Shown: positions 1 through 63,817 of the stretch, piece after piece | How positions within the stretch are numbered: position 1 is the stretch's first letter | Layout: each line of letters begins with the position of its first letter | Assembly (NCBI GenBank): GCA_013821605.1 | Contig: JACDGP010000013.1 | Location: 1 to 63,817 of the forward strand | From: Herpetosiphonaceae bacterium | GTDB lineage: Bacteria; Chloroflexota; Chloroflexia; Chloroflexales; Kallotenuaceae | Length of the DNA stretch: 63,817 nucleotides | Direction: 5' to 3' | The notes under the pieces: generated by a model | Told to the model about the DNA's origin: nothing | Databases searched by the model: none | What the model saw: only the letters and a program-made list of their open reading frames with translations | Made by a program: the position numbers and the translations under genes

Positions 1-1389
1 TACGTCCGCGCTGCACGGCAGAGGGCAGCTCAGGTAACTCAGAGCTGAGTTGGGCGGCGGCCTGCTCGGGCGTCATGGTTTGTCCCTCCGTCCAGGCCGC
101 AAGGAACTGGTCATCGCCCAGCAGCGCACGCGTATGGGCCAGTTGCTGCTCGCGCTGCACGAGGAAATGTGCGGGCGTGCGTACACCGCTGGCATCGCGA
201 AGAACGGTCGCCGCGGCAAAGAGCCGTGCTGCTGCCGCCGGTTGGCCCTGTACTGTCGCCACCGCAGCGAGACCATCCAGGCACTGGGATATCAACACGC
301 GGTCACCGAGTGTGTAGAGGATCGCAAGCGCCTCCAGGTACAGCCTGCGTGCTAGCGCGTAGTCACCCTCGTTGCGGGCAATGTAGCCTAGCAACCAGAG
401 CGTCCTGCTCATGCCTTGTTTGTCTTCAACCGTCCTGAAGACGACCAGGGCCTCCTCTACGAGCGGACGCGCCTCCGCAAACTCACCATGCATGCTGGTT
501 ACCGTGCCCAAGTTGTTGAGCGACAAGGCAATGCCCCAGCGATCTCCAACCTTGCGGAAGAGTGCCAGCCCCTCGGCGATGAACGCCCGTGCCGCCGGTG
601 GGTCATCCCGCGAGTGGGTAAGACCGAGGTAGTTGAGCGTATGAGCCAGACCCCACGTGTCCTGCAGCGCCCGCAGGATGTCCATGCTTTCCTGGTACAT
701 GGCGCGTGCCGCTGCATAGTTAGCCCCTACTTGGATCGCCAATGCTAGCCCATTCAGCGCTGCCGCGATACCCGCCTGGTCTCCCAACTGCCGTGATAGT
801 TGTAAGCCCTCGTCGCACAATGCTATGGCACGATCAGTATCCCCCTCATAATACGCCAGTAGGCCGGCACCGGTAAGTGCTTTGGCCCGCACGGTCTCCG
901 GCGCGTGGCCTGCCTCAATTGCCGCTGTGAGCCAGCGGCGGCCCTCGCTCCAATAGCCCCGCATGAACCAGAAGCGCACCAGGGTGCCGCTCAGGTGCAA
1001 CGCGGCGGCGTCGACACTGTCCAGGAACCAGCGCAGCGCGGCGCGCAGGTTATCATGCTCTGCCTCTAATCGCTTGAGCCAGATGAGTTGGTCCGCACCG
1101 AAGAGCTTGGGCTCGGCGGCTTGGGCCAGCCGCAGGTAGGAGGTGGCGTGTTCACGGCGCGTCACCTCGGTTTCCCCGTGCGCTGCGAGTTGCTCCAGCG
1201 CATACTCGCGGATCGTCTCTAGCATGCCGAAGCGCGGCTCACCGCCCTCGTCTCGCACCACGAGCAGACTCTGCTCTACCAAGGAACTCAGTCCGTCCAG
1301 GGTATCGATCAGGCGCAGGTCAGCGCAGATTGCCTCGACTTCTGGGAGTGACCACCCGCCGCGGAAGACGCCTAGCCGCCGGAACAGGG
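1..1389 (-). pseudogene. C-terminal TPR part of frameshifted XRE/NB-ARC regulator (runs off left edge)
   Basis: On the minus strand, past the frameshift at the CCC run 1387-1389, a second frame continues the regulator to the left edge. It reads RLFRRLGVFRGGWSL straight after the shift, the usual winged-helix segment that follows NB-ARC domains in this family. The frame then stays open as helical TPR-like repeats (for example AAARAFIAEGLALFRKVGDR, roughly 510-580) with the spacing of SARP/LuxR-type ATPases. It has no start of its own. Removing one C restores one long protein of more than 820 residues. Either the gene is inactivated or the C-run is an assembly error; a homopolymer of three makes a real mutation plausible. 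Confidence 0.75.
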
Positions 1390-2480
1390 CGCGCCACCTC
1401 CGGGAGTAGGGTGTAGCTCCAGGCAACCGTAGCACGCGCCGTTTGCTGGCGCTCCGGCAGATCGTGTGCGCCTCCCGTCAGCAACTGGAGCGATAATCCT
1501 ACATGGTCGCCTTGCAACCGCCGCAACAGCGCTTGCACCGGCAGGATCCCCACGCGCCGCGCCGCCAGTTCAATTGCGAGCGGCAGCCCATCCAGCTGGG
1601 TGCAGATTTGGGCCACCGCTTCGGCGTTTGCAGTGGTGAGGGCGAAATCGGGCTTAGTCGCCTGGGCGCGCTCGATGAAGAGCTGCACGGCGGCGATGTG
1701 CTCGAGCACCTCCAGCGGTGGCAGGTGGTGTAGAGCAACGAGGGCGAGCGGGGGGACGGCGTACACCTGCTCGCCCTGTACGTGTAGCACAGTGCGACTT
1801 GTCACAAGCAGACGTAGGCTGGGGCAGGCTGCCCGCAAGGCGACAACCTCTACTGCGGCTGCGGTAACATGTTCGAAGTTATCTAGTACAAGCAGGCAGG
1901 GCCGGTCACGTAGCGCGCTGCTCAGCGTGGTGAGGATGGGACGGCTCGTATCTTCCGGCACGCCGGTGGCACGGGCGATCGTGGGCAGCACGAGTTCGGG
2001 GGCGTCCAGCGGTGCCAGGGTGACGAAGATCACCTCTTGATCGTGGTGCTCCTGATACTGCAAGGCCACGGCCAGGGCTACACGGGTCTTGCCCACGCCG
2101 CCTGGTCCGGTCAAGGTTAGCACGCGGATCTGGTCCTGGTGGAGCAGTGCCAGCACGGCCGTGATCTCACCACTGCGTCCCACGAGTTCCGTAGGTGGCA
2201 ACGGCCAAGCAGCTGGATCGGGCTCTAGTGAGGAGGTGTGGCGTCGTGGACCGGGCGTTGCGGCGGCTAGGAACTGCTTGACCTCATCGCCCGCCAAGCC
2301 CAACACCGTGGCCAAGCGCTGCGCTGTTGCGCGTTGTGGTGTACTGCCTCCTTGTTCAAGGAGACGGATGGTGCGGGCGCTGATCCCGGCGCGTTCGGCG
2401 AGTCCTTCCTGCGTCAGCCCAGCGGCGAGCCGGTAATCCCGGAGCAACGTCCCAAAGGATGCGTTGGTCTGCGCGTCCAT
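1320..2480 (-). CDS. XRE-family HTH / NB-ARC ATPase regulator, N-terminal part, frameshifted
   Basis: The protein opens with an XRE helix-turn-helix (residues about 8-65, LTQEGLAERAGISARTIRLL). A STAND-type NTPase follows, with Walker A GPGGVGKTR near residue 125, Walker B CLLVLDNFEHV near 200, a sensor segment LLVTSRT, and the GLPLA motif near 298. This architecture fits signal-responsive transcriptional regulators with C-terminal TPR sensors. The frame is lost after ATVAWSYTLLPEVAR, so the last 30 or so residues are out of frame and the true continuation lies in the neighbouring frame. It starts back-to-back with the cyclase gene at 2689, with inverted repeats in between. The ligand and targets cannot be read from the sequence. 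Confidence 0.8.
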   Translation of the reverse strand: MDAQTNASFGTLLRDYRLAAGLTQEGLAERAGISARTIRLLEQGGSTPQRATAQRLATVLGLAGDEVKQFLAAATPGPRRHTSSLEPDPAAWPLPPTELVGRSGEITAVLALLHQDQIRVLTLTGPGGVGKTRVALAVALQYQEHHDQEVIFVTLAPLDAPELVLPTIARATGVPEDTSRPILTTLSSALRDRPCLLVLDNFEHVTAAAVEVVALRAACPSLRLLVTSRTVLHVQGEQVYAVPPLALVALHHLPPLEVLEHIAAVQLFIERAQATKPDFALTTANAEAVAQICTQLDGLPLAIELAARRVGILPVQALLRRLQGDHVGLSLQLLTGGAHDLPERQQTARATVAWSYTLLPEVARPVPAARRLPRRVVTPRSRGNLR

Positions 2481-2624
2481 GTGACCCTTCCTGTCCCTGC
2501 ACGACGTGGTCTCACCGCCGGATCATAACACGCGCACGAATCGACTGCCAGTCTTCAGCGGTGCGGAACCGGCACAATCTTGCCGGTAATGTTTCCGGTT
2601 TTGCCTGTTCAGCCTCCCTTCCAC

Positions 2625-2665
2625 AGCGTACGCTGGACTACATAAGGTTCGTTCCAAAGCGAACC
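2625..2665. promoter_or_regulatory. Two inverted repeats in the divergent promoter region
   Basis: The gap between the XRE regulator (minus) and the first cyclase (plus) holds a perfect 10-bp palindrome AGCGTACGCT (2625-2634) and an inverted repeat GGTTCG-N8-CGAACC (2646-2665), about 25 bases before the cyclase start. They are placed as operators of the neighbouring HTH regulator would be; that link is inference. Confidence 0.35.
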
Positions 2666-2688
2666 ACTGGTCTAGTAAGGAGGAAGTC

Positions 2689-3042
2689 ATGTCGACCGAA
2701 GAGAACAAGGCACTCTACCGTCGTTGGATCCAGGCCGGAAAAGAGAAAGCCCTGGACCAAATCGATGAGTTGTTCGCGCCTGACTTCGTGGATCACTTCA
2801 CGCCGCCGGGAGCGCCAACTGGACGCGAGTGGGTTCGGCAGATGGTTAAGGAGACCAGCCCCGACGTCCAAACCACGATTGAGGACATGATCGCTGAGGG
2901 TGATCAGGTGTGGGCACGGGTCGTCGTACGGAACAACAATACCCCTAATACTCCGCAAGGCAACCTGTATCTGGCCGACATGGTTCGCATTGCGGACGGC
3001 AAAATCGCCGAACACTGGGGCATTATTCAGCCGCTGCCATAA
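2689..3042 (+). CDS. SnoaL-like cyclase / NTF2-fold protein
   Basis: A 117-residue single-domain protein of the NTF2-like superfamily resembling the SnoaL polyketide-cyclase/ester-cyclase group. Features seen are the N-terminal helix with NKALYRRW, the FAPDFVDHF segment, GREWVRQMVKE, the central strand TTIEDMIAEGDQVWARVVV and the closing DGKIAEHWGI strand. The start is fixed by a strong AGGAGG seven bases upstream. No substrate can be assigned, and many members are orphan hydrolases or isomerases. It is followed by a hairpin and by a second member of the same fold, so the pair may have arisen by duplication. The GC and codon use match the neighbours. Confidence 0.85.
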   Translation: MSTEENKALYRRWIQAGKEKALDQIDELFAPDFVDHFTPPGAPTGREWVRQMVKETSPDVQTTIEDMIAEGDQVWARVVVRNNNTPNTPQGNLYLADMVRIADGKIAEHWGIIQPLP

Positions 3043-3049
3043 GAATGAT

Positions 3050-3078
3050 ATGCCCCTGGTCAGCTCCGACCGGGGCAT
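3050..3078 (+). terminator. Hairpin after the first cyclase gene
   Basis: ATGCCCC-T-GGTC pairs with GACC-GGGGCAT around a six-base loop, eight bases after the stop codon. There is no clear T-run, so it may be a weak terminator or an mRNA-stabilising stem between the two cyclase genes. Confidence 0.45.
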
Positions 3079-3148
3079 GGTTGCTCATCCCTGCGACAGG
3101 GTCGCGCCGGAGCGAACAGACACGCTCCAGCGGCAAGGAGAACCGAGC

Positions 3149-3574
3149 ATGAGCACGGAGACCAACCTAGCCATCGTGCACCGGTATGTCGAGGAAGGGC
3201 TCAATGCTGGGAACATGGCTGTGATCGACGAGCTATGCGCTGTTAGCTGTGTGAACCACGACCCCACGCAGCCCAGCGTCCACGACCGTGGTGCGCTCAA
3301 ACAGTTCTGGCTCGCGCTGCGCGCGGCCTTTCCCGACCAGCGCACCACCATCCAGGATTTGGTCGCGGAAGAGGATCGTGTGGTGACACGCTTCACCTGG
3401 CGGGGCACGCATACCGGCGACTTCTATGGCATCTCCGCAACGGGCCGGCAGGTGACATTCGACGGGATCGACATCGTGCGGCTGGCGGATGGGGAGATCC
3501 AAGAAATCTGGTGGGGGTATGACATGCTCGGGGTCCTGCAGCAACTAGGCGTGGACCTACGCCTACCCGGATAA
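3149..3574 (+). CDS. SnoaL-like ester cyclase
   Basis: A 141-residue NTF2-fold protein. Family features are NLAIVHRYVEEGLNAGN at the N terminus, CVNHDP, the FPDQRTTIQDLVAEEDRV strand pair, FTWRGTHTGDF, and the C-terminal DGEIQEIWWGYDMLGVLQQL that is typical of ester-cyclase/SnoaL proteins. The start at 3149 is chosen over upstream in-frame codons because an AAGGAG sits nine bases before it and homology begins there. The 3' end of this gene is the source of two degenerate copies near 7539 and 11362. Its substrate is unknown; it probably forms one transcription unit with the cyclase upstream and the small isomerase-like gene downstream. Confidence 0.88.
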   Translation: MSTETNLAIVHRYVEEGLNAGNMAVIDELCAVSCVNHDPTQPSVHDRGALKQFWLALRAAFPDQRTTIQDLVAEEDRVVTRFTWRGTHTGDFYGISATGRQVTFDGIDIVRLADGEIQEIWWGYDMLGVLQQLGVDLRLPG

Positions 3575-3612
3575 TCCGCCAACCGCGTTCATTCTATACA
3601 AGGAGGGTAGAC

Positions 3613-3873
3613 ATGAAATTCATGGTCGAAGGCACGCCTTCACAAGCGCTCACCCCCGAAATGATGGCCCTTGCTCCGGCCGAGACGGTGCGCGGCAAGG
3701 AACTCGACGCACAGGGCCTACGGACGGGCCTCTACCTCGCTGCCGACTATTCCAAGGTCTGGCAAACCTTTGTCGCCGACACTCACGAGGATGTCCAGCG
3801 TGCGCTGGAGTCATTGCCGTTATATCACGCTTCGACCTACACCATCGTACCTTTGGCACCCGACCAAGAGTAG
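3613..3873 (+). CDS. Small muconolactone-isomerase-like dimeric alpha/beta-barrel protein
   Basis: An 86-residue protein preceded by AGGAGG. Its C-terminal half, with DVQRALESLPLYHASTYTIVPL, resembles the muconolactone delta-isomerase/YCII-related ferredoxin-like fold, where LPL(Y/H) followed by a strand ending VTPL is usual. The N-terminal strand KFMVEGTP and helix LTPEMMALAPAETVRGKEL also fit. No catalytic assignment is safe at this length. It sits 38 bases after the ester cyclase and 54 bases before the sulfotransferase-like gene on the same strand, so co-transcription is likely. An alternative is a stand-alone EthD/antibiotic-monooxygenase-type protein. Confidence 0.7.
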   Translation: MKFMVEGTPSQALTPEMMALAPAETVRGKELDAQGLRTGLYLAADYSKVWQTFVADTHEDVQRALESLPLYHASTYTIVPLAPDQE

Positions 3874-3927
3874 ACACGCACACTAACCATAACCAACCTC
3901 TACAACACGAAAGAACGAGGCAACCTT

Positions 3928-4581
3928 ATGAACCAACTGAAGATCATTGGCGGGGGGTTTGGCCGAACGGGAACACTATCGCTCAAAGTCGCGCTCGAAG
4001 CCCTTGGCTTTGCACCCTGTCACCATATGTATGAAGTGTATCAACACATGGAGACGCTGTTCCCCCGCTGGGAAGCGGTCGCCGCCGGCACGCCCAGCGA
4101 TTGGACCAGTATCTTTAGTAACTACCAAGCAACCGTCGATTGGCCTGCCTGCAACTTTTATGCAGAACTCATGCAGACCTACCCGGATGCAAACGTTTTG
4201 CTGAGCGTGCGCGACCCCGAGCAATGGTATGAGAGCACCAGAGTGACCCTCTATGACGGGACGCGCCAGTTAGTCGCGGCGGATGAACCAATGACCCGTA
4301 GATTCGGGGAAATGGTAAACAAGATCGTCTGGCAGGATACGTTCGATGATCGATTTGAGGATAAGGCATACGCCATCTCGGTCTTCAATCGGCATATCGA
4401 AGCGGTAAAACGGAACGTACCGGCTGAGAAACTGCTCGTGTACAACGTCAAAGAGGGGTGGGCACCCTTATGTGCCTTTCTCGGTGTTCCCGTTCCAGAT
4501 CAGCCCTTCCCGCATCTCAATGATCGCGCCAGTATCCAGAAGGAGATGGATAAGGCTACGGGAGCGTCCGTCGCTGTGTAG
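3928..4581 (+). CDS. Sulfotransferase-family P-loop protein
   Basis: A 217-residue protein beginning with a PAPS-loop-like P-loop, GGGFGRTGTLSLKVALEALG (residues 8-27), followed by HHMYEV. The second family signature, LLSVRDPEQWYEST (about 90-104), is the 3'-phosphate-binding segment. The length and the late LGVPVPDQPFPHLND segment match the Sulfotransfer_4-type family found in many bacteria and fungi, which would move a sulfuryl group from PAPS to an unidentified acceptor. It has no signal peptide, so it is cytoplasmic. The window also carries a sulfate importer at 17890-22650, but no PAPS synthesis genes. An AACGAGG lies eight bases upstream. Confidence 0.82.
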   Translation: MNQLKIIGGGFGRTGTLSLKVALEALGFAPCHHMYEVYQHMETLFPRWEAVAAGTPSDWTSIFSNYQATVDWPACNFYAELMQTYPDANVLLSVRDPEQWYESTRVTLYDGTRQLVAADEPMTRRFGEMVNKIVWQDTFDDRFEDKAYAISVFNRHIEAVKRNVPAEKLLVYNVKEGWAPLCAFLGVPVPDQPFPHLNDRASIQKEMDKATGASVAV

Positions 4582-4665
4582 GCCTCTCGACGTGACTGGA
4601 CACCGCTGACCGCATGATTTCGCACGGCACATCAACCACAACCACCTAACGAAGCGAGGTAACAC

Positions 4666-7485
4666 ATGTTCACCATCTCTGTCCGTCCACTCCAGTCCGG
4701 TCGTGGCCTTGGTCGGTTCCTGGTGCTCCTGGCGCTCTTGGGCGCTGGATTTGCCGCGCTGCCGGTACCAGCCGCCCACGCAGACGCCTTCGTGGTGACG
4801 ACCACCGCCGACGACGGCCCAGGCTCGCTGCGTCAAGCGATCACCGATGCCAATAACAGCCTAGGAGCCGACACGATCAGCTTCAACATCCCCGGCACGG
4901 GACCCTTTACCATCGCTCCAACCTCCGTCCTCCCGTTTATTACCGATGCGGTGGTGATCGATGGGTTATCACAGCCGGGTGCGAGTTGCGCCAGTTGGCC
5001 ACCAACCTTGGAGATCGAATTAAATGGTAGCAACGCCGGAACCCCTGCTTCGGGACTCGTGATCCAGGCCAATGGGAGCACGGTTCAGGGGTTGGTCATC
5101 AACCAGTTTAGTTACCCGGAATTAGGTTTGAGTAGTAACAACAACAACGTCCTGTGTAATTTCCTCGGGACCGACATTACAGGTACGTCAGCAAGGGGCA
5201 ACACAGGGGTCTTTGTGAACGGGGCAACAAATGTAATTGGCGGCACCATCTCCAGCGCACGCAACCTCATCTCGGGCAATCCGGGGGATGGGATTGAAAT
5301 AAACAACGCAAGCGGGACCCAAGTACAAGGCAACTACATTGGCACCGACGTGACGGGCACGCAGCCACTCGGCAACACGTTCGGCGTAGTCATTGAAAAT
5401 GGAGCCAGCAACACGACGATTGGGGGCACCACACAAGGTGCTGGCAATCTGATCGCAAGCAATGGCAATGGTGTGTTCATCGAGACGGCCGGCAACCTCG
5501 TGGAGGGCAACACTATCGGCACTGACGTGACTACCACCAACGCGCTCGGTAACACGAGTGCTGGCGTGTACGTAGCTGGAGCTAGCAACACGATTGGGGG
5601 GACCACACAGGGTGCTGGCAATCTGATCGCGTACAGCGGTGCCGGTGGTGTGATCATCCAAGCCGGCTCAGTCGCCAATCCGATCGAGGCCAATACCATC
5701 TATAGCAACGCTGGTCTCGGCATAGATCTTAATAATGACGGGGTCACGTCCAATGATCCAGGCGACGCAGATACTGGCCCTAACAACCTGCAGAACTTCC
5801 CGGTGCTCACCGCCGCGACCAGTAGCAGTATCACGGGCACGCTCAACAGCACGCCTGCTACCATCTTCCGCATAGAGTTTTTCGCTAACAGCAGTTGTGA
5901 CCCGTCGGGCAACGGCGAGGGTGAGCAGTATGTGGGCAGTGAGGATGTCACGACCGATTCGAGCGGCAACATCAGCTTTAGCTTCAGCTATACGCCGATC
6001 AGCGGCAAGGCGATCCTGACTGCCACCGCCACCGATCCCAACGGCAACACGTCGGAGTTCTCGGCCTGTCGTACACTCAACAATCCGCCCGTGGCGCAAG
6101 ACGACAGCTACAGCACCGACGAGAACACGCCGCTCACAGTCGCGGCTCCCGGTGTGCTCGGGAACGACAGTGATGTCGATAGCCCCACCCTCACCGCACA
6201 ACTGGTCACTGGACCGAGCCATGGCCAACTCACGCTCAACTCCGATGGCTCGTTCACGTACACGCCAACCACTAACTACTCGGGCGGCGATAGCTTTATG
6301 TACCAAGCCAGCGATGGTCAACTCTCCTCGAATGTGGCCTCAGTTTCCATCACCGTGAACGCGGTTAATCAGCCACCGGTGGCCCAAAACGATAGCTACA
6401 CGACTAACGGGAATAAGCCCCTGACGGTTGCAGCCCCGGGTGTGCTCGGGAACGACAGTGATGTCGATAGCCCGACCCTCACGGCGCAACTGGTCACGGG
6501 ACCGAGCCATGGTCAACTCACGCTCAACCCGAATGGCTCGTTCACGTACACTCCGACCACCAACTACTCGGGTGCGGACAGCTTGACCTACCAAGCGAGC
6601 GATGGTCAACTCACCTCGAATGTCGCCACGGTCTCCATTACCGTGAACAATGTCAATAAGCCGCCTGTGGCGCACAACGATAGCTACACGACCAACGAGA
6701 ACAAGCCTCGGACGGTTGCAGCTCCTGGTGTGCTCGGGAACGACAAGGATGTTGATAGCGCTAGCCTCACCGCACAGCTTGTGAGTGGTCCGAGCCATGG
6801 GCAACTCACCTTGAACACCGATGGCTCGTTCACGTACACACCAGCGACCAACTACTCGGGCGCGGACAGCTTTACCTACCAAGCCAGCGACGGTCAACTG
6901 CTCTCGAATGTGGCCACGGTGTCCCTTACCGTGAACCATGTTAACCAGCCGCCTTCGGTCGTGGTGAGTGCCGGTGGGGCTTGTCTCCAAGACGGTACTG
7001 GGCGCATCAACCTGACGGTGGCGGATGCCGATAGTTCCGTGAGCAGTTTGACGCTCAGTGCCACCTCCACCAACCAGCAGGTGGTGGCCAACACTGCCAT
7101 CAGCTTTGGAGGCAGCGGTGCTCAACGCACCATGAAGGTGCAGGCCCAGACGGTCCAAGGGGGGCAAGCGACCCTTACTGTCAAGGTGAGTGACGGCAGT
7201 GCCCAGAGTAGCCTAACGGTGACGGTGTTCGTGGGCGACCCAGCCACGAAGAAACCGAATAGTGACACTATTAACGGCACCGACGGACCGGATATGCTGT
7301 TGGGCTTAGGGCGCAATGACACGATCAACGGCAATGGTGGAGATGACTTGTTGTGCGGCGGAATGGGCAATGACATCCTGACCGGTGGGAGCGATGCTGA
7401 TTTCTTTAGTGGCGGCTCCGGCACGGATACCATCACCGATTACAATCCGACGCAGGGTGATACCAAGGATAGCACCTTTCCGTAA
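4666..7485 (+). CDS. Secreted beta-helix / Ig-like repeat / RTX surface protein (copy 1)
   Basis: The 939-residue protein has a Sec signal peptide (residues 1-39, ending PVPAAHA) and the opening motif VTTTADDGPGSLRQAITDAN found in right-handed beta-helix surface proteins. Parallel beta-helix repeats follow at about 130-370 (GNLIASNGNGVFIE, GNTIGTDVTTT), then a strand-rich ATATDPNGNTSEFSACRT domain to about 470. Three cadherin-like/VCBS domains of exactly 96 residues each (473-760) carry NDSDVDS and GSFTYTP motifs. A further beta domain and a C-terminal RTX calcium-binding nonapeptide block (GGDDLLCGGMGNDILTGG) end the protein. It is probably an extracellular adhesin or matrix protein. The start follows GCGAGGT. 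Its neighbour at 7674 is a paralogue. Confidence 0.92.
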   Translation: MFTISVRPLQSGRGLGRFLVLLALLGAGFAALPVPAAHADAFVVTTTADDGPGSLRQAITDANNSLGADTISFNIPGTGPFTIAPTSVLPFITDAVVIDGLSQPGASCASWPPTLEIELNGSNAGTPASGLVIQANGSTVQGLVINQFSYPELGLSSNNNNVLCNFLGTDITGTSARGNTGVFVNGATNVIGGTISSARNLISGNPGDGIEINNASGTQVQGNYIGTDVTGTQPLGNTFGVVIENGASNTTIGGTTQGAGNLIASNGNGVFIETAGNLVEGNTIGTDVTTTNALGNTSAGVYVAGASNTIGGTTQGAGNLIAYSGAGGVIIQAGSVANPIEANTIYSNAGLGIDLNNDGVTSNDPGDADTGPNNLQNFPVLTAATSSSITGTLNSTPATIFRIEFFANSSCDPSGNGEGEQYVGSEDVTTDSSGNISFSFSYTPISGKAILTATATDPNGNTSEFSACRTLNNPPVAQDDSYSTDENTPLTVAAPGVLGNDSDVDSPTLTAQLVTGPSHGQLTLNSDGSFTYTPTTNYSGGDSFMYQASDGQLSSNVASVSITVNAVNQPPVAQNDSYTTNGNKPLTVAAPGVLGNDSDVDSPTLTAQLVTGPSHGQLTLNPNGSFTYTPTTNYSGADSLTYQASDGQLTSNVATVSITVNNVNKPPVAHNDSYTTNENKPRTVAAPGVLGNDKDVDSASLTAQLVSGPSHGQLTLNTDGSFTYTPATNYSGADSFTYQASDGQLLSNVATVSLTVNHVNQPPSVVVSAGGACLQDGTGRINLTVADADSSVSSLTLSATSTNQQVVANTAISFGGSGAQRTMKVQAQTVQGGQATLTVKVSDGSAQSSLTVTVFVGDPATKKPNSDTINGTDGPDMLLGLGRNDTINGNGGDDLLCGGMGNDILTGGSDADFFSGGSGTDTITDYNPTQGDTKDSTFP
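6085..6948 (+). repeat. Three tandem 288-bp Ig-like coding repeats
   Basis: Units begin at 6085, 6373 and 6661, each exactly 288 bases (96 codons) after the last. Each carries a GGTGTGCTCGGGAACGAC box and an AATGGCTCGTTCACGTACAC-like box. The strong nucleotide identity between units makes this stretch prone to unequal recombination with itself and with 9498-10658. Confidence 0.9.
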
Positions 7486-7538
7486 GCGTGGGTTTGGGGG
7501 CTCCGGCCCCCACCCGTCCAAGTAGACGTGGCAGCCAG

Positions 7539-7589
7539 GAGATCGGGTGGGCCTATGACACACCCGGGCTGTTGCAGCCCTGGGTGTAG
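7539..7589 (+). pseudogene. Relic of the ester-cyclase 3' end (copy A)
   Basis: The stretch reads EIGWAYDTPGLLQPWV then stop. This matches the C-terminal EIWWGYDMLGVLQQLGV of the cyclase at 3149-3574 in frame and order, with clear nucleotide similarity (GAGATC, GGGTGGG, CTATGACA, CTGTTGCAG). No start or upstream domain remains. It lies just before the leader of the second surface-protein gene. Confidence 0.55.
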
Positions 7590-7673
7590 TTCTACCACGA
7601 GCTGAGCGCAGCTTGTAAACAACCCCTCCAACACAAAAGAGTGAGAAAACGTACGAACGAAGCGAGGTAGCAT

Positions 7674-10600
7674 ATGTTCACCATTCCTGTCCGTCCACCC
7701 CAGTCCGGTCGCAGCCTTGATCGGCTCCTGGCACTCCTAGTGCTGCTGTGCGCTGGCTTTGTCGCGCTGCCGGTACCGGCAGCCCACGCGGCTGGCTTCG
7801 TCGTGACGACCACCGCTGATAGCGGTCCGGGCTCACTGCGCCAAGCGATCACCGATGCCAACAACAGCTCAGGGGCCGACACGATCAGCTTCAACATCCC
7901 GGGCACGGGACCCTTCACCATCGCCCCGACCTCAGGCCTCCCGTTTATTACCGAGGCCGTGGTGATCGATGGATTATCGCAGCCGGGAGCGAGTTGCGCG
8001 AGTTGGCCACCAACCTTGCAGATCGAATTAACTGGCAGCAATGCCGGAAACGGTGTTCAGGGTCTTGCGATCCGTAGCAATGGGAGCACAGTCCAGGGGT
8101 TGGTCATCAACCAGTTTAATAACGAGGGTATTAATTTGGGTGGTAACAACAACACCATCGAATGCAATTTCCTCGGGACCGATACCACGGGCACGGTAGC
8201 ACGGCGCAACGGCGCTGGAGTTGGCGTGCAAGGGGTAACAAATGTGATCGGCGGCACGACTGCCAGTGCGCGCAATCTCATCTCGGGCAATCTCGGGAAT
8301 GGGATTGAAATAGATACCGCTGCCGCAATCGGCAACCAAGTACAAGGCAACTACATCGGCACCGATGTCACAGGTACGCAGCCGCTTGGCAATGTCGGCA
8401 TTGGCGTGCTCCTTGCAACTGGAGCGACCAACACCCACGTCGGCGGCACCACGAGCGGGACCGGGAATCTGATCGCAAGCAATAGCACGGGCGTAGTCAT
8501 CACACTCAGCGGGACGAGCGGCAACCAAGTGCAGGGCAATGCTATTGGTACCGATGTAACTGGCACCAAGGCGCTCGGCAACGGCGGCGGTGTGCTCATT
8601 TCAGGTGGAGTAACCAACAACCTGATCGGCGGCACGACTACCAGTGCGCGCAACCTCATCTCGGGCAATCGGGGGAATGGGATTGAAGTAGACAACGCAA
8701 GCGGGAACCAAGTACAAGGCAACTACATCGGCACCGACGTGACGGGTATGCAGCCGCTCGGCAATGTCGGCACCGGCGTGCTCCTTGCAAGTGGAGCGAC
8801 CAACACCCTCGTCGGCGGTACCACGAACGAGACCGGGAATCTGATCGCAAGCAATGGCAATGGCGTGTTCATCCAAAACAGCGGGACGAGCGGCAACCAA
8901 GTGCAGGGCAATACCATCGGTACTGATGTGACCGGCACCAAGGATCTTGGGAACAGTGATAGTGGGGTGGTGATCTGTTGCGGGGCCAGCAACAACACGA
9001 TTGGGGGGACCACGGCAGGCGCAGGCAATCGTATCGCCTTTAGCAAAGGGCGCGCGGGCGTGCTGGTCAATGATGCCGGGACGGTCGGCAATACGGTCGA
9101 GGGCAACACCATCTTCGCCAATACCCGCCTCGGTATTGATTTCAATGGCAATGGGGTCACGCCCAACGACCCAGGTGACACGGATACGGGTCCCAACAAC
9201 CTGCAGAACTTCCCAGTGCTAACAGCTGCCACCGGCGACAGTATCACGGGCACGCTTAACAGCACGCCCGCTACCACCTTCCGCCTGGAGTTCTTCGCTA
9301 ACAGTAGCTGCGATCCATCGGGCAACGGCGAGGGCGAGCAGTACGTGGGCAGCGTGGATGTCACGACCGCTGGCAGCGGCAACACCAGCTTCAGCTACAG
9401 CTATACGCCGGTCAGCGGCAAGCCGATCCTGACCGCCACCGCCACTGATCCCCAAGGCAACACGTCGGAGTTCTCGGCCTGTCGCACACTCAACAATCCG
9501 CCAGTGGCCGCTGACGACAGCTACAGCACGAACGAAAACACGGTGCTGAATGTGGCTGCGCCGGGTGTGCTCGGGAACGACAGCAACACGGATGGCAATC
9601 CGTTGACCGCACAACTCGTCCAAGGTCCGAGTCATGGGCAGCTCACCTTGAACACAGATGGCTCGTTCACATACACGCCGACCACCAACTATTCGGGCGC
9701 GGACAGTTTTACCTACCAAGCCAGTGATGGCCTAGCGCTGTCTAACGTCGCCATGGTCTCCATTACCGTGAACCATGTCAACCAGCCGCCCGTGGCGCAG
9801 AACGACAGCTACAGCATCAACGAGAACACGCCACTGACGGTCGCGGCTCCCGGCATACTCGGGAACGACAGCGACGTGGACGGGAATCCGTTGACCGCCG
9901 TGCTCGGTACTCGCACCGACCCCGCCCACTCCACTGCGTTTACCTTCAACCCGGACGGCTCGTTCAGCGTTACTCCGGCGACCAACTACACGGGCGTCCT
10001 CTACTTCACCTATCAAGCTAGCGACGGTCAAGCGCTCTCTAACGAGGTCACCGTTAGCATTACCGTCAACGCGGTCAACCAGGCGCCGGTGGCCACTGAC
10101 GACAGCTACACGACCAACGAGAACACGCCCCTGACGGTTGCGGCTCCCGGTGTACTCCAAAACGACAGTGATGTCGATAGCCCCACCCTCACAGCCCAGC
10201 TCGTGAGCGGTCCGAGCCACGGCCAGCTCACGCTCAACTCGGATGGCTCGTTCACCTACACACCGACCACTAACTACTCGGGCGACGATAGCTTCACCTA
10301 TCAAGCCAGCGATGGCCAACTCACCTCGAATGTGGCCACGGTCAGCATTACGGTGAACCATGTCAACCAGACACCGGTAGCGCAAGACGATAGCTACAGC
10401 ACGAACGAGAACACACCCCTCACGGTCGCGGCTCCTGGTGTGCTTGGGAACGATTCGGACGTCGATAGCGTCAACCTCACGGCACAGCTTGTCAGCGGTC
10501 CGAGCCATGGTCAGCTCACGCTCAACTCGAATGGCTCGTTCGCGTACACGCCGACCACTAACTACTCCGGTGCTGACAGCTTTACTTACCGAGCGAGCGA

Positions 10601-11180
10601 TGGTCAAGCGTTGTCGAATGTCGCCACGGTCAGCATTACGGTGAACCACGTCAACCAGCCGCCGACGGTCGTGGTGAGTGCGGGTGGAACGTGCTTGCGA
10701 GACTCCAGTGGGCAGATCAATTTGACGGTCGCGGATGTGGACAGTCAGGTAAGCACCTTGACGCTCAGTGCCACGTCCTCCAACCAGCAGTTGGTGCCGA
10801 ATGGGTTCATCAAGTTCGGTGGCAGTGGAGCCAAGCGGACCATGACGGCCACGGCGAGCGACGGCCAGCGGGGGCAAGCGACGCTCACGATCACCGTGAG
10901 TGATGGCAGTGCGAGGAGCAGCCTCACGGTTACGGTGATCGTAGGCAGTTCGGGCAACGAGACGCTGACCGGTACCAACGGGCCGGATCTGCTCTTCGGC
11001 CTCCAAGGGAACGACACGCTCAATGGCAACGGCGGCAACGATCTGCTGTGCGGCGGCAACGGCAATGACACTCTGACTGGTGGGAGCGGTGCTGATTTCT
11101 TTAGTGGTGGACGAGGCACGGATACCATCACCGATTTCAACCCGACGGAAGGCGATACCAAAGATCGCACCATTCCGTAG
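7674..11180 (+). CDS. Secreted beta-helix / Ig-like repeat / RTX surface protein (copy 2)
   Basis: A 1168-residue paralogue of the 4666-7485 protein. It has the same signal peptide region (MFTIPVRPPQSGRSLDRLL, cleavage after AAHA), the same GPGSLRQAITDANN opening and a longer beta-helix (about 120-500, repeated GNYIGTDVTGT and GNLIASN). The FRLEFFANSSCDPSGN domain is followed by four cadherin-like repeats (96, 99, 96 and 96 residues) and the VVVSAGGTCLRD domain. A C-terminal RTX block, NDTLNGNGGNDLLCGGNGND, ends the protein. Cell-surface or matrix location is inferred from the signal peptide and calcium-binding repeats. Length differs from copy 1 through an extra beta-helix stretch and one extra Ig-like repeat. 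The leader ACGAAGCGAGGT is shared with copy 1. Confidence 0.92.
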   Translation: MFTIPVRPPQSGRSLDRLLALLVLLCAGFVALPVPAAHAAGFVVTTTADSGPGSLRQAITDANNSSGADTISFNIPGTGPFTIAPTSGLPFITEAVVIDGLSQPGASCASWPPTLQIELTGSNAGNGVQGLAIRSNGSTVQGLVINQFNNEGINLGGNNNTIECNFLGTDTTGTVARRNGAGVGVQGVTNVIGGTTASARNLISGNLGNGIEIDTAAAIGNQVQGNYIGTDVTGTQPLGNVGIGVLLATGATNTHVGGTTSGTGNLIASNSTGVVITLSGTSGNQVQGNAIGTDVTGTKALGNGGGVLISGGVTNNLIGGTTTSARNLISGNRGNGIEVDNASGNQVQGNYIGTDVTGMQPLGNVGTGVLLASGATNTLVGGTTNETGNLIASNGNGVFIQNSGTSGNQVQGNTIGTDVTGTKDLGNSDSGVVICCGASNNTIGGTTAGAGNRIAFSKGRAGVLVNDAGTVGNTVEGNTIFANTRLGIDFNGNGVTPNDPGDTDTGPNNLQNFPVLTAATGDSITGTLNSTPATTFRLEFFANSSCDPSGNGEGEQYVGSVDVTTAGSGNTSFSYSYTPVSGKPILTATATDPQGNTSEFSACRTLNNPPVAADDSYSTNENTVLNVAAPGVLGNDSNTDGNPLTAQLVQGPSHGQLTLNTDGSFTYTPTTNYSGADSFTYQASDGLALSNVAMVSITVNHVNQPPVAQNDSYSINENTPLTVAAPGILGNDSDVDGNPLTAVLGTRTDPAHSTAFTFNPDGSFSVTPATNYTGVLYFTYQASDGQALSNEVTVSITVNAVNQAPVATDDSYTTNENTPLTVAAPGVLQNDSDVDSPTLTAQLVSGPSHGQLTLNSDGSFTYTPTTNYSGDDSFTYQASDGQLTSNVATVSITVNHVNQTPVAQDDSYSTNENTPLTVAAPGVLGNDSDVDSVNLTAQLVSGPSHGQLTLNSNGSFAYTPTTNYSGADSFTYRASDGQALSNVATVSITVNHVNQPPTVVVSAGGTCLRDSSGQINLTVADVDSQVSTLTLSATSSNQQLVPNGFIKFGGSGAKRTMTATASDGQRGQATLTITVSDGSARSSLTVTVIVGSSGNETLTGTNGPDLLFGLQGNDTLNGNGGNDLLCGGNGNDTLTGGSGADFFSGGRGTDTITDFNPTEGDTKDRTIP
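9498..10658 (+). repeat. Four tandem Ig-like coding repeats (288/297/288/288 bp)
   Basis: Units begin at 9498, 9786, 10083 and 10371, and the next domain begins at 10659. The second unit is nine bases longer because of a GTRTDPAHSTAF insertion replacing VQGPSHGQ. Units are closely related to those at 6085-6948. Confidence 0.9.
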
Positions 11181-11240
11181 GGACGTGAGTTTGAGGCCTC
11201 AGGTGGTGTCCTCATGTGGAAAAACCATAACAACCAAGAG

Positions 11241-11262
11241 GGGCGCAGCGGTTTCTGCGCCC
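11241..11262 (+). terminator. Hairpin after surface-protein copy 2
   Basis: GGGCGCAG pairs perfectly with CTGCGCCC around CGGTTT. It lies 60 bases after the stop codon and is preceded by AAAAACCATAAC. The same AAAAACCATAAC plus GC-rich hairpin arrangement recurs at 13476-13523. No T-run follows. Confidence 0.5.
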
Positions 11263-11361
11263 TATGTACATTAAGCTGCGACACAAAGAACCGTACCGAT
11301 GGCCTGCAGGCTGCGGTGAGGGCGGTCCGGTACACCTCACAAAACTTTGGCAGACACCCCA

Positions 11362-11431
11362 GATCCTAGAGATCTTGTGGGGGTATGATATACTGGGGGT
11401 AGCTGCAGCAACTGAGCGTGGACCCACAGCC
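11362..11431 (+). pseudogene. Relic of the ester-cyclase 3' end (copy B)
   Basis: GATCCTAGAGATCTTGTGGG and the bases after it align with the 3' end of the cyclase gene (about 3496-3563) with few mismatches. Shared blocks include GTGGGGGTATGA, CTGCAGCAACT and GCGTGGACC, with small frame-breaking indels. No upstream coding part survives. Confidence 0.7.
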
Positions 11432-11483
11432 AACTGGACACCGCATACCGCATAATTTCGATCTGACGAAGCAGCATTTCCAC

Positions 11484-11589
11484 CTGTTGTACGGCAGCAC
11501 GGGCAACGATCCCCTGACCGGTGGGACCGTTGCTACTTTCTTCTTTCACCCCGGCGGAGGGCGCTACCAAGGATCGCACCGTTCCGTAG
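11484..11589 (+). pseudogene. Relic of a third RTX surface-protein tail
   Basis: The stretch aligns with the last 138 bases of copy 2 (11043-11180). It has CTGTTGTACGGCAG, GGCAACGATCCCCTGACCGG, TTTCTT, then, after about 32 lost bases, GGCGCTACCAAGGATCGCAC and CGTTCCGTAG at the same stop. The internal loss breaks the frame. It marks a former third member of the family, now reduced to its 3' end. Confidence 0.7.
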
Positions 11590-11613
11590 GGGCACGACAC
11601 GGAGGGTACAACA

Positions 11614-12795
11614 TTGACTGCTCGACGCACAGGGGTTGGAACGGACGGTGGCGGGCGCAGCGGACGAGTCCTGCTCGTGCTGCTGCTGGTGGGCCTCTTC
11701 GGCTGGAGCACGGCGCTGGCGGCTCCCCGCCCAGAGCGGGAGCCGCAGGTGCAAGCGACCAGTTGCGCGACCGTAAGCTTCGCGCGGAGGGATGTGAGAC
11801 TGGGTCGCGAGCCTGTCTCGGTGGCGGTGGGTGACCTGAACGACGATGGCAAACTCGATATCGTCACGGCGAACACCTTGAACGTGTCGGTGCTGCTGGC
11901 CAATGGCACGGGTGGCTTCACACACAGCCAAATGGGCGCGGGCACCCGTCATACCTCGGTGGCGGTGGGCGATCTCAATGGAGATGGCAAGCTCGATATC
12001 GTCACGGCGAACTTCCTAGGTACGGTATCGGTGCTGCTCAATACAGGCACCGGCCTCTTCACACGCAGCGATGTCGCGGTGGGCGCTAATCCTGAATCGG
12101 TAGCGGTAGGCGACCTCAACGGGGATGGCAAACTCGATATCGTCACGGCGAACGTCATAGGTACGGTGTCAGTGCTGCTCAATACAGGCACCGGCCTCTT
12201 CACACGCACCGATGTGAGCGTGGGCCGCAATCCTTTCTCGGTGGCGGTAGGGGACCTCAACGGGGATGGTAAGCTCGACCTCGCCGTGGCGAACTACCTC
12301 GACGACAGTGTATCGGTGCTGTTGAATACCGGCACGGGCCGCTTCACACGCACCGATGTGAGCGTGGGCAACGAACCCCAATCAGTGGCGGTGGGTGACA
12401 TCAACGGCGATGGCAAACTCGATATCGTCACGGCGAACTATTTCGACAACAGCGTGTCGGTGCTGGTGGCTAATGGCAAGGGCGGCTTCACACGCACCGA
12501 TGTTAGCGTGGACACGTATCCCCACTCGGTAGCGGTAGGGGACTTCAACGGCGATGGCAAACTCGACCTCGTCACGGCGAACTTGGGCTTAAATACGCCG
12601 TCTACGGTATCCGTGCTGCTCAATACAGGCATCGGCAGCTTTACGCGCAGCGATGTCAAGGTGGGCAGGGAGCCTTTCTCGGTGGCGGTAGGGGACCTCA
12701 ACGGCGATGGCAAACTCGACCTCGTCACCGCGAACGAGGCCGACTACAGCATGTCGGTGTTGTCAGCCATCTGTCACATCCGGCCTGCGGCCTAA
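11614..12795 (+). CDS. Secreted FG-GAP / VCBS repeat protein
   Basis: A 393-residue protein starting at TTG, fixed by GGAGGG seven bases upstream. It has a signal peptide (residues 1-37, hydrophobic LLVLLLVGLFGWSTALAA) and then seven or so repeats of about 46 residues with the calcium-binding core VAVGDLNGDGKLDIVTAN followed by a strand pair VSVLLNTGTG. These FG-GAP/VCBS blades form beta-propellers of integrin-like or lectin-like surface proteins. The stop TAA at 12793 is odd: the next codons are recognisably the start of an Ig-like domain, with TAA in the place of CAA/CAG (Gln). The present protein therefore appears to be a truncated version of an FG-GAP plus Ig-like protein. Confidence 0.88.
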   Translation: MTARRTGVGTDGGGRSGRVLLVLLLVGLFGWSTALAAPRPEREPQVQATSCATVSFARRDVRLGREPVSVAVGDLNDDGKLDIVTANTLNVSVLLANGTGGFTHSQMGAGTRHTSVAVGDLNGDGKLDIVTANFLGTVSVLLNTGTGLFTRSDVAVGANPESVAVGDLNGDGKLDIVTANVIGTVSVLLNTGTGLFTRTDVSVGRNPFSVAVGDLNGDGKLDLAVANYLDDSVSVLLNTGTGRFTRTDVSVGNEPQSVAVGDINGDGKLDIVTANYFDNSVSVLVANGKGGFTRTDVSVDTYPHSVAVGDFNGDGKLDLVTANLGLNTPSTVSVLLNTGIGSFTRSDVKVGREPFSVAVGDLNGDGKLDLVTANEADYSMSVLSAICHIRPAA

Positions 12796-13067
12796 AACGA
12801 CAGTTACACGAGTAACGAGGACACGCGGCGGACGGTCGGAGTGCTGGGTGTGCTGCAGAACGACAGTGACGCGAACGGAATCCGTTGAACGCCGTGCTCG
12901 TGAGCAAGCCGAGCCATGGACAACTCATCTTGAATCCGGATGGCTCGTTCACATACACGCCGGCCACCAACTACGTGGGTGCGGACAGCTTCACCTACCA
13001 GGCCAATGATGGCCAATTACGCTCGAATATCGCGACGGTCTCCCTCAGCGTGACCCTTGGCAACTAG
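12796..13067 (+). pseudogene. Detached Ig-like domain, lost from FG-GAP protein by stop and frameshift
   Basis: Directly after the TAA the reading continues NDSYTSNEDTRRTVGVLGVL, QNDSDAN, in frame with the FG-GAP gene and matching the start of the Ig-like repeats of the neighbouring surface proteins. At 12877-12878 one base is missing compared with GACGGGAATCCGTTG in copy 2. The rest (NAVLVSKPSHGQLILNPDGS to VSLSVTLGN, ending 13067) then reads in the next frame. No convincing start exists for that second piece, so independent translation is unlikely. Confidence 0.75.
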
Positions 13068-13087
13068 CTATCAAAGGAGGAGTTTAT

Positions 13088-13168
13088 ATGTATTCCGCGT
13101 TCGCTCACATGCTCAGGGTCGGTGCAACCTGTTGCATGTGTTCACCTAGGCGTTCCGCTCCGGCATAA
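13088..13168 (+). CDS. Candidate 26-residue peptide with strong ribosome binding site
   Basis: AAAGGAGGAG lies six bases before ATG, one of the strongest Shine-Dalgarno matches in the window. It is followed by a 27-codon frame ending TAA that encodes MYSAFAHMLRVGATCCMCSP and six more residues. It contains a C-C-x-C cluster. I recognise no family. It could be a leader peptide, a real microprotein or a decayed gene start. The only support is the ribosome binding site. Confidence 0.3.
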   Translation: MYSAFAHMLRVGATCCMCSPRRSAPA

Positions 13169-13282
13169 GCTTGAACTCAACCTAATCAACGTCGCCCGGA
13201 GTGACGCCGAGTGAAATTGTATGCAACAGGGCTGAGGATGAAGTGCAGCGCAGTTGTTATACATTCAGGAGGCGAACTTCCC

Positions 13283-13486
13283 ATGAACGAACGGATGCGT
13301 CGATATTTAGACGATGACTACAACGAGCACGACGAGCATGCCATGCCCGAGTCCGAATCCATGCCGCGCAAGACAGCTAAACAGCCACCGCAAGATCGGC
13401 GGCAGCAGGAAAAGGAACGCGGCAAGGCCATCGCGAAGGACTATCGGGAACGCAAAAAAGAGACAAACCGGATAGAAAAACCATAA
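13283..13486 (+). CDS. Small highly charged hypothetical protein
   Basis: A 67-residue frame starting at ATG after CAGGAGG (ten bases upstream). It is acidic at the N terminus (YLDDDYNEHDEHAMPESE) and strongly basic and helical after residue 30 (RRQQEKERGKAIAKDYRERK). Such a split-charge, probably coiled or disordered peptide may bind nucleic acid or a partner, but no family is recognised. A GC-rich hairpin follows right after the stop, supporting a discrete transcript. Confidence 0.55.
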   Translation: MNERMRRYLDDDYNEHDEHAMPESESMPRKTAKQPPQDRRQQEKERGKAIAKDYRERKKETNRIEKP

Positions 13487-13493
13487 CATCCAG

Positions 13494-13523
13494 GGCGGGG
13501 CGCAGAAACCTCTACGCCCCGCC
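13494..13523 (+). terminator. GC-rich hairpin after the charged small ORF
   Basis: GGCGGGGCG pairs with CGCCCCGCC around a 12-base loop, starting eight bases after the stop codon. It is preceded by the same AAAAACCATAAC motif as the hairpin at 11241, suggesting a related terminator cassette. No T-run follows. Confidence 0.55.
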
Positions 13524-13673
13524 TGCATCTCAATCTACGACAGGGAGATAATTCAGTGGGGAAACACTGAGCATCGGCAATCCTCGTCGCCTGAACGATC
13601 CGCCGCCCTTGTGCTGTCGGCATGTGGATTGCTGCTATACCTGCCGAAACTCACCGATAGATGGAGGAGTGTA

Positions 13674-13991
13674 ATGGATCAAAGCAACACCGGATCAAGC
13701 AATTCGTCTTCTGAAGGTATGGCTCCTGGTCTGGACAGTACACCCGGTCTTGGCAACACCGCCAGCGACATGAGCACGCTCAGCGATACAAGTTCGTCCG
13801 ACCACATGAGTGTCGGCTCGTCTGGCGCGCTCGGCGGCTTAAGCGGCGTAGGCAGTACCGGCCCGTCGGATATCGATACTCCTACCTCGCTCGGTAATGC
13901 AGTGCATCTTGCTGATGCCGGTAGCATTGGCGATTCTGCAACGAGTGGTGGCAATTCGAGTAGTGCTGGCGGCGCGAGTGGTGGGATATAG
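13674..13991 (+). CDS. Ser/Gly-rich low-complexity hypothetical protein
   Basis: A 105-residue frame with ATG six bases after GGAGGAG... (ATGGAGGAGTGTA). About half of the residues are Ser, Gly or Thr, with short motifs such as SSGALGGLSGVGS and SSSAGGASGGI. There are no Cys, no membrane segment and no signal peptide. It is probably disordered. The TAG stop is followed within a few bases by the ribosome binding site and start of the homoserine dehydrogenase gene, so translation may be coupled. Function unknown; coding status rests on the ribosome binding site and third-position composition. Confidence 0.55.
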   Translation: MDQSNTGSSNSSSEGMAPGLDSTPGLGNTASDMSTLSDTSSSDHMSVGSSGALGGLSGVGSTGPSDIDTPTSLGNAVHLADAGSIGDSATSGGNSSSAGGASGGI

Positions 13992-13998
13992 GAGTGGC

Positions 13999-15063
13999 AT
14001 GCAAACCTACCGTTGTTTGCTTACTGGTTTAGGCAATATTGGTCGCAACTTTCTTGACATCCTAGCTACGCGCGAGGCGCTGCTGCGTGACCGCTACAAC
14101 CTTGCCCTTCAGATCGTTGGCGTCGCTGACTCGTCGGGAACAGTCTATGCCCCTGAGGGATTAAATCTTGCCGAGGTGATCACCATCAAGCGCGAGGGGC
14201 GCGGAGTTGCTGACCTGCCGAATGGTCAACGCGGCAACAGTCCAGTTGCTTTAACCGAGCAGGCCGCGTTCGATCTCTTGTTCGAAGCGACTCCGACCAA
14301 CCTCCGCGATGGGCAACCGGCGCTAGATATCGTGCGCACGGCCCTGCGGCGTGGTCTCCCCTGTGTCTTAGCTAGTAAAGGCCCCCTCGTGTTGGCATAT
14401 GCTGAGCTAGCAGCCCTGAGTGATCTGACGGGCCCCGGACGCCCAGCCCTCCGCTTTAGCGGTGCGGTTGGCGGGGCGCTGCCAACGATCAACCTCGGGC
14501 GGCGGGATCTGGCAGGTAGCCACATTACGCGCGTGGAAGCTGTGCTGAATGGCACGACCCAGGTCATTCTTGGCTTAATGGCCCAGGGCCAGAGCTTTCC
14601 CGACGCTTTAGCTGCTGCTCAAAAAATGGGTATCGTCGAGCCCGATCCGTCGTTAGATGTCGATGGCTGGGACGCAGCTAATAAGCTGGTAATCCTGGCC
14701 AACGCAGTCCTCGGCTGCCCGACAACGTTGGCCGACCTCACCGTCACTGGCATCAGCGAGGTAAGCAGTGATCAGTTGCAGGCCGCTCATGCTGCCGGTG
14801 GCCGTGTATCGCTCCTCGGCATCGCCGAAGCCTTGCCCTCTACGTCCGCTACGACGGAACGTCCCTATCGCCTGAGCATTGCACCTACCACGTTACTCGC
14901 GACTCATCCTCTCGCACGACTAGGATTGGGTGAAATGGGTGTCGTCTACACCAGTGATATTGCTGGGCGGACGACTGCCACAAGTGCCGAAGATGGGCCG
15001 CTCGGAACCTGTGCCGCAATGCTACGTGACGCCATCTCGATTGCTGGTTCGCCCAATTATTGA
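13999..15063 (+). CDS. hom: Homoserine dehydrogenase
   Basis: Reduces aspartate semialdehyde to homoserine with NAD(P)H, the branch point to threonine and methionine. A Rossmann GLGNIG motif sits at residues 10-15. The catalytic-domain signatures are ASKGPLV near 125, FSGAVGGALP near 155, NGTTQVIL (from residue 184) and SLDVDGWDAANKLVILAN near 220. At 354 residues it lacks the C-terminal ACT domain of many homologues, so threonine feedback by that domain is not expected. The start follows TAGGAG. Upstream in-frame codons lie inside the previous small gene and are not used. It converges on the response regulator gene at 15103. Confidence 0.93.
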   Translation: MQTYRCLLTGLGNIGRNFLDILATREALLRDRYNLALQIVGVADSSGTVYAPEGLNLAEVITIKREGRGVADLPNGQRGNSPVALTEQAAFDLLFEATPTNLRDGQPALDIVRTALRRGLPCVLASKGPLVLAYAELAALSDLTGPGRPALRFSGAVGGALPTINLGRRDLAGSHITRVEAVLNGTTQVILGLMAQGQSFPDALAAAQKMGIVEPDPSLDVDGWDAANKLVILANAVLGCPTTLADLTVTGISEVSSDQLQAAHAAGGRVSLLGIAEALPSTSATTERPYRLSIAPTTLLATHPLARLGLGEMGVVYTSDIAGRTTATSAEDGPLGTCAAMLRDAISIAGSPNY

Positions 15064-15102
15064 GCAGACTGACAATGTTCACCATCGTGATTAACTGCGT
15101 AA

Positions 15103-15786
15103 TCAGTGCTCCAAGCCGGGCTGAAGCGTATAGCCGATGCCTGCGACGGTCACCAAGTACTGCGGCTCGGTCGGATTCTGCTCGATCTTTTGCCGTAAAC
15201 GATGAACTAACTGCTTAAGCAACTGCCGGTCGCCGATCCCGCGATAGCCCCACACATGGGTGGTTAATCGCTCGGCTGGGATCGTATGCTCTGCGTTGAC
15301 GAGCAAGTATTGCAAGAGGCGGAACTCTAAGTTCGTCAGGCGGGTTGTGCTACCGCCTCGTACGCTGACACTTTGCTGCTCGATATCAAGTTGCAGATCT
15401 CCAGCAGACTGCGGAGCGGGGCGCTCAATCTCGGCTCGGCGTAGCAGCGCCCGCACCCGTGCAAGTAACGTGCGCGGGCTAAAGGGCTTGGTCAAATAAT
15501 CGTCGGCTCCCAGGTCAAGCCCCTGCACCTGGTCTTCTTCGCTGCTTCGCACCGTCAACAGCATGATCGGCGTCGTCGCCTCGGCCCGAATACGGCGGCA
15601 GACCTCAAAACCATTGACCTGGGGCAAGTTAACATCAAGGATCACGATGTCAGGTTGCTCCACATCAAAGAGCCGTAGCGCCTCCGCGCCATCCGACGCC
15701 ATGATCACGAGGTATCCCGCCTGCCGCAGGGCAAAGCCGATCAGTTCGCGCAACTCTGTATCATCATCAACGACCAGAATTTTCAT
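15103..15786 (-). CDS. OmpR-family response regulator
   Basis: A 227-residue regulator. The receiver domain (1-115) has the acidic cluster VVDDD at 5-9, phospho-acceptor Asp51 (ILDVNLP), the Thr of LLTVRS and the Lys of LTKPFSP. The C-terminal winged helix (125-222) carries LTNLEFRLLQYLLVNA and the recognition segment LLKQLVHRLRQKI. GGAGG lies six bases before the start. Its first codons overlap the end of the sensor kinase gene by 20 bases, so the two form one two-component pair. Target genes are unknown; the sulfate transporter operon lies upstream on the same strand. Confidence 0.93.
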   Translation of the reverse strand: MKILVVDDDTELRELIGFALRQAGYLVIMASDGAEALRLFDVEQPDIVILDVNLPQVNGFEVCRRIRAEATTPIMLLTVRSSEEDQVQGLDLGADDYLTKPFSPRTLLARVRALLRRAEIERPAPQSAGDLQLDIEQQSVSVRGGSTTRLTNLEFRLLQYLLVNAEHTIPAERLTTHVWGYRGIGDRQLLKQLVHRLRQKIEQNPTEPQYLVTVAGIGYTLQPGLEH

Positions 15787-17839
15787 GGGTAGCCTCCCGA
15801 GGTAGAATAACGGACATACGTGTCCCTTCCGGCGAACTCGTAGCCTGCACCTGACCGCCGTGACGCTCCACGATCGACTTAACGAGCCATAAACCCAAAC
15901 CCACACCACCTTGTTCCGGCTCTTCTCCGGAGGTCCGCATAAACCGCTCGAAGAGCGCATGACCATTGACTGTGGGTAAGCCGGGGCCCTGGTCCTGGAC
16001 CCATATGGTTACCGTCGTGTCTTCGACGCTACCTCCGACCTGGATCGTCGATCCCTTTGGTGCGAACTTCTGTGCGTTGCCCAACAGATTCACGAAGACC
16101 TGTGTCAAACGGCGACCATCACCGGAGACCAGCGGCAAGGGATATGGCAGATCGATCACGACTGTCTGACCTTGCTGATCGAGCAGTGGTCGCATCATCT
16201 CCAACGCCTCTTCGATGACTTCATCCAGTGCAACCCGCTGCCGGCGGATCTGCTGGCGGCCTGCTTCGATCCGAGCGCTTTCGAGCAAATTATCGATCAA
16301 TTGCCGTAGGCGCAGTGTACCGCGTTGCTGCGAGCTGACGAGTTGCTCAATCTCTTGAATCGTCAGATCGGGCAGTTGGTCGAGTAACAACTCGATCGAT
16401 GCTAATTGGGCTGACAATGGCGTGCGAAATTCATGCGAAATGTTTGCCAGAATTGCATCGCGCGCTCGTCGCGCCGCCTCGATCTCAGTTTCATCACGGA
16501 GCACCTGAACCTGTAGCCCACCGGCGATCGGCGCACTTGTCACCACCACAGTACGATGCTGCCCATTCGCCAGCACTAGGTGTTCTGTAGCGCGGGCACC
16601 ACCACGAAACCGGGCATGAATGATCGGACAATGCTCCGCACATGGCCGTATGCCATGAGCTCCTTGGGGCCGTAGCACATCACCACAAAAACGACCAAGT
16701 GCTAGCTCCGGTGTGGTCCCCAGCATGGCGGCCGCCTGTGGGTTGAGATAGTGAATGCGCCGCTCGCTGTCAACACTAAAGACGCCTTCAATAATCCCGG
16801 TCACAATCGCCTGGGCTTCGGCTTGTTGATGGCGCAGGTCATTGGTCAACTGGAGCAGCCGCCGGCGCATCTCTTCCAGTGTCGTAGCCAAGGTCCCGAT
16901 TTCCGCACTCGGCACCACCGGCAGTGGTGTCAGCAAATCGCCACGACCCATACTGGCGGCGGCGTCGGTGAGCGCTGATAAAGGTCGCCCTAACTTCCTG
17001 CCGAGTACCAGACTCACAAGCGCCGCCACGAGCGTCAGACTCAACGCCAAAAACAACAGTGTACTAACGAGTTGTGTAACTGAGCGCGCGACACTAGCTG
17101 TCGGTAAATCGACCTCGATGATACCAACGCTCTCATTGCTGGGCGACCGCAGTGGTACTGCGGCGCGGTAGAGGGCGCGGTCCGCGAGCCGTGTGCTTAC
17201 GCCATCAGCGGTGGCGAACGCTTGGCCACGCAAGACCTCCTCGGCATTCCGTGCTTCCACAATCTGAGGGCCGGATGGCACAATCGTAACCGCTAGCCCG
17301 AGTTCCGTACTCAGGCGGCTGCTATAGCGCTGGTCAAGGCGCTCCATTGCCGCAACTGTGTACTGCTCGGCTCCCGGCAGCGTTGCCCATGCGCCCGCCA
17401 ACAACGGTTCATTCTCACCATAACTCTGCAAGAAATAACGATCATTGGGCCGGCGATTTGTCCAAAGACTGGCCCATGGGACAGCTGTTCCGACTTGTGC
17501 CAGCACCTGTCCGTGCTCCATCACAACCGTACCATCTAGCAGATCGGTTTGGGTAAACTGCGTCAGAAAGGCCTGGAGCGCGCCCTGATCGTGCTGATCA
17601 ACCAGACGTCGCAAGGTTGGACGCTCGCTCAGCAATTGTGCCGAAGAATGAAGCGCCTCGCCGCTCACGCCGATTTGCTGCCGTACGATCAAGCCTGTTT
17701 GCGCTACGCGCGCCAGGGCTTGATCATCGGCAAGTCGCTGGAGCAGACGTACAGCGACGGTCGCCACACTGGCGACCGCCAACAGGAGCAGCGTAACATT
17801 CACCCCGACCAGGAGTGTGCTTAAAGATAATCGACGCAT
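15767..17839 (-). CDS. Membrane sensor histidine kinase (dCache-like, HAMP, PAS, HisKA, HATPase)
   Basis: A 690-residue kinase. Transmembrane segments lie at about 7-30 and 255-280 and bracket an extracytoplasmic sensor of some 220 residues. A HAMP linker follows (281-335), then a PAS domain (340-450), the HisKA H-box ILANISHEFRTPLSAQ with His469, and an HATPase_c domain with the N box NLLGNAQKFA and G boxes DQGPGLP and GVGLGLWLV. The PAS domain has Cys385, Cys400 and Cys404 in FCGDVLRP...RPCAEHCPI, which could hold a cofactor or act as a redox switch. It pairs with the overlapping OmpR-type regulator. Confidence 0.93.
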   Translation of the reverse strand: MRRLSLSTLLVGVNVTLLLLAVASVATVAVRLLQRLADDQALARVAQTGLIVRQQIGVSGEALHSSAQLLSERPTLRRLVDQHDQGALQAFLTQFTQTDLLDGTVVMEHGQVLAQVGTAVPWASLWTNRRPNDRYFLQSYGENEPLLAGAWATLPGAEQYTVAAMERLDQRYSSRLSTELGLAVTIVPSGPQIVEARNAEEVLRGQAFATADGVSTRLADRALYRAAVPLRSPSNESVGIIEVDLPTASVARSVTQLVSTLLFLALSLTLVAALVSLVLGRKLGRPLSALTDAAASMGRGDLLTPLPVVPSAEIGTLATTLEEMRRRLLQLTNDLRHQQAEAQAIVTGIIEGVFSVDSERRIHYLNPQAAAMLGTTPELALGRFCGDVLRPQGAHGIRPCAEHCPIIHARFRGGARATEHLVLANGQHRTVVVTSAPIAGGLQVQVLRDETEIEAARRARDAILANISHEFRTPLSAQLASIELLLDQLPDLTIQEIEQLVSSQQRGTLRLRQLIDNLLESARIEAGRQQIRRQRVALDEVIEEALEMMRPLLDQQGQTVVIDLPYPLPLVSGDGRRLTQVFVNLLGNAQKFAPKGSTIQVGGSVEDTTVTIWVQDQGPGLPTVNGHALFERFMRTSGEEPEQGGVGLGLWLVKSIVERHGGQVQATSSPEGTRMSVILPREATHENSGR

Positions 17840-17889
17840 GACCTTACTGGTGAAAGAGATCGGGATTCTACCACAATGGTAGGACCCGT

Positions 17890-18741
17890 TTACTCGCCTT
17901 TCGCCCGCATCCGCTCTGCGCCCAGCACTAAGATCAGCGACAGCAAGCCCAGCACCAGTGCCGCACTATAGGCCCCAACATACTGCCGGTCCTCAAGCGC
18001 GCGATACACATACACGGTAGCAGTTTCGGTGCGGCCTTGTACGCCGCCGCTCACGACCAGCACCGCTCCAAATTCACCTAACGCCCGCGCGAAGGTCAGT
18101 GTCAGACCGTAGAAAAAGCCGTGTCGTAGCGCCGGAAAGGTCACCATCCGGAAGATCTGCCAGCCACTTGCACCCAGCGTCGCTGCCGCTTGCTCCTGGT
18201 CGATGCCAAAGGCTTGCAGCACCGGCATAAGTTCGCGCACCATGAACGGCAAGGTCACAAACAAGGTCGCCAGAATCATGCCGGGTAGCGCGAAGACGAC
18301 CTGGATGTTCAGTCTATCGAGCACCGACCCAAACGTGCCCTGTCGCCCAAACAGGAGTAGGAGCATATAGCCGGCAACGACTGGCGAGATCGCAAACGGT
18401 AAGTCGATCAAGCCGTTCACGATCCGTCGTCCCGGAAAGCGCTGCCGGACGAGTACCCATGCTAGGGCTGTGCCGCAGATGGCATGAAACACGACGGCGA
18501 TGACGGCGATCAACAAGGTGCGCCAGAATGCACCTAATACATCAGGATCGCTCAGCGCGCTAAAAATTGCACCAAGACCTTGGGCGAATGCGCCGGTAAA
18601 CAGGGCAGCAACCGGTGCCAGAATCAGGATGGCCATATAACCGACGACGAGTCCGATCAACAAGCGCCGTCGCCAGATGCCCCACAGTGCTGCCCATTCT
18701 CGTGCCGGAGCAGCCGACCGTGCGGGTAAGATTGTGCTCAT
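17890..18741 (-). CDS. cysW: Sulfate/thiosulfate ABC transporter permease CysW
   Basis: A 283-residue inner-membrane permease with six predicted transmembrane helices (the first LLIGLVVGYMAILILAPVAA). The ABC-permease EAA loop is EQAAATLGASGWQIFRMVTF near 185, and FARALGEFGAVLVVSGG near 225 is characteristic of sulfate/molybdate permeases. It overlaps cysT by four bases and is the last gene of the cysA-sbp-cysT-cysW operon. A small inverted repeat (17868-17882) and the sensor kinase gene follow downstream on the same strand, so read-through into the two-component system is possible. Molybdate or tungstate transport is less likely given the paired permeases and the binding protein. Confidence 0.93.
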   Translation of the reverse strand: MSTILPARSAAPAREWAALWGIWRRRLLIGLVVGYMAILILAPVAALFTGAFAQGLGAIFSALSDPDVLGAFWRTLLIAVIAVVFHAICGTALAWVLVRQRFPGRRIVNGLIDLPFAISPVVAGYMLLLLFGRQGTFGSVLDRLNIQVVFALPGMILATLFVTLPFMVRELMPVLQAFGIDQEQAAATLGASGWQIFRMVTFPALRHGFFYGLTLTFARALGEFGAVLVVSGGVQGRTETATVYVYRALEDRQYVGAYSAALVLGLLSLILVLGAERMRAKGE

Positions 18742-19604
18742 TTGGCTTCCCTCCGCTGGCGTCGTTGAATCACATCGACCAGCAGCACGATCGCAAAGGC
18801 GAGCGTTAGCATAACGACCGACATTGCACTCGCCCCGCGCCGGTTCTCGGATTCAATTTCACCCAGCACATACACCGCCGCTGTTTCTGAGTGAAACGGG
18901 ATATTCCCTGCGACGATCACAATCGCCCCGAACTCGCCGATCGCCCGTGCAAAGCTCAGCAATGTACCCGTCGTCAGCGGTGCTGCAATAGCAGGCAATA
19001 CGACCCGTCGGAAGATCGTCCACGGGCCGGCACCAAGCGTCGAAGCGGCTTCCTCTTGGTCACGATCCAGGCTTTCCAACACCGGCTGCACCGCCCGCAC
19101 AACAAAAGGAAACGTCACGAACAACAAGGCCAAAATAATGCCACTTGGTGCGAAGATAATATGCCACCCCAGGCTCTGCTCTAGCCATCCGCCGATTGCA
19201 CTCTGTGGCCCATACAGCACGACCAGCATCACACCGGTGACCAATGTGGGAATCGAGAAGGGCAAGTCCACGATCCCGTTGAGGATCGTTTTGCCGGGAA
19301 ATTGGTAGCGCACGAGCACATACGCCGTGAGCGTGCCCATCACCCCGTTGATCACTGCCATGATCGCTGCTGTCCATAATGTAAGCCAGAGCGCGCTCCG
19401 CGCCACGGGCAGACGCACCGCACGCCACAACTCAATGGGCCCGGCGCTCAACCCATCTTGGAAAATGACCAACAGTGGGATAAGGAGCATGATCACGAGA
19501 TAGGTTAAAGCCAGCCCACGGACGCCCCAACGACCCCACCCAAAGCGGGTTCGTTGGGCGGCCGGCCGTAGGTCAGCATTCGTCGCCGGTACCGAAACAG
19601 CCAT
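18738..19604 (-). CDS. cysT: Sulfate ABC transporter permease CysT
   Basis: A 288-residue permease with six predicted membrane helices (LALTYLVIMLLIPLLVIFQ first). The EAA loop is EEAASTLGAGPWTIFRRVVLP, and SFARAIGEFGAIVIVAGNIP, the sulfate-permease signature, follows. The start at 19604 is chosen because ATG overlaps the TAA of the binding-protein gene (TAATG), which implies coupled translation. An upstream in-frame codon would run deep into that gene. It forms the membrane channel with CysW. Confidence 0.93.
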   Translation of the reverse strand: MAVSVPATNADLRPAAQRTRFGWGRWGVRGLALTYLVIMLLIPLLVIFQDGLSAGPIELWRAVRLPVARSALWLTLWTAAIMAVINGVMGTLTAYVLVRYQFPGKTILNGIVDLPFSIPTLVTGVMLVVLYGPQSAIGGWLEQSLGWHIIFAPSGIILALLFVTFPFVVRAVQPVLESLDRDQEEAASTLGAGPWTIFRRVVLPAIAAPLTTGTLLSFARAIGEFGAIVIVAGNIPFHSETAAVYVLGEIESENRRGASAMSVVMLTLAFAIVLLVDVIQRRQRREAK

Positions 19605-20725
19605 TATTGTTGCACTTCCGCGATCGCTTGGGTATAGATCCCAGTGTCGCCAAAAAATTTGGGTGTGACAGCCGCCCAACCACCCAGATCCTTGAGCATG
19701 AACAAATCTTGGACCGCTGGATACTGGCTGGCTGTCGTCTGCGCGACGCTTTTATCGACCGAGCGGTTGCCGGTGGCCGCAAAGACCTTCTGTGCCTCCG
19801 GTCCGAGCAAGTAGCTGATGAAGGCTTCAACCGCCTTGCGGTTGCCATGTTTGTCGACATAGGTATCGACCAGCGCGATCGGGCTTTCGATCAAGAGCGT
19901 TGATTTGGGTATTACGAGATCGACCGTGCCACCGCTCTGTTGGGCAATCACGACCTCGCTCTCATACGTAATCGCCACGTCGCCGATCCCTTTTTCAAAG
20001 GTCGTGACGCTGGACCGTCCGTCCTTGTCCATCACGCTCACATTCTTGAGCACCTTCTTCATGAAATCGGTCGCTGCTGCAGGGTCGCCCTTCGCAACCC
20101 CGTCCACATTGCCGCGTAACGCTGCGCCATACATACCCATCACGTTCCACTGCGCACCACCGCTGGTCTTGGGATTAGGGATCAAGACATTAACGCCGGG
20201 CTTTGCCAGATCCGCCCAATCCTTAATGCCCTTTGGATTGCCTTTGCGGACCGCAAAGGCCACGATCGAGTTCTGTACCATTCCTTGCGTCGGGCCTGCT
20301 TTCCAATCATGCGTGATCAGGCCTGCTTTGGCGATGGTCGCGACGTCTGCTTCCAGTGACAACGCTGCAACGTCCGCATCAAAGCCCTGCACAATCGCAC
20401 GTGCCTGTGCACCGGAGCCCAGATATGACTCTTCAAAGGTTACATCCTGACCACTCTGATCTTTCCAATACTTTTTGAACATTGGAATAATCTTGGCATA
20501 GGCGTCGCGGGGAGTGCTATAGGCACCCAAGGTAATCTTTACTGCACCACCGGCGGACCCGGCACTTGTAGCCGCAGCGTTAGCTGCACCGCTGGTCGAG
20601 GCCGCACTGGTCGTGTCACCATTCTGTGTAGCATTCGATCCAGTGCTTGTTGCGGGAGCTCCGCAGGCAGCCAGCAGAGTGGCAAGTACGATGAGCAGGG
20701 CGGACACTATGTGGAGACGTTTCAT
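19604..20725 (-). CDS. Sulfate-binding lipoprotein of ABC transporter
   Basis: A 373-residue periplasmic-type binding protein with a lipoprotein signal (VLATLLAAC, lipid-anchored Cys21) and a Ser/Thr/Ala-rich linker to about residue 55. The mature part matches the sulfate/thiosulfate group: TLGAYSTPRDAYAKIIPMF, TFEESYLGSGAQARAI, LSLEADV, NPKTSGGAQWNVM, VAITYESEV and the C-terminal LGPEAQKVFAATGNR. It captures sulfate outside the cell and delivers it to CysT/CysW. ATG overlaps the cysA stop by four bases. It could be Sbp or CysP; specificity cannot be told from the sequence. Confidence 0.93.
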   Translation of the reverse strand: MKRLHIVSALLIVLATLLAACGAPATSTGSNATQNGDTTSAASTSGAANAAATSAGSAGGAVKITLGAYSTPRDAYAKIIPMFKKYWKDQSGQDVTFEESYLGSGAQARAIVQGFDADVAALSLEADVATIAKAGLITHDWKAGPTQGMVQNSIVAFAVRKGNPKGIKDWADLAKPGVNVLIPNPKTSGGAQWNVMGMYGAALRGNVDGVAKGDPAAATDFMKKVLKNVSVMDKDGRSSVTTFEKGIGDVAITYESEVVIAQQSGGTVDLVIPKSTLLIESPIALVDTYVDKHGNRKAVEAFISYLLGPEAQKVFAATGNRSVDKSVAQTTASQYPAVQDLFMLKDLGGWAAVTPKFFGDTGIYTQAIAEVQQ

Positions 20726-22650
20726 CGAATAACCTCTTCTGCAAGACTAACGCGACCGTTTGCTGCGATCCATGGCGCTCCCGCCGTCGCATAGCGTGAG
20801 CGTACAATCAAAATTGGATAAGTCGTGGTGCCCCTAACCAGTTGTTCTACGACTCCGACGACCGTCGTGTCGTTGCCTTCGCTCAACGGGGCTCCAAGCA
20901 CCAGCAAATCATGGTTACCGCTGGCCATTTCAGCCGTAATCGTGTCACGGACTGCACCGCTCCGTACCAATGTGTGGGCTTGCACCCCAAGCAGCCCCAG
21001 TGTGCGGACGCCTGCCTCTAAGAACCGTTCCGCACGCTGCTTGGCCTGATCTGGATTGCGAGTGTCTGTGATCACCGACATTAGTGTGACTTCTGCACCC
21101 AGGTGTCGTGCCAAGCGACCGGTAAACCTGACATCTTCCTTGCCTGGCTCGCCGCTACTCACACAGATCAAGATACGCGTCGGTGTTGGCTGCGCACTCG
21201 GCACCAACAGCAGATGATGCTCTCCCGCTTGTAAACATTGCTCTGCTAGTTCCACACGTCCTTCCACTGGTGCACCTGCGATGACCAGATTGGTGGGTTG
21301 CCGCTCAACCTCATGCGCGATCGCTCGCTCCAACGGTTCGTTCGCAGCCAGCGTCTCAAGGACCGGCAAGCCGCTCCCAATCTGCTCTTTGCCCTTATGA
21401 AGATGCTGTGCCAGCGCCTCACCGCGTAACCCATACCCCAGGATCGTCGTACGCGCATGTGCTAGTCGTGCGAGTTGTCCACCAAGTGCGAGTGCTGCTT
21501 GACCGGTCGGGGAGTCGTTGCTCAAAATCAACAGTCGCAGGCCGGGATGCGTTAGTGCATGCAAGGCGTGAATTCCGAGCCATGGCCGGTCACCCATCCG
21601 TAGCGGAAAACGGCGGGCCTGATCTTGGGAGCGCATCGCGTCGATCAAAATGCTGTCGCTACCGAAGGGTACGGCCGGCGCAATCGCTTGCACACCTGGT
21701 AAGGCCGGCAACCGCAGCCGTAATCGTTCGACCGAGCCAACAAAGGTCGTTTGTTCGACCTCAGCTTGACCTAGTGGTGGATCCTGTAAATCCGTTGCCG
21801 CGGGTGCCAGTGCTACATCCTCAGGTCGGAAAAGGACCTGGACGCGTTGCGCATCACCCATCTGCGCTGCCTCTGTTGCCAGCGGGAAGTGTAGGTCTCC
21901 CAGATGGACACCATCGGCCGTACATTGCCCGACCAGCAGATTCGCCATCCCCAGAAAGGTAGCGACGAACTCGGTCTGCGGCCGCTGGTACAACTCTTCG
22001 GGTGGCCCGACTTCCAGCAGCCGCCCCGCGTTCATGACGCCCATCCTGTCGGCCAGTTCAAACGCTTCTTCCTGGTCATGCGTCACGAAAATGGTCGTCA
22101 TGCCGATCTCGCGCTGCACCTCTTTCAATGTACGGCGCAGTTCAATGCGGATCTTGGCATCCAACGCCCCGAACGGCTCATCCAGCAACAGCACTGCGGG
22201 CGAATGTGCCAGCGCGCGGGCCAGCGCAACCCGTTGCTGCTGACCGCCCGACAACTGATGCGGCATCCGTTTACCGAGCCCCGCCAGTCCCACCAGTTCC
22301 AGCAACGTATCGCGCCGCTGCCTACGTTCGACTGCGGAGGCTTTACGAATCCGCAGCGCAAACTCAACATTATCCCCCACCGACATATGCCGGAAGAGCG
22401 CGTAGTTTTGAAACACAAAGCCGGTATCGCGCTGTTGTGGCAACATCTCTGTCACATCCCGACCGTGTAACAGGACCCGTCCTTGATCGATACCCGTCAA
22501 GCCCGCGATCATCCTGAGCACAGTACTTTTGCCACTCCCACTTGGTCCCAGCAGCACAAACAGCTCGCCATTGGCAATCTCAAGTGATACCTGGTTGACC
22601 ACTGGATGGCCTTCATAACGCTTGGTAAGTTGTTCAAGAACGATAGACAT
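20722..22650 (-). CDS. cysA: Sulfate ABC transporter ATPase CysA fused to two UspA-like domains
   Basis: A 642-residue protein; ordinary CysA is about 350. Residues 1-235 are a complete ABC ATPase: Walker A GPSGSGKST (35-43), Q-loop Q81, signature LSGGQ (133-137), Walker B VLLLDEP and switch His191. A TOBE-like domain spans about 265-350. Residues 370-485 and 490-618 look like two universal-stress-protein domains. The second is better kept, with the strand ILICVSSG, the segment HDLLVLGAP and the closing PILIVRS. UspA domains bind ATP or act in dimerisation, so they may regulate the importer. It heads the operon and overlaps the binding-protein gene by ATGA. AGGAAAGG precedes the start. Confidence 0.93.
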   Translation of the reverse strand: MSIVLEQLTKRYEGHPVVNQVSLEIANGELFVLLGPSGSGKSTVLRMIAGLTGIDQGRVLLHGRDVTEMLPQQRDTGFVFQNYALFRHMSVGDNVEFALRIRKASAVERRQRRDTLLELVGLAGLGKRMPHQLSGGQQQRVALARALAHSPAVLLLDEPFGALDAKIRIELRRTLKEVQREIGMTTIFVTHDQEEAFELADRMGVMNAGRLLEVGPPEELYQRPQTEFVATFLGMANLLVGQCTADGVHLGDLHFPLATEAAQMGDAQRVQVLFRPEDVALAPAATDLQDPPLGQAEVEQTTFVGSVERLRLRLPALPGVQAIAPAVPFGSDSILIDAMRSQDQARRFPLRMGDRPWLGIHALHALTHPGLRLLILSNDSPTGQAALALGGQLARLAHARTTILGYGLRGEALAQHLHKGKEQIGSGLPVLETLAANEPLERAIAHEVERQPTNLVIAGAPVEGRVELAEQCLQAGEHHLLLVPSAQPTPTRILICVSSGEPGKEDVRFTGRLARHLGAEVTLMSVITDTRNPDQAKQRAERFLEAGVRTLGLLGVQAHTLVRSGAVRDTITAEMASGNHDLLVLGAPLSEGNDTTVVGVVEQLVRGTTTYPILIVRSRYATAGAPWIAANGRVSLAEEVIR

Positions 22651-22686
22651 AATGGGCCTTTCCTGGTTCGGCGCTTAGTTCCACAC

Positions 22687-22767
22687 TGGTGACAAAGTGG
22701 TGACAGCACGAATGAATGAGATGCGGAGCGTGCAGCGCTATGCCTACACCGGTGTTCATGCACGCTC
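22687..22767 (-). promoter_or_regulatory. Direct repeats and hairpin upstream of cysA
   Basis: Within the 298-bp gap upstream of cysA there are two direct copies of TGGTGACA (22687-22694 and 22698-22705; TGTCACCA on the coding strand), spaced 11 bases centre to centre. Further up, GAGCGTGCA (22726-22734) pairs perfectly with TGCACGCTC (22759-22767) around a loop holding the palindrome ACACCGGTGT. The placement, 37 to 117 bases before cysA, suits a regulator site plus a leader structure. No known sulfur or SAM riboswitch core is visible. Confidence 0.4.
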
Positions 22768-22948
22768 TAAGCAGGCGTACCCAACAGCAGCATGACCCAG
22801 GAGTATTCCCTCATTGGAAGCAGTTCATCTCTCGTCGGGATCTGACTGGCGCAACTACATCTCTCCACCACCTTAGCATAAGGTATCGTGGTAGCAGGAG
22901 CGGTCATGTTTCGGTGATAGATTGATGTTGAGGGGAGTACCGATAATC

Positions 22949-23593
22949 TTAAATTTGTACCAATCCGCGCTGTGCAGCGATGGTGACAGCCTCGGTGCGA
23001 TTGCCGGCCCCTAACTTATGGAAGACAGAACTAACATGAAACTTGACCGTCCGCTGGCTGATTGCCAGTCGTGCGGCGATCTCTTTGTTTTGGAGCCCTT
23101 GCGCCAACAGCTGTAACACTTCGCGCTCCCGCCCCGTAAGCAGGTCATCGGCGGCTGGAGCCGGTTTGTTAGCTACCTGGCGGATCAGGCGCGCAGCCAC
23201 GATCGGTTGCAGCAATGACCCTCCGCTATGCACCACCCGAATAGCTGCAAACAACTCCTCGCGCGGTGTTCCTTTAAGCAAGTACCCTTGTGCCCCGGCG
23301 CGCAGGGCTCCCATGATCCGTTCGTCCGTATCAAAGGCTGTGAAAACGAGCACCGGTAGCTCTGGATGAACCCTTCGCAACCGCTGCAAGGTTTCGACCC
23401 CGTCCAGCACCGGCATTTCCAGATCGAGCAACAGCAGATCGGGTCGATGTGTCTCGACCTGTTGCAAGGCCTCCAACCCATTGTCCGCTTCAGCGACGAC
23501 CTCAAAATCCGGTTGGGTGCCGAGGATCGCACTCAGACCGTCTCGTACCACCGGGTGATCATCGGCGATCAAGATACGGATAGCCGTACTCAT
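22949..23593 (-). CDS. NarL/LuxR-family response regulator
   Basis: A 214-residue regulator. The receiver domain (1-120) has the acidic pair ADD at 10-12, phospho-acceptor Asp57 in LLLLDLEMP and LLKGTPREE with the conserved Lys. The C-terminal LuxR-type HTH (145-210) has [22 protein letters not shown] and [17 protein letters not shown]. It overlaps the sensor kinase gene by ATGA, so the two are co-translated. DNA targets are unknown. The sulfate operon lies 300 bases further down on the same strand. Confidence 0.93.
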
Positions 23594-24774
23594 AGCGTCT
23601 GCTCAAGCGGGAGCGTCACTTCCAGCCGCGTGCCTGATTCAGGGGCACTCTCGATCCGCAGCTGGCCCCCGAGTAATTTGGTCCGCTCGTTAATGCCGAT
23701 CAAGCCAAAGTGCTCACCCTTGATCGTCGCCGCTTCAAAGCCCAGACCATCATCTTCGATCAACAGCTGTACCTGCTGCGGTGTAATGATCAACTGTAGC
23801 AGCACGGTTTGTGCCTGTGCATGGCGCACCACATTCCGCAGGCCTTCCTGAGCGATTCGGTAAAGTCCAACTTCAAGACGGGCGGGTAAGGGTGTATGCG
23901 CCCCGGTGACCGTCAAGCCAACCTGCAGGTGCTGCCGGTGCTCCAAGTCATTGACCAGTTGAGCGAGTGCTTCAGCGATGTTGCGTCCTTCGAGTGGAGC
24001 AGCTCGTAGATCCAGCACCGAGCGGCGCGTGTCTTCGAGGCTGGTGCGAGTCGAGGCCATCGCCTGGTGGAGCGCCTTGCGAATCCGTAATGGCTCGGCC
24101 CTTGTTTCCAGCAGCGCATCCGCCGTTTCCAGTTGGAGCAACACAGCTGTCAGCCCCTGGGCTAATGTATCATGGAGTTCACGCGCAAGGCGGTTGCGCT
24201 CTTCGGCAGCTCCAAGGTCGGCACTGCGCTGGAACAGCTGGGCGCGCTCAATGGCGATACTAAGCAGATCGCCGATCGTGTGCAGCAAGCGCAAATCATC
24301 CGCCGATAACTGCCGCCAGTCACGGCTGGCCACGTTCAGCACGCCGAGCCGCTGCTCATGGGCGTACAAGGGAATGCTGGCATGATAGCGCAAGCCATCG
24401 TTCTCATCAACCAGCTTTTTCAAGCGACTACAACTCACCACATTAATATTGGCAGCACCATCGAGATCACCGGCTGCATACGTGTCCAAACAATAGCAGC
24501 TCCCTTCCATCAGCTCAGGATGGATGGTCAAGCCGGACGGCAGCTCCTGGGTGGCCGCCAGGTAAAACCCGCTTGTTTCCGCGCTCACCAACCAAACCCA
24601 GCCGGTCTGGAGATTCAGAAGTTCGGCAACCTCCTTAAGGGCCGCTTGCAATGCTTCGTCAAGCTGCACCGAACGATTTAATGCGGCAGTGATTGCATTC
24701 AGAATCGATAGTTCGTGGTTGCGCTGTTCCAGCGAGGCTCGATCCCCGTCGTGTGTTGCTCGTCGTTTGGCCAT
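23590..24774 (-). CDS. Soluble GAF-domain sensor histidine kinase (HisKA_3)
   Basis: A 394-residue cytoplasmic kinase without membrane segments. A GAF domain occupies about 30-182. The dimerisation/phospho-acceptor domain HisKA_3 has [15 protein letters not shown] with His201, and an HATPase_c domain (about 290-390) has RNVVRHAQA and DDGLGF. The GAF domain has Cys93, Cys95 and Cys115 (GSCYCLD... VVSCSRL), an arrangement suited to a redox, gas or metal sensor, though no ligand is shown. It forms a NarL-type two-component pair with the downstream regulator. Confidence 0.92.
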
Positions 24775-24873
24775 CGCTGCCCCTCTTGCTCCTCCATAGT
24801 ATAACGACCTCTTGTGAATGCAACAGCCACCGTGGCATGACGGTGGCTGGTCGAAAAGCGGGAGTCCTCACAC

Positions 24874-26031
24874 TTATGGCAGCATCAGATGCAAATCACC
24901 GAACTCATGCCATAAATAGCCCTCGTGGATGGCTGCTGTGTACGCTCGTCGCAAGTGGGGCAGCCCGACCAGAGCTTGGAGCATCGCCAGGTGCGTGGCT
25001 CGCGGCTCGTGGAGACCGGTCAGCATCCCATCCACGGCCCGAATGCCGCGCTCGGGTGTAATCACCAGCCGCGTCCAACCTTCGCCGGGATGCGTCGTCC
25101 GCGTTTTGTCGGTGACCGTCTCTAGAGCCCGAATCACGGTCGTGCCGACGGCGATCACACGCCGCCCGGCCACCTGTGCGGCATTGATGGCTTGCGCCGT
25201 GGCCAATGGCACACGATAGAACTCCTCATACGGCGGTTCGTGATCTTCGAGGCTGGCGACTCCAGTATGCAGCAACAACGGCGCGATCTGGATGCCCTGG
25301 GCGACAAGTCGGGTGATCAGGTCCGGTGTAAATGCGCGACCGGCGGATGGCATCTCGGCGCTACCCATCTCGGTCGCATAGACCGTTTGGTAATACTGGC
25401 TCGGCCAGCCTTGTTTTACATAACCATAGCGGATGGGAAAGCCATACGTCGCCAAAAACTGGTGCAGTTCCATCGGGAGCTGAAACGTTGCGATCCACAA
25501 GCGCGTCCCTGCCGACGCAGGCTGCTCGGTCGCGGCATGTAGGTAGGGCACATGCAATGTAACCGTTGCGCCGCCCGGCAACTGCAAAGTTTCGCCAGCC
25601 TGTGCATGCAGGAATTGCTGCGTCGCCGTGGCCGACGGTTTGCGCACTTCCACAATCCACAGATCCGCCGGCAGGTGCGTCGATAGATGCAGTTCTAAAG
25701 CTGTACCATCGGCGCGTGTGGCGGGTAGCGCCGCGTTCAAGGTGCCGCTCGTATTAATAACTACCACATCGCCCGGTTCCAGCAAACGCGGTAGCTCACG
25801 AAACTGGGTATGCTCGATCTGATCATGCGAGCGGTAAGAGACCATCAAGCGTACTTCGTCGCGTTGCAGCCCACGTGCTTCCGGCGGCTCACCCGCCTCT
25901 AACTCCCGTGGCAAATCGAAATCGAGTGGAGGGTTGAGTGATGCCACAGGTGCCGCCTGTAGCCGTGCAATCTCATTCTTGCTTAAACGCTGTACGATAT
26001 TCATCGGTCGTTCCATCTTCGTGCGTAGCAT
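24874..26031 (-). CDS. QueA-like S-adenosylmethionine:tRNA ribosyltransferase-isomerase
   Basis: A 385-residue protein of the QueA family, whose classical members transfer the ribosyl group of SAM to preQ1 in tRNA to make epoxyqueuosine. Family segments are FDLPRELEAGEPPEARG, DEVRLMV, FRELPRLLEPGDVVVINTSGTLNAALPA (in two parts), GYVKQGWPSQYYQTVYA and the C-terminal TRLVITPERGIRAVDGMLTGLHEPR. It begins 35 residues earlier than a typical QueA; ATG at 26004 is an alternative start. No other queuosine gene is present, and this divergent type may have another role. It starts five bases after the stop of the SDR gene, so the two are likely co-transcribed. Confidence 0.8.
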   Translation of the reverse strand: MLRTKMERPMNIVQRLSKNEIARLQAAPVASLNPPLDFDLPRELEAGEPPEARGLQRDEVRLMVSYRSHDQIEHTQFRELPRLLEPGDVVVINTSGTLNAALPATRADGTALELHLSTHLPADLWIVEVRKPSATATQQFLHAQAGETLQLPGGATVTLHVPYLHAATEQPASAGTRLWIATFQLPMELHQFLATYGFPIRYGYVKQGWPSQYYQTVYATEMGSAEMPSAGRAFTPDLITRLVAQGIQIAPLLLHTGVASLEDHEPPYEEFYRVPLATAQAINAAQVAGRRVIAVGTTVIRALETVTDKTRTTHPGEGWTRLVITPERGIRAVDGMLTGLHEPRATHLAMLQALVGLPHLRRAYTAAIHEGYLWHEFGDLHLMLP

Positions 26032-26035
26032 AAGC

Positions 26036-26776
26036 TTACCCTGTCACCACTGGAGTGCCACCGGCGACCTGAGCAGGATCGGTGGGGAGTTGGCGGGCTT
26101 GGTAGCGACCACTCGGTAGCTGCCCATTGATCAGTTGCAAAAAACCACCCACGCTTGTCTCCGGCAAGGGCCGGTCGCTGATATCCTCGCCCGGAAAGGC
26201 TTCCTGGTGCATTTGCGTCTGCATATCGCCCGGGTCGACCGCATAGATATGCAACTCCGGATTCTCCGCCGCTAAAATCGCTGTGAGCTGATCAAGCGCC
26301 GCTTTGCTCGACCCATAACCGCCCCAGCCAGTATAGGCTTCGACCGCTGCATCACTCGTGACGTTGATCAGCGTCGCGCCCGGCTTCAGCACTGGCTTAA
26401 GCAATTGCAGCAGGGCCAACGGCGCAATGACGTTGGTGCGGTAGACCTGCTCCAGCACGGGCAGCGGGTAGTCCAGTAACGCCGGCTGCGGACTCGGCCC
26501 AAGTATGCTCGCGTTGTTGACAACGACATCCAATTGACCCATCTCGGCCACGGCTGCCGCCAGCGCTTCGCGATGCATGGCGTCTGTCACATCACCCACC
26601 AGTGCTACGACCTTCGTCCGTTGGCTGAGTTCGGCCTGTGCTGCTGCCAGCGCCTCGGCACCACGCGCATCGATGACTAATGCCCACCCTTCTCCAGCAA
26701 GTTGGCGTGCGAGTGCTAGGCCAAGGCCCCGTGATGCACCGGTAATAAGTGCGATATGTTGAACGGGAGTTGACAT
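26036..26776 (-). CDS. Short-chain dehydrogenase/reductase
   Basis: A 246-residue classical SDR. The cofactor motif is TGASRGLGLA (residues 12-21), followed by the acidic position VIDARG that favours NAD(H). NNASI near 85 replaces the usual NNAG, a catalytic Ser lies in INVTSDAA, and the active-site YGSSK has Tyr and Lys four apart. Substrate unknown. The start follows AAAAGGATC. It precedes the QueA-like gene by five bases on the same strand and is transcribed away from the CHAT-TPR gene. Confidence 0.9.
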   Translation of the reverse strand: MSTPVQHIALITGASRGLGLALARQLAGEGWALVIDARGAEALAAAQAELSQRTKVVALVGDVTDAMHREALAAAVAEMGQLDVVVNNASILGPSPQPALLDYPLPVLEQVYRTNVIAPLALLQLLKPVLKPGATLINVTSDAAVEAYTGWGGYGSSKAALDQLTAILAAENPELHIYAVDPGDMQTQMHQEAFPGEDISDRPLPETSVGGFLQLINGQLPSGRYQARQLPTDPAQVAGGTPVVTG

Positions 26777-26872
26777 ATGATTGATCCTTTTATATTCATC
26801 TTAATACTGGAAGGATAACGCACTGGTCGCGGAAGTGCCTCAGGCAAGTGGTCAGGCTCAAGGCGTGCAAAA

Positions 26873-26892
26873 GGACAGGTACATGCCTGTCC
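26873..26892. promoter_or_regulatory. Inverted repeat between SDR and CHAT-TPR genes
   Basis: GGACAGG and CCTGTCC form a perfect seven-base stem with a six-base loop, about 97 bases upstream of the SDR start and 160 before the CHAT-TPR start. It could be an operator or a short hairpin; a T-run follows only about 20 bases later. Confidence 0.3.
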
Positions 26893-26932
26893 TCTTGTAC
26901 AGGAAGGAGCGTCATTTTTTACCACATTGTGC

Positions 26933-26962
26933 TTGAAGCGCTATACCGGCTCGTGCTACACT
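26933..26962 (+). promoter_or_regulatory. Possible promoter for the CHAT-TPR/subtilase operon
   Basis: TTGAAG and TACACT are spaced 18 bases apart, some 92 bases before the start codon. Each box matches four of six consensus bases. Only a weak call, because the locus has its own sigma factor that may use another sequence. Confidence 0.25.
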
Positions 26963-27053
26963 CGGCAGCAGGCATTCAACAATCAAGATAGTACCGTTTT
27001 GCGCTCCGAGCATTCCGTTCTCGAACAACCAACGTGCTCATGATGGTACATAT

Positions 27054-29933
27054 ATGATAAAGATGGACGGCGTAGATTCTGTGGAAGCTGACAGCTTGGT
27101 GGCGCAACTGCTTGAGGAGCCAAGTACAGCTTCGCGCCTAGAATCACTTTCCGACGATACTGCCCGCATCGTCGTGGAGCAGCTCAAGCAGGAGGCGGAT
27201 CGCTATTGGGGTATCAACGCCAATCATTCGCTCGAATTGGCGGCGGCGATCATTCACATCGGACAAGCGCGGCGGGACGTTGGGCAAACTGCGCTAGGTA
27301 TTATGGCCCGTGGCGATGCGCTCAAGCTGCTTGGTCGGACGACCGAAGCATGGCAAGCACTTGACGAAGCGGGCCAGCTGTTCTTGACCGCTGACGATGA
27401 TGTTGGCTGGGCGCGCACACGTATCGGTCGGCTGCGCATTTGTGTCGACCTCAATCGTGTCCACGAAGCACTTGCGGATGCCGAACGTGCACAGGTTATC
27501 TTCGCGCAACACGGCGAGCAGGAAAAACAACTGCGGCTGGAGCTCAACCTGGCTATCGTCTACGATCTATTAGGTGAGCATACCCAGGCACTGGCCTTAT
27601 TCCAGTTGGCACTTGCGCATGCCGTGTCCCTAGGAACGATCGGGACGCCCCATCTGGGTGCCTTATATACCAGTATTGGCCTCGCTTATCGGGCCTTAGG
27701 TAATTTTCATGAGGCTGCGCTGCATCATGAAAAAGCACGAACGTTTTTCATCGAGCGCAACCAACCAAGTGCCGTAGCGACGACCGAGCTAAATTTAGCA
27801 CATACTGCGATGGCGCAAGGGAGGTACCGCCATGCGCTGAAGCTCTTACACCATGCCCACGGTTTGCGTGTCACCGAACAGCTCATGCGCGATGCAGCAC
27901 AGATCAGTTGCGATATCGTTGAGTGCTATCTGTTGTTGAACCGGTATAGCGAGGCCCGGGAGTTGGCGCAGCAGCTCATCGAGATCCACCGAATGTTCCA
28001 TTCTACGTATCTCGAAGCTATTAACTTGCTGCATCTCGCGACGGCGGAAGCCGAGTCGGGCAATCTCCCAGCAGCACAATCGGCTCTTGACGCGGCGGAG
28101 CCGATCTTTTCGTCACTTGGTGCGACCTCCTGGGTCAAGACGACGCATCTGCGGCGCGGCCGCATTGCTTTACAACAAGGTGACATCAACGACGCACTGT
28201 CCTGGGCTCGTAGCACGGCTGCTCATTATCTAGCGACGGGACAGGATGTTCAGTATGCAACAGCCATGCTGCTGCAAGGACAAGCTGCTTTCGCCTCACA
28301 CGATCTCGAAGGGGCAGAAGCTGCTGCGATTGTGGCCTTGGGTATAGCTCAACGATGTAATGTCCCGCCACTACGTTATGCGTCGCATTTGCTGCTTGGG
28401 CGCAGTGCCGAGGTACGTGGAACGATCAGGAGTGCAATCCGGCGTTATCATGCTGCGGCGGCAACTGTGGACCGTGTGCAACGAAGCCTCACGATTACGC
28501 TGCGGCCCGGATTCCTCGAAGACAAAGGCGAGGCGTTGCATGCACTGCTCATGCTCTACCTGCATAATGGGCAGGTTGCCTCCGCATGGGAGGCTCTAGA
28601 GCGGGCTAAAGGTCAGGTGCTCTTAGGCTACCTAGCGAATCGGGAGCAGTTGCGCTGGGCCAGTGATGAAGCCGATAGCCGTGCTCTGGTCGAAGAACTC
28701 AACCAACTACGGGCAGAGCACCAGTCGTTCTACCATATCGCCCATGCGGAACCGGATCTCGTAACCGGCGCGTTACCCGCGCTCTCGGCCGAGCAAGCGC
28801 TAGCGGAGGTTAAGGCCCGCGAACTGCGCATGCGTGCCATTACTGAGCAGCTTTACCTGCGAGGTGGCGATGCCGACGATCAACGCCATCGACCGGTACC
28901 CGCGTTGCTCGATATTCAGCACTGCCTGGATGATGACACACTGTTGATCGAGTTTTATCATGACGGAGGTACATTCTGGGCCTGGACACTAGACCGCCAG
29001 CGGTTAAGCGTTCATTGCTTACCCGTATTGGCTGAGACGCTGAGGTCGTTGTTAGCCCAACTGGAGGTTAATCTGGCGGCTGCACTGCGGCTCGGACCAG
29101 ATGCTCCGGCGGTACTGCCGCTCGCGCTCGCGGCACGGCGCATCGCCCAGCGTTTATACCATCTCTTGTTCCAACCACTTGCGGATCACCTTCAAGGTCG
29201 TCGCCGCCTCGTCATCGTGCCCTATGGGCCGCTCCACTATCTGCCATTTCACCTGCTGCATACTGGTGTAGCATATCTTGCGGAGCAGTATGAAATCGTG
29301 ATTTTGCCCGCTGCAGCCTTGTTGTCCCGGCGCGTCCCGCAACGGAGCGGAGGTGCGCGGGTGCTCGTGCATTCACATCATGGTCGCCTCCCACAAACCT
29401 TGATCGAGGGGCAATCCGTCCAACGGATCTTTGGCGGTGAAATCTATCATGACGAGGCAGCGAATCGGCGTGCGCTTGAAGCAGCGCCGAGTCAAATTTT
29501 GCATATCGCTGCCCATGGTGAGCACCGTCTCGATAACCCCGACCTGTCGTATATTGAGTTAGCCGACGGTCAACTCTACACCGACGATCTGCTGCAACAA
29601 GATATGAGCTACGAACTCGTGACATTGAGTGCCTGCGAAACCGGCCGGGCGCGCGTTGCATTGTCCGATGAACTCATTGGCTTAGGGCGTGGCTTTCTAT
29701 ATGCTGGAGCAGGGGCCTTGATCGTCAGTCTATGGCAGATCGTCGATGCGCGTGTGGTGGTCTTTATGGAACAGCTGTATAGTGCGCTGTATGAGGGTGC
29801 ATCGAAGGCAGCGGCACTACGAAGTGTGCAAAGCGGATTGTTAGCCGCCGAGCCCGATCTGCATCCCGCCTTTTGGGGAGCCTTTCAGCTTATTGGTGAT
29901 GCCGGCCCACTTTCAGGTACAAGTCCTAGCTAA
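27054..29933 (+). CDS. TPR-CHAT caspase-like protein
   Basis: A 959-residue protein without signal peptide. Roughly 640 N-terminal residues are tetratricopeptide-type helical hairpins (for example ALYTSIGLAYRALGNFHEAA and the same pattern repeated). The C-terminal 300 residues are a CHAT domain, a caspase-like cysteine peptidase fold. Both catalytic positions are intact: His821 in HIAAHGEH and Cys861 in LSACETGRA. The late LGRGFLYAGAGALIVSLWQ segment is also typical. TPRs in such proteins usually sense a partner and gate the peptidase. It is followed 14 bases later by a subtilase gene and is convergent with a sigma/anti-sigma pair. Start: ATG at 27054 or 27063; neither has a strong ribosome binding site. 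Confidence 0.93.
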   Translation: MIKMDGVDSVEADSLVAQLLEEPSTASRLESLSDDTARIVVEQLKQEADRYWGINANHSLELAAAIIHIGQARRDVGQTALGIMARGDALKLLGRTTEAWQALDEAGQLFLTADDDVGWARTRIGRLRICVDLNRVHEALADAERAQVIFAQHGEQEKQLRLELNLAIVYDLLGEHTQALALFQLALAHAVSLGTIGTPHLGALYTSIGLAYRALGNFHEAALHHEKARTFFIERNQPSAVATTELNLAHTAMAQGRYRHALKLLHHAHGLRVTEQLMRDAAQISCDIVECYLLLNRYSEARELAQQLIEIHRMFHSTYLEAINLLHLATAEAESGNLPAAQSALDAAEPIFSSLGATSWVKTTHLRRGRIALQQGDINDALSWARSTAAHYLATGQDVQYATAMLLQGQAAFASHDLEGAEAAAIVALGIAQRCNVPPLRYASHLLLGRSAEVRGTIRSAIRRYHAAAATVDRVQRSLTITLRPGFLEDKGEALHALLMLYLHNGQVASAWEALERAKGQVLLGYLANREQLRWASDEADSRALVEELNQLRAEHQSFYHIAHAEPDLVTGALPALSAEQALAEVKARELRMRAITEQLYLRGGDADDQRHRPVPALLDIQHCLDDDTLLIEFYHDGGTFWAWTLDRQRLSVHCLPVLAETLRSLLAQLEVNLAAALRLGPDAPAVLPLALAARRIAQRLYHLLFQPLADHLQGRRRLVIVPYGPLHYLPFHLLHTGVAYLAEQYEIVILPAAALLSRRVPQRSGGARVLVHSHHGRLPQTLIEGQSVQRIFGGEIYHDEAANRRALEAAPSQILHIAAHGEHRLDNPDLSYIELADGQLYTDDLLQQDMSYELVTLSACETGRARVALSDELIGLGRGFLYAGAGALIVSLWQIVDARVVVFMEQLYSALYEGASKAAALRSVQSGLLAAEPDLHPAFWGAFQLIGDAGPLSGTSPS

Positions 29934-29947
29934 AAAGGAGTTTCGGT

Positions 29948-31444
29948 ATGTATGAGGCGCGTCTGCCACCGCCCCCCGAGCCACAACCCCTCCAGTATTT
30001 TGTACCAAATCAGATGCTGCTGCTTGTGGAGCACACCGGGCGGATCAGTCCTGAACAACTCGCAAGCTTCATTAAGGTCGTTGAGCAGCCCTTAGATGGT
30101 GTGCGCCTGGGCACCAGGCGCGTATTAACTTTCACTTCCCCGCAAACAGCCGACAAGCAAGCGCCCGCCTTCTCGCTGGTTTTCCTAACTGTGCAGGGCA
30201 TCAGCGATTCGACGGAACGGTTGATCCCATTAATCGATCATATCAACGATCAACTACGCCAACAAGCGATTGCGGGACTTACCCTACAAGTCGCATCACC
30301 GGACTGGCTGCTTAGTGGTGCTCCCGACCATATTGGTACCGGTGGTCCTGGCACGCCACCCCTGAGTGTGGCCGGTAGTACGCTTGCAGGAGCAGGAAAT
30401 TTTCTGGCATCAGATGCACCATGGGCTTGGACGTTGCCCGACCGTCTCGCTCCAAAATTGCCACCCGAGCAGCGCGGCACGGGCGTTGACATTGCGATTC
30501 TGGATACTGCTCCTTGTGTTCATGATCTGGTTCATGCCTACGACCGCTGGCAGGCGACACAGCCCTTGCTTAGGAGCCTGCTCCGGCCTGGTGGCCAACT
30601 ACACGTGCAGAATGCTGACTATAGCGATCTCGTGCGACTAGCAGGCTACCAGCTCAAAGACCACCGCTATGTCATGGCCGATCATGGCTTATTCGTGGCC
30701 GGGATTATCCATACCCTCGCGCCGCAGGCCAATCTGCACTTGATCGAGGTACTCAATCCTTATGGTGTTGGCGATCTGGAAAGCATTGCACTCGGCTTAT
30801 GGCGACTGACGAAGCGCCAGAGCCAGCGTCCACTGTTGATCAACTGTAGTCTGGTCGTCAATATTCCGTTGCCGGGGCATCCACACCCCGAGCTGAACTG
30901 GGAACGGCTGATCAATGAACCTGAACTCGCGAAATTGATGGGTCTCCCGCTGGAATCGATTTGTAATACCTTGCTAGGCGAACAGGTACAGGTTGTTGCT
31001 GCCGCCGGAAATGATAGCAGCAAGCATGATCTGCCTGCTCGCTTCCCAGCAGCATTCAATAGTGTCGTTGGGGTAGGAGCATTGCAGAAGGATGGTCAGC
31101 CGGCTTCCTACTCTAACCTGTCGGATACTCCCGTGCCTAACAGTATCGCCACATTTGGCGGGACGGCTCACACTGGCCTCGCCACAGCGGGCGAAGCGGT
31201 GTTGGGTGTCTTTACCGGCGATTTTCCTGGGACGACACCCGGCAGCACCACCCCGAATACCAATGGCTGGGCTTGGTGGTCGGGGACATCCTTCGCGACC
31301 CCGGTGGTCACCGGCGTATTGGCAGCGCTGATGTCGCAAGGCATGTCTGCCAGCGCAGCGAGCAGCATGCTGCAAACGGCTGACCAGACGCATGCCCAGA
31401 CCAACGCGGGGGAAGGCGTTCTTGCAGTTCGTCAAGGTAGTTAA
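29948..31444 (+). CDS. Intracellular S8 (subtilisin-family) serine protease
   Basis: A 498-residue subtilase with all three catalytic residues: Asp186 in VDIAILDTAP, His246 in ADHGLFVAGI and Ser448 in GTSFATPVVTG. The oxyanion Asn lies in VVAAAGNDSS. No signal peptide is present, so it should work inside the cell. The first 165 or so residues (FVPNQMLLLVEHTG onwards) form a separate N-terminal domain that may be a prodomain or regulatory region. A strong AAAAAGGAG precedes the ATG and only 14 bases separate it from the CHAT-TPR stop. A cascade in which one peptidase activates the other is a reasonable hypothesis but is not shown. Confidence 0.93.
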   Translation: MYEARLPPPPEPQPLQYFVPNQMLLLVEHTGRISPEQLASFIKVVEQPLDGVRLGTRRVLTFTSPQTADKQAPAFSLVFLTVQGISDSTERLIPLIDHINDQLRQQAIAGLTLQVASPDWLLSGAPDHIGTGGPGTPPLSVAGSTLAGAGNFLASDAPWAWTLPDRLAPKLPPEQRGTGVDIAILDTAPCVHDLVHAYDRWQATQPLLRSLLRPGGQLHVQNADYSDLVRLAGYQLKDHRYVMADHGLFVAGIIHTLAPQANLHLIEVLNPYGVGDLESIALGLWRLTKRQSQRPLLINCSLVVNIPLPGHPHPELNWERLINEPELAKLMGLPLESICNTLLGEQVQVVAAAGNDSSKHDLPARFPAAFNSVVGVGALQKDGQPASYSNLSDTPVPNSIATFGGTAHTGLATAGEAVLGVFTGDFPGTTPGSTTPNTNGWAWWSGTSFATPVVTGVLAALMSQGMSASAASSMLQTADQTHAQTNAGEGVLAVRQGS

Positions 31445-31445
31445 A

Positions 31446-31460
31446 AGGAGCCAAATGTAG
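31446..31460 (+). other. Ribosome binding site with immediate start-stop (ATG TAG)
   Basis: AAAGGAG followed by CCAA and ATGTAG lies directly after the subtilase stop. It repeats the ribosome binding site pattern used between the CHAT and subtilase genes but leads to a one-codon frame. It may be the relic start of a lost third operon gene or a start-stop element. Confidence 0.3.
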
Positions 31461-31468
31461 ATCGACAG

Positions 31469-31484
31469 CGCGGTTAGCACCGCG
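31469..31484. terminator. Hairpin between convergent subtilase and anti-sigma genes
   Basis: CGCGGT pairs with ACCGCG around TAGC in the 53-base gap between the two convergent operons. It may serve both directions; no T-run is present on either side. Confidence 0.35.
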
Positions 31485-31497
31485 TCGGAACCACTCG

Positions 31498-32220
31498 TCA
31501 AGATGCGAGTATGAGAGCGGGCAGAATAATCGAGTTGCCCTCTTTGGGCGTAATGCGTAGTGTACTTGGGGCGATAGGTAGTGGCCCGCATTGCCATCCG
31601 CCAAGATCATCGACGCGGGCTGTAGCCATGAGCAGATCAGCTTGTCGCACTTCGACCAGCGCCCCGGTCCAACCGTCTTGCTCGTCGGCCGCGATCTGAC
31701 CGACGATGACGATCTGCTCGTTAGGAGTCCGTTCGATCTCCACAATCACAGTTGTCCCATCTGCCTCGGCCACGATCGGCTCCCTACTACTGCCACGTAG
31801 CGCGAGTGAACTGCGTTGTGGTATCAGCCGCGCGATCACTTCACCAAAAGTGTGTGGTCGCGTCTTAGGCACCAGTATCATTTGAGGTTGTTCCTGCTCG
31901 TCGGGTGCCGTTGCTAAAAACTGGCGTAGCTCCTCAACTTCGGCTTTACATAAAGCACATTCTTCAAGATGCCGGCGGACCACACGCTCCTCCACGGCAC
32001 TCAACACCCCTAGATGATATTCCCCTAACTGTTGCGTGGATGGGCAGTCCCAACGTTTGAGTGTGGTTACCAGACGTTGTTCAAGGGCACGCGCTTGTGC
32101 GAGCCGCTCGCTGCAATATGGGCATTGGCTGAGATGGGTATGCTCCTCTGGCGTGGCTGTCCCATCGATCAGCACGCTTATTTGATCCGCAGACAGCGGC
32201 GGTGGGACGGAACACGGCAT
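31498..32220 (-). CDS. Putative zinc-finger anti-sigma factor
   Basis: A 240-residue protein with two cysteine-rich helices. The first, HLSQCPYCSERLAQA, lies near residue 35. The second is the classic H-x3-C-x2-C anti-sigma finger HLEECALCKAEVEELR, near residue 85. The remainder (about 110-240) is rich in short strands (TVIVEIERTPNEQIVIVGQI) and looks like a beta-sandwich. There is no membrane helix, so it would be a soluble anti-sigma or sensor. The start at 32220 is preferred over TTG at 32244 because GAGG lies six bases before it. It is the second gene after the sigma factor on the same strand, the usual order of such pairs. Confidence 0.8.
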   Translation of the reverse strand: MPCSVPPPLSADQISVLIDGTATPEEHTHLSQCPYCSERLAQARALEQRLVTTLKRWDCPSTQQLGEYHLGVLSAVEERVVRRHLEECALCKAEVEELRQFLATAPDEQEQPQMILVPKTRPHTFGEVIARLIPQRSSLALRGSSREPIVAEADGTTVIVEIERTPNEQIVIVGQIAADEQDGWTGALVEVRQADLLMATARVDDLGGWQCGPLPIAPSTLRITPKEGNSIILPALILAS

Positions 32221-32281
32221 GCTTACCTCATCTCTCAATATCAACTGTAAAGCTCGTTATCAGACTAAATGCAAAAAAAGG

Positions 32282-32950
32282 TTAAATATCACTCGCCCAC
32301 CGGCATAGCTCCGCATTATTCCGTAATAGGTGACGAATGCGATACGTTGCGACGGTAACCTCACGCTCATTGCTCCACTGCAGCGGATAGGCCGAGACGA
32401 TCTGGCGTGGTTTTAAGTCCAGCAGGAAAATGCATCGCGCCAAGTTACGGTCGTGGGGATCAGGGAGCAAGTGGCAGATATGTGCCCACAGTTCGGCCGC
32501 GTCAGTACGCGCCAAGAGGTCTGGTGTTTCACCAAGCTCATGCACATCTTCCAGCGGAGTCACATCAACCGGATGCTGGTCGCGCAAATACTGCATGATG
32601 GCAGTATGCACGCACATCTTAAGATAAGCTAGCACCTGCGGCACGCCGGCGAAGCGCGCGAACTTCGGCCCCTGCATAGCAAAGTAGAAGGTGCGCAAGG
32701 CAGCCCCAGCAAAAAAATCGGCATTCTCACCCGTGAGGGCGAAGCGACTATGACCTTGCACCCACCTGATCACCTGCGGCTCATAGATCTGGTAAACATG
32801 GGTAAAGGCCTCTGCCATGCCCTTGGCCAGCGCCCGGCGTAAGAGCTCGAAGCAAAACTGCGGGTCGCTCCCTTGGCGATCATTCCATTTCTTGGTTTCT
32901 TCGGCGCATCGTTGTGCCAAGCCATCGATCGACAAGCTCGCCGTTGCCAT
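32282..32950 (-). CDS. ECF-like RNA polymerase sigma factor
   Basis: A 222-residue protein. Residues about 45-125 resemble sigma region 2 (FTHVYQIYEPQVIRWVQGH, then YLKMCVHTAIMQYLRD). Residues about 165-215 resemble region 4, with LDLKPRQIVSAYPLQW and the recognition helix EREVTVATYRIRHLLRNN. It is more divergent than standard ECF factors but keeps the overall plan. The zinc-finger gene follows 61 bases downstream, so the two form a sigma/anti-sigma pair. It is convergent with the CHAT-TPR/subtilase operon and likely controls it or responds to the same signal; that is inference from position. Confidence 0.8.
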   Translation of the reverse strand: MATASLSIDGLAQRCAEETKKWNDRQGSDPQFCFELLRRALAKGMAEAFTHVYQIYEPQVIRWVQGHSRFALTGENADFFAGAALRTFYFAMQGPKFARFAGVPQVLAYLKMCVHTAIMQYLRDQHPVDVTPLEDVHELGETPDLLARTDAAELWAHICHLLPDPHDRNLARCIFLLDLKPRQIVSAYPLQWSNEREVTVATYRIRHLLRNNAELCRWASDI

Positions 32951-33048
32951 ACGCTCTCCTCGCCGCGGGTTCGGTCATTCATAGTGTACACGATACCATG
33001 CCCCCTGTCTGCTGAGGTCGTGTGGAGGAGTTGGCGAAGGAGCGCCGT

Positions 33049-33219
33049 TTAGCCTACAGCTTGGACTGAGGCACGTCGCTTCCGGCGCTTCATCCTTGCT
33101 TGAATATAGGAGACACCGGCGCTCAGAAGGCCAATGACAAGCATATTGGTCAGGAGATCGGGTAGACCGCGTGTGAAGGAAGCTGAATTACGGTTATGAT
33201 CGCCGCTGGGACCGCCACC
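33049..33219 (-). pseudogene. Tail fragment of a membrane protein
   Basis: An open stretch on the minus strand reads SASFTRGLPDLLTNMLVIGL followed by LSAGVSYIQ and a very basic tail KRRKRRASVQAVG before TAA. One hydrophobic segment plus a positive tail resembles the C terminus of a small membrane protein. It has no start codon with a ribosome binding site and runs into a TAG upstream, so it is most likely a relic. The rest of the gap 32951-33250 holds nothing else I can support. Confidence 0.3.
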
Positions 33220-33604
33220 CTAGCGGCAGGGTGCGGCCCACTCAACGTGACGAGCGCGGGCGGGCCATGAATATCCACTCGTGTGGGCGAGGGATGGGAG
33301 CGAGTTGACCGGTGCACGAGCAGTTGGTCAACCACTTGGTCTGTTTCCAGAGCCCGCACTAGATGTGCAAACTCGCACGCTCCTGCCCGGTGACACCTTG
33401 TTGCTGTACACGGATGGGGTGACTGATACGGTGAATCCAGCCGGCGATGTGTTTGAGCTGGATGGCTTGCATGCGGCGGTGCGTGCTGCCACGGCGACAA
33501 CGGCCCAGGAGCTGTGCGACCATATCGTGGAGCGGGTCGTGACCTTTCAGGAGACGGCACAGCAGCACGATGATATAACGCTGGTCGTCGTACAAGCCTA
33601 CTGA
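33170..33604 (+). pseudogene. Truncated SpoIIE/PP2C-type phosphatase remnant
   Basis: The frame from 33251 to 33604 reads GHEYPLVWARDGSELTG, GQPLGLFPE, LLPGDTLLLYTDGVTDTVNP and HDDITLVVVQ. These are the last four signature blocks of SpoIIE-family Ser/Thr phosphatases, including the metal-binding YTDGVTD Asp and the final DD. The N-terminal half of the domain is missing. Just upstream, LNVTSAG matches the strand before GH but is one base out of frame, and a TGA stands at 33248. The best possible start, GTG at 33281, would give only 107 residues lacking the first metal-site motifs, so activity is unlikely. Confidence 0.7.
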
Positions 33605-33714
33605 GGCACGGCAGGAGTCCTAGCAAGATGAGACTGTGTTGGGCAATGCAAGCACATTTGAAACTCGCTGCGGAAGATCGCTAGGATACATTGAGCACTG
33701 CCCCGCCTGCTCGC

Positions 33715-34644
33715 TTAGCGTAGGACAAGTAGGAGTGCGGTCAAGGTCACGAGGCTCCCAACCGTTGTCGCAATCACGACGTTGCTAACGAATTGGGGCC
33801 ATGCATCAAACTCAAGGGCCAAAATCGTCATATTAACGGCGGTTGGCATCGCAGCCTGGACGATACCGACATGCAGCGGCAGGCCTTGCAAGCCGAGCGG
33901 CAGGGCAGCGACGTATGCGATGGGAATTGCTCCTACCAAGCGGAGCAGTGTTGCCGTGCCCAGTGGTGCCAGGGCTCCGATTGGTTCACGCTCAGTCAGC
34001 TGCATCCCGAGGATCAGCAACAGAAACGGGAGCGTCGCGTCGGCCAACAACCGCAGCCCACGATATAAACCCGTAGCTAAAAAGCCATCGGCGTCGGTCA
34101 GTTGAATGCCAAGCAGCCGTAGCAGCAATGCCAGCAGAACGGCATAGACGAGTGGCATACGAAAGACTTGGAGCAAAGCTCGGCGCCGGTCTCCACCACC
34201 TGCTGAAGCTAGATAAACGGCAAGCGTCTGGGACAAGACTGCCTGAACGAGGTAGCCGACTACGGCATATTGAAAGCCAGCTTCTCCGAAGGCAAAGCGG
34301 GTCGCAGGTAGCCCATAGTTGCCCGAGTTCATAAAGCCGCTAGACAGCATGAAGCCGCTACGTTGGCGGACGCTCAGCTTCATCAGCCGCGCGATGATCC
34401 ATGCACAGCCACACGTGATCACGATGACCAGCAGCATCAGCAGGGCCAGTTGCAAGACTTCGTTGCCGGCGACTTGTGTTCGTAGCACTGTGACGAAGAT
34501 CAAGCAGGGGCTGAGTCCATAAATACTGACGCGGTTAAGAGTTCGGAGGTCGAGCAATAAGCAGCGGCGCACGGTATAGCCGACTGCCATAATGACCACG
34601 ATGGGCAACAGTACTTCACTAAAGGCGCGCAGTGTGGCGGTCAT
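33715..34644 (-). CDS. AEC-family (auxin efflux carrier type) permease
   Basis: A 309-residue integral membrane protein with about ten predicted helices (VLLPIVVIMAVGYTVRRCLL first). It carries family segments LMLSSGFMNSGNYGLPA, which includes the conserved N-x-G-N-x-G loop, and IVQAAMPTAVNMTILALEF near residue 270. AEC proteins export or import organic acids such as malate or malonate. It lies 34 bases downstream of the MDR dehydrogenase gene on the same strand, so it may carry a substrate or product of that catabolic operon. An AGAAGGG precedes the start. Confidence 0.88.
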   Translation of the reverse strand: MTATLRAFSEVLLPIVVIMAVGYTVRRCLLLDLRTLNRVSIYGLSPCLIFVTVLRTQVAGNEVLQLALLMLLVIVITCGCAWIIARLMKLSVRQRSGFMLSSGFMNSGNYGLPATRFAFGEAGFQYAVVGYLVQAVLSQTLAVYLASAGGGDRRRALLQVFRMPLVYAVLLALLLRLLGIQLTDADGFLATGLYRGLRLLADATLPFLLLILGMQLTEREPIGALAPLGTATLLRLVGAIPIAYVAALPLGLQGLPLHVGIVQAAMPTAVNMTILALEFDAWPQFVSNVVIATTVGSLVTLTALLLVLR

Positions 34645-34678
34645 TGCCCTTCTGCACCAATCCCTTCATGCCGCTTAT

Positions 34679-35701
34679 CTACCAATGGACGGCCACACCA
34701 ATAAACTCGTCGCGTTGGTTAAGCAGCCCCTCGTACATTGTCTTTAACTCGCTGCCATGCATGTAATGGGTCACGATATCGTCGATCCGCAGCTTACCGC
34801 TTTGGAGGAAATGCACTAGCAGGCGCATCGCTCGGTCGCGGACGAACGGAAACTTCTCACGTGCCTCGATCCCAATAGCCGAGCCATGCGCACCGATCAA
34901 TTGGATTGAGCGACCGTGCAAGTTCCAATAAAAGTCGACATCACCGGCGATCCCCCGTGGACTGCCGACCATGATGACCTTGCCGCCGTCCGCCACCACA
35001 TCCATCGCTGCGTTTACCGTGTTTGGCGCGCCGGTTGCATCCACGACGATGTCAGGGAGTTGGCCGCCGTTGATTTCGCGCAGCGCAGCACGCAAGTCGC
35101 CTGCCGTTGGATCAAGCGTTGCTACGCCAGGTATCGATGCTACGAGCTTCCGCCGCCTTGCTACTGGATCGATACCGATGATCGGATATGCTCCCGCAGC
35201 TGTATAAAGACGGAGCGCAAGCTGGCCAATCAAGCCGAGGCCGAAAATTGCTACCGATTGACCAACGATCTGACCGCTCTGTACCAGTGCCGTGAGCGGG
35301 AAGCGTGCGAGTGTCACGAAGGCTGCAGTCTCGGCTGGCACCTCCTCGCCAATCCGTGCGATCAGCGTGCGACCGCCAGCAAGCGTGATCAGACCGTGGG
35401 TTTCATGGTGGGCTTCGTAGATCACGCGGTCACCCACCGCGTACCCAACCACGTCTTCGCCGACTGCTACTACGCGGCCAACTCCGCTATAACCGGGGAC
35501 GAACGGAAAGCGCGGCGAGCTGCGGGTTGGATCATCCAGCCACTGGTGGACACCGGTATAAACTGCTAACTCAGTTCCCGCGCTGATCGCGCTCGCCTCG
35601 TTCTGAATCAGGAGTTGGCCCGGTCCAACTGCAGGTAGCGCGTAGCTTTGCAACTCGATCTCGTATGGACGTGGCATGACTGCGCGGGTACCCTGTTGCA
35701 T
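34679..35701 (-). CDS. Medium-chain dehydrogenase (zinc-type fold without usual zinc ligands)
   Basis: A 340-residue MDR-family oxidoreductase. The GroES-like part has SAISAGTELAVYTGV and PFVPGYSGVGRVVAVGEDV. The Rossmann part has VAIFGLGLIGQLALRLYTAAGA (in two halves) and GIDPVARRRKL. The catalytic zinc ligands of ordinary alcohol dehydrogenases are not found: Ser/Thr stand where Cys is usual and YSGVGR where GHEGVG is usual. This matches a subfamily of sugar or polyol dehydrogenases with altered active sites. It is the third gene after the TIM-barrel isomerase and SDR, so a sugar-acid or polyol substrate is likely. Confidence 0.88.
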   Translation of the reverse strand: MQQGTRAVMPRPYEIELQSYALPAVGPGQLLIQNEASAISAGTELAVYTGVHQWLDDPTRSSPRFPFVPGYSGVGRVVAVGEDVVGYAVGDRVIYEAHHETHGLITLAGGRTLIARIGEEVPAETAAFVTLARFPLTALVQSGQIVGQSVAIFGLGLIGQLALRLYTAAGAYPIIGIDPVARRRKLVASIPGVATLDPTAGDLRAALREINGGQLPDIVVDATGAPNTVNAAMDVVADGGKVIMVGSPRGIAGDVDFYWNLHGRSIQLIGAHGSAIGIEAREKFPFVRDRAMRLLVHFLQSGKLRIDDIVTHYMHGSELKTMYEGLLNQRDEFIGVAVHW

Positions 35702-35725
35702 GCTGGTAGCTCCGAACTGCTGACG

Positions 35726-36505
35726 TTATTGTGCGGTCCAGCCGCCGTCGATCGTCAGGACCGAGCCGGTCATGAAGCTTGATGCAGCTGAGGCTAAGAA
35801 GACGATGGCACCACCAAGCTCGTCAGGATTACCCCAACGTCCGAGCGGAATCTTGGCTACGAAGGCCTGGAAGACGACCGGATTGTCCATTAATGGCCGG
35901 TTCAGTTCGGTAAGGAACGGGCCGGGGGCGAGGGTATTCACGGTCACACCATGGTTGGCCCACTCCAGGGCCAGGGTCCGCGTGAGTTGGATGACGCCAC
36001 CCTTCGCAGCCGTATAGGCCGGGCGTTCGGGCATGCCGACGAGACCAAACATTGAGCTGACGTTGATAATGCGGCCCCAGGCCGCCGCGATCATGGCCGG
36101 TGCGACGGCCTGGCTACACAAGAATGAGCCTGTGAGGTTAACGTCTAGTACCTGATGCCACTCATCGAGGGAAAACTCGACGGTAGGCTTTCGAATATTG
36201 GTGCCGGCACTATTGATCAAGATGTCAAGACGTCCGAGCTGCTCATGGACTTGTGCAACCGCCGTTCGCACCTGCTCGGGATCGGTAACATCGGCCTCGA
36301 CCGCGATAACGCGCTGCCCGCTTGCCTCAGCAACGGCATCCGCTGCTCTTTGAACCGTCTGGGCATGCCGCCCCAGCAGCGCTACATCGGCACCGGCACC
36401 GGCCAATGCGCGTGCGAAGACCACGCCCAAGCCTCCACCCCCGCCTGTAATGAGGGCAACACGACCATCAAGCTGGAAAAGATCGAGTGGAAAGTTACTC
36501 ATCAT
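35726..36505 (-). CDS. Short-chain dehydrogenase, gluconate 5-dehydrogenase/FabG-like
   Basis: A 259-residue classical SDR with TGGGGGLGVVFARALAGAGA as cofactor loop (from residue 20), INSAGTNIRKP, Ser in INVSSMFG and the active pair in PAYTAAKGG. The C-terminal FMTGSVLTIDGGWTAQ is typical for FabG/gluconate 5-dehydrogenase proteins. A start at 36505 or three bases later follows AAGGAAG. It sits between the TIM-barrel isomerase gene (45 bases upstream) and the MDR dehydrogenase (24 bases downstream). The three probably act on the same sugar-like compound. Confidence 0.9.
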   Translation of the reverse strand: MMSNFPLDLFQLDGRVALITGGGGGLGVVFARALAGAGADVALLGRHAQTVQRAADAVAEASGQRVIAVEADVTDPEQVRTAVAQVHEQLGRLDILINSAGTNIRKPTVEFSLDEWHQVLDVNLTGSFLCSQAVAPAMIAAAWGRIINVSSMFGLVGMPERPAYTAAKGGVIQLTRTLALEWANHGVTVNTLAPGPFLTELNRPLMDNPVVFQAFVAKIPLGRWGNPDELGGAIVFLASAASSFMTGSVLTIDGGWTAQ

Positions 36506-36550
36506 TCGGTCACTTCCTTGGCTATGGCTCGTTTGGTACGGTTTCGCCCG

Positions 36551-37618
36551 TTAAGTCAACTGCCTGGTAACTTCCATGGTTTCTAACGCTTGCAGGTGCC
36601 GGACGCTTGCCTCGAATTGTTCCATTTCGTAGGCAGCCACCTCCTCACCCGGTGCCTGGCGTTCCCAAGGGGTCTGCCACGGGTGTCCCTCGGGCTGCAC
36701 GTGGCCCGCCAACAGCCGGAGCGTCGGCACAACCTCACGCACATCGCGCGGCGGGTAACCGCGCCACCATTCCTCCTCCAGCAGCCGGATGTGGCGGCCA
36801 TACAACGCCGCTAGTTCGATATGGAGAAAGGCACCGGGCGCAACCTCGTGCAGCAGTGCTCGCATCGCTCGCCAGTCGATCACGCCTTGACCTAGTGCGC
36901 AACGTACCAGGCGGTAGCCCGACGGTGTCGCGAAGATTTGGTAATCCTTGAGGTGGACGTTGCGGATGAAGGAGCCAAGCTTACGCGCGAACGCAAACGG
37001 CTCCTCGCCCACGGCAAGGGGGTTGACGACGTCGAACGTGACGCCAATCCGTGGCCCACCCGCCTCACAAAGTGCTAGCAACTCGTCGGAAGAAGCATCC
37101 TGGTGGTTCTCCAGTGCGAGGACGAGGTCGTGTTCCTCCAGGATAGGGACGAGCTCGATGATCCGTTGCCGCATCTCATCAAGATACGCCGTCCATGTTG
37201 CGAAATCACCGCGGGCCCCTTCGAGAATCGTGCTGAGCATGACCCGGACAACACGCCCGCCCGCGTCTGCGGCCACCGGCAGCAATCCCTGGGTCGCTTG
37301 GTCGACCACGCCAATATCGACCACGAGGCTGAGGTCACGCTCTGCCAACTCCATACGTAAGCGCTTGATCGTTGACGCAGAAAGGTCTGGGAGTGTGCTT
37401 AGGAGCGGCAGTTCAACACTGCTCAGGTGATGTGCCGCTGCCAGGTCGATTAAACCCCACGCATCAAGCGGTCGGGTAATTCTTGGCTGTTCTGGACGCT
37501 GTGCAAAGCCGCAGCTGTACGGGAATGTGTAGGCGGCGACGCCAAACCCAGCGCGTCGCTTAGTATGTGGATCACTCGGCGTATGAGAACCATCGTCACT
37601 AGCGGGATATGGTGGCAT
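36551..37618 (-). CDS. Xylose-isomerase-like TIM-barrel sugar isomerase/epimerase
   Basis: A 355-residue protein of the AP-endonuclease-2/sugar phosphate isomerase fold. Visible elements are GFGVAAYTFPYSCGF, VELPLLSTLPDLS, LVLALENHQDASSDELLAL with the metal-binding Glu, GVTFDVVNPLA with Asp, IRNVHLKDYQIF with His/Asp and FLHIELAALYG with the final Glu. The metal-ligand pattern is complete. Family members isomerise or epimerise ketoses, inositols or keto-inositols. GTGAGGAT precedes the start. It is the first gene of a minus-strand operon and is divergent from the phosphopantetheinyl transferase gene. Confidence 0.88.
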   Translation of the reverse strand: MPPYPASDDGSHTPSDPHTKRRAGFGVAAYTFPYSCGFAQRPEQPRITRPLDAWGLIDLAAAHHLSSVELPLLSTLPDLSASTIKRLRMELAERDLSLVVDIGVVDQATQGLLPVAADAGGRVVRVMLSTILEGARGDFATWTAYLDEMRQRIIELVPILEEHDLVLALENHQDASSDELLALCEAGGPRIGVTFDVVNPLAVGEEPFAFARKLGSFIRNVHLKDYQIFATPSGYRLVRCALGQGVIDWRAMRALLHEVAPGAFLHIELAALYGRHIRLLEEEWWRGYPPRDVREVVPTLRLLAGHVQPEGHPWQTPWERQAPGEEVAAYEMEQFEASVRHLQALETMEVTRQLT

Positions 37619-37758
37619 CGTCTATCCTCACGTCTGAACGTCCAATTCTACTGCGCGTCTTGGCCATCGTCAACGCGAACCGTAAGGTTCTCCAGTCCCA
37701 CATTGATGCTGTTTATGGCTATCGTTTTGATGGCGTATACTTTGAAAGGCCATAACTG

Positions 37759-37773
37759 ACATGCAAGGCATGT
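37759..37773. promoter_or_regulatory. Palindrome between divergent isomerase and transferase genes
   Basis: ACATGC-AAG-GCATGT is a perfect six-plus-six inverted repeat in the 187-bp divergent gap, about 140 bases before the isomerase start and 35 before the transferase start. It is a possible operator; no regulator can be named. Confidence 0.3.
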
Positions 37774-37805
37774 ATGTCTAGCTGTGAGAGCTGTATGATG
37801 GGAGT

Positions 37806-38564
37806 GTGGGCGTGACGCAATTCGTTCCGGGGGAGCACGCATCAATAGCTGCACGAGGCCTGCCATTTGCCGATGTGCATGTGTGGCTTGCTGACCTTGA
37901 TGGGCTTGATGGCGCGCGAATGCAACAGCTTGCCCAGACCCTTGCGCCCGACGAACGGGCGCGCGCGGCTCGTTTTTATCGGGAGCGTGATCAACACCGG
38001 TTCACATGTGCACGTGGCCTGCTGCGTACACTCCTCGGTGGATACCTCCATTGCGCGGCGTCCGAGCTTCAGTTTACCTACGGTCATCGTGGTAAGCCGG
38101 CGCTCCATGCACCTTTTGATCAGGAGCAACTGTGCTTCAATGTCTCGCATTCCCGAGGGCTGGCTTTGTATGCCATCACCCGTGGGCGTGAAATCGGGAT
38201 CGACATCGAATATATGCGTGAGCTTAATGACGCCGAAGCGATCGCCGAGAGGTTTTTCTCGGAGCGTGAGCGAGCAGCTTTGCGCAGCTTGCATCCAGCG
38301 CAGCGGCATAGGGGCTTTTTTACCTGTTGGTGCCGTAAGGAAGCGTACATCAAAGCGATCGGTGAAGGTCTGGCGATGCCCCTAGACCAGTTCGATGTTT
38401 CACTCCTGCCTGATGAACCTGCCCGGCTTCTGCAGGTCGCTCACAATGCGGCAGAGGCGACGCGATGGTCACTGGTGGAGTTAGCGCCCGCAACTGACTA
38501 TATGGGTGCCCTGGTGGTAGAAGGGTACGACTGGCACCTTCGTTGCTGGCGCTGGAGCGATTAA
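37806..38564 (+). CDS. 4'-phosphopantetheinyl transferase (Sfp type)
   Basis: A 252-residue enzyme that would attach the phosphopantetheine arm of CoA to carrier proteins. The signature motifs are FNVSHSRGLALYAI, the metal site IGIDIEYM near residue 130, ERFFSERERAAL and CWCRKEAYIKAIGEGLAM, all in the normal order and spacing of Sfp/PptT enzymes. The start may be GTG at 37806 or GTG at 37812; the latter is better placed after GGGAG. No polyketide, peptide or fatty-acid synthase gene lies in the window, so its partner is elsewhere. Confidence 0.92.
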   Translation: MGVTQFVPGEHASIAARGLPFADVHVWLADLDGLDGARMQQLAQTLAPDERARAARFYRERDQHRFTCARGLLRTLLGGYLHCAASELQFTYGHRGKPALHAPFDQEQLCFNVSHSRGLALYAITRGREIGIDIEYMRELNDAEAIAERFFSERERAALRSLHPAQRHRGFFTCWCRKEAYIKAIGEGLAMPLDQFDVSLLPDEPARLLQVAHNAAEATRWSLVELAPATDYMGALVVEGYDWHLRCWRWSD

Positions 38565-38785
38565 AAAGTAGACGCATAGAAAGGGATGCTGATGGCATCG
38601 GGTGTGTCAGGGCATTCTCGGGCAATACTGGCTGACATAGGATGATCGTACCCCTTTCTGGATGTCAGTTGTTTGAGGCCGCTTGACAACAGTATCGCGT
38701 GTCGCCAAGGATTGCCGCCGCTAGTATATGATTGGGCAGGTACTGATGCAACGGCACGTATGAACGGTTACCGAAATTTTGAGTC

Positions 38786-38814
38786 TTGACATACGTAGCA
38801 CAATGTTGTAAATT
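38786..38814 (+). promoter_or_regulatory. Sigma-70-type promoter of the catabolic operon
   Basis: A perfect TTGACA (38786-38791) is followed, after exactly 17 bases, by TAAATT (38809-38814, four of six matches to the -10 consensus). It is the best promoter match in the window and lies upstream of the GntR-type regulator and the operon it leads. Confidence 0.65.
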
Positions 38815-38823
38815 GTCGACAAT
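38812..38823. promoter_or_regulatory. Palindromic operator ATTGTCGACAAT
   Basis: This perfect 12-base palindrome overlaps the last bases of the -10 box. Its TTGTCGACAA core has the T-G-T-N-A-C-A type symmetry of FadR-subfamily GntR operators. A further ACAA half-motif follows (ATCGACAA). The position suits repression by the regulator encoded just downstream; inference from family and location. Confidence 0.6.
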
Positions 38824-38972
38824 CGACAAACCGTGTCGCACCTATTAGGCTTCCTCGTTCAACGCTGAACATTTCCATTTACTGCAACCGGCATTGGTCA
38901 ACCTACTCCTCTTCTTGTATGTGCCGGTGGTTCGAGTGCTACGCGTGGATGTGGTTCCCATTGCGGGTCATC

Positions 38973-39800
38973 ATGAGTAAGAGACATGCTACCGTGGAAG
39001 ATGCTCCGAAACTCCGCTTACCTACTCGGCTCCGCTTAGTCGATGATGTGTATCAAAGCCTTGAGAGTGCGATTCTGTCCGGGCAAATCAAGCCGGGCGA
39101 GCGACTGATTGAGGCGCGGCTGTCCAACGAACTGGGTGTGAGCCGGACGGTTGTGCGGGAGGCGTTTCTGATGCTGGAACGCCAGGGTTTAGTCGTTAAT
39201 AATCCGCGTGGTGGCACCTTTGTAACACGACTTTCGCAGCAGGAAGCCTATGATCTGGGATATATGAGAGCGTTGCTCGAAAGTTTCGCAGTTACCGTGG
39301 GCCATGAGCGCATCGATGAGCACATAGTTAGCCGGTTGAAGAGTTGTATTGCCGATATGAGTAGTTGTCGGCTGCCGATGGAGGTACCGCGCCTCGTCCA
39401 TATCGATCTCGCTTTTCACCACATTTTGGTCGATTCAGCAGGTTCTGCCCGCTTACTCGATCTATGGTCAAGTCTGAATGGTCAGATCGGGGCTCTGTAT
39501 ATCCGTGGTCTGGAAAGCCAACAAGCCCAGATCGCCGATGTTGTTGAACTCCATGAGGAGTTACTCAAGTCGGTGTGTGCGTTGGATGTAGCAATCGGCC
39601 AACGGGCTGTTTTTGAGCACTATGTGCGGCGTCCCCAAGCCGACCGGTCGGCAGATGCCGCCATCTTACTGGCGATCAACGCTATCGCACCGAGCTATGC
39701 TGACGAGTTTGGCGACCGAATGCTCGGTGTTCATTCGTCTGGCATAGCCGAGGATCAGATCCAAATGCGCACGAAAGGTGATGCTCATGCAAGCAAGTAA
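38973..39800 (+). CDS. GntR/FadR-family transcriptional regulator
   Basis: A 275-residue regulator. The winged helix-turn-helix (about 20-90) has VYQSLESAILSGQIKPGERL, ANELGVSRTVVREAFLMLERQGLV-type sequence (here SNELGVSRTVVREAFLMLE) and NNPRGGTFV. The FCD ligand-binding helical domain follows (about 100-230), with YMRALLESFAV and the metal-site His of IDLAFHHILV. FCD members sense organic acids or sugar acids. ATG at 38973 is taken as start because upstream in-frame sequence looks non-coding. It overlaps the next gene and probably represses its own operon through the palindrome at 38812. Confidence 0.9.
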   Translation: MSKRHATVEDAPKLRLPTRLRLVDDVYQSLESAILSGQIKPGERLIEARLSNELGVSRTVVREAFLMLERQGLVVNNPRGGTFVTRLSQQEAYDLGYMRALLESFAVTVGHERIDEHIVSRLKSCIADMSSCRLPMEVPRLVHIDLAFHHILVDSAGSARLLDLWSSLNGQIGALYIRGLESQQAQIADVVELHEELLKSVCALDVAIGQRAVFEHYVRRPQADRSADAAILLAINAIAPSYADEFGDRMLGVHSSGIAEDQIQMRTKGDAHASK

Positions 39801-40908
39801 ATTGAGGGTCGGAGTGCTAGGCGCCGGCGCATGGGCGGAACATGCGCATGTACCAGGATGGTTACGCGATCCACGTTGTGAGGTCGTGGCGATTTGCGAC
39901 GTTGAGTATGAACGTGCGCAAGGCTTTGCTCAGAAATTAGGCCTACCCCAAGCGACCGCCGACTGGCAAACACTGGTGGGGCGACCGGACATTGATGTTA
40001 TCGACGTGGTGACGCCGTCCCATACGCACTTCGAATTAGCTATGGCAGCCCTGCAGTCGGGCAAGCACGTCTTATGTGAGAAGCCGATCGCGTTCGATTT
40101 TCGGCAGACGCTGCAAGCGGCCGGGCTGGCTAAGGAAAAAGGGCTCAAGACGAAGTGCGGCTTTACGTTCCGCTATAGCCCAGGGGTGCAGTATGCCAAG
40201 TCGCTCATGGACGAAGGTTTCGTTGGCCGGCCATTTATCTACAACGGCTACGAACAAAATTCTCAATGGCTCGATCCACAAAATCCGCTTCGGCAAGTTG
40301 ATCCCAATTCCGATCAATCCGTGATTCAAACCTCATCACTCGAAGGCTATGGCGCACCGGTCATCGACATCGGCCATTGGTGGGTAGGTGCCGACTATGC
40401 CTCGGTGGTGGGCACCATGCGCAACTTCATCCCCGAGCGCATGGTGCGTGCGACCGGCAAAATGATGCGTATGAATATCGATGACGGCGATATTTTTATT
40501 GGTGAATATACCAATGGCGCGATTGGTACGATCCAGACGAGCTTTGTGACGGTCGGCAACTATCCAGGCATCGAAGTTCGGATCTATGGCGAGCAGGGTG
40601 CGATCATTTGCCGTTTGGTCGAAGAATTCGGCGTTGCCGAGACGATCAAGATCGCTACGCCCGATTCGGTCGAGTTTAAGCAGGTCAATATTCCACAGCG
40701 TTTCTATCCAACGGGTGGTCATCCCAAAGAGTCGTGGCGCAGCCTCTTCTATGCGAATCTGATCAAAGACTTCATTGATGAGATCCACGAAGGCGGCGAG
40801 CGTAACCAAGGCAACTTCGTTGACGGTGCCTGGGTCCAGGAAGCGATTAACGCTGTCGAGTTGTCATTTCACGAGCGTCGCTGGGTCGATTTGCCCTTAT
40901 CACGGTGA
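39787..40908 (+). CDS. Gfo/Idh/MocA-family oxidoreductase
   Basis: A 373-residue NAD(P)-dependent sugar dehydrogenase type. The Rossmann loop GVLGAGAWAEHAH lies near the N terminus, CEKPIAFD near residue 100 holds the catalytic Lys, and the substrate-domain signature VIDIGHWWVG (Asp and His) lies near 195. ATG at 39787 is preferred because AAAGGTG sits six bases upstream; 39781 is possible. The gene overlaps the end of the regulator by 14 bases and overlaps the DUF885 gene by GTGA, implying coupled translation. Substrate likely a sugar, inositol or amino-sugar derivative. Confidence 0.92.
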   Translation: MQASKLRVGVLGAGAWAEHAHVPGWLRDPRCEVVAICDVEYERAQGFAQKLGLPQATADWQTLVGRPDIDVIDVVTPSHTHFELAMAALQSGKHVLCEKPIAFDFRQTLQAAGLAKEKGLKTKCGFTFRYSPGVQYAKSLMDEGFVGRPFIYNGYEQNSQWLDPQNPLRQVDPNSDQSVIQTSSLEGYGAPVIDIGHWWVGADYASVVGTMRNFIPERMVRATGKMMRMNIDDGDIFIGEYTNGAIGTIQTSFVTVGNYPGIEVRIYGEQGAIICRLVEEFGVAETIKIATPDSVEFKQVNIPQRFYPTGGHPKESWRSLFYANLIKDFIDEIHEGGERNQGNFVDGAWVQEAINAVELSFHERRWVDLPLSR

Positions 40909-42590
40909 ACGTCATGGCAAGACCGGCTCCAACATTTCAGTCGTGGCTTGATGATTTCTTCGCCGCATACTACCGGCGGCGGCCCGTCAATGCAACATTT
41001 ATCGGCGTGCATGCCTACGATAACCGCCTACCGGACTTTTCAGAGTCCGGCTGCGGTGACATGCTCGCTGAAATCACGTCGTTGCGCCGGCAGCTAGCTC
41101 AGATCCCACCGGCTGGGCTGAACCAGGCGGAAACCACTGATCGTCTGCTGGCCGACGGTTTCCTAGAGATCCAGGAGTGGGAACTCAATTCGCAGCATTT
41201 CCAGCAAGGCAACCCTAGCCTGTATACGGGTGAAGCGGCATTCGGCATCATCAGCCTCCTGCGCCGTCCTTTCGCCCCTGCTGAGGAGCGCATAACTGCC
41301 GTCGCAGAACGGATGACCCAGCTGCCGGCGTTGTTTGAGCAGGCGCAAGCAAATATCAAAATGGCACCGGGCGCATGGACCGAGCGGGCGATTACCGAGA
41401 CCACCGGCATCCTGGCGCTATTGGAGAGCGGGCTTGATCTGTTTTTGCAGGCCAACCATCTTCCCGACCGGCCATGGGATGCGGTGAAGGAGCAAGCGGT
41501 CAAGGCAGTTGGTGATTTCCAGCACTATCTCGCAACCGAGCTCCGGCAGCGTCCAACAGAACACTATGACTGTGGGGCCGAGGCCTTTGATCGCTTGTTG
41601 AAGCGGGGCTACTTCCTTGATCAAGACGCTGCCACAATTGCTGAATTTGCCTGCGAACAGATGGCGGTTAACACAGCCTATCTTGAGGAGCATGCACGCG
41701 ACTTCGGCGCACAGCATTGGAGCGAGGCGTTGGCCCAATTGACTACGCTCTACCCGTCCGTTGATCACTACTACGCCCGCTATGCTGAGCTATGGACAGC
41801 TTGCCGTGCGACCACTGATGAACACCACGTGCTCACGTGGCCTGACTATCCCGTCGAGTACATGCCACGTCCGCTCTGGAGCAGGGAGGCTGCTGCTCAA
41901 CTGTATTTCCTGTTCTACCACTCGCCCGCGCCATTTGACCACCTACCCAGCGTGGAGTATTTGGTAACGCCCATTGAGCCCACGTTGTCGCAGGACGAGC
42001 AAATACGCCTGCTCCGTGCTAACAATGACAGTGTGATCAAGCTCAACCATGTCGTGCATCATGGTGCGCTCGGCCATCACATCCAGAACTGGCACGCCTT
42101 CCGGGCTTCCTCGCGGATCGGTCAAGTCGCGGTCGTGGATTGTGCGTCACGGATCGCCATGTTTTGCGGCGGCACGATGACCGAAGGCTGGGCATGCTAT
42201 GCCACCGACCTGATGGACGAGATCGGCTTCTTAACGCCACTCGAACAGTATTCTCAATACCATGGGCGATTGCGGATGGCAGCGCGGGCAGTCGTAGATG
42301 TCGAATTACATCATGGCCGAATGTCCCTTGATCAGGCCACCGATTTCTACTGTGAGCAGGTGGGCATGACTGCGGGGGCGGCACGGACTGAAGCAGTCAA
42401 AAATAGCATGTTCCCAGGGACGGGGTTGATGTACCTCATGGGCACCGAGTCTATTCATCAGCTGCGGCGTGATCTGGCAACGCGACCGGGTTTTGATTTG
42501 CGTGCTTTTCACGACCGGTTTCTCAGCTACGGTTCGATCCCCGTTGCGCTCATAGCCCAAGCGATGCGTAAGGAGTTCCTGAATGCTTAG
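40905..42590 (+). CDS. DUF885-family protein 1 (variant metal motif)
   Basis: A 561-residue protein with the layout of the DUF885 family: an N-terminal helical part with YYRRRPVNATFIGVHAYDNRLPD, the mid-part KRGYFLDQDAATIAEFACEQM, and a C-terminal part with GTMTEGWACYATDLMDEIGF and SMFPGTGLMYLMGTESI. DUF885 proteins are thought to be zinc-dependent, related to M32/M2-type peptidases, and usually carry HEAYPGHH. Here the position reads HHGALGHHIQN, without the H-E pair, while EGWA is kept. Either the chemistry is changed or the protein is non-catalytic. The start overlaps the previous stop (GTGA); ATG at 40914 is possible. Confidence 0.85.
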   Translation: MNVMARPAPTFQSWLDDFFAAYYRRRPVNATFIGVHAYDNRLPDFSESGCGDMLAEITSLRRQLAQIPPAGLNQAETTDRLLADGFLEIQEWELNSQHFQQGNPSLYTGEAAFGIISLLRRPFAPAEERITAVAERMTQLPALFEQAQANIKMAPGAWTERAITETTGILALLESGLDLFLQANHLPDRPWDAVKEQAVKAVGDFQHYLATELRQRPTEHYDCGAEAFDRLLKRGYFLDQDAATIAEFACEQMAVNTAYLEEHARDFGAQHWSEALAQLTTLYPSVDHYYARYAELWTACRATTDEHHVLTWPDYPVEYMPRPLWSREAAAQLYFLFYHSPAPFDHLPSVEYLVTPIEPTLSQDEQIRLLRANNDSVIKLNHVVHHGALGHHIQNWHAFRASSRIGQVAVVDCASRIAMFCGGTMTEGWACYATDLMDEIGFLTPLEQYSQYHGRLRMAARAVVDVELHHGRMSLDQATDFYCEQVGMTAGAARTEAVKNSMFPGTGLMYLMGTESIHQLRRDLATRPGFDLRAFHDRFLSYGSIPVALIAQAMRKEFLNA

Positions 42591-43755
42591 CGCTGCAACC
42601 CTACAGTACGGTGAGGCACTGACACCAGCGCTGCTGGGTGTTGATGCCCTCTACAGGGCCGAAGAGGATAACGGCGATGATGCAGGACTTGTCGTGCTGA
42701 ATATGAGTGCCACGCACCGACCGGAAGTATATGCCAGCTATGCGACGGCGGAGGCTCGTTTTGCCGACCTCGAACGGGCGGCGGAGGATTTGCCCGAAGC
42801 CGATCGCCAACTCTATTACGGGCAAGTCTGCCGTTCGACGCTGGCCTTCATGCGCTGGCGAGCCGGCAAGCTAGCCTTCACCGAGCAAGTCAGTCAATTC
42901 TTGCATGTGCTGGCGGCTCCGGCGAGTGATCATGAGCTAGACGGGCTGCGTGGCGAAATGCGGACGCTCCTTACACACATGGGGTATAGCGGCGACCTTG
43001 CAACCCAGTGTTCGGCCTGGGAGGAACGTAATCGCGTGCGTCCTGAGGAGGTGCCGGCTGTGCTGGCGGAACTGCTTGACGAGGCATGGGAGCGTACAGT
43101 TGAGCGCATGGAGCTACCGGCACCTAAATCAGACGGCATGCAGGTTAAAACTGTTTCAGGTGTGCCGTTCAACGCCCGCTGTGACTATCTACACCGCCAG
43201 GTCGAGCTTAATATCGATCCGATCCTAACGCGACCTGCTCTCAAACACCTGGCAGTGCATGAGTGCTATCCGGGCCACTACGTTCAATTCAAACTACGGG
43301 AAACGTGGTACCAGGAAGGCTCGGCCGCTGCTGATGGCCTCTTGTCAGTAGTTAATACGGCCAGTTCATCGACGTTTGAGGGGATCGCGGACAATGGACT
43401 CTACCTCCTTGATTGGATCGAAAGCGACGATGACCGCGTTTCTGCGTTGATGACGCGCTATCGTTCCGGTATCGGTACCGGTGCTGCCTGGCGGCTGCAT
43501 GCCGAAGGGTGGTCGCCGGAGCGGGTGACCGACTGGCTACATGGCCAATCGCTGGTGGGCGGCGAGGGTTGGGTCCATAATCGCATGCGTTTTATTGCCG
43601 CGCCGCAGCGTAGCGCGCTGATTTGGTCATATTGGTGGGGCGAAGCGTCGGTAACGCCGGTCTGGCGGGCGCTTGCTCCGCCCCAACGTCCGGCCTTTTT
43701 GCGCTTCTTGTATGGCCGAATGCACTCACCGCAGAGTGTCGCGCTGTTCGCATGA
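42583..43755 (+). CDS. DUF885-family protein 2
   Basis: A 390-residue DUF885-type protein with the more usual metal motif: AVHECYPGHYVQFKL near residue 225 (H-E-x4-H), followed by SSSTFEGIADNGLYLLDWI in place of EGWA. It is shorter than protein 1 and retains mainly the catalytic C-terminal half. AAGGAG lies six bases before the ATG inside the end of gene 1, and the two overlap by eight bases. The close coupling of a variant and a canonical member suggests a heteromeric complex, an inference. Confidence 0.85.
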   Translation: MLSAATLQYGEALTPALLGVDALYRAEEDNGDDAGLVVLNMSATHRPEVYASYATAEARFADLERAAEDLPEADRQLYYGQVCRSTLAFMRWRAGKLAFTEQVSQFLHVLAAPASDHELDGLRGEMRTLLTHMGYSGDLATQCSAWEERNRVRPEEVPAVLAELLDEAWERTVERMELPAPKSDGMQVKTVSGVPFNARCDYLHRQVELNIDPILTRPALKHLAVHECYPGHYVQFKLRETWYQEGSAAADGLLSVVNTASSSTFEGIADNGLYLLDWIESDDDRVSALMTRYRSGIGTGAAWRLHAEGWSPERVTDWLHGQSLVGGEGWVHNRMRFIAAPQRSALIWSYWWGEASVTPVWRALAPPQRPAFLRFLYGRMHSPQSVALFA

Positions 43756-43897
43756 AAGGAGGTACCGCAGCATTGCCTGCCCCGACGTTGTGACGACCCG
43801 ACGGTATGACTATGATGGTCACTGGCCGCACGTTGTGGATGACCGACTTGCTTGACCTGGCCTAACGTTCAGATTTTCCAAACGAAGGAGCGCTTTC

Positions 43898-45664
43898 ATG
43901 GCAAAACATGTTAACCACGACACAGAACGAAGCAGCATGGTGTCAATGGCAACCCCCTGTCTTCATCGCGTAGGCCGTCGACTTGTTTCGACGCTGGGTG
44001 TCAGCCTCGCATTGCTCGCACTGGTAGCATGCGGTGGTGCGCCGGCCTCGCCGACCGGTGGTGCAAGTGCCGCGACCAGCAGTGCCCCGGCCGTTAGCGC
44101 GACGATGGCTGCAACATCTGCCAGCAGTGTTGCTACGGCGGCCCCGGCAGCAGCCGGTGGAAATACTCTCACCTACGGTCTAGGCTTCGATGTTGACGAC
44201 ACACTTGACCCGCAGGTCACCAACTATGACTCAACGATCCGAGTCACAATGAACATTTGTGAGCCGCTGGTTTGGGAACCGGAGCCAGGCAAATACCAAC
44301 CGGCCCTGGCCGACTCATGGGACATCTCGCCCGACGCTAAAACCTATACCTTTCACCTCAAGAAGGGTGTCAAATTCACTGACGGTACAGATTTCAACGC
44401 CGACGCCGTTAAATTCACCTTTGATCGGGTCATGGACCCGGCGACCAAGGCTGGTCAATCCCACGATCAACTAGGCCCCTACGACCATACCGAGATCGTT
44501 GACCCCTATACTGTCAAGGTCGTGATGAAGCAAGGCTACGCGCCGCTGCTATCCAACCTCAACGGCTACCTAGGCATCGTCTCGCCCTCTGCGGTCAAGA
44601 AGATGGGCTTGGCCGACTTCGCACGCCATCCGGTCGGTACCGGCCCGTTCATGTTCAAAGAATGGGTGCCGAAAGATCATATCACACTGGTGAAGAACCC
44701 CGACTATAAGTGGGGCTCGTCGATGTTCAAGCACACCGGCCCGGCCTACCTCGACCAGATCATCTTCAAGGTCATCCCGGAAGACTCGGTCCGCACCGGG
44801 ACACTCAAGAGCGGTGAAACCCAGTACATCGATCAAATCGATCCACTGGAACTCCAGGCGCTTAAGGCCGATCCTAAGTTCAGCGTGATCCAGAAGGGTC
44901 AGCCGGGCTCCGGCTGGACCTTGTTACTCAACCAGACCAGCAAGGGCGCGATGAGCGATCCACAGGTGCGCTTGGCGATGGAATATGCGATCGACAAGGA
45001 GGGGGTCAATAAGGCTGTCTTCCAGGGTCTGAACCAGGTCGCGGCCAGTGCACTGATGAAGCCGACGCTGGGCTATGATGCTGCGACCGAGAAGATGTAT
45101 ACGTATGACCCCGAGAAAGCCAAACAAATCCTCGATCAGGCGGGTTGGAAGGTTGGGTCGGATGGCATCCGCGAGAAGGGTGGCCAGAAGCTCGCGATTG
45201 ATTTCCCAATCATCTCGCGGCCCAATGATAAGGCCATGGCCGAGTCGATCCAGGCCAGCCTGCGGGATGTTGGCATCGACTTCAAGGTGAATCCCTTGGA
45301 GCGTGCGGCTGCCCGTGATCTCATCAAGCAAAACAAATACGACGCAAGCTTCATGTGGTTCTCCTACGGTGATCCGGACGTGATGCGCACCTTGTTTGCT
45401 TCGGCTAATGCAGATGCCTTCAACCGTGCGAAATACAAAGTGCCGGAGGTCGACAAGATGCTGGATGACGCGGCCGCGACCACTGATACGGCCAAGCGTA
45501 CGCAATTATATGCGCAGATTCAGGAACGGGTCCTGAAGGATACGGCGGTCGTGCCGCTGGTCGATACGATCGTCTACAATGCCAAGCGGGCCGAAGTACA
45601 GGGTGATTCTATCGACGCGCTGGCCTCCTACGTTTGGCTCTACGACGTACAGATCAAAAAATAA
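43898..45664 (+). CDS. Family-5 ABC transporter substrate-binding lipoprotein
   Basis: A 588-residue extracellular solute-binding protein of the oligopeptide/nickel/glycoside type. It has a long N-region and a lipoprotein signal ending SLALLALVACGG (lipid Cys near residue 46), then a Ser/Ala/Thr linker to about 85. The mature part has DDTLDPQVTNYDSTIRVTMN, NICEPLVWEPEPGKYQPALA, SWDISPDAKTYTFHLKKGVKF, HPVGTGPFMFKEW and KDTAVVPLVDTIVY, all standard for the family. GAAGGAGCG precedes the start. It is followed by two permease genes, but no ATPase gene of this importer is present in the window. Confidence 0.93.
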   Translation: MAKHVNHDTERSSMVSMATPCLHRVGRRLVSTLGVSLALLALVACGGAPASPTGGASAATSSAPAVSATMAATSASSVATAAPAAAGGNTLTYGLGFDVDDTLDPQVTNYDSTIRVTMNICEPLVWEPEPGKYQPALADSWDISPDAKTYTFHLKKGVKFTDGTDFNADAVKFTFDRVMDPATKAGQSHDQLGPYDHTEIVDPYTVKVVMKQGYAPLLSNLNGYLGIVSPSAVKKMGLADFARHPVGTGPFMFKEWVPKDHITLVKNPDYKWGSSMFKHTGPAYLDQIIFKVIPEDSVRTGTLKSGETQYIDQIDPLELQALKADPKFSVIQKGQPGSGWTLLLNQTSKGAMSDPQVRLAMEYAIDKEGVNKAVFQGLNQVAASALMKPTLGYDAATEKMYTYDPEKAKQILDQAGWKVGSDGIREKGGQKLAIDFPIISRPNDKAMAESIQASLRDVGIDFKVNPLERAAARDLIKQNKYDASFMWFSYGDPDVMRTLFASANADAFNRAKYKVPEVDKMLDDAAATTDTAKRTQLYAQIQERVLKDTAVVPLVDTIVYNAKRAEVQGDSIDALASYVWLYDVQIKK

Positions 45665-45675
45665 GGGCGGACGGT

Positions 45676-45706
45676 GCTGGGCTTGTGTTTGGTAATCAAG
45701 CCCAGC
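45676..45706 (+). terminator. Attenuating hairpin between binding protein and permease genes
   Basis: GCTGGGCTTG pairs perfectly over ten bases with CAAGCCCAGC around an 11-base loop, 11 bases after the stop codon. No T-run follows. Such intra-operon stems commonly stabilise the upstream mRNA so that binding protein exceeds permease. Confidence 0.55.
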
Positions 45707-45750
45707 CCGCATATGGTGCAGATAGCAAGTAAGTACAAGGCTGGCAGGCT

Positions 45751-46674
45751 ATGTTGATCTTTATTTCGCGGCGGCTGGTGCACGCCATTCCGGTATTCGT
45801 AGGCATCTCGGTGTTGACCTTTGCAATGCTGCATCTGGTGCCCGGTGACCCGGTCATGATCTTTGCCGGTGATAAACCGATGACCGAAGAGCGTGCCGTC
45901 ATGCTCCGCCACCAACTTGGCTTAGACCGGCCTTTATATGTCCAGTACTGGGATTATGCCAGTCATGCCTTGCGCGGTGATCTTGGGGTAGGCCTGCGTA
46001 GCCAGCGCCCCGTCGTTGATAGTATTCGTGAAGCGTTGCCTGGAACCTTGCAATTGACCATTACGGCGATGCTGATCGCGGCCGTCGTTGGAATTACACT
46101 TGGGATTATCGCTGCGATTGCGCATGGCACGTGGATCGACACCGCCGCGATGTCGTTCGCCATGCTTGGTATCTCGATGCCGGTCTTTTACTCTAGCTTG
46201 TTATTGCTGTTGGTCTTCTCATTCCGGCTCGCCTGGTTCCCTGCCACGGGCCAGGGTGGCTTTTCACGGCTTGTGTTGCCGTCTATTGCCCTCGGTTTAG
46301 CCTCATCGGCCGCGCTAGCTCGCTTGGTGCGCTCTAGTATGCTGGAGGTGTTGCGCCAGGAGTATATCGTGACGGCGCGGGCGAAAGGGCTGCATGCGAA
46401 TACTGTGATCGTGCGGCACGCCGTCAAAAACATGCTGATCCCCACGGTGACGATGCTTGGTCTACAAATCGGCGGGCTGTTGGGCGGTGCCGTCGTAACC
46501 GAAACAATCTTTTCAAGGCCGGGCTTAGGTCGCTTGGCGGTGGACGCGATCTCGAGTCGCGATTTTCCGCTGGTGCAAGGGACAGTGTTGTTCGCAGCCG
46601 CTACCTACGTGCTGGTCAACTTGGTGGTTGACACACTCTACGCGGCAATCGATCCGCGAATTCACTACCGGTAA
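45751..46674 (+). CDS. DppB-type ABC transporter permease
   Basis: A 307-residue membrane protein with about six helices (RLVHAIPVFVGISVLTFAML first). The family opening VPGDPVMIFAGDKPMTEE and HQLGLDRPLYVQYWDY is followed by the EAA loop YIVTARAKGLHANTVIVRHAVKN and AVVTETIFSRPGLGRLAVDA. It pairs with the DppC-type permease ten bases downstream and with the lipoprotein upstream to form an importer of peptides, oligosaccharides or similar compounds. Confidence 0.93.
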   Translation: MLIFISRRLVHAIPVFVGISVLTFAMLHLVPGDPVMIFAGDKPMTEERAVMLRHQLGLDRPLYVQYWDYASHALRGDLGVGLRSQRPVVDSIREALPGTLQLTITAMLIAAVVGITLGIIAAIAHGTWIDTAAMSFAMLGISMPVFYSSLLLLLVFSFRLAWFPATGQGGFSRLVLPSIALGLASSAALARLVRSSMLEVLRQEYIVTARAKGLHANTVIVRHAVKNMLIPTVTMLGLQIGGLLGGAVVTETIFSRPGLGRLAVDAISSRDFPLVQGTVLFAAATYVLVNLVVDTLYAAIDPRIHYR

Positions 46675-46684
46675 GGGCAGCGGT

Positions 46685-47584
46685 ATGGCACAACTTTCAG
46701 TTTCGGCGCGTTCACAAATGCAGGAGCGTGCTCCGGCAGGACGTAGTCCGGCTCAAGAGACGTGGCGGCATCTGCTGCACAGCAAGAGTGCCTTGATCGG
46801 TGGCAGCTTGCTGTTACTCATCGTGCTGGTCGCGCTCCTAGCACCCTATATCAACCTGTATGACCCCATCAAGTCGAATATGCGCTCGCCGCTCCAGGCT
46901 CCCACGCTGGCGCATCCTATGGGCACCGACCGCTTTGGCCGTGACGTTTTCTCCCGCGTCCTATGGGGTGGCCGGCTGTCGCTCCCGGTTGGCTTCGTCT
47001 CGGTCGTGATTGCAGCGGTGGCGGGGGTAACGTTGGGCTTGATCGCGGGCTACTATGGCGGCTATATCGACACTGTGATCATGCGCTGCGTTGACCTGCT
47101 GCTGGCCTTTCCCGGCATTTTGCTGGCCCTTGCGATTGTCGCCGTCCTGGGGCCTAGCCTCCTGAACCTTATGATCGCCGTCGGGATTTCTTCCATTCCA
47201 GATTATGTGCGCGTGACGCGCGGCAGTGTGTTGAGTGTCAAAGAACGTGACTTTGTGCTGGCAGCTCGCACGCTTGGCGTCCATGATCGCTTGATTCTGT
47301 TCCGCCATATTCTCCCCAATGTCATGGCAGCGCTTATCGTCTTGGCGACCTTGGGCATGGCATCCGCGATTATCACGGGGTCGGCCCTCAGCTTTTTGGG
47401 CCTCGGTATCCGTCCGCCGACCCCCGAGTGGGGCAACATGCTATCTGAGGGTCGTGAATTCTTGCAGCGCGCTTGGTGGGTCGCCTTTTTCCCTGGTTTA
47501 GCCATTATGCTCACGGTGTTTGCGATCAACCTGCTCGGCGATGGCTTGCGCGATGCTCTCGATCCGCGCATGCGTGGCTCCTGA
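46685..47584 (+). CDS. DppC-type ABC transporter permease
   Basis: A 299-residue permease with an extended cytoplasmic N terminus and six predicted helices (ALIGGSLLLLIVLVALLAPY first). Signatures are HPMGTDRFGRDVFSRVLWGG, the EAA loop DFVLAARTLGVHDRLILFRH and the closing FLGLGIRPPTPEWGNML. The start at 46685 is chosen for its position ten bases after the previous stop and the end of homology; an upstream in-frame start would overlap the DppB-type gene. No DppD/DppF ATPase follows; SDR genes come next. Confidence 0.93.
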   Translation: MAQLSVSARSQMQERAPAGRSPAQETWRHLLHSKSALIGGSLLLLIVLVALLAPYINLYDPIKSNMRSPLQAPTLAHPMGTDRFGRDVFSRVLWGGRLSLPVGFVSVVIAAVAGVTLGLIAGYYGGYIDTVIMRCVDLLLAFPGILLALAIVAVLGPSLLNLMIAVGISSIPDYVRVTRGSVLSVKERDFVLAARTLGVHDRLILFRHILPNVMAALIVLATLGMASAIITGSALSFLGLGIRPPTPEWGNMLSEGREFLQRAWWVAFFPGLAIMLTVFAINLLGDGLRDALDPRMRGS

Positions 47585-47600
47585 TTTTTGAAAGGGCATT

Positions 47601-48404
47601 ATGCGTTTCGATAACAAAGTGGCCGTGATTACCGGGGCCGGTAATGGGATTGGGCTGGCGATTGCCCATGCTTTTGTCTCTGAGGGTGCGACCGTCGTGG
47701 TGGCCGAAATCAACCTAGCTGCGCGCGAACGCGCCGTTGCCGAGCTTCTAGCGGCGGGTGGGAAGGCCTTCGGTGTTGGGGTCGACGTTGCCGATGAAGA
47801 TCAGGTCGCCCAGCTGGTCGTGCGCACGGTTGCCGAACTAGGCCACATCGATATTCTCGTCAACAATGCTGGCGTGGTCGCGCACCGGCTGTTGATTGAT
47901 ATGGATCGTGAAACATGGGACCGGCAACTTGCGGTCCAGCTCACCGGACCCTTTTTGTGTGCGAAGCACGTGGCACGCCATATGATCGAGCAGGGCATTA
48001 CCGGCAAGATTGTTAACATCTCCTCGGTTGCAGCGCTCATGGGCCGCATCAAGGGTGGGCCGCATTGTGCTTCCAAGGCTGGCCTAACCCTGCTCACAAA
48101 AGTGCTGGCGATGGAATTGGGCGAGTATCATATTAACGTGAATGCGGTCGCCCCCGGCCTGATCGAGGTACCGGCCCAACGCGATGAATATAACCTTTCC
48201 GCGACCTATCAGGAGCGCTACCTACAGGAGATTCCCTTGGGGCGAGTCGGGCAACCGGAGGACATTGCGAAAGCAGTCCTGTTTCTCGCTTCAACCGATG
48301 CTGATTGGATCTCGGGGCAGTTGCACGTCGTTGACGGTGGCCTGATGTCCGGCCACTTATCATTCCAAGGTGTCCATGATTATAGCCTGCTACATGGCCA
48401 CTAG
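47601..48404 (+). CDS. Short-chain dehydrogenase with substituted catalytic Tyr
   Basis: A 267-residue SDR with TGAGNGIGLAIAHAF as cofactor loop, VVAEIN after it, NNAGVVAHR, and Ser in VNISSVAALMG. The active-site motif reads PHCASKAG, so a His stands four residues before the Lys where nearly all classical SDRs have Tyr. The codon is CAT at 48062. The C-terminal ADWISGQLHVVDGGL is normal. It may use His as acid/base, act as a binding partner of the second SDR, or be impaired. GAAAGGG precedes the start. Next gene begins 12 bases later. Confidence 0.9.
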   Translation: MRFDNKVAVITGAGNGIGLAIAHAFVSEGATVVVAEINLAARERAVAELLAAGGKAFGVGVDVADEDQVAQLVVRTVAELGHIDILVNNAGVVAHRLLIDMDRETWDRQLAVQLTGPFLCAKHVARHMIEQGITGKIVNISSVAALMGRIKGGPHCASKAGLTLLTKVLAMELGEYHINVNAVAPGLIEVPAQRDEYNLSATYQERYLQEIPLGRVGQPEDIAKAVLFLASTDADWISGQLHVVDGGLMSGHLSFQGVHDYSLLHGH

Positions 48405-48416
48405 CAAAGGAGGCGC

Positions 48417-49253
48417 ATGAAGCTACTTGACGGCCAAGTGGTGTTGGTAACTGGTGCGGCGCGCGGCCTAGGCTGGGGCATTGCACGGGCCTTTGGTCAG
48501 GCCGGTGCCAAAGTCTGCGTGACCGACATTAATATGCAGGAACTGGCGCGCGCAGAGCGTGACCTTCGAGCCGATGAAGCCGATGTGCTGGCGCTCCCGC
48601 TGGATGTCAGTGACCTCGCGGCCTGGGACGTAACAGTGCAGTGGGTCGTAGAACAGTGCGGTCGGCTGGATGTGCTGGTGCATAACGCGATCTTTATGCC
48701 GCTCGTATCCTTCGAGGATACGTCGCCCGAGTTATGGTGGCAGCAGTTGCAGGTCAGCTTGGGCGGTCTCTTTAATGGAACGCGGGCCGTGTGGGAGGTT
48801 ATGAAACGACAGGGTGGTGGTCATATCATGGGCATCGCCAGTGGCTCAAGTGTACGTGGCTTTAAGGACGAGGTCACGTATTGCACCGGCAAGCATGGTC
48901 AAGAGGGTTTCGTCAAAGCATTGTCATTGGAAGCCGCACCGTATAACATCGCCATTAATACCGTTGGTCCTGGCAAAATGATTAAGCCGACCCGCATCGA
49001 TTGGGCGACGCTGGATGCCATGCCTGCGGCAGAAAAGGCGGGCTGGGCCGATCCCGTGGTACTCGGGCAGGGCTTTGTGTGGCTCGCCGGGCAACCACCT
49101 TCACGGTTTACCGGTTTGCGCTTCGATGCCGGTCCGATCAGCGATACACTGGCGTGCGAAGGCCCGGATTTCGCCTTCGCCCCCGAAAAGGTAACCCTGA
49201 ATCCCGACGACTTTGTGGCACGCCAGCAGTGGTATGCCAACTATCCCGATTGA
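48417..49253 (+). CDS. Short-chain dehydrogenase (second of tandem pair)
   Basis: A 278-residue SDR with TGAARGLGWGIARAFGQAGA, VCVTDIN and a Ser-bearing IASGSSVRGF. The active pair YCTGK is intact here. The usual NNAG is HNAIF and the C-terminal part is atypical (RFTGLRFDAGPISDTLACEG), without the GGxx end of FabG-like enzymes. AAAGGAGG lies four bases upstream of ATG. Together with the preceding SDR it may oxidise or epimerise the same intermediate. Substrate unknown. Confidence 0.9.
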   Translation: MKLLDGQVVLVTGAARGLGWGIARAFGQAGAKVCVTDINMQELARAERDLRADEADVLALPLDVSDLAAWDVTVQWVVEQCGRLDVLVHNAIFMPLVSFEDTSPELWWQQLQVSLGGLFNGTRAVWEVMKRQGGGHIMGIASGSSVRGFKDEVTYCTGKHGQEGFVKALSLEAAPYNIAINTVGPGKMIKPTRIDWATLDAMPAAEKAGWADPVVLGQGFVWLAGQPPSRFTGLRFDAGPISDTLACEGPDFAFAPEKVTLNPDDFVARQQWYANYPD

Positions 49254-49269
49254 GCAGGAGACACAACGC

Positions 49270-50274
49270 ATGACGAACGATAAGCTGCGCTGGGGCATCT
49301 TAAGCACCGCCAATATTGGCAAGAAAGCGGTGATCCCGGCGATCAAGGCATCCAGCAATGGCACCGTCGCTGCGCTCGCCAGTCGTGATGGGCAACATGC
49401 CCAAGTGGTGGCGACTGAGCTAGGGATCCCCCAGAGTTATGGCAGCTACGAGGAGTTGCTGGCCGATCCTGGCATTGACGCCGTCTATATCCCCCTGCCG
49501 AACAGTTTGCATTACGAATGGACGATCAAGGCGGCTCGCGCTGGCAAACACATTTTATGTGAAAAGCCGCTCGCACTGAATGCCGATCAATGTATGGAGA
49601 TGGCGGTGGCGGCAGAGCAAGCCGGTGTGCTTTTGATGGAAGCATTTATGTATCGCTTCCATCCACAGCTCGCCCAAGTGCGCGCACTGCTTGATCAAGG
49701 GGCGATCGGTGACGTCCGCCTGCTGCGCAGTGCCTTTACCTTTCGCCTAACGAACCCCGCAAATATCCGGCTCCAATCCGAACTCGGCGGCGGCTCTCTG
49801 ATGGATGTCGGCTGTTACTGCGTTAACCTGAGCCGCACCTTGTTCGATGCCGAGCCTGTCGAAGTGCAGGCCTTTGCCAGTTGGAGCGCGGGCGGCGTTG
49901 ATGAGCAAATAGTTGGGACACTACACTTTGCTAACGGGCGCTATGCTCAGTTCGACTCGGCCCTCACCCTAGCACGCCGCGAAACCTACCAGGTCGTCGG
50001 TACTGATGGAGTACTAGACCTACCGGTGGCCTTCCTGCCGGGCACAAACGACACGCTCATCTATCAGAACCGCGGTGGACCCAACGAGCAAAGCTACACC
50101 GTGGCAGGCGTGGACGAGTACCGCCTGATGGTTGAACACTTTGCCGGTGCTGTTCTGGGGCAGCGACCAGTACGTTATCCAGCCAGCGAGGCGGCACGCA
50201 ACGTGCGGGTCATCGAGGCATTGTATCGTTCGGCGCGCAATAATGGCCGTCCAGAAGCAGTCGAGCCGGTCTAG
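49270..50274 (+). CDS. Gfo/Idh/MocA-family oxidoreductase (second)
   Basis: A 334-residue NAD(P)-dependent dehydrogenase: LRWGILSTANIGKKAVIPAI as Rossmann start, AVYIPLPNSLHYEW, CEKPLALNADQ with the catalytic Lys and GGGSLMDVGCYCVNLSRTLF in the C-terminal domain. These resemble the dimeric dihydrodiol/D-xylose dehydrogenase subgroup. ATG at 49270 follows AGGAGA with nine bases between; an upstream in-frame start would lie inside the SDR gene. Part of the long catabolic operon, 17 bases after the SDR. Confidence 0.92.
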   Translation: MTNDKLRWGILSTANIGKKAVIPAIKASSNGTVAALASRDGQHAQVVATELGIPQSYGSYEELLADPGIDAVYIPLPNSLHYEWTIKAARAGKHILCEKPLALNADQCMEMAVAAEQAGVLLMEAFMYRFHPQLAQVRALLDQGAIGDVRLLRSAFTFRLTNPANIRLQSELGGGSLMDVGCYCVNLSRTLFDAEPVEVQAFASWSAGGVDEQIVGTLHFANGRYAQFDSALTLARRETYQVVGTDGVLDLPVAFLPGTNDTLIYQNRGGPNEQSYTVAGVDEYRLMVEHFAGAVLGQRPVRYPASEAARNVRVIEALYRSARNNGRPEAVEPV

Positions 50275-50313
50275 CGGCAATCATGTAACCACAGCATAAA
50301 GGAAGTCCGATCC

Positions 50314-51363
50314 ATGCCCGCTAACGAGCACTATAACCTGCTGATCACCAGCTACCTAGAATCGGAATATGTTCAACGTATTCGGGCGGTCGACGCGCGG
50401 CTCCAGGTGATCTATGAGCCAGCATTGCTCCAGCCGCCGCGCTACGCTGCCGATCATGTAGGTCGCCCGACCAAACGCTCAGCCGAGCAAGAAGCGCAGT
50501 GGCAGCAGCTTTTGGGACAGGCCGATATTTTGTTCGACTTCGATCCTACGCACCGCGAGGACTTACCTGAGTTAGCCCCCAATGTGCGGTGGATTCAAGC
50601 TACCAGTGCTGGTATCGGCCAATTCGTCAAAGGGCGGCAGTATGATGCCCGCATGCCGCAAACCCAATTCACCACGGCCAGTGGAGTCCATGCTGTGCCG
50701 CTGGCCGAGTTCTGCATCATGGCCATGCTGATGTTTAACAAAGGGCTGCCACGCATGGTCGCTGACCAGCAACGAAAGCATTGGGAACGCTACGCCGGCA
50801 CCGATTTGGAAGACCGGACCCTCGCGATCATCGGTGTTGGGCGGGTCGGTCAGGAGGTTGCGCGCCTCGCACAAGCGTTTGGCATGCGCGTCATCGGCAC
50901 AAAGCGCAGCGTGGCGGGAGTTGATCCGGCAGCTTTGTCGTTGGACCGTTTATATGCGCCGGAAGAGCTACATGATTTGCTCCGTGAGGCAGAATACTTG
51001 GTCCTAATCACGCCCCATACACCTGCTACCGAGCAAATGATCGGTCCGGCCGAGTTGGCGGCCCTGCCACGCGGTGCAGTGCTGATTAATATTGGGCGGG
51101 GTGCGACAGTTAATGAGCCGGCCTTGATCGAGGCGCTACGCTCGGGTCAGGTTGGAGCAGCCGCGCTGGATGTCTTTGCGGCAGAGCCCCTACCACCCGA
51201 GAGCCCCTTATGGGGCATGCCGAACGTACTGGTGAGTCCGCACTCAGCCAGCACGAGCGACCGGGAAAACGAACGCATCACCGAGCTGTTTTGTGATAAT
51301 CTGCGGCGCTATCTCGCGGATGAACCGTTGCTTAACGTGTTGAACACAGAAACATTGTATTGA
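50314..51363 (+). CDS. D-2-hydroxyacid dehydrogenase (NAD-binding)
   Basis: A 349-residue enzyme with the complete signature set. The cofactor loop is IIGVGRVGQEVARLAQAFGM. The three catalytic residues are Arg in INIGRGATVNEPAL, Glu in LDVFAAEPLPPESPLW and His in LVSPHSAST. It would interconvert a 2-keto acid and a D-2-hydroxy acid, or a phosphorylated or sugar-acid analogue. AAAGGAAG precedes the ATG. It lies between the Gfo/Idh gene and the aldolase gene, consistent with a sugar-acid degradation path. Confidence 0.92.
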   Translation: MPANEHYNLLITSYLESEYVQRIRAVDARLQVIYEPALLQPPRYAADHVGRPTKRSAEQEAQWQQLLGQADILFDFDPTHREDLPELAPNVRWIQATSAGIGQFVKGRQYDARMPQTQFTTASGVHAVPLAEFCIMAMLMFNKGLPRMVADQQRKHWERYAGTDLEDRTLAIIGVGRVGQEVARLAQAFGMRVIGTKRSVAGVDPAALSLDRLYAPEELHDLLREAEYLVLITPHTPATEQMIGPAELAALPRGAVLINIGRGATVNEPALIEALRSGQVGAAALDVFAAEPLPPESPLWGMPNVLVSPHSASTSDRENERITELFCDNLRRYLADEPLLNVLNTETLY

Positions 51364-51382
51364 GCGGAAGGCACCTTACAGG

Positions 51383-52279
51383 ATGCAGCAACTTGCGGGC
51401 TTATATCCACCTATTCCCACGCCCTTTGATGAGCAGGGCAAGCTCGACCTGCATTGGCTTGAAGCGAATTTGGCCAGATGGTCGGCCCAGCCGCTTGATG
51501 GCGTCGTCATGCCGGGCTCCAACAGCGAGGCAGCGTTCTTAACGGCTGAAGAACGGGTCGCAATTTGGCAGGTCTGCGCTGATGTACTCAAAGGCAGTGG
51601 CAAGCGCTTGATCGCCGGAACGGGTGCTGAGACGACGGCAGAAACGATTCATTTCACCACCACTGCTGCCGAACTTGGTGCCACGGCTGCTTTGGTCTTA
51701 CCACCATACTTCTATAAACCATCCTTAACTCACGAGGTACTGGTTGAGCATTACCAAGCCGTAGCGGCTGCATCACCGATCCCGCTCCTCGTGTACAATG
51801 TGCCCGCCTTTACCGGTGTGGACTTCGCACTGCCGACGTTGCTTAAACTGGCCGAACATACGCAGATTGTGGGCATCAAAGATAGTAGCTCCAATATCGT
51901 CAAAATGGCCGAAGTGCTGGCACAGCGACCGGATTTCCAAGTCTTTGCCGGCACGGGCAGTGCTCTGCTCCCATTTCTGAGTATTGGTGCAGCCGGTGGG
52001 ATTATGGCGCTGGCGAATGTAGCTGCGTTCCCGCTCCGGCGCTTATACGACGCGTTCCGGGAACGACGCATGGAGGATGCACGCAAACTGCAGATGGCTG
52101 TTGTGGCTCTGAATAGCGCGCTCACAACACGGTTTGGCGTTTCCGGCCTCAAATATGCTATGGATCAAACAGGCTTCTATGGTGGCCCGGTACGACGCCC
52201 ATTACTGCCGTTAAGTGCGCAGGCGCGTGCCGAGTTTGATCGGATTCTGGCGGAGGTCCATCCGCTATTGGCGGGATAA
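51383..52279 (+). CDS. DapA/NanA-type class I aldolase
   Basis: A 298-residue TIM-barrel lyase of the dihydrodipicolinate synthase/N-acetylneuraminate lyase superfamily: GLYPPIPTPFDEQGKLD, MPGSNSEAAFL as carboxylate-binding loop (GTTGE in DapA), catalytic Tyr138 in LLVYNVPAF and the Schiff-base Lys166 in IVGIKDSSSN. The Ser-Asn loop and operon context argue for a sugar-acid or hydroxy-keto-acid aldolase rather than lysine biosynthesis. Product would probably include pyruvate. The start has only a weak ribosome binding site (ACAGG). Confidence 0.92.
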   Translation: MQQLAGLYPPIPTPFDEQGKLDLHWLEANLARWSAQPLDGVVMPGSNSEAAFLTAEERVAIWQVCADVLKGSGKRLIAGTGAETTAETIHFTTTAAELGATAALVLPPYFYKPSLTHEVLVEHYQAVAAASPIPLLVYNVPAFTGVDFALPTLLKLAEHTQIVGIKDSSSNIVKMAEVLAQRPDFQVFAGTGSALLPFLSIGAAGGIMALANVAAFPLRRLYDAFRERRMEDARKLQMAVVALNSALTTRFGVSGLKYAMDQTGFYGGPVRRPLLPLSAQARAEFDRILAEVHPLLAG

Positions 52280-52294
52280 AAAAGGAGCATGAAC

Positions 52295-53152
52295 ATGATC
52301 GCGACACAACCGTTTGGTGGCACCGGCCACGTAAGCATGCGGACCCTTTTCGGGGCTGCCGCCCTCAGTAGCGTCTCGCAGGCCGAGGCCGACCATACAC
52401 TCGAACTGTTGCTTGAGTACGGCGTGAACCATATCGACACGGCGGCCAGTTATGGCGATGCAGAACTCCGCATCGGACCGTGGATGGCACAGTATCGCAA
52501 ACAGTTTTTCCTGGCTACCAAGACTGGCGAGCGGACCTACCAGGCTGCGCGGGATCAGATCCATCGCTCGTTGGAACGCCTACGGGTCGATCAGGTGGAT
52601 TTGATACAACTGCACAACCTGGCAGAGCCCGATGAGTGGGAGGTCGCGATGGGGCCGGGTGGTGCCTTGGAGGCCGCGATCGAGGCCCGCGATCAAGGAT
52701 TAGTACGCTTTATTGGGGTTACCGGTCACGGAGTCGGCATTGCCGCCACCCATAAGCGTAGCCTGGAGCGTTTTGCCTTTGACTCGGTCTTACTGCCATA
52801 CAGTTACATCATGATGCAGAACCCACAATATGCTGCCGACTTCGAGGCCTTGGTAGCACTCTGCCAGACACGTAACGTAGCCGTGCAGACGATCAAGTCG
52901 ATCACGCGGGCACCCTGGGGCGATGATCCGCATACGGCTGCGACTTGGTATGAGCCGCTGGACAAGCAAGACGATATCGACAAGGCAGTCCATTGGGTAC
53001 TTGGACGACCCGGCATCTTTTTGAACACGGTTGGCGATATTCATGTCTTGCCTAAAGTCTTCAACGCCGCCAGCCGCTTTGAACACAAGCCTTCCGAAGC
53101 TGACATGGAAGCTCTGCTCTCAGCAGCAGACATGGCACCGTTGTTCGTCTAG
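52295..53152 (+). CDS. Aldo/keto reductase
   Basis: A 285-residue AKR-fold enzyme. The catalytic tetrad is visible: Asp and Tyr in [13 protein letters not shown], Lys in [11 protein letters not shown] and His in VDLIQLHNL. Later helical and strand segments ([27 protein letters not shown]) match the family. ATG at 52295 is favoured because AAAGGAG stands seven bases before it; ATG at 52289 lies too close. Last gene of the catabolic operon, followed by a strong hairpin. It may reduce the aldehyde product of the aldolase. Confidence 0.92.
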
Positions 53153-53161
53153 TACGTCGTT

Positions 53162-53199
53162 GCACAGGGCAACTTCCTCCCTTGGGAGTTGCCCTGTGC
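53162..53199. terminator. Bidirectional hairpin between convergent operons
   Basis: GCACAGGGCAACT pairs perfectly over 13 bases with AGTTGCCCTGTGC around a 12-base loop. It lies nine bases after the aldo/keto reductase stop and eight bases from the end of the oppositely transcribed phosphoesterase gene. It is the strongest stem seen in the window. Confidence 0.75.
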
Positions 53200-53206
53200 T
53201 CCCGTG

Positions 53207-53947
53207 CTACGTGATTACAGGTGGGAGGCCACGGTAGCGGCTGGTCCGCAGCTCGCTCGCGTATGCCTCAAGGTCAGGCATGTCCGCAGCCTGCGCTTGT
53301 TGTATGGCGAGTTCAATGTCGTAGGGCACGCGCATCAGTTGGATGGAGAATACATCCTCGCTCTGGCCGCCGTACACGCCTTCAAGGATCGCATAGGATG
53401 CCTGGGTCAGGTCGAGCGGGTTTCCGACACTACCGACGTTAAACAAGATGCGGTGCTCGAAGCAGTGGACATACGCCCAATGTATGTCTCCATAACCTAC
53501 CATGGTTGGTGTAAGCGTATCACCGGTAAAGGGCGTATTTTCGAACATCGCAGACTGCGTTTCGAGCGAGTCAGTCATGTACACGCGATGGTAGATGCCG
53601 ATCTGGGACGCGTGAAAGAGCCGCACCTGCTGGCCACTCAGCCAAAAATCGATGGTGTGCGGCAGACGGGCAAGTTCGTCGAGCCGCTGCACGCCAAGCC
53701 GTTCCCGATGCCACTGCGCAGTTGGGTGGTCGTGTTGGGTCACGATAAATTCGTCCCAGTTCCCGAGCACTGTCGCTTCGCATTCCGCCCGGCAAATATC
53801 GACCGCCTCTGCAGAATCTGGCCCCTTGCCCACCAGGTCACCCAAACAAAAGATGCGCTGGATACCACGCCGTTTGATATCCTTGAGTGTTGCCTCCAAG
53901 GCCGGGATATTTCCATGGATATCCGAGATCAGGGCGATCTGCTCCAT
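53207..53947 (-). CDS. Calcineurin-like metallophosphoesterase
   Basis: A 246-residue enzyme of the YfcE/MPP superfamily. The metal motifs are ALISDIHGNIPALEA (Asp9, His11), FCLGDLVGKGPD (Asp37) and VLGNWDEF (GNWD for the usual GNHD). Late His motifs are found in TPTMVGYGDIHWAYV, where the usual GHTH reads GDIH, followed by NVGSVGNPLD. The last change may affect one metal site. AAGGAG precedes the start. Substrates range from cyclic nucleotides to phosphoproteins in this fold; none can be assigned. Confidence 0.9.
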   Translation of the reverse strand: MEQIALISDIHGNIPALEATLKDIKRRGIQRIFCLGDLVGKGPDSAEAVDICRAECEATVLGNWDEFIVTQHDHPTAQWHRERLGVQRLDELARLPHTIDFWLSGQQVRLFHASQIGIYHRVYMTDSLETQSAMFENTPFTGDTLTPTMVGYGDIHWAYVHCFEHRILFNVGSVGNPLDLTQASYAILEGVYGGQSEDVFSIQLMRVPYDIELAIQQAQAADMPDLEAYASELRTSRYRGLPPVIT

Positions 53948-54102
53948 TATGTCGCTCCTTGACGCATGGGAAGGGTGATAGCGAACTGCTAGGCGATCGA
54001 TCCCACCTACCGTGCAATAATACGCCTATGAGCACCCCAAGTGTGAAGGGGATGCTGATGTGTCTTCCGTTCGTATCACAGGAGCTTCTTCCAGCGCTTA
54101 GG

Positions 54103-54732
54103 TTAGTCGGGGATAAGCTGAAAATCTAGTTGAACCGATTGATTCGCCCGAACCTCAACCTCCTTCTCTTGCGCAGCATGATGATCTGCGTACACGCTTA
54201 CTTGATATCGTCCAGGTTCAAGGTACTTTTCGTAGTGCCCCTGTTTATCTGTACCTATAGCCATGAGGTCGCCTGCTACACCTGGAGAAAGCGGAGAAGT
54301 TGCAACTCCCGCTTCGAAAATGGGCTTACCAGTAGATGTCGTAACGACACCACGTACGATACCAAGAGGTATGGATGGTGTTGCTTTTATTAAAGGCAAG
54401 GTGGGGATAGATCCTCCTTTGACGCGATCTGGAATGGGTGGAGGAGTTGGGTCAGACGTATTTGGTTTGCCCGTCCCCTCCTTCGCAGGTACAAAATAGA
54501 TAGTCCGACCCTGTTCATCCGTCATCTTCATCGAGAGTCCCAGTGAGTCCGGGATACGACGGACCTCGCCGGTATTCGAGATCTCGTAGTATTTCTCGTC
54601 TTCTTTGGGGATGATCGTTGGCTGTGACGGCTGCGCTGCTTGGGCATTGCTCAGCCGTGCGCTTATGAGCAGCATAGCCATAAGCAACCCGGCTGTGACG
54701 AACAGCTTCAGCCACCAGCGCCGTTGTGTCAT
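54103..54732 (-). CDS. Secreted protein with carboxypeptidase-regulatory-like beta domain
   Basis: A 209-residue protein with a signal sequence (KLFVTAGLLMAMLLISARLS, cleavage near residue 32). A Pro-rich linker follows (TPPPIPDRVKGGSIPTLP), then a C-terminal beta-sandwich of the carboxypeptidase-regulatory/transthyretin-like type (GIVRGVVTTSTGKPIFEAGV, GHYEKYLEPGRYQVSV, VRANQSVQLDFQL). Such domains are found in adhesive or enzyme-associated surface proteins. ATG at 54732 overlaps the stop of the threonine dehydratase gene (ATGA), so it is translated from the same mRNA despite an unrelated role. Confidence 0.8.
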   Translation of the reverse strand: MTQRRWWLKLFVTAGLLMAMLLISARLSNAQAAQPSQPTIIPKEDEKYYEISNTGEVRRIPDSLGLSMKMTDEQGRTIYFVPAKEGTGKPNTSDPTPPPIPDRVKGGSIPTLPLIKATPSIPLGIVRGVVTTSTGKPIFEAGVATSPLSPGVAGDLMAIGTDKQGHYEKYLEPGRYQVSVYADHHAAQEKEVEVRANQSVQLDFQLIPD

Positions 54733-55703
54733 GAGTGTATTGCTGCTCCCCTCAGAATGGTGGTAAGCAAAGCCGGTTCGATATTTCCACCACTCAGAAT
54801 AGCAACCGTACGCTCTCCTCCACCTAACGATGAGCGGTGGAAAAGCGGAGCCGCTATTGCCACAGCTCCACTTGGCTCGGCTACTAGCCGGCCCCGAAAC
54901 GCAATCTGCCGCATTGCCTCCTGGATCTCTTCCTCGGAGACGGTCACGATGTCGTCCACAAAGGCTCGCATGTGCTCCCAATTCAATGCGCCGACGTGCT
55001 GCACGCGTAAACCATCCGCCAGTGTCCGGCTCACTTCCTCGGCAGATAGCGTCACCGGCTGCCCAGTCCGCCAACTTTCATACGCATCCGCTGCCAGTTC
55101 AGGCTCAACGCCGATCACACGAACCTCTGGACGAGCTAATTTGAGTGCTGCAGCAACCCCAGCCAGTAAGCCACCACCGCTGACTGGCACCGTAACGACC
55201 TCAACGTCTGGGATCTCTTCCAGGATTTCAAGGCCGATCGTGCCCGCACCCGCGATAATGGCAAGATCGGCATAAGGCGGTACCAGTGTATAACCGTGTT
55301 GCGCTGCCAGTTCCTGTGACTTCGCCGCCCGCTCATCGCTCCCATTGCCGACAAGCACAATCTCGGCTCCCCAGCTACGCGTCATTGCAAGTTTCACCGG
55401 GGGCGCGTTTTGGGGCATGACGATGACCGCTCGGACACCCAGGACTTGCGCTGCGTACGCGACAGCCTGGGCGTGATTGCCACTCGAATGGGCCACGACA
55501 CCTCGTGCCCGCTCGTCCGGCGTGAGGCTCAAGATTTTGTTAAAGGCCCCACGTAACTTGAATGCCCCGGTCGGTTGCAGATTTTCGGCCTTGAGCCACA
55601 ATAGTTCGTGTGGGAATGGCACGAGCGGCGTGCGTACAATCCGGCCTCGCAGCCGCTCCCGCGCCTGTTCTATATCAACGAGGGTTACCAATTCACTGCT
55701 CAA
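54729..55703 (-). CDS. Threonine/serine dehydratase (PLP-dependent)
   Basis: A 324-residue fold-type II PLP enzyme. The PLP Lys49 sits in TGAFKLRGAFNKIL, followed by SSGNHAQAVAYAAQ and the glycine loop VSGGGLLAGVAAAL, with the C-terminal ILSGGNIEP. It lacks the regulatory ACT-like domain of biosynthetic IlvA, so it is of the catabolic or serine-racemase-like type; it would deaminate threonine or serine to 2-oxobutyrate or pyruvate. TTG at 55703 is the start, placed eight bases after GAGGAG; no ATG is in frame nearby. Confidence 0.9.
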   Translation of the reverse strand: MSSELVTLVDIEQARERLRGRIVRTPLVPFPHELLWLKAENLQPTGAFKLRGAFNKILSLTPDERARGVVAHSSGNHAQAVAYAAQVLGVRAVIVMPQNAPPVKLAMTRSWGAEIVLVGNGSDERAAKSQELAAQHGYTLVPPYADLAIIAGAGTIGLEILEEIPDVEVVTVPVSGGGLLAGVAAALKLARPEVRVIGVEPELAADAYESWRTGQPVTLSAEEVSRTLADGLRVQHVGALNWEHMRAFVDDIVTVSEEEIQEAMRQIAFRGRLVAEPSGAVAIAAPLFHRSSLGGGERTVAILSGGNIEPALLTTILRGAAIHS

Positions 55704-55727
55704 AGGAACATCTCCTCTATCTCACAG

Positions 55728-56345
55728 TTACGCTACAGCGAACACTCGATCCACCTCCACCACAAAGCCTTGCAGCAACAGCGAGGTCGCACACATGCCC
55801 GTCCCCCACACGCCGTGCTCGACGTACCGATCCGCTTCTAGCCGCAGCACGGTGACCCGCGCTGCCTGTGGGTCGACGATCCAATATTCGGGGATGCCGG
55901 CCTGGGCATATTCTCGGCGCTTCGTCACAAGGTCGCGCTGGGGATCGTCGGGACTGACCACTTCGATCACCAGGTCGGCGGCTTCCCAGTAGGCGTCGTG
56001 GCGACGCTGGGCGTTGACGGCGAGCATAAAGGCGACGTCCGGCTCGCGAAACTTGCCCGGCCAGAGTTGGACCCGCATGGGGGCGATTAGTACGACGCCA
56101 AGGTTGTTTGCGATAACAACATCGTAGATGGCGCGGTACAAAAACAACACGATCAATTGGTGCAGTTGGCTGGGCATGGGCAGCACCTCGACCTGTCCAT
56201 GGGAGAATTCAACGAGGTGGTTAGTGGGCAGCAGCAGGTAGTCTTCCTCGCTCCACTGCCCCTGCGCGGGGAACAGGGTCGCGACGGCCCAGGCGGGCGT
56301 CGCCTGTTCAACCGACGCAGTAGTTGGTGCCGTTGTCGCTGTCAT
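55728..56345 (-). CDS. Uma2-family (DUF820) nuclease-fold protein
   Basis: A 205-residue protein of the Uma2 family, which has a restriction-endonuclease-like PD-(D/E)XK fold. Visible are YLLLPTNHLVEFSHGQVEVL, FREPDVAFML with the acidic Asp, LVIEVVSPDDPQRDL with the catalytic Glu, TKRREYAQAGIPEYWIVDP with the conserved Lys, and a closing beta strand. The biological role of this family, which is abundant in cyanobacteria and Chloroflexota, is unknown. GAAAGGAG precedes the start. It stands alone between other genes on the same strand. Confidence 0.88.
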   Translation of the reverse strand: MTATTAPTTASVEQATPAWAVATLFPAQGQWSEEDYLLLPTNHLVEFSHGQVEVLPMPSQLHQLIVLFLYRAIYDVVIANNLGVVLIAPMRVQLWPGKFREPDVAFMLAVNAQRRHDAYWEAADLVIEVVSPDDPQRDLVTKRREYAQAGIPEYWIVDPQAARVTVLRLEADRYVEHGVWGTGMCATSLLLQGFVVEVDRVFAVA

Positions 56346-56599
56346 CGGGCCACTCCTTTCCAGGATGATACCAGCATACCGTCTCCTGCGGGTCGCTCTT
56401 CCTTCAATGAGCAGCTGTTTCGTAAACAGTTGTTCCAGGCAGATGTTTCAGTACCCAACCTCGGGTCGCTCTCCCTACAACCCTTCTACCTCCACCCGCG
56501 CCTCAAGGTCGGGCACCTTTGCGGCTTGGCTGGTCTGACGCGCGACGCACTCCCACCGGGAACCACCGCTAGACTACGGTCGGCACGGATCCAAAGTAA
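56346..56599. other. Intergenic region, 254 bp, no feature recognised
   Basis: Nothing supportable is seen between the Uma2 and small membrane protein genes apart from low-scoring short frames. Confidence 0.4.
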
Positions 56600-56947
56600 C
56601 TACATGATCGCAATGCCGCAAAGGAGATGCACGAGCGCTCCGACAGATGCGCCTATAATCATCCCCCGCTCCTTCTTACCCACTGCAATGATGACATCCA
56701 TGATTTGAATCACTGCGGCAGTGAAGAGGACCCACGCGACAGCTGGCCCTCCAGGCCAAAACGGCAAAATTCCGGCTGCTAGCCCGAACGGAATGGAGCG
56801 CGCAGCGTACATACGCACATAGAATACCTCACCGGGTACAACATGACTCGAGCCAGAGAAAGATGCCGGTTGGATAAGAGCAATCACTGCCGCCACTGCT
56901 GAAGCGAGCGATACTAGGAGGTTCAGAAAAAGAAGGATAGTTTGCAT
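56600..56947 (-). CDS. Small integral membrane protein
   Basis: A 115-residue protein with about four hydrophobic segments: TILLFLNLLVSLASAVAAVI, AARSIPFGLAAGILPFW, AVAWVLFTAAVIQIMDVIIA and MIIGASVGALVHLLCGIAIM. ATG at 56947 is chosen because AAAGGTG stands seven bases upstream and the hydrophobic start follows at once; a longer in-frame extension looks non-coding. The layout resembles small four-helix proteins of unknown function (DUF4267-like), but I do not claim the family. Role unknown. Confidence 0.65.
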   Translation of the reverse strand: MQTILLFLNLLVSLASAVAAVIALIQPASFSGSSHVVPGEVFYVRMYAARSIPFGLAAGILPFWPGGPAVAWVLFTAAVIQIMDVIIAVGKKERGMIIGASVGALVHLLCGIAIM

Positions 56948-57260
56948 CGTCAGCACCTTTCTTGAAGAGTTAGTGTAGCCTAGTATTGTTCTCATTGTTA
57001 AATCGTTGTTATCGCATTGTTTTTCCATCGTTTTTTGATCGACGGAGCAATGATTTAACAAGTGTAGCACCTTGTTTTCTATTGCTTGGGAAACACCATT
57101 TAGGTCATTGGAATGCGAAATCTTTCCGATCCCGATCTTTCCCTACTAACAATAGATTGGCGAACACCCGCGCTGACATCCCACTGAGCAACGTGTGCAG
57201 TACTGTCCAACTTATGCTAAGGTTGCCATGTCCAATGCAGGACATAAGGGAGGGTCAACG

Positions 57261-58265
57261 GTGGATAAAGTACGCTTTCTCGTGATCGGCGTAGGTGGCA
57301 TGGGGCGGGCACATATCAAGCAACTCAAAGCCATCCCTGAAGTGGAGCTCGTGGCTTTTGCTGACCCTGCGGATGCGGCACATGTGGCTCTTACCGAGCA
57401 GTTTCCTGATCTCGGAGAGGTTCCCACCTTTAGCGACTACCGAGAAGCCCTCAAGCAGGTCCCGGCGGATGCAGCCGTAATCGTGTCGCCGCATAGTGAC
57501 CATCTGGAGCATGGCCTAGCCTGCCTAGATGCGGGGCTGCATGTGCTCATGGAAAAACCATTCGTTGCTGGCAGCGCGAATGCCGAACATCTGATTGAGG
57601 CGGCAAACGCACGGGGGAAGCATCTCGCCGTCTCCTACCAGCGCCATGTGCAAGGACCGTATATCTTCCTGCGGGATCTGGTCCAGAGTGGCGAGCTTGG
57701 CGACATCCAATTCGTCTCAGCCTATCTTGCCCAGTCTTGGGCCAAGGGCACCAAAGGTACTTGGCGCCAGGACCCCGCGCTCTCCGCCGGTGGTCAACTA
57801 AACGATTCGGGCAGTCATTTGCTAGACGTCGTGCTATGGATGACCGGGTTGGATCCCGAGTCCGTGTATGCGGTCATCGATAATCGTGGTACGCGTGTCG
57901 ATATCGACACGGCCCTCAGTGTTCGCATGAAAGGCGGCGCGATCGCCAACTTCAGTATTCTTGGCAGCGCCTCCATCTCGTGGCACGAAGATGTTGCGGT
58001 CCATGGCACGAAAGGCACCGCGCTTTTCCAGAATGGGACGTTGTTGGTCGCCCGCGAAGGCGAGCGTACCGTGAGCGAGGTGACCAATGAACTGCCGCCG
58101 ACCAGTGATCCTGACCAAGACTTTGTGAATCTCCTGCTCGGTCGCGTTGACCATGCCGCCGCGCCGGCAGCATGTGGCTTGGCCGTCGCGCGTTTAACGG
58201 AGGCCGCCTGGAAGAGTGCGGAGCTTGGTCGTCCGGTCACGTTGGCCGAGGCAGCCAGCCTGTAA
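57261..58265 (+). CDS. Gfo/Idh/MocA-family oxidoreductase (third)
   Basis: A 334-residue NAD(P)-dependent dehydrogenase: FLVIGVGGMGRAHIKQLKAI, AVIVSPHSDHLEHGLACLDA, VLMEKPFVAGS with the catalytic Lys and LNDSGSHLLDVVLWMTGLD in the substrate domain. GTG at 57261 is used because GGGAGG lies seven bases upstream and the fold begins there. It heads an operon with ROK kinase, DUF4127 and NanE genes, so an amino-sugar or its 6-phosphate derivative is a reasonable substrate class. Confidence 0.92.
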   Translation: MDKVRFLVIGVGGMGRAHIKQLKAIPEVELVAFADPADAAHVALTEQFPDLGEVPTFSDYREALKQVPADAAVIVSPHSDHLEHGLACLDAGLHVLMEKPFVAGSANAEHLIEAANARGKHLAVSYQRHVQGPYIFLRDLVQSGELGDIQFVSAYLAQSWAKGTKGTWRQDPALSAGGQLNDSGSHLLDVVLWMTGLDPESVYAVIDNRGTRVDIDTALSVRMKGGAIANFSILGSASISWHEDVAVHGTKGTALFQNGTLLVAREGERTVSEVTNELPPTSDPDQDFVNLLLGRVDHAAAPAACGLAVARLTEAAWKSAELGRPVTLAEAASL

Positions 58266-58271
58266 TCCTTC

Positions 58272-59222
58272 GTGAGCCACATGGACGGCGATCGTGCCGT
58301 GCTAGCTATTGATATTGGCGGCACGAAGCTGGCCGCCGCAATTGTGCATGCTGATGGCCGAATATCACATGCACGTGCGGCGGCGACACCGGCACGCGTG
58401 GGTGCGACGGCAATTTTAGCTGCTGCTGGCGCATTGGGCCGCGAAGTGCGGGAAACAGGGCGCTCCGATGGCCTTGAGATCGCAGCCGTCGGTGTTGGCG
58501 CTGCGGGCCTGATTGACCGGCCACGTGGTGTCGTGCTGTATGCTACCGATAATCTAGTTGGCTGGACAGGTACGGCAGTTGCCGATGCCTTACAAACGAT
58601 CTTTCAGCTGCCCGTCACGGTCGACAATGATGTCAATGCACTTGCGCTAGGCGAACAACACTTCGGTGCCGGCCGTGGCCTCGACCATACCTTGTATGTT
58701 GCAGTTGGAACCGGGATCGGTGGGGCCATGATCCTTAACAGCCAACTATGGCATGGCGCGACCTTCAGTGCCGGTGAAATCGGTCATCTCGTCGTGGATT
58801 ACCAGGGTGCGCGACGCTGCTCGTGCGGTCAACGTGGTCACTTAGAAGCGTACACGGCAGGCCCGGCGCTTGCGGCACGCTATTGTGAGCTTGTAGCGAG
58901 CATTGAGCAACTCGATTTGCGGGAGGTTGCTGCGCGAGCCCAAAGCGGTGATCGCCTGGCCCAGCAAGCCATCGCAGAAGGTGGGCGCGTCTTGGGTCTG
59001 GCCCTCGCTGGGCTGCTCTGTACCATCGATCCACAGGCGCTGATCATTGGCGGTGGCGTATCCGAGTTGGGGCCGGAATGGTGGGAGCCGCTGACCGCCG
59101 CCTTGCGCGCCAGCGTGTTGCCCGGCCCGCGCGACGTCGTGATTAAGCACGCCGAACTAGGCATAACTGCTGTACTCAGTGGTGCAGCTTGGCTTGCGCT
59201 GCACGCCGCCGAGGAGCCGTAG
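58272..59222 (+). CDS. ROK-family sugar kinase/regulator
   Basis: A 316-residue ROK protein. The phosphate-binding loop is LAIDIGGTKLAAAIV, the catalytic region is VDNDVNALALGEQHFGAGRG, and the family zinc motif is CSCGQRGHLEAYTAGPA. In the last the third Cys of the usual C-x-C-G-x2-G-C is a His. No HTH precedes the kinase domain, so it is a kinase rather than a repressor, perhaps for N-acetylmannosamine or glucose. The GTG start, seven bases after the previous stop, lacks a clear ribosome binding site; ATG at 58281 is possible. It fits with NanE downstream. Confidence 0.92.
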   Translation: MSHMDGDRAVLAIDIGGTKLAAAIVHADGRISHARAAATPARVGATAILAAAGALGREVRETGRSDGLEIAAVGVGAAGLIDRPRGVVLYATDNLVGWTGTAVADALQTIFQLPVTVDNDVNALALGEQHFGAGRGLDHTLYVAVGTGIGGAMILNSQLWHGATFSAGEIGHLVVDYQGARRCSCGQRGHLEAYTAGPALAARYCELVASIEQLDLREVAARAQSGDRLAQQAIAEGGRVLGLALAGLLCTIDPQALIIGGGVSELGPEWWEPLTAALRASVLPGPRDVVIKHAELGITAVLSGAAWLALHAAEEP

Positions 59223-59223
59223 T

Positions 59224-60741
59224 ATGCATGTCGGCCTGATCCCACTCGATGAGCGTCCGGTCAACACTCGTGACCCGGTTATGATCGCTGCGATCGCCGG
59301 CGTCCGGCTCTCCTTGCCACCGCCGCGTCTGCTCAGTATGTACCGCCAAGCCGCCGACTGCGCGGCGCTTGGAAGCTGGTTAACCGAAACTGCTCCTTCA
59401 CTGGATGCGCTGATCGTCTCCTGCGAAATGCTCGGCTACGGCGGTCTCGTAGCCTCCCGCATAAGCGATGAACCGGCTGGTACCATCCTAGCGCGGCTGG
59501 ATCTTCTACGGACACTCAAGGCTCGGCATCCACAGCTGCAGCTGCTTGGTTTCAACCTTGTGACGCGTGTCTCTAATGCCGACCATAGCGGTGAGGAACC
59601 GGCCTATTGGGCACGCTACGGAACACGCTTGTATCAACTCTCGCAATTGATGGATCGCCAACAACAAGGCGAGGATGTTACACACGATATGGCCCACTTG
59701 GTCGCCGCCGTCCCCGAACCGTACCGGCAGGATTTTCTCCATCGCCGGGCACGTAACCACATCGTTAACCTTGGTGCGTTGCAACTGCTGGCCGAGGGTG
59801 TCTTCGATCTGCTAGTCTTGAGTTCCGACGATACAAGTCCGTATGGGCTGCCTTCGCGCGAGAAGCGCTGGTTGGCCGAATGGGGCGAGCGCTTAGCGCT
59901 GGGCGAACGCTTACTGATGTACCCCGGTGCTGATGAAGTAGGCTGTGTCTTAGTGGCGCGCCTGCTGAATATGCAAGCCAAGCGCAGGCCACGCTTCAAA
60001 CCACTGTACGCTCCGTCGGAAGGTGCACTGAACATCGCGCCGTATGAGGACGGACCGGTTGCACTAACGGTCCAACGCCAAACCTATGCTGTCAGCGGCC
60101 TGGTCACCGAGGCCGAAAGCGACTTTTGGCTGGCCGTGAATGCGCCTGTTGCACGGCATGGGGAGTGGGACCCTGAGCTAGCCGAGCAGGAGCGCGTGGA
60201 ACGCTTGCCGGCGCTACAAGCCCTGGTGGCTGAAGCGGTGCAACAGCAGCAGGCGGGGCAGCCGGTCATAATCGTGGACGTTGCCTATCCCAATGGGGCC
60301 GACCCAACCTTTCTGGAGCTGCTGCAAGCACAGATCAATCTGCCCGGGCTCGCCGCCTATGGTGCGTGGAATACGGCGGGCAACACAATCGGGACCGCAC
60401 TTGCCCAAGCATGTGCCAGCCAATTCATTGCCAACGACGTCCAACAGGCGGCACATGAACGCTTTTTGTTGCACCGGCTGGTCGAAGATTGGGGCTATCA
60501 ACGCTTGGTCAGAGCTGAGTTGCGCGAGTGGTTGCAGCAGCAGACCGGCAGCGCGGAGCCCACCGCCACCAACCTCCGCCAGGTGCTCGCGCGCATCGAG
60601 GCCCGGCTCAATCAACTGATCGGTGAACTACCCGGTTTCGCGGGACGCTACCACATCCTGCCGGGCAGTGTGCGTCTGCCATGGGGACGCATGTTTGAGG
60701 TAGACTTTGAGCTTGCAGATGGAACGGGAGTCGACCAATGA
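59224..60741 (+). CDS. DUF4127-family protein
   Basis: A 505-residue protein with the hallmark opening HVGLIPLDERPVNTRDPVMI and the segments LIVSCEMLGYGGLVASRISD, VLSSDDTSPYGLPSREKRWL, MYPGADEVGCVLVARLL and GAWNTAGNTIGTALAQA. These resemble the DUF4127 family, whose activity is not established. The length is as expected. The start is ATG two bases after the ROK stop with GAGG ten bases before. Its lock-step placement between a ROK kinase and NanE suggests a role in amino-sugar metabolism, perhaps an enzyme with a nucleoside- or sugar-like substrate. Confidence 0.88.
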   Translation: MHVGLIPLDERPVNTRDPVMIAAIAGVRLSLPPPRLLSMYRQAADCAALGSWLTETAPSLDALIVSCEMLGYGGLVASRISDEPAGTILARLDLLRTLKARHPQLQLLGFNLVTRVSNADHSGEEPAYWARYGTRLYQLSQLMDRQQQGEDVTHDMAHLVAAVPEPYRQDFLHRRARNHIVNLGALQLLAEGVFDLLVLSSDDTSPYGLPSREKRWLAEWGERLALGERLLMYPGADEVGCVLVARLLNMQAKRRPRFKPLYAPSEGALNIAPYEDGPVALTVQRQTYAVSGLVTEAESDFWLAVNAPVARHGEWDPELAEQERVERLPALQALVAEAVQQQQAGQPVIIVDVAYPNGADPTFLELLQAQINLPGLAAYGAWNTAGNTIGTALAQACASQFIANDVQQAAHERFLLHRLVEDWGYQRLVRAELREWLQQQTGSAEPTATNLRQVLARIEARLNQLIGELPGFAGRYHILPGSVRLPWGRMFEVDFELADGTGVDQ

Positions 60742-61421
60742 ATATGTTGCCACGCGGTTTGATAGTGTCGTGCCAGGCCTATGCGGGTGAGCCACTCTTT
60801 GGTGACACGATCATGGCCGCGATGGCGCGCGCAGCGCTTGAGGGCGGGGCGGTCGGTATACGAGCCAACTCGCCAGTGGATATTGCCGCCATCCGGCTGG
60901 TCACGGACCGGCCGATCATCGGCCTGTACAAGATTCATTCACCCGATTCCGCTGTTTACATTACGCCGACGTGCGAGGCCGCCCTAACCATTGCCAACGC
61001 GGGCTGTGACTGGATCGCCATTGACGCCACCCCACGCCCGCGTCCGGGTGGTGTTACGCTGACAGCCTTGATCCATTACATTCATACCGACCTCCACAAG
61101 CCCGTGATGGCCGATATTTCCTGCGTTGCGGATGCAGAACTCGCCGCTTCTTTAGGTGCCGACGTTCTGAGCACGACCTTGGCCGGTTATACCGAGCATG
61201 GTCGTCCTGCACTTGATGGTCCTGATTTCGACCTTCTCGAGATCCTCATCAAGCAAAACACACTGCCCGTGATCGCTGAAGGACGCTATCGCGAGCCGGG
61301 TGATGTTGTACGCGCCTTTGCCCTTGGAGCCCATGCGGTTGTCATTGGTGGTGCGATCACACGTCCGCAAGATATCACCCGCCGCTTGGTTCGTGCCATC
61401 CCAATGGAGGGACCTGCTTAG
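60738..61421 (+). CDS. nanE: N-acetylmannosamine-6-phosphate 2-epimerase (NanE)
   Basis: A 227-residue TIM-barrel enzyme that converts ManNAc-6-phosphate to GlcNAc-6-phosphate. Characteristic segments are LIVSCQAYAGEPLFGDTIMAA, GAVGIRANSPVDIAAIR, PIIGLYKIHSPDSAVYITPT with the catalytic Lys, IAIDATPRPRP, VMADISCVADAELAASLGAD and LSTTLAGYTEHG, and finally VIAEGRYREPGDVVRAFALG. ATG overlaps the DUF4127 stop (ATGA). Last gene of the operon; no NanA-like lyase is adjacent, but a DapA/NanA-fold aldolase lies at 51383. Confidence 0.93.
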   Translation: MNMLPRGLIVSCQAYAGEPLFGDTIMAAMARAALEGGAVGIRANSPVDIAAIRLVTDRPIIGLYKIHSPDSAVYITPTCEAALTIANAGCDWIAIDATPRPRPGGVTLTALIHYIHTDLHKPVMADISCVADAELAASLGADVLSTTLAGYTEHGRPALDGPDFDLLEILIKQNTLPVIAEGRYREPGDVVRAFALGAHAVVIGGAITRPQDITRRLVRAIPMEGPA

Positions 61422-61556
61422 CTCTGCTTCCTCGTTGCCACGCCTTGCAGCCGGGTAAAACATGTACAATGAACGTGGGCCGACCGAGTGACCGTTATCC
61501 CCGTACGTCCACCGTCATGCGGTCTACGCTACGGCTAATTTAGGGGGCTACGGTTT

Positions 61557-63817
61557 ATGCACATCTTCAATACCTACAGCCGTCAGAAGGAACAGGTGGA
61601 GCCGTTGCAGCCGGGCTTGGTCCGGATCTACAGCTGTGGCCCAACCGTCTACCGCTATATCCATATTGGGAATCTGCGCACCTTTGCGATGGCTGACTGG
61701 CTGCGCCGTGCGCTGATTAATGAAGGCTTCGAGGTCCGGCATATTAAAAACATCACTGATGTTGGCCACATGCGTCAGGAACGGCTCGATCAGGGTGAAG
61801 ACAAATTGGTCGCCCAGGCCCGTAAGGAGGGGCGTTCATCAGTCGAAATTGCGGCTTTTTACACCGCAGCCTTCCTATCCGACGAGCGTAAGCTCAACAT
61901 TCTGCCGGCGGATGTCTTTCCCCGTGCGACCCAACACATTCCCGAAATGATCGCCATGATCCAGGCATTGCAGGGCTGTGGCCTAGCATATGTCGTCGGT
62001 GGCAATGTGTATTACGATGTCAAGCAGTTCGGCCCCTACGGCGCACTATCTGGTAATCAGTTTGAGGGCATGCTGGCCGGCGAACACGCGAATCCGGATG
62101 GTGCAAAACATAATGGCGAGGATTTCCCGTTGTGGAAGGCGGCAGAACCGGGTCGAGAGATGGCCTGGGACAGTCCGTGGGGCCGTGGTTTTCCTGGTTG
62201 GCACATCGAATGCAGTGCCATGGCGACGCACTATCTGGGTGATGAATTTGAAATTCATACTGGTGGAGTTGACAACATCTTTCCTCATCATGAGAACGAA
62301 ATTGCTCAAAGTGAAGGAGTTACCGGTCATCCATGGGCACGCTATTGGGTCCATGCCCAGCATCTGCTGACCGATGGCCTTAAGATGGCCAAGTCAACCG
62401 GCAATGATTATACGCTCGATGATATTCTCGCGCGGGGCTTTGAGCCACTCGCCCTGCGCTATCTTTTCGCCACAACACATTACCGCTCGCGGTTAAATTT
62501 TACCTTTACTGCCCTACGTGCAGCACAAGTTGCACTACGACGGTTACGTGGGATCGCCCAACAGCGCGCTAGTAGTGTCAGTGTGCCGCCCGGCGCGTCA
62601 CGCATGGAAGTATGGCGTAGCGCCTTTGCTACGGCGATGGCGGATGATCTGAACGTACCGCGAGCGTTAGCCGTGGTGTGGCGGATGGTATGGTCACCTG
62701 CCGCGACCATCGGCTATGCGGAACAGCACGCCCTACTCACGGAATGGGATGCAGTGCTCGGCCTTGACTTGTATGCAACGGAAACTAATCCTCAAGCCGA
62801 GCCTGCACCCGAGTTGGCTGCTCGCCTGACACAACGTACTCGTGCGCGTGCTGACCGACAGTATGTTGAGGCCGATGCGATACGATCCGAGATCAGGGCC
62901 AGCGGCTACGATGTGCAGGACACGGTTGATGGGACTAAGCTCCGCCGTCAGCTACGCGGAAGTACCCTCTCGCTCATTACGCGCTCAGATGCTGGGCCGA
63001 ATCGAATACACGAACCGGACCGCTATCGCTGGTCAATTAATCTCATCGCCCGCAATAGCCGCAGTGACCTCCAACGGTGTTTGAGCAGCATAGCGCGTTA
63101 TGCTGGAGATCAAAAGCTGCAGGTTGTGATCATTGATAATGGCTCAACCGATGACACAGTGGACGTGCTGCAGTCCTTGGCTCAGGTCGGTCATATGGTC
63201 ACACCATTCGGAGGTGTGCTCCCCGTCGAAGTCTTATTTGCCGATCACAACTTGGGCTATGCCGGCGGCAGAAACGCGACGATCCGCGCCTCAAGTGGTC
63301 ACTTCGTGGTGCTCCTTGACACGTCGATGGAGCTTGTTGATCCGATCTGGGAAGCATTGGCTACGGTGCTTGATGACCCCGCTGTTGGTGTAGCAGGACC
63401 TTATGGGCTGCGGACTTCTGACCTACGTGAGTTCTCCGAGGCGAACGAGCCAGATGTCGATGCCGTTGAAGGCTACTTGCTCGCCTTTCGACGAGCTAAT
63501 CTGCAGGATGTCGGCCTGATCGATGAGAAATTTCGCTTTTACCGGCTGGCCGATATTTACTGGAGCTTTTTCTTTAAAGCCGCTGGCCTGCGCGCCGTGG
63601 CCATCCCAACGCTCGACAAGGCGCTCACCAAACATCCCCATCGTGAGTGGTACAGCCTCACGGAAGAAGAGCAGCGTACCAAAAGCAAGAAAAATTATGA
63701 CTTGTTCCGCGATCGCTGGCATCATGGCGAAAGCTTGCTGATCGATAATGCCGCGCACACGGTTCACTGGTCCGATCACGACGACCCGCGGCACCTGGCG
63801 GCGACACACACGCACAC
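61557..63817 (+). CDS. cysS: Cysteinyl-tRNA synthetase fused to family-2 glycosyltransferase (runs off right edge)
   Basis: The open frame runs 753 codons to the edge. Residues 1 to about 470 are a full CysRS. They carry zinc Cys in YSCGPTVY, the HIGH-equivalent [39 protein letters not shown], the KMSKS-equivalent [10 protein letters not shown] and the end [17 protein letters not shown]. Without a stop the frame passes through a short linker into a GT2-like domain (about 490-720): [67 protein letters not shown] and [20 protein letters not shown]. The synthetase charges tRNA-Cys; the role of the second domain is unknown. AGGGGG lies before the ATG. Confidence 0.92.

Follow-up and report, generated by a model that had tools for sequence, protein, structure and literature searches.

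A TPR-CHAT protease, a subtilase, an anti-sigma protein and a sigma factor are encoded by four neighboring genes that form a single unit conserved widely among bacteria, a conclusion that is strongly supported. The copy described here lies in a window of 63,817 nucleotides, the whole stretch of contig JACDGP010000013.1 that was analyzed, from a Herpetosiphonaceae bacterium (phylum Chloroflexota), and is a rearranged version of the conserved module. We propose that the module acts as a protease-gated transcription switch in which the CHAT protease would cleave the anti-sigma factor, and we regard this account as a whole as rather probable.

An ORF check placed the four genes and all of the catalytic residues named in an earlier note on this DNA where that note had put them (Table 1). 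The distance of 14 bases between the two protease genes (29934–29947, from the CHAT stop codon to the subtilase ATG) was likewise correct. The CHAT and subtilase genes on the forward strand are convergent with the anti-sigma and sigma genes on the reverse strand. For the anti-sigma gene, the TTG at 32244 is probably not the start, and the ATG at 32220 is preferred because GAGG lies directly 5′ of it. Within the window's family, the sequences preceding the CHAT gene and the sigma gene share no promoter dyad or motif beyond what is found in shuffled sequences, a point against the proposed switch.

Table 1. Features of the module in the window (positions in nucleotides; residue numbers refer to the protein concerned).
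Feature	Position	Strand	Basis
TPR-CHAT protease, 959 aa	27054-29933	+	ORF intact; PF12770 E=1e-55 plus TPRs
TPR superhelix, residues ~34-476, probable sensor part	27153-28481	+	TPR_12 and others; helical pairs in model
Catalytic His821	29514-29516	+	invariant in 35/35 TPR-CHAT relatives
Catalytic Cys861	29634-29636	+	invariant in 35/35 TPR-CHAT relatives
Candidate S1-pocket Asp898	29745-29747	+	invariant in 35 relatives (alignment)
Subtilase (S8), 498 aa, predicted intracellular	29948-31444	+	ORF intact; PF00082 (Peptidase_S8) E=3e-15
Fervidolysin-type prodomain, N-terminal	29990-30322	+	PF22148 in 12/28 family members; window protein by alignment only
Subtilase triad Asp186/His246/Ser448	in 29948-31444	+	exact; invariant in 28 relatives
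Anti-sigma protein, soluble, predicted	31498-32244 (start probably ATG 32220)	-	ORF intact; zf-HC2 E=4e-7
Zinc finger 1, HLSQCPYC (H37-x3-C41-x2-C44)	32113-32136	-	sequence
Zinc finger 2, HLEECALC (H92-x3-C96-x2-C99)	31948-31971	-	sequence plus PF13490
Linker, conserved motif ending in invariant Arg	31777-31911	-	motif alignment plus model
Codon Arg150 (Arg142 counted from ATG), inferred P1 of CHAT site	31795-31797	-	alignment
CarboxypepD_reg-like beta-sandwich	31513-31776	-	strands in model; PF13620 in 24/46 family members
Divergent sigma-70-family (ECF-like) sigma factor, 222 aa	32282-32950	-	ORF intact; TIGR02937 weak

TPR-CHAT proteins 900 aa or longer were collected by CHAT sequence alone, blind to their neighbors. 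The sigma, anti-sigma and subtilase genes are all adjacent in 35 of the 44 loci with enough flanking sequence, counts that are non-independent in that the two module types represent two clades. Farther from the CHAT genes, 435 kb of flanking sequence at these loci yielded a single partner-gene match, and the grouping is thus beyond chance. With few exceptions the genes are ordered sigma, anti-sigma, CHAT, subtilase, and the module occurs in the Chloroflexota, Acidobacteriota, Planctomycetota, Actinomycetota and Pseudomonadota. Rearrangements keep the genes together: they are convergent in the window and divergent in sister genomes, the subtilase gene lies upstream in loci L206 and L247, and the CHAT gene is divergent in L252–L254. 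The earlier note had viewed the four genes as one locus and one system, a view to be given up if they were not neighbors in related genomes; in fact, they adjoin across several phyla. The constant core of both clades consists of CHAT and the linker and beta part of the anti-sigma protein, while the type of sigma factor, the zinc fingers and the location of the subtilase differ. Among the conserved neighbor clusters, no fifth gene is constant across the module types. The acidobacterial loci contain an extra exported or membrane protein, which is limited to that group.

The sigma factor of the window is weakly recognizable as such from its sequence. The domain scan gave no Pfam match, and the match to TIGR02937 is weak (E=0.0014). 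This model is found in nine of 12 close relatives, at best with 4e-7, and one close relative (L143) reaches Pfam's cut-off for Sigma70_r2. Two types of sigma factor, A and B, are associated with the module. Their profiles match weakly (hhalign probability 13%, E 0.002), and for this reason the idea of one clear family was dropped and they are described as two types; an early iterated sigma model, used for the neighborhood counts, merges the two, but later separate models do not.

The anti-sigma protein has both of the HxxxCxxC motifs expected of a two-finger protein. In its predicted model, a weak linker joins two domains modeled with confidence. The N-terminal part resembles ChrR in its complex with SigE (Z 8.4, rmsd 1.4 Å, 49 residues, 29% identity), and the presence of HxxxCxxC in a helical domain, encoded beside a sigma gene, places the protein among the zinc-finger (ZAS) anti-sigma factors. 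The ZAS domain presumably binds the neighboring sigma factor. The C-terminal beta-sandwich retrieved common sandwich matches only in the fold search (Z up to 7.6). The linker is mostly of low pLDDT (block means of 51–60, with one block at 85), which with a shallow alignment is no proof of disorder. Within this low-confidence loop lies Arg150, the most conserved residue of the protein. All but one of 91 relatives retain it (73/74 in the first set and 17/17 in newly fetched Actinomycetota), and the sole exception, L092, has no CHAT gene nearby.

The His/Cys dyad in a CHAT domain behind TPRs identifies the protease as a TPR-CHAT cysteine protease (clan CD), with the active site intact as the earlier note had stated. 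Invariance of both residues suggests that protease activity is under selection. W894 is also invariant in the alignment of 35 relatives, and an Asp at W+4, corresponding to Asp898, is present in 109 of 110 TPR-CHATs by regular-expression count; in the lone exception (L171) the expression caught an earlier SxC instead. The equivalent position is Ser or Pro in aligned chains of Csx29, a protease that cuts at non-basic sites (PMC11106740). The predicted model (pLDDT 91.4) is structurally closest to Csx29 (Z 35.1 over 560 residues) and also resembles the protease domain of separase (Z 28.5, rmsd 3.1, 322 residues). The protein scores 55.6 bits with the NCBIfam model for Csx29, for which the cut-off is 300.

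The subtilase has the Asp/His/Ser triad, exactly as predicted, together with the S8 family signature, and a PNW motif is conserved in the prodomain of its family. Both proteases lack a hydrophobic segment at the N-terminus, in agreement with the claim that neither has a signal peptide; for the subtilase, the short spacer behind the CHAT stop codon excludes an upstream one. Where the anti-sigma protein has two fingers, the subtilase begins without a hydrophobic segment in 18 of 20 loci, whereas in the sister type, with a zinc-less anti-sigma protein, 25 of 27 subtilases have such a segment. Judged by these segments, the enzyme looks exported in about half of the families. No Arg/Lys column before the catalytic Asp is conserved in the family alignment (best 57%), and an Arg-type CHAT site in the prodomain is therefore not supported. 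On both counts, the subtilase most likely lies on the output side of the switch rather than forming a step in it, whether as CHAT substrate or as activator.

In the proposed mechanism, the sigma factor would be held at rest by the ZAS domain of the anti-sigma protein. Detection of a cytosolic trigger by the TPR part would activate the separase-like CHAT protease, which would recognize the half of the anti-sigma protein made up of linker and beta-sandwich, cutting it after Arg150 in the LALR|G loop. A point against this scheme is that a linker cut leaves the ZAS domain on the sigma factor and a further step would be needed; the N-terminal piece would have to be weakened or broken down, perhaps by general proteases in the way known for RseA. 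Release of the sigma factor would then turn on its regulon, with the prodomain-bearing subtilase, encoded last in the ancestral operon, as the most likely output. That CHAT cleaves the anti-sigma factor, as the earlier note had suggested, receives indirect support from the invariant linker Arg combined with a separase/Csx29-type protease bearing an invariant acidic pocket candidate, and from the persistence of the CHAT and linker/beta core while sigma type and zinc fingers vary; we infer the cleavage itself from sequence and model. Separase, which shares the protease-domain fold with preceding helices, also has Arg at P1 of its cuts (PMC4626109, PMC4357240), although the would-be substrate here is an anti-sigma factor encoded in a bacterial operon. 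A direct precedent is Csx29: the sigma inhibitor that it cleaves, Csx30, is cut within a flexible loop in the C-terminal domain (PMC10028731).

The invariant Arg may instead serve in docking or in the fold. TPR-CHAT could bind the Arg and the beta-sandwich and shift the grip of the anti-sigma factor without a cut, given that conservation this strong could signal an interface and that cut sites in Craspase are not conserved (PMC11106740). We consider this quite unlikely, as the catalytic His and Cys are kept in every TPR-CHAT aligned and the Arg lies outside the confidently folded parts of the model. It is also conceivable that an initial CHAT cut in the linker is followed by a cytosolic subtilase finishing the zinc-finger piece, in the manner of DegS and RseP on RseA. 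This would account for two proteases in each operon, for the window subtilase lacking a signal peptide and for the pairing of two-finger anti-sigma proteins with subtilases that lack a hydrophobic N-terminus. The sister-type subtilases, however, would probably have no access to a cytosolic piece, yet the Arg site is the same; this argument weighs two clades and few independent events, and we hold two-step proteolysis to be unlikely.

That CHAT cleaves the subtilase prodomain, as the earlier note had suggested, and that a subtilase activated in this way kills or remodels the cell by caspase-cascade logic, is very unlikely. The adjoining protease genes and the fervidolysin-type prodomain fit it, but the best Arg/Lys column falls far below the 99% of the anti-sigma linker, subtilases usually process themselves, and a sister-type subtilase, once exported, would be out of reach of a cytosolic CHAT. 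A role in anti-phage abortive infection, like that of Craspase or caspase-gasdermin systems, concerns purpose and is compatible with the switch. Although a TPR-CHAT protease is at work in Craspase with Csx29, Csx30 and a sigma factor (PMC10028731), we find such a role rather unlikely. Beside the locus, PADLOC gave generic ATPase, regulator and CARF-HTH matches only, so that the neighborhood does not support the immune reading of the earlier note; the module has no constant killing protein. The module also tracks lineages, with TPR-CHAT orthologues in four of six genomes of the window's family and in Ktedonobacterales, a distribution that defence islands show less typically. These points are not decisive. 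Among the conserved neighbor clusters of the module's loci, no gasdermin-like gene was recognized.

Among known systems, the CalpL-CalpT-CalpS pathway also has a cytosolic protease that cleaves an anti-sigma factor and thereby frees a sigma factor, but it is Lon-family, cOA-activated and CRISPR-linked, without CHAT or subtilase. ChrR-SigE and other ZAS anti-sigma factors share the zinc domain with the window protein; the C-terminal half of ChrR is a cupin, whereas that of the window protein is a CarboxypepD_reg-like sandwich that follows the conserved Arg of the linker. Craspase (CASP, type III-E) has in common with the module a TPR-CHAT protease, a sigma inhibitor and an ECF-type sigma factor. 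Unlike Craspase, the locus has no Cas7-11 or crRNA: neither Cas7-11/gRAMP nor a CRISPR array was found among the neighboring window genes scanned. The TPR part is far longer here, the zinc-finger anti-sigma protein with its CarboxypepD_reg-like half is not recognizably Csx30, a single invariant Arg site is accompanied by the Asp at W+4, and the subtilase is an extra gene.

The ECF54 group of Actinobacteria has a conserved context of CHAT, subtilase and "carboxypeptidase" genes (Casas-Pastor 2021 and Huang 2015, cited in PMC8999054), and type B loci show this same context. Proteolysis is proposed there as the means of control, and the group is described as having no anti-sigma factor. Here, the CarboxypepD_reg-like gene is predicted to encode that anti-sigma protein, with a likely cleavage site, while the window sigma factor is a member of a distinct, divergent family. 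The remark on ECF54 context is the only mention of the combined module that the literature searches found. The earlier note's view that the grouping had not been described thus holds for the anti-sigma and cleavage-site reading, which is new, but not for the neighborhood, which had been noted in part.

Craspase has so far seemed an isolated CRISPR invention, and a CRISPR-free TPR-CHAT/anti-sigma/sigma operon in several phyla is a plausible ancestral form of it. We would give an even chance to the broader proposal that the module represents a CRISPR-independent, widespread and perhaps ancestral version of Craspase logic, in which separase-like TPR-CHAT proteases of at least five phyla free sigma factors through a cut at an invariant Arg in the anti-sigma protein, the beta-domain protein being the missing anti-sigma factor of ECF54-type systems. 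The module offers a simple route to studying how bacterial caspase/separase-type proteases sense signals, and it turns the so far unexplained ECF54-type context, thought to be without an anti-sigma factor, into a directly testable pathway with a cut site predicted at single-residue precision.

Pfam recognizes a CHAT domain (1e-55) with TPRs, Peptidase_S8 (3e-15) and zf-HC2 (4e-7) in the CHAT, subtilase and anti-sigma genes, respectively; the sigma gene found no match in Pfam and matches TIGR02937 weakly. All four reading frames are intact, and the active-site residues named in the earlier note match the sequence exactly, as does its 14-base gap between the two proteases, which leaves no space for a signal peptide on the subtilase. 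The anti-sigma gene likely starts at ATG 32220, giving 240 aa; residues are numbered here from the TTG ORF at 32244. A near-palindromic GTACAC-centred element lies immediately 5′ of the sigma start, in the window and in the related locus L117 (CATAGTGTACAC / CATAGTACACTATG), and could be an operator or part of a promoter. The SpoIIE-type fragment beside the sigma gene is probably a gene remnant.

Coordinates of the module genes and of other features
Feature	Locus	Position	Strand	Remark
TPR-CHAT protease	window	27054-29933	+	
Subtilase	window	29948-31444	+	
Anti-sigma protein	window	31498-32244	-	
Sigma factor	window	32282-32950	-	
GTACAC-centred element	window	32965-32990		
SpoIIE-type phosphatase, C-terminal fragment	window	33281-33604	+	107 aa; PF07228, 3.5e-23; upstream part missing
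ABC-transporter ATPase	window	20722-22650	-	C-terminal half resembles universal-stress-protein domain
Second TPR-CHAT, same genome	L119 (G000:C122)	7818-10475	+	
Linker/beta protein	L119	10493-11218	-	convergent; Arg kept (VSQFRGG); one finger
Sigma/anti-sigma pair	L092	8781-9647		linker Arg lost

The grouping of these genes is not due to chance. The same four genes, though divergent, are grouped in the window's own family (L076 in genome G150; L117 in G253). A blind scan of 84,980 species genomes, using the CHAT active-site pattern alone and ignoring neighbors, returned 80 loci, and in 35 of the 44 with a TPR-CHAT protein of at least 900 aa and sufficient flank, the sigma, anti-sigma/beta and subtilase genes are all adjacent, bearing out the proposal of a single locus. 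The median distance is 4 bases between the anti-sigma and CHAT genes and 48 bases between the CHAT and subtilase genes; the background, taken from 435 kb of these loci lying over 4 kb away, is one partner-gene match. Nearly all loci share the order sigma, anti-sigma, CHAT, subtilase on a single strand. The module is found in Chloroflexota, Acidobacteriota, Planctomycetota, Actinomycetota (Rubrobacteraceae and, in a separate search, at least 10 further genomes) and a few Pseudomonadota bins; in general, a label resting on one MAG bin may be wrong. All Chloroflexota genomes in which the subtilase matches strongly (E<1e-25; 21 genomes) also have the sigma family, which is present in 52/251 overall. 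Ktedonobacterales lacking an adjacent subtilase carry a family member elsewhere in the genome (2/2 checked). Six acidobacterial operons (L174, L177, L183, L186, L191, L197) share an extra gene 3′ of the subtilase with an N-terminal hydrophobic segment. At the second TPR-CHAT locus, L119, no sigma gene was recognized; in sister genomes (L118, L121) the CHAT and linker/beta pair is accompanied by an ECF sigma gene and an exported subtilase.

In the anti-sigma model (mean pLDDT 87.7), a linker modelled mostly at low confidence joins two confident parts, a helical domain and a beta-sandwich, the latter CarboxypepD_reg-like in 24/46 relatives. The helical part matches ChrR of the SigE complex (Z 8.4; 49 residues at 1.4 A; 29% identity); no other match reaches Z 8. 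Between the two domains lies a common motif, roughly RLVA-L ... A-G-x-R-G/S, whose Arg, residue 150 of the window protein, occurs in 73/74 proteins and in 17/17 Actinomycetota proteins fetched later with a profile that included that column. The sole loss among 91 is at L092, where CHAT is absent within ~8 kb. In CHAT-less Chloroflexales (L089-L097, L127-L130), the partner of the type A sigma factor is an anti-sigma protein that has two fingers but is short, about 127-142 aa in cases with a clear start, and has neither linker nor sandwich; L082, L101 and L131 have no adjacent CHAT, yet keep both.

Among solved structures, the TPR-CHAT model (pLDDT 91.4, pTM 0.89) best matches Csx29 of Craspase in complex with Csx30 (Z 35.1), and it also matches the protease domain of separase (Z 28.5; 322 residues at 3.1 A). 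His821, Cys861 and Asp898 are invariant among 35 relatives, and Asp898 is kept in 109/110 in a wider count, whereas aligned Csx29 sequences have Ser or Pro there. From this contrast and the separase structure, we take Asp898 to be a candidate S1-pocket residue. Craspase cut sites are M|K, L|D or A|S (PMC11106740); separases cleave after Arg (PMC4626109, PMC4357240).

Our best reading is that a trigger would activate TPR-CHAT, which would cut the anti-sigma protein after Arg150 and thereby free the sigma factor. The analysis shows the genes with their order, domains and conserved residues; sigma binding, the cut, the trigger and what then becomes of the zinc-finger half are parts that we infer. 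Craspase offers a direct precedent: the cut that Csx29 makes in Csx30 falls in a flexible loop of the C-terminal domain and relieves the sigma factor, and the N-terminal half of Csx30 alone still binds it (PMC10028731). The type A subtilase could possibly act as a second-step protease on the cleaved anti-sigma protein. The earlier note had CHAT cleaving the subtilase N-terminal domain as an alternative, but the fervidolysin-like prodomain of the family has no conserved Arg/Lys and the type B subtilase looks exported; for these reasons we place the subtilase as an output of the switch. A defence role is conceivable, although the neighborhood gives no pointer to it except generic matches and the module is stably kept within lineages.

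The modules fall into two types. Type A, as in the window, has a divergent sigma factor, a two-finger anti-sigma protein and a subtilase that does not look exported; type B has a clear ECF sigma factor, an anti-sigma half without zinc and a subtilase with a hydrophobic N-terminal segment. That segment is absent at 18/20 two-finger loci (the exceptions are doubtful: the L135 match is a prodomain strand and the L079 start is unsure) and present at 25/27 finger-less loci, counts that reflect very few events, since the types form almost two clades in the TPR-CHAT tree. Because TPR-CHAT, linker Arg and beta-sandwich stay constant through the change of type, we read them as forming a transducing core, whose exchangeable output would be the sigma factor and its zinc anti-sigma (ZAS) domain.

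In the papers we searched, neither the four-gene module nor the Arg site is described. The conserved ECF54 context holds carboxypeptidase, subtilase and CHAT genes, and proteolytic control without an anti-sigma factor was proposed (2022 review, PMC8999054). Type B loci fit this context by gene neighborhood. If type B is ECF54, the "carboxypeptidase" would be the beta-domain protein and would represent the anti-sigma factor or a remnant of it.

Follow-up and report, generated by a model that had tools for sequence, protein, structure and literature searches.

A cysteinyl-tRNA synthetase paralogue joined to a GT2-type glycosyltransferase domain in many Chloroflexota

The DNA analysed here (the window, i.e. 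a stretch of 63,817 nt from a Herpetosiphonaceae bacterium, contig C36 of genome G000) ends inside a gene that joins a cysteinyl-tRNA synthetase (CysRS) to a GT2-type domain. A single ATG-started frame at positions 61557–63815 encodes 753 aa and is free of stop codons up to the contig end at 63817, with the stop codon of the fusion lying beyond. The cysS profile TIGR00435 matches aa 1–464 with 426.5 bits (cut-off 340), and Pfam assigns tRNA-synt_1e to aa 14–324 (4.7e-97), a DALR_2 fragment, and Glycos_transf_2 to aa 494–631 (2.4e-16; 60.6 bits vs 23.3). The initial annotation had described an intact CysRS running stop-free into a GT2-like fold, which is confirmed by the ORF, by both profile searches and by the same architecture in isolates; its view that such a fusion is unexpected is likewise supported.

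All parts of the gene lie on the plus strand. The CysRS catalytic domain (aa 1–330, 61557–62546) was delimited by Pfam, alignment and structure comparison and retains the HIGN and KMAKS motifs as well as the Zn-ligand positions C27, C219, H244 and E248. In 35 aligned fusions, H36, G38, N39, K276, M277 and K279, i.e. the HIGN and KMxKS signatures, are invariant, as are the four Zn-ligand positions, which align to those of E. coli CysRS (C28, C209, H234 and E238 in the numbering that we assume). A DALR-type helical bundle (aa 331–404, 62547–62768), its limits set from the alignment and the model, is shorter than in canonical CysS and is followed by the CysS_C anticodon-binding hairpin (aa 405–465, 62769–62951), defined by alignment and superposing on tRNA-bound 1u0b up to residue 461. 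Here R431, Y436, D440 and D455 align with R427, W432, D436 and D451 of E. coli CysRS, the numbering used below. The predicted structure then places a linker (aa 466–488, 62952–63020) before the GT2 domain of GT-A fold (aa 489–730, 63021–63746), and the first part of a His-rich C-terminal tail (63747–63815) is broken off at the contig end.

The AlphaFold model of the fusion reached a mean pLDDT of 87.2 and a pTM of 0.79, and its residues 1–465 superpose on 1u0b, the tRNA-bound E. coli CysRS, with Z 50.9 and rmsd 3.0 over 446 aligned residues (Foldseek 7.1e-41). The structure matches of the whole model are synthetases and say little on the GT2 part; for a model of that domain alone (pLDDT 91.6), Foldseek found 6p61, GalNAc-T2, TarS and K4CP as nearest structures. 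The fusion shares with these enzymes the GT-A fold and the nucleotide-binding and catalytic-base regions, but it differs from them in its DXD motif, which reads D-[TPS]-[SG]-x-E, and in the tethering of GT2 to an anticodon-binding hairpin. Alignment A1 comprised 37 of 44 GT2 references. The first Asp of this motif (D588) is kept in 82/86 fusions and E592 in 83/86, while the second is never Asp, neither in the 86 fusions, where it is mostly Ser or Gly, nor in 43 other sequences. D666, presumably the GT2 catalytic base, is present in all 86 fusions and aligns with the ED motif of K4CP. Fold and profile thus identify the C-terminal part as GT2-like, with sugar transfer as its putative activity.

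Reading past position 63817 for the stop codon, as had been proposed, meets the end of the contig, but a candidate for the missing end was found elsewhere in the assembly. Searching genome G000 with the S51 peptidase found 3' of the fusion in relatives gave a match on contig C198 from base 150 (56 % identity, 2.1e-81). The first 162 bases of this contig (G000:C198:1–162) encode an in-frame His-rich tail resembling that of the relative L032 and end in a TGA that forms an ATGA overlap with the start codon of the S51 gene (C198:159–935). C198 therefore probably continues C36, the assembly having broken at a CA-rich repeat; the k-mer test found no overlap shared by the two contigs. Provided that they adjoin without a gap, the full gene would have about 806 codons. 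A strongly His-rich tail after GT2 marks one subgroup of fusions (e.g. L032 and G000:C198:1–160), in which metal binding is possible.

Pooling gave 86 different ORFs of the fusion type, most of them from Chloroflexota. ORFs were discarded only if they duplicated another exactly, and some whole_genomes and genome_contigs loci come from the same genomes. Five isolates carry the fusion, i.e. Thermogemmatispora carboxidivorans, T. tikiterensis, T. aurantia, Dictyobacter aurantiacus and D. kobayashii. Among the 80 genome_contigs loci kept of 134 confirmed, 70 carry a single ORF that matches both the CysRS and the GT2 profiles, four of them (L118, L177, L179 and L184) with only part of the catalytic domain. 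Most record titles name Chloroflexi/Chloroflexota, Ktedonobacteria or Dehalococcoidia, and the others, all metagenome-assembled genomes, Dormiibacterota, Actinobacteria, Proteobacteria, Nitrospinota, Desulfarculaceae or just a bacterium. A whole-protein search of 60 relatives found CysRS matches in all 60 and a fusion-type match in five (G030, G046, G048, G050 and G052), of which those of G048 and G052 are broken by contig ends, the former without a visible GT2 part. The GT2 part alone matched at 1e-20 in 106 of 400 genomes of the phylum. A frameshift or sequencing error at the junction, which would have undone the initial annotation, and likewise an assembly artefact are ruled out by the one-ORF architecture in the five isolate genomes and in 70/80 loci; the CysRS-GT2 fusion is a real, conserved architecture in many Chloroflexota. 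An apparent N-terminal extension of L094 and L095 proved to be an over-long ORF call rather than a domain.

In the phages and plasmids searched, 80 % of the query was nowhere covered, and the five best matches of each were ordinary CysS at 61–62 % coverage. Automated annotation may call such proteins just ‘cysteine--tRNA ligase’ or ‘glycosyltransferase’. The open-access literature, to which our search was confined (i.e. excluding subscription papers and preprints), yielded no description of such a fusion, nor is one mentioned in the accessible portions of two papers on synthetase paralogues (PMC2922099, PMC9437257).

Directly downstream of the fusion and on the same strand, an S51 gene was found in 12 of the 80 genome_contigs loci, and S51 adjoins the GT2 part in nine of the 106 genomes in which GT2 was matched (G127, G128, G142, G149, G206, G214, G245, G285 and G397); two more such neighbours are G046 (L032) and genome G000. 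As the loci were fetched with unequal flanks, these counts are lower bounds. S51 also occurs without the fusion, with a match in 108/400 genomes. The coupled gene belongs to the peptidase S51/cyanophycinase-like exopeptidase family (compare 6nqc) and has the SAGA motif, whose Ser we take to be the nucleophile. Unlike 6nqc-type enzymes, it shares an operon with the fusion or, in L099, forms one chain with hairpin and GT2. One ORF there (L099:9237–11039, minus strand) combines an S51-like N-terminus, a CysS_C-like hairpin and GT2, without the CysRS catalytic domain; its S51 part was called by a custom S51 profile that included L099 itself, and Pfam gave no call. An unfused CysRS gene convergent to a hairpin-GT2 gene was seen in seven loci, 15–20 bp apart in L225, L238 and L245, overlapping in L235 and L239, and 0.8–0.9 kb apart in L190 and L242.

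Just upstream of the fusion in the window (57195–61421, plus strand), Gfo/Idh oxidoreductase, ROK, DUF4127 and NanE-like genes lie in a row, forming a sugar (amino sugar) cluster. As a conserved partner of the fusion, this cluster was rejected: among 157 loci searched there was no NanE, DUF4127 or ROK relative, and the Gfo/Idh matches were just 24–27 % identical and mostly ThuA-Gfo/Idh proteins. A Gfo/Idh oxidoreductase with an attached ThuA domain adjoins the fusion in L069 (checked with Pfam), L070, L071, L078, L080 and L032. Otherwise, fusion neighbourhoods are poorly conserved.

TIGR00435 matched in all 59 genomes searched with it, and most fusion genomes encode a full-length CysS as a separate protein, and frequently also a MshC-type protein of ~400 aa. 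Genome G000 carries the fusion, a canonical CysS and a MshC-like protein; the fusion is an extra CysRS paralogue in this genome, and the idea that an essential synthetase had been fused gives way to the separate full-length CysS on contig C71. A single TIGR00435 match was found only in G072 (57 % complete) and G182 (88 % complete). In G182, the fusion (G182:C256:7665–9050) is the only CysRS match; its family comprises one genome, and across its order (13 genomes) the sole-CysRS pattern is mixed. The fusion resembles E. coli CysS (TIGR00435, 1u0b) in its catalytic, DALR-like and CysS_C parts, in the HIGN/KMxKS motifs and Zn ligands and in the superposition of residues 1–465. Unlike canonical CysS, it is an additional paralogue with a short DALR region, no terminal Trp, and an added GT2 domain and His-rich tail.

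The phylogenetic relationship of these proteins was estimated from 41 sequences, i.e. every third row of alignment A3 (16 of 46), 24 further loci and the E. coli sequence; the 46 rows of A3 and A4 were chosen from the window and the 80 genome_contigs loci. All 16 sampled fusions lie on one branch (97/97) and the MshC-like proteins on a separate one (100/99). The sister of the fusions (91/82) consists of stand-alone Ktedonobacteria CysS and the stand-alone CysRS of L190 and L225. A chance fusion, as the initial annotation had also considered, does not agree with a single clade of CysRS parts and an architecture conserved over much of the phylum.

MshC (TIGR03447, 3c8z) is likewise a CysRS paralogue, of similar catalytic fold and with possible cysteine-sugar chemistry; however, it belongs to another clade, has neither hairpin nor GT domain, and its profile scores the fusion at 225.1 bits against a cut-off of 485.1. 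Hairpin-less MshC-like CysRS paralogues of ~400 aa are common (G000:C79, i.e. L038, and in G319, G201, G046, G030, G163, G142 and G121), and L038 also falls below the MshC cut-off. MshB exceeded its cut-off in 5/20 genomes and MshA in none of the 20; genome G000 has an MshB match over the cut-off. A mycothiol-like pathway may exist in Chloroflexota, mycothiol itself being hypothetical here. Another non-canonical second CysRS is CysRS* of Desulfobacterales (Mukai 2017, as cited in the part of PMC9437257 available to us). As described there, it has no anticodon domain and is paired with SelC*, while the fusion keeps its hairpin and no such pairing was seen in 50 loci scanned, where the only tRNA genes near the fusions were one tRNA-Lys and one tRNA-Sec and no special tRNA was seen beside them.

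In E. coli CysRS, R427 and D436 hydrogen-bond to G34 of tRNA-Cys, W432 stacks and R423 acts via water (PMC12684709, in the part available to us, citing Hauenstein 2004). Among the 86 fusions, a count from which 12 MshC-like or truncated CysRS ORFs were left out, R427 is kept in 85 (one gap), an aromatic residue at 432 in 84 (one His, one gap), D436 in all, and R423 in 76 (nine His, one gap), and the terminal W458 is lost throughout. Some lineages without the catalytic domain have proteins of hairpin and GT2 only. In 34 of these, i.e. the 38 catalytic-less rows minus L081, L169, L181 and L184 (contig-cut or frameshifted fusions), R423, R427, the aromatic 432, D436 and D451 are each present in 34/34, although the hairpins share a median identity of just 41 %. 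Other positions typical of CysS are relaxed (R439 27/34, G455 16/34, W458 0/34), and six of 41 columns, i.e. 423, 427, 435, 436, 446 and 451, are conserved at 97 % or more. The similar hairpin of UvrB, our sole control for the fold, has Ala at the equivalents of 427 and 436 (by-eye alignment), and the hairpin is absent from 8/8 aligned MshC-like proteins. A quick GT2 tree, built from 29 of the 86 fusions and 35 proteins without the catalytic domain (SH-aLRT only, weak backbone), requires at least three changes between the fused and catalytic-less states, with the direction and the number of losses unsure. Contacts kept at ~41 % identity even without the catalytic domain argue for retained tRNA-Cys recognition, unlike in MshC; a structural reason for their conservation would also be possible. 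These patterns suggest a tRNA-Cys-directed enzyme, with binding as the inferred step, rather than a mycothiol-type tRNA-free ligase.

Taken together, the conservation of the fusion, the co-inheritance of hairpin and GT2 and the adjoining unfused versions argue for a single process shared by CysRS and GT2, and the retained anticodon contacts for an involvement of tRNA-Cys in it. Our leading explanation, which we hold at somewhat less than even confidence, is a CysRS paralogue that has kept its recognition, and probably its charging, of tRNA-Cys and is joined to a GT2 acting on the same tRNA-bound substrate. The CysRS part would bind tRNA-Cys via the C-terminal hairpin and make Cys-AMP and Cys-tRNA-Cys, and GT2 would either glycosylate the (cysteinyl-)tRNA or take Cys-tRNA as donor for a cysteine-sugar conjugate, the sugar and the product being conjectural; the coupled cyanophycinase-like S51 hydrolase might process or recycle this product. 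Since genome G000 has a canonical CysS, charging by the fusion would not be needed there. The stand-alone Ktedonobacteria CysS in the sister branch, of the same subtype, also count in favour of a role with tRNA-Cys. Against it, the hairpin residues are common to all CysS and could be kept by common descent and structural need; R423 is His in 9/86 fusions, W458 is lost, DALR is shortened, the second DXD Asp is missing in all 86 and tRNA genes are all but absent near the fusions in the 50 loci scanned; and a peptidase partner fits a peptide or amide product better than a tRNA modification. It is tempting to speculate, although we consider this rather unlikely, that the hairpin was recruited as a tRNA-Cys reader for GT2, i.e. 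an anticodon-guided glycosyltransferase modifying tRNA-Cys or its attached cysteine, with one enzyme charging and glycosylating in the fused form.

The intact active-site motifs and the S51 coupling, which fits an amide product, would also agree with a MshC-like route, in which a tRNA-free CysRS activates cysteine as the adenylate and couples it to an amino sugar, GT2 makes the glycoside and S51 acts as amidase, giving a cysteinyl-sugar thiol or glycoconjugate; MshC itself is a known CysRS paralogue with such chemistry (PMC2922099, as far as its available text goes). The initial annotation had pointed in this direction with a cysteinyl-sugar or mycothiol-like pathway. While the chemistry as such may still apply, we regard this route as unlikely: the fusion lies outside the MshC clade and far below the MshC cut-off, hairpin and G34-contact residues are kept even where the catalytic domain is gone, genome G000 has separate MshC-like and MshB-like genes, and the sugar genes upstream in the window are not conserved beside other fusions.

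The presence of another CysS in most fusion genomes, the ordinary GT2 fold and the poorly conserved neighbourhoods would suit two independent activities, i.e. a spare, stress- or condition-specific CysRS and an ordinary envelope or exopolysaccharide GT2, fused for co-expression or localisation. This arrangement seems to us similarly unlikely, as it predicts neither that the hairpin stays with GT2 after loss of the catalytic domain nor that unfused CysRS and GT2 genes are still neighbours in seven loci. The invariable absence of the second DXD Asp, in fusions and other sequences alike, might instead indicate a non-catalytic nucleotide-sugar sensor regulating the CysRS paralogue. Such a role is very unlikely, however, considering that the first Asp, E592 and the putative base D666 are largely or fully kept and that some proteins of hairpin and GT2 have no CysRS catalytic domain at all.

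Synthetase paralogues have repeatedly been an entry to new chemistry, such as MshC, GluQ-RS and others (PMC9437257, in its available part). If true, an anticodon-guided GT2 would connect sugar transfer in bacteria with the machinery of the genetic code. A synthetase-glycosyltransferase protein conserved across much of the phylum, whose tRNA-reading module persists where the synthetase part is gone, suggests a tRNA-linked sugar reaction that has so far been overlooked.
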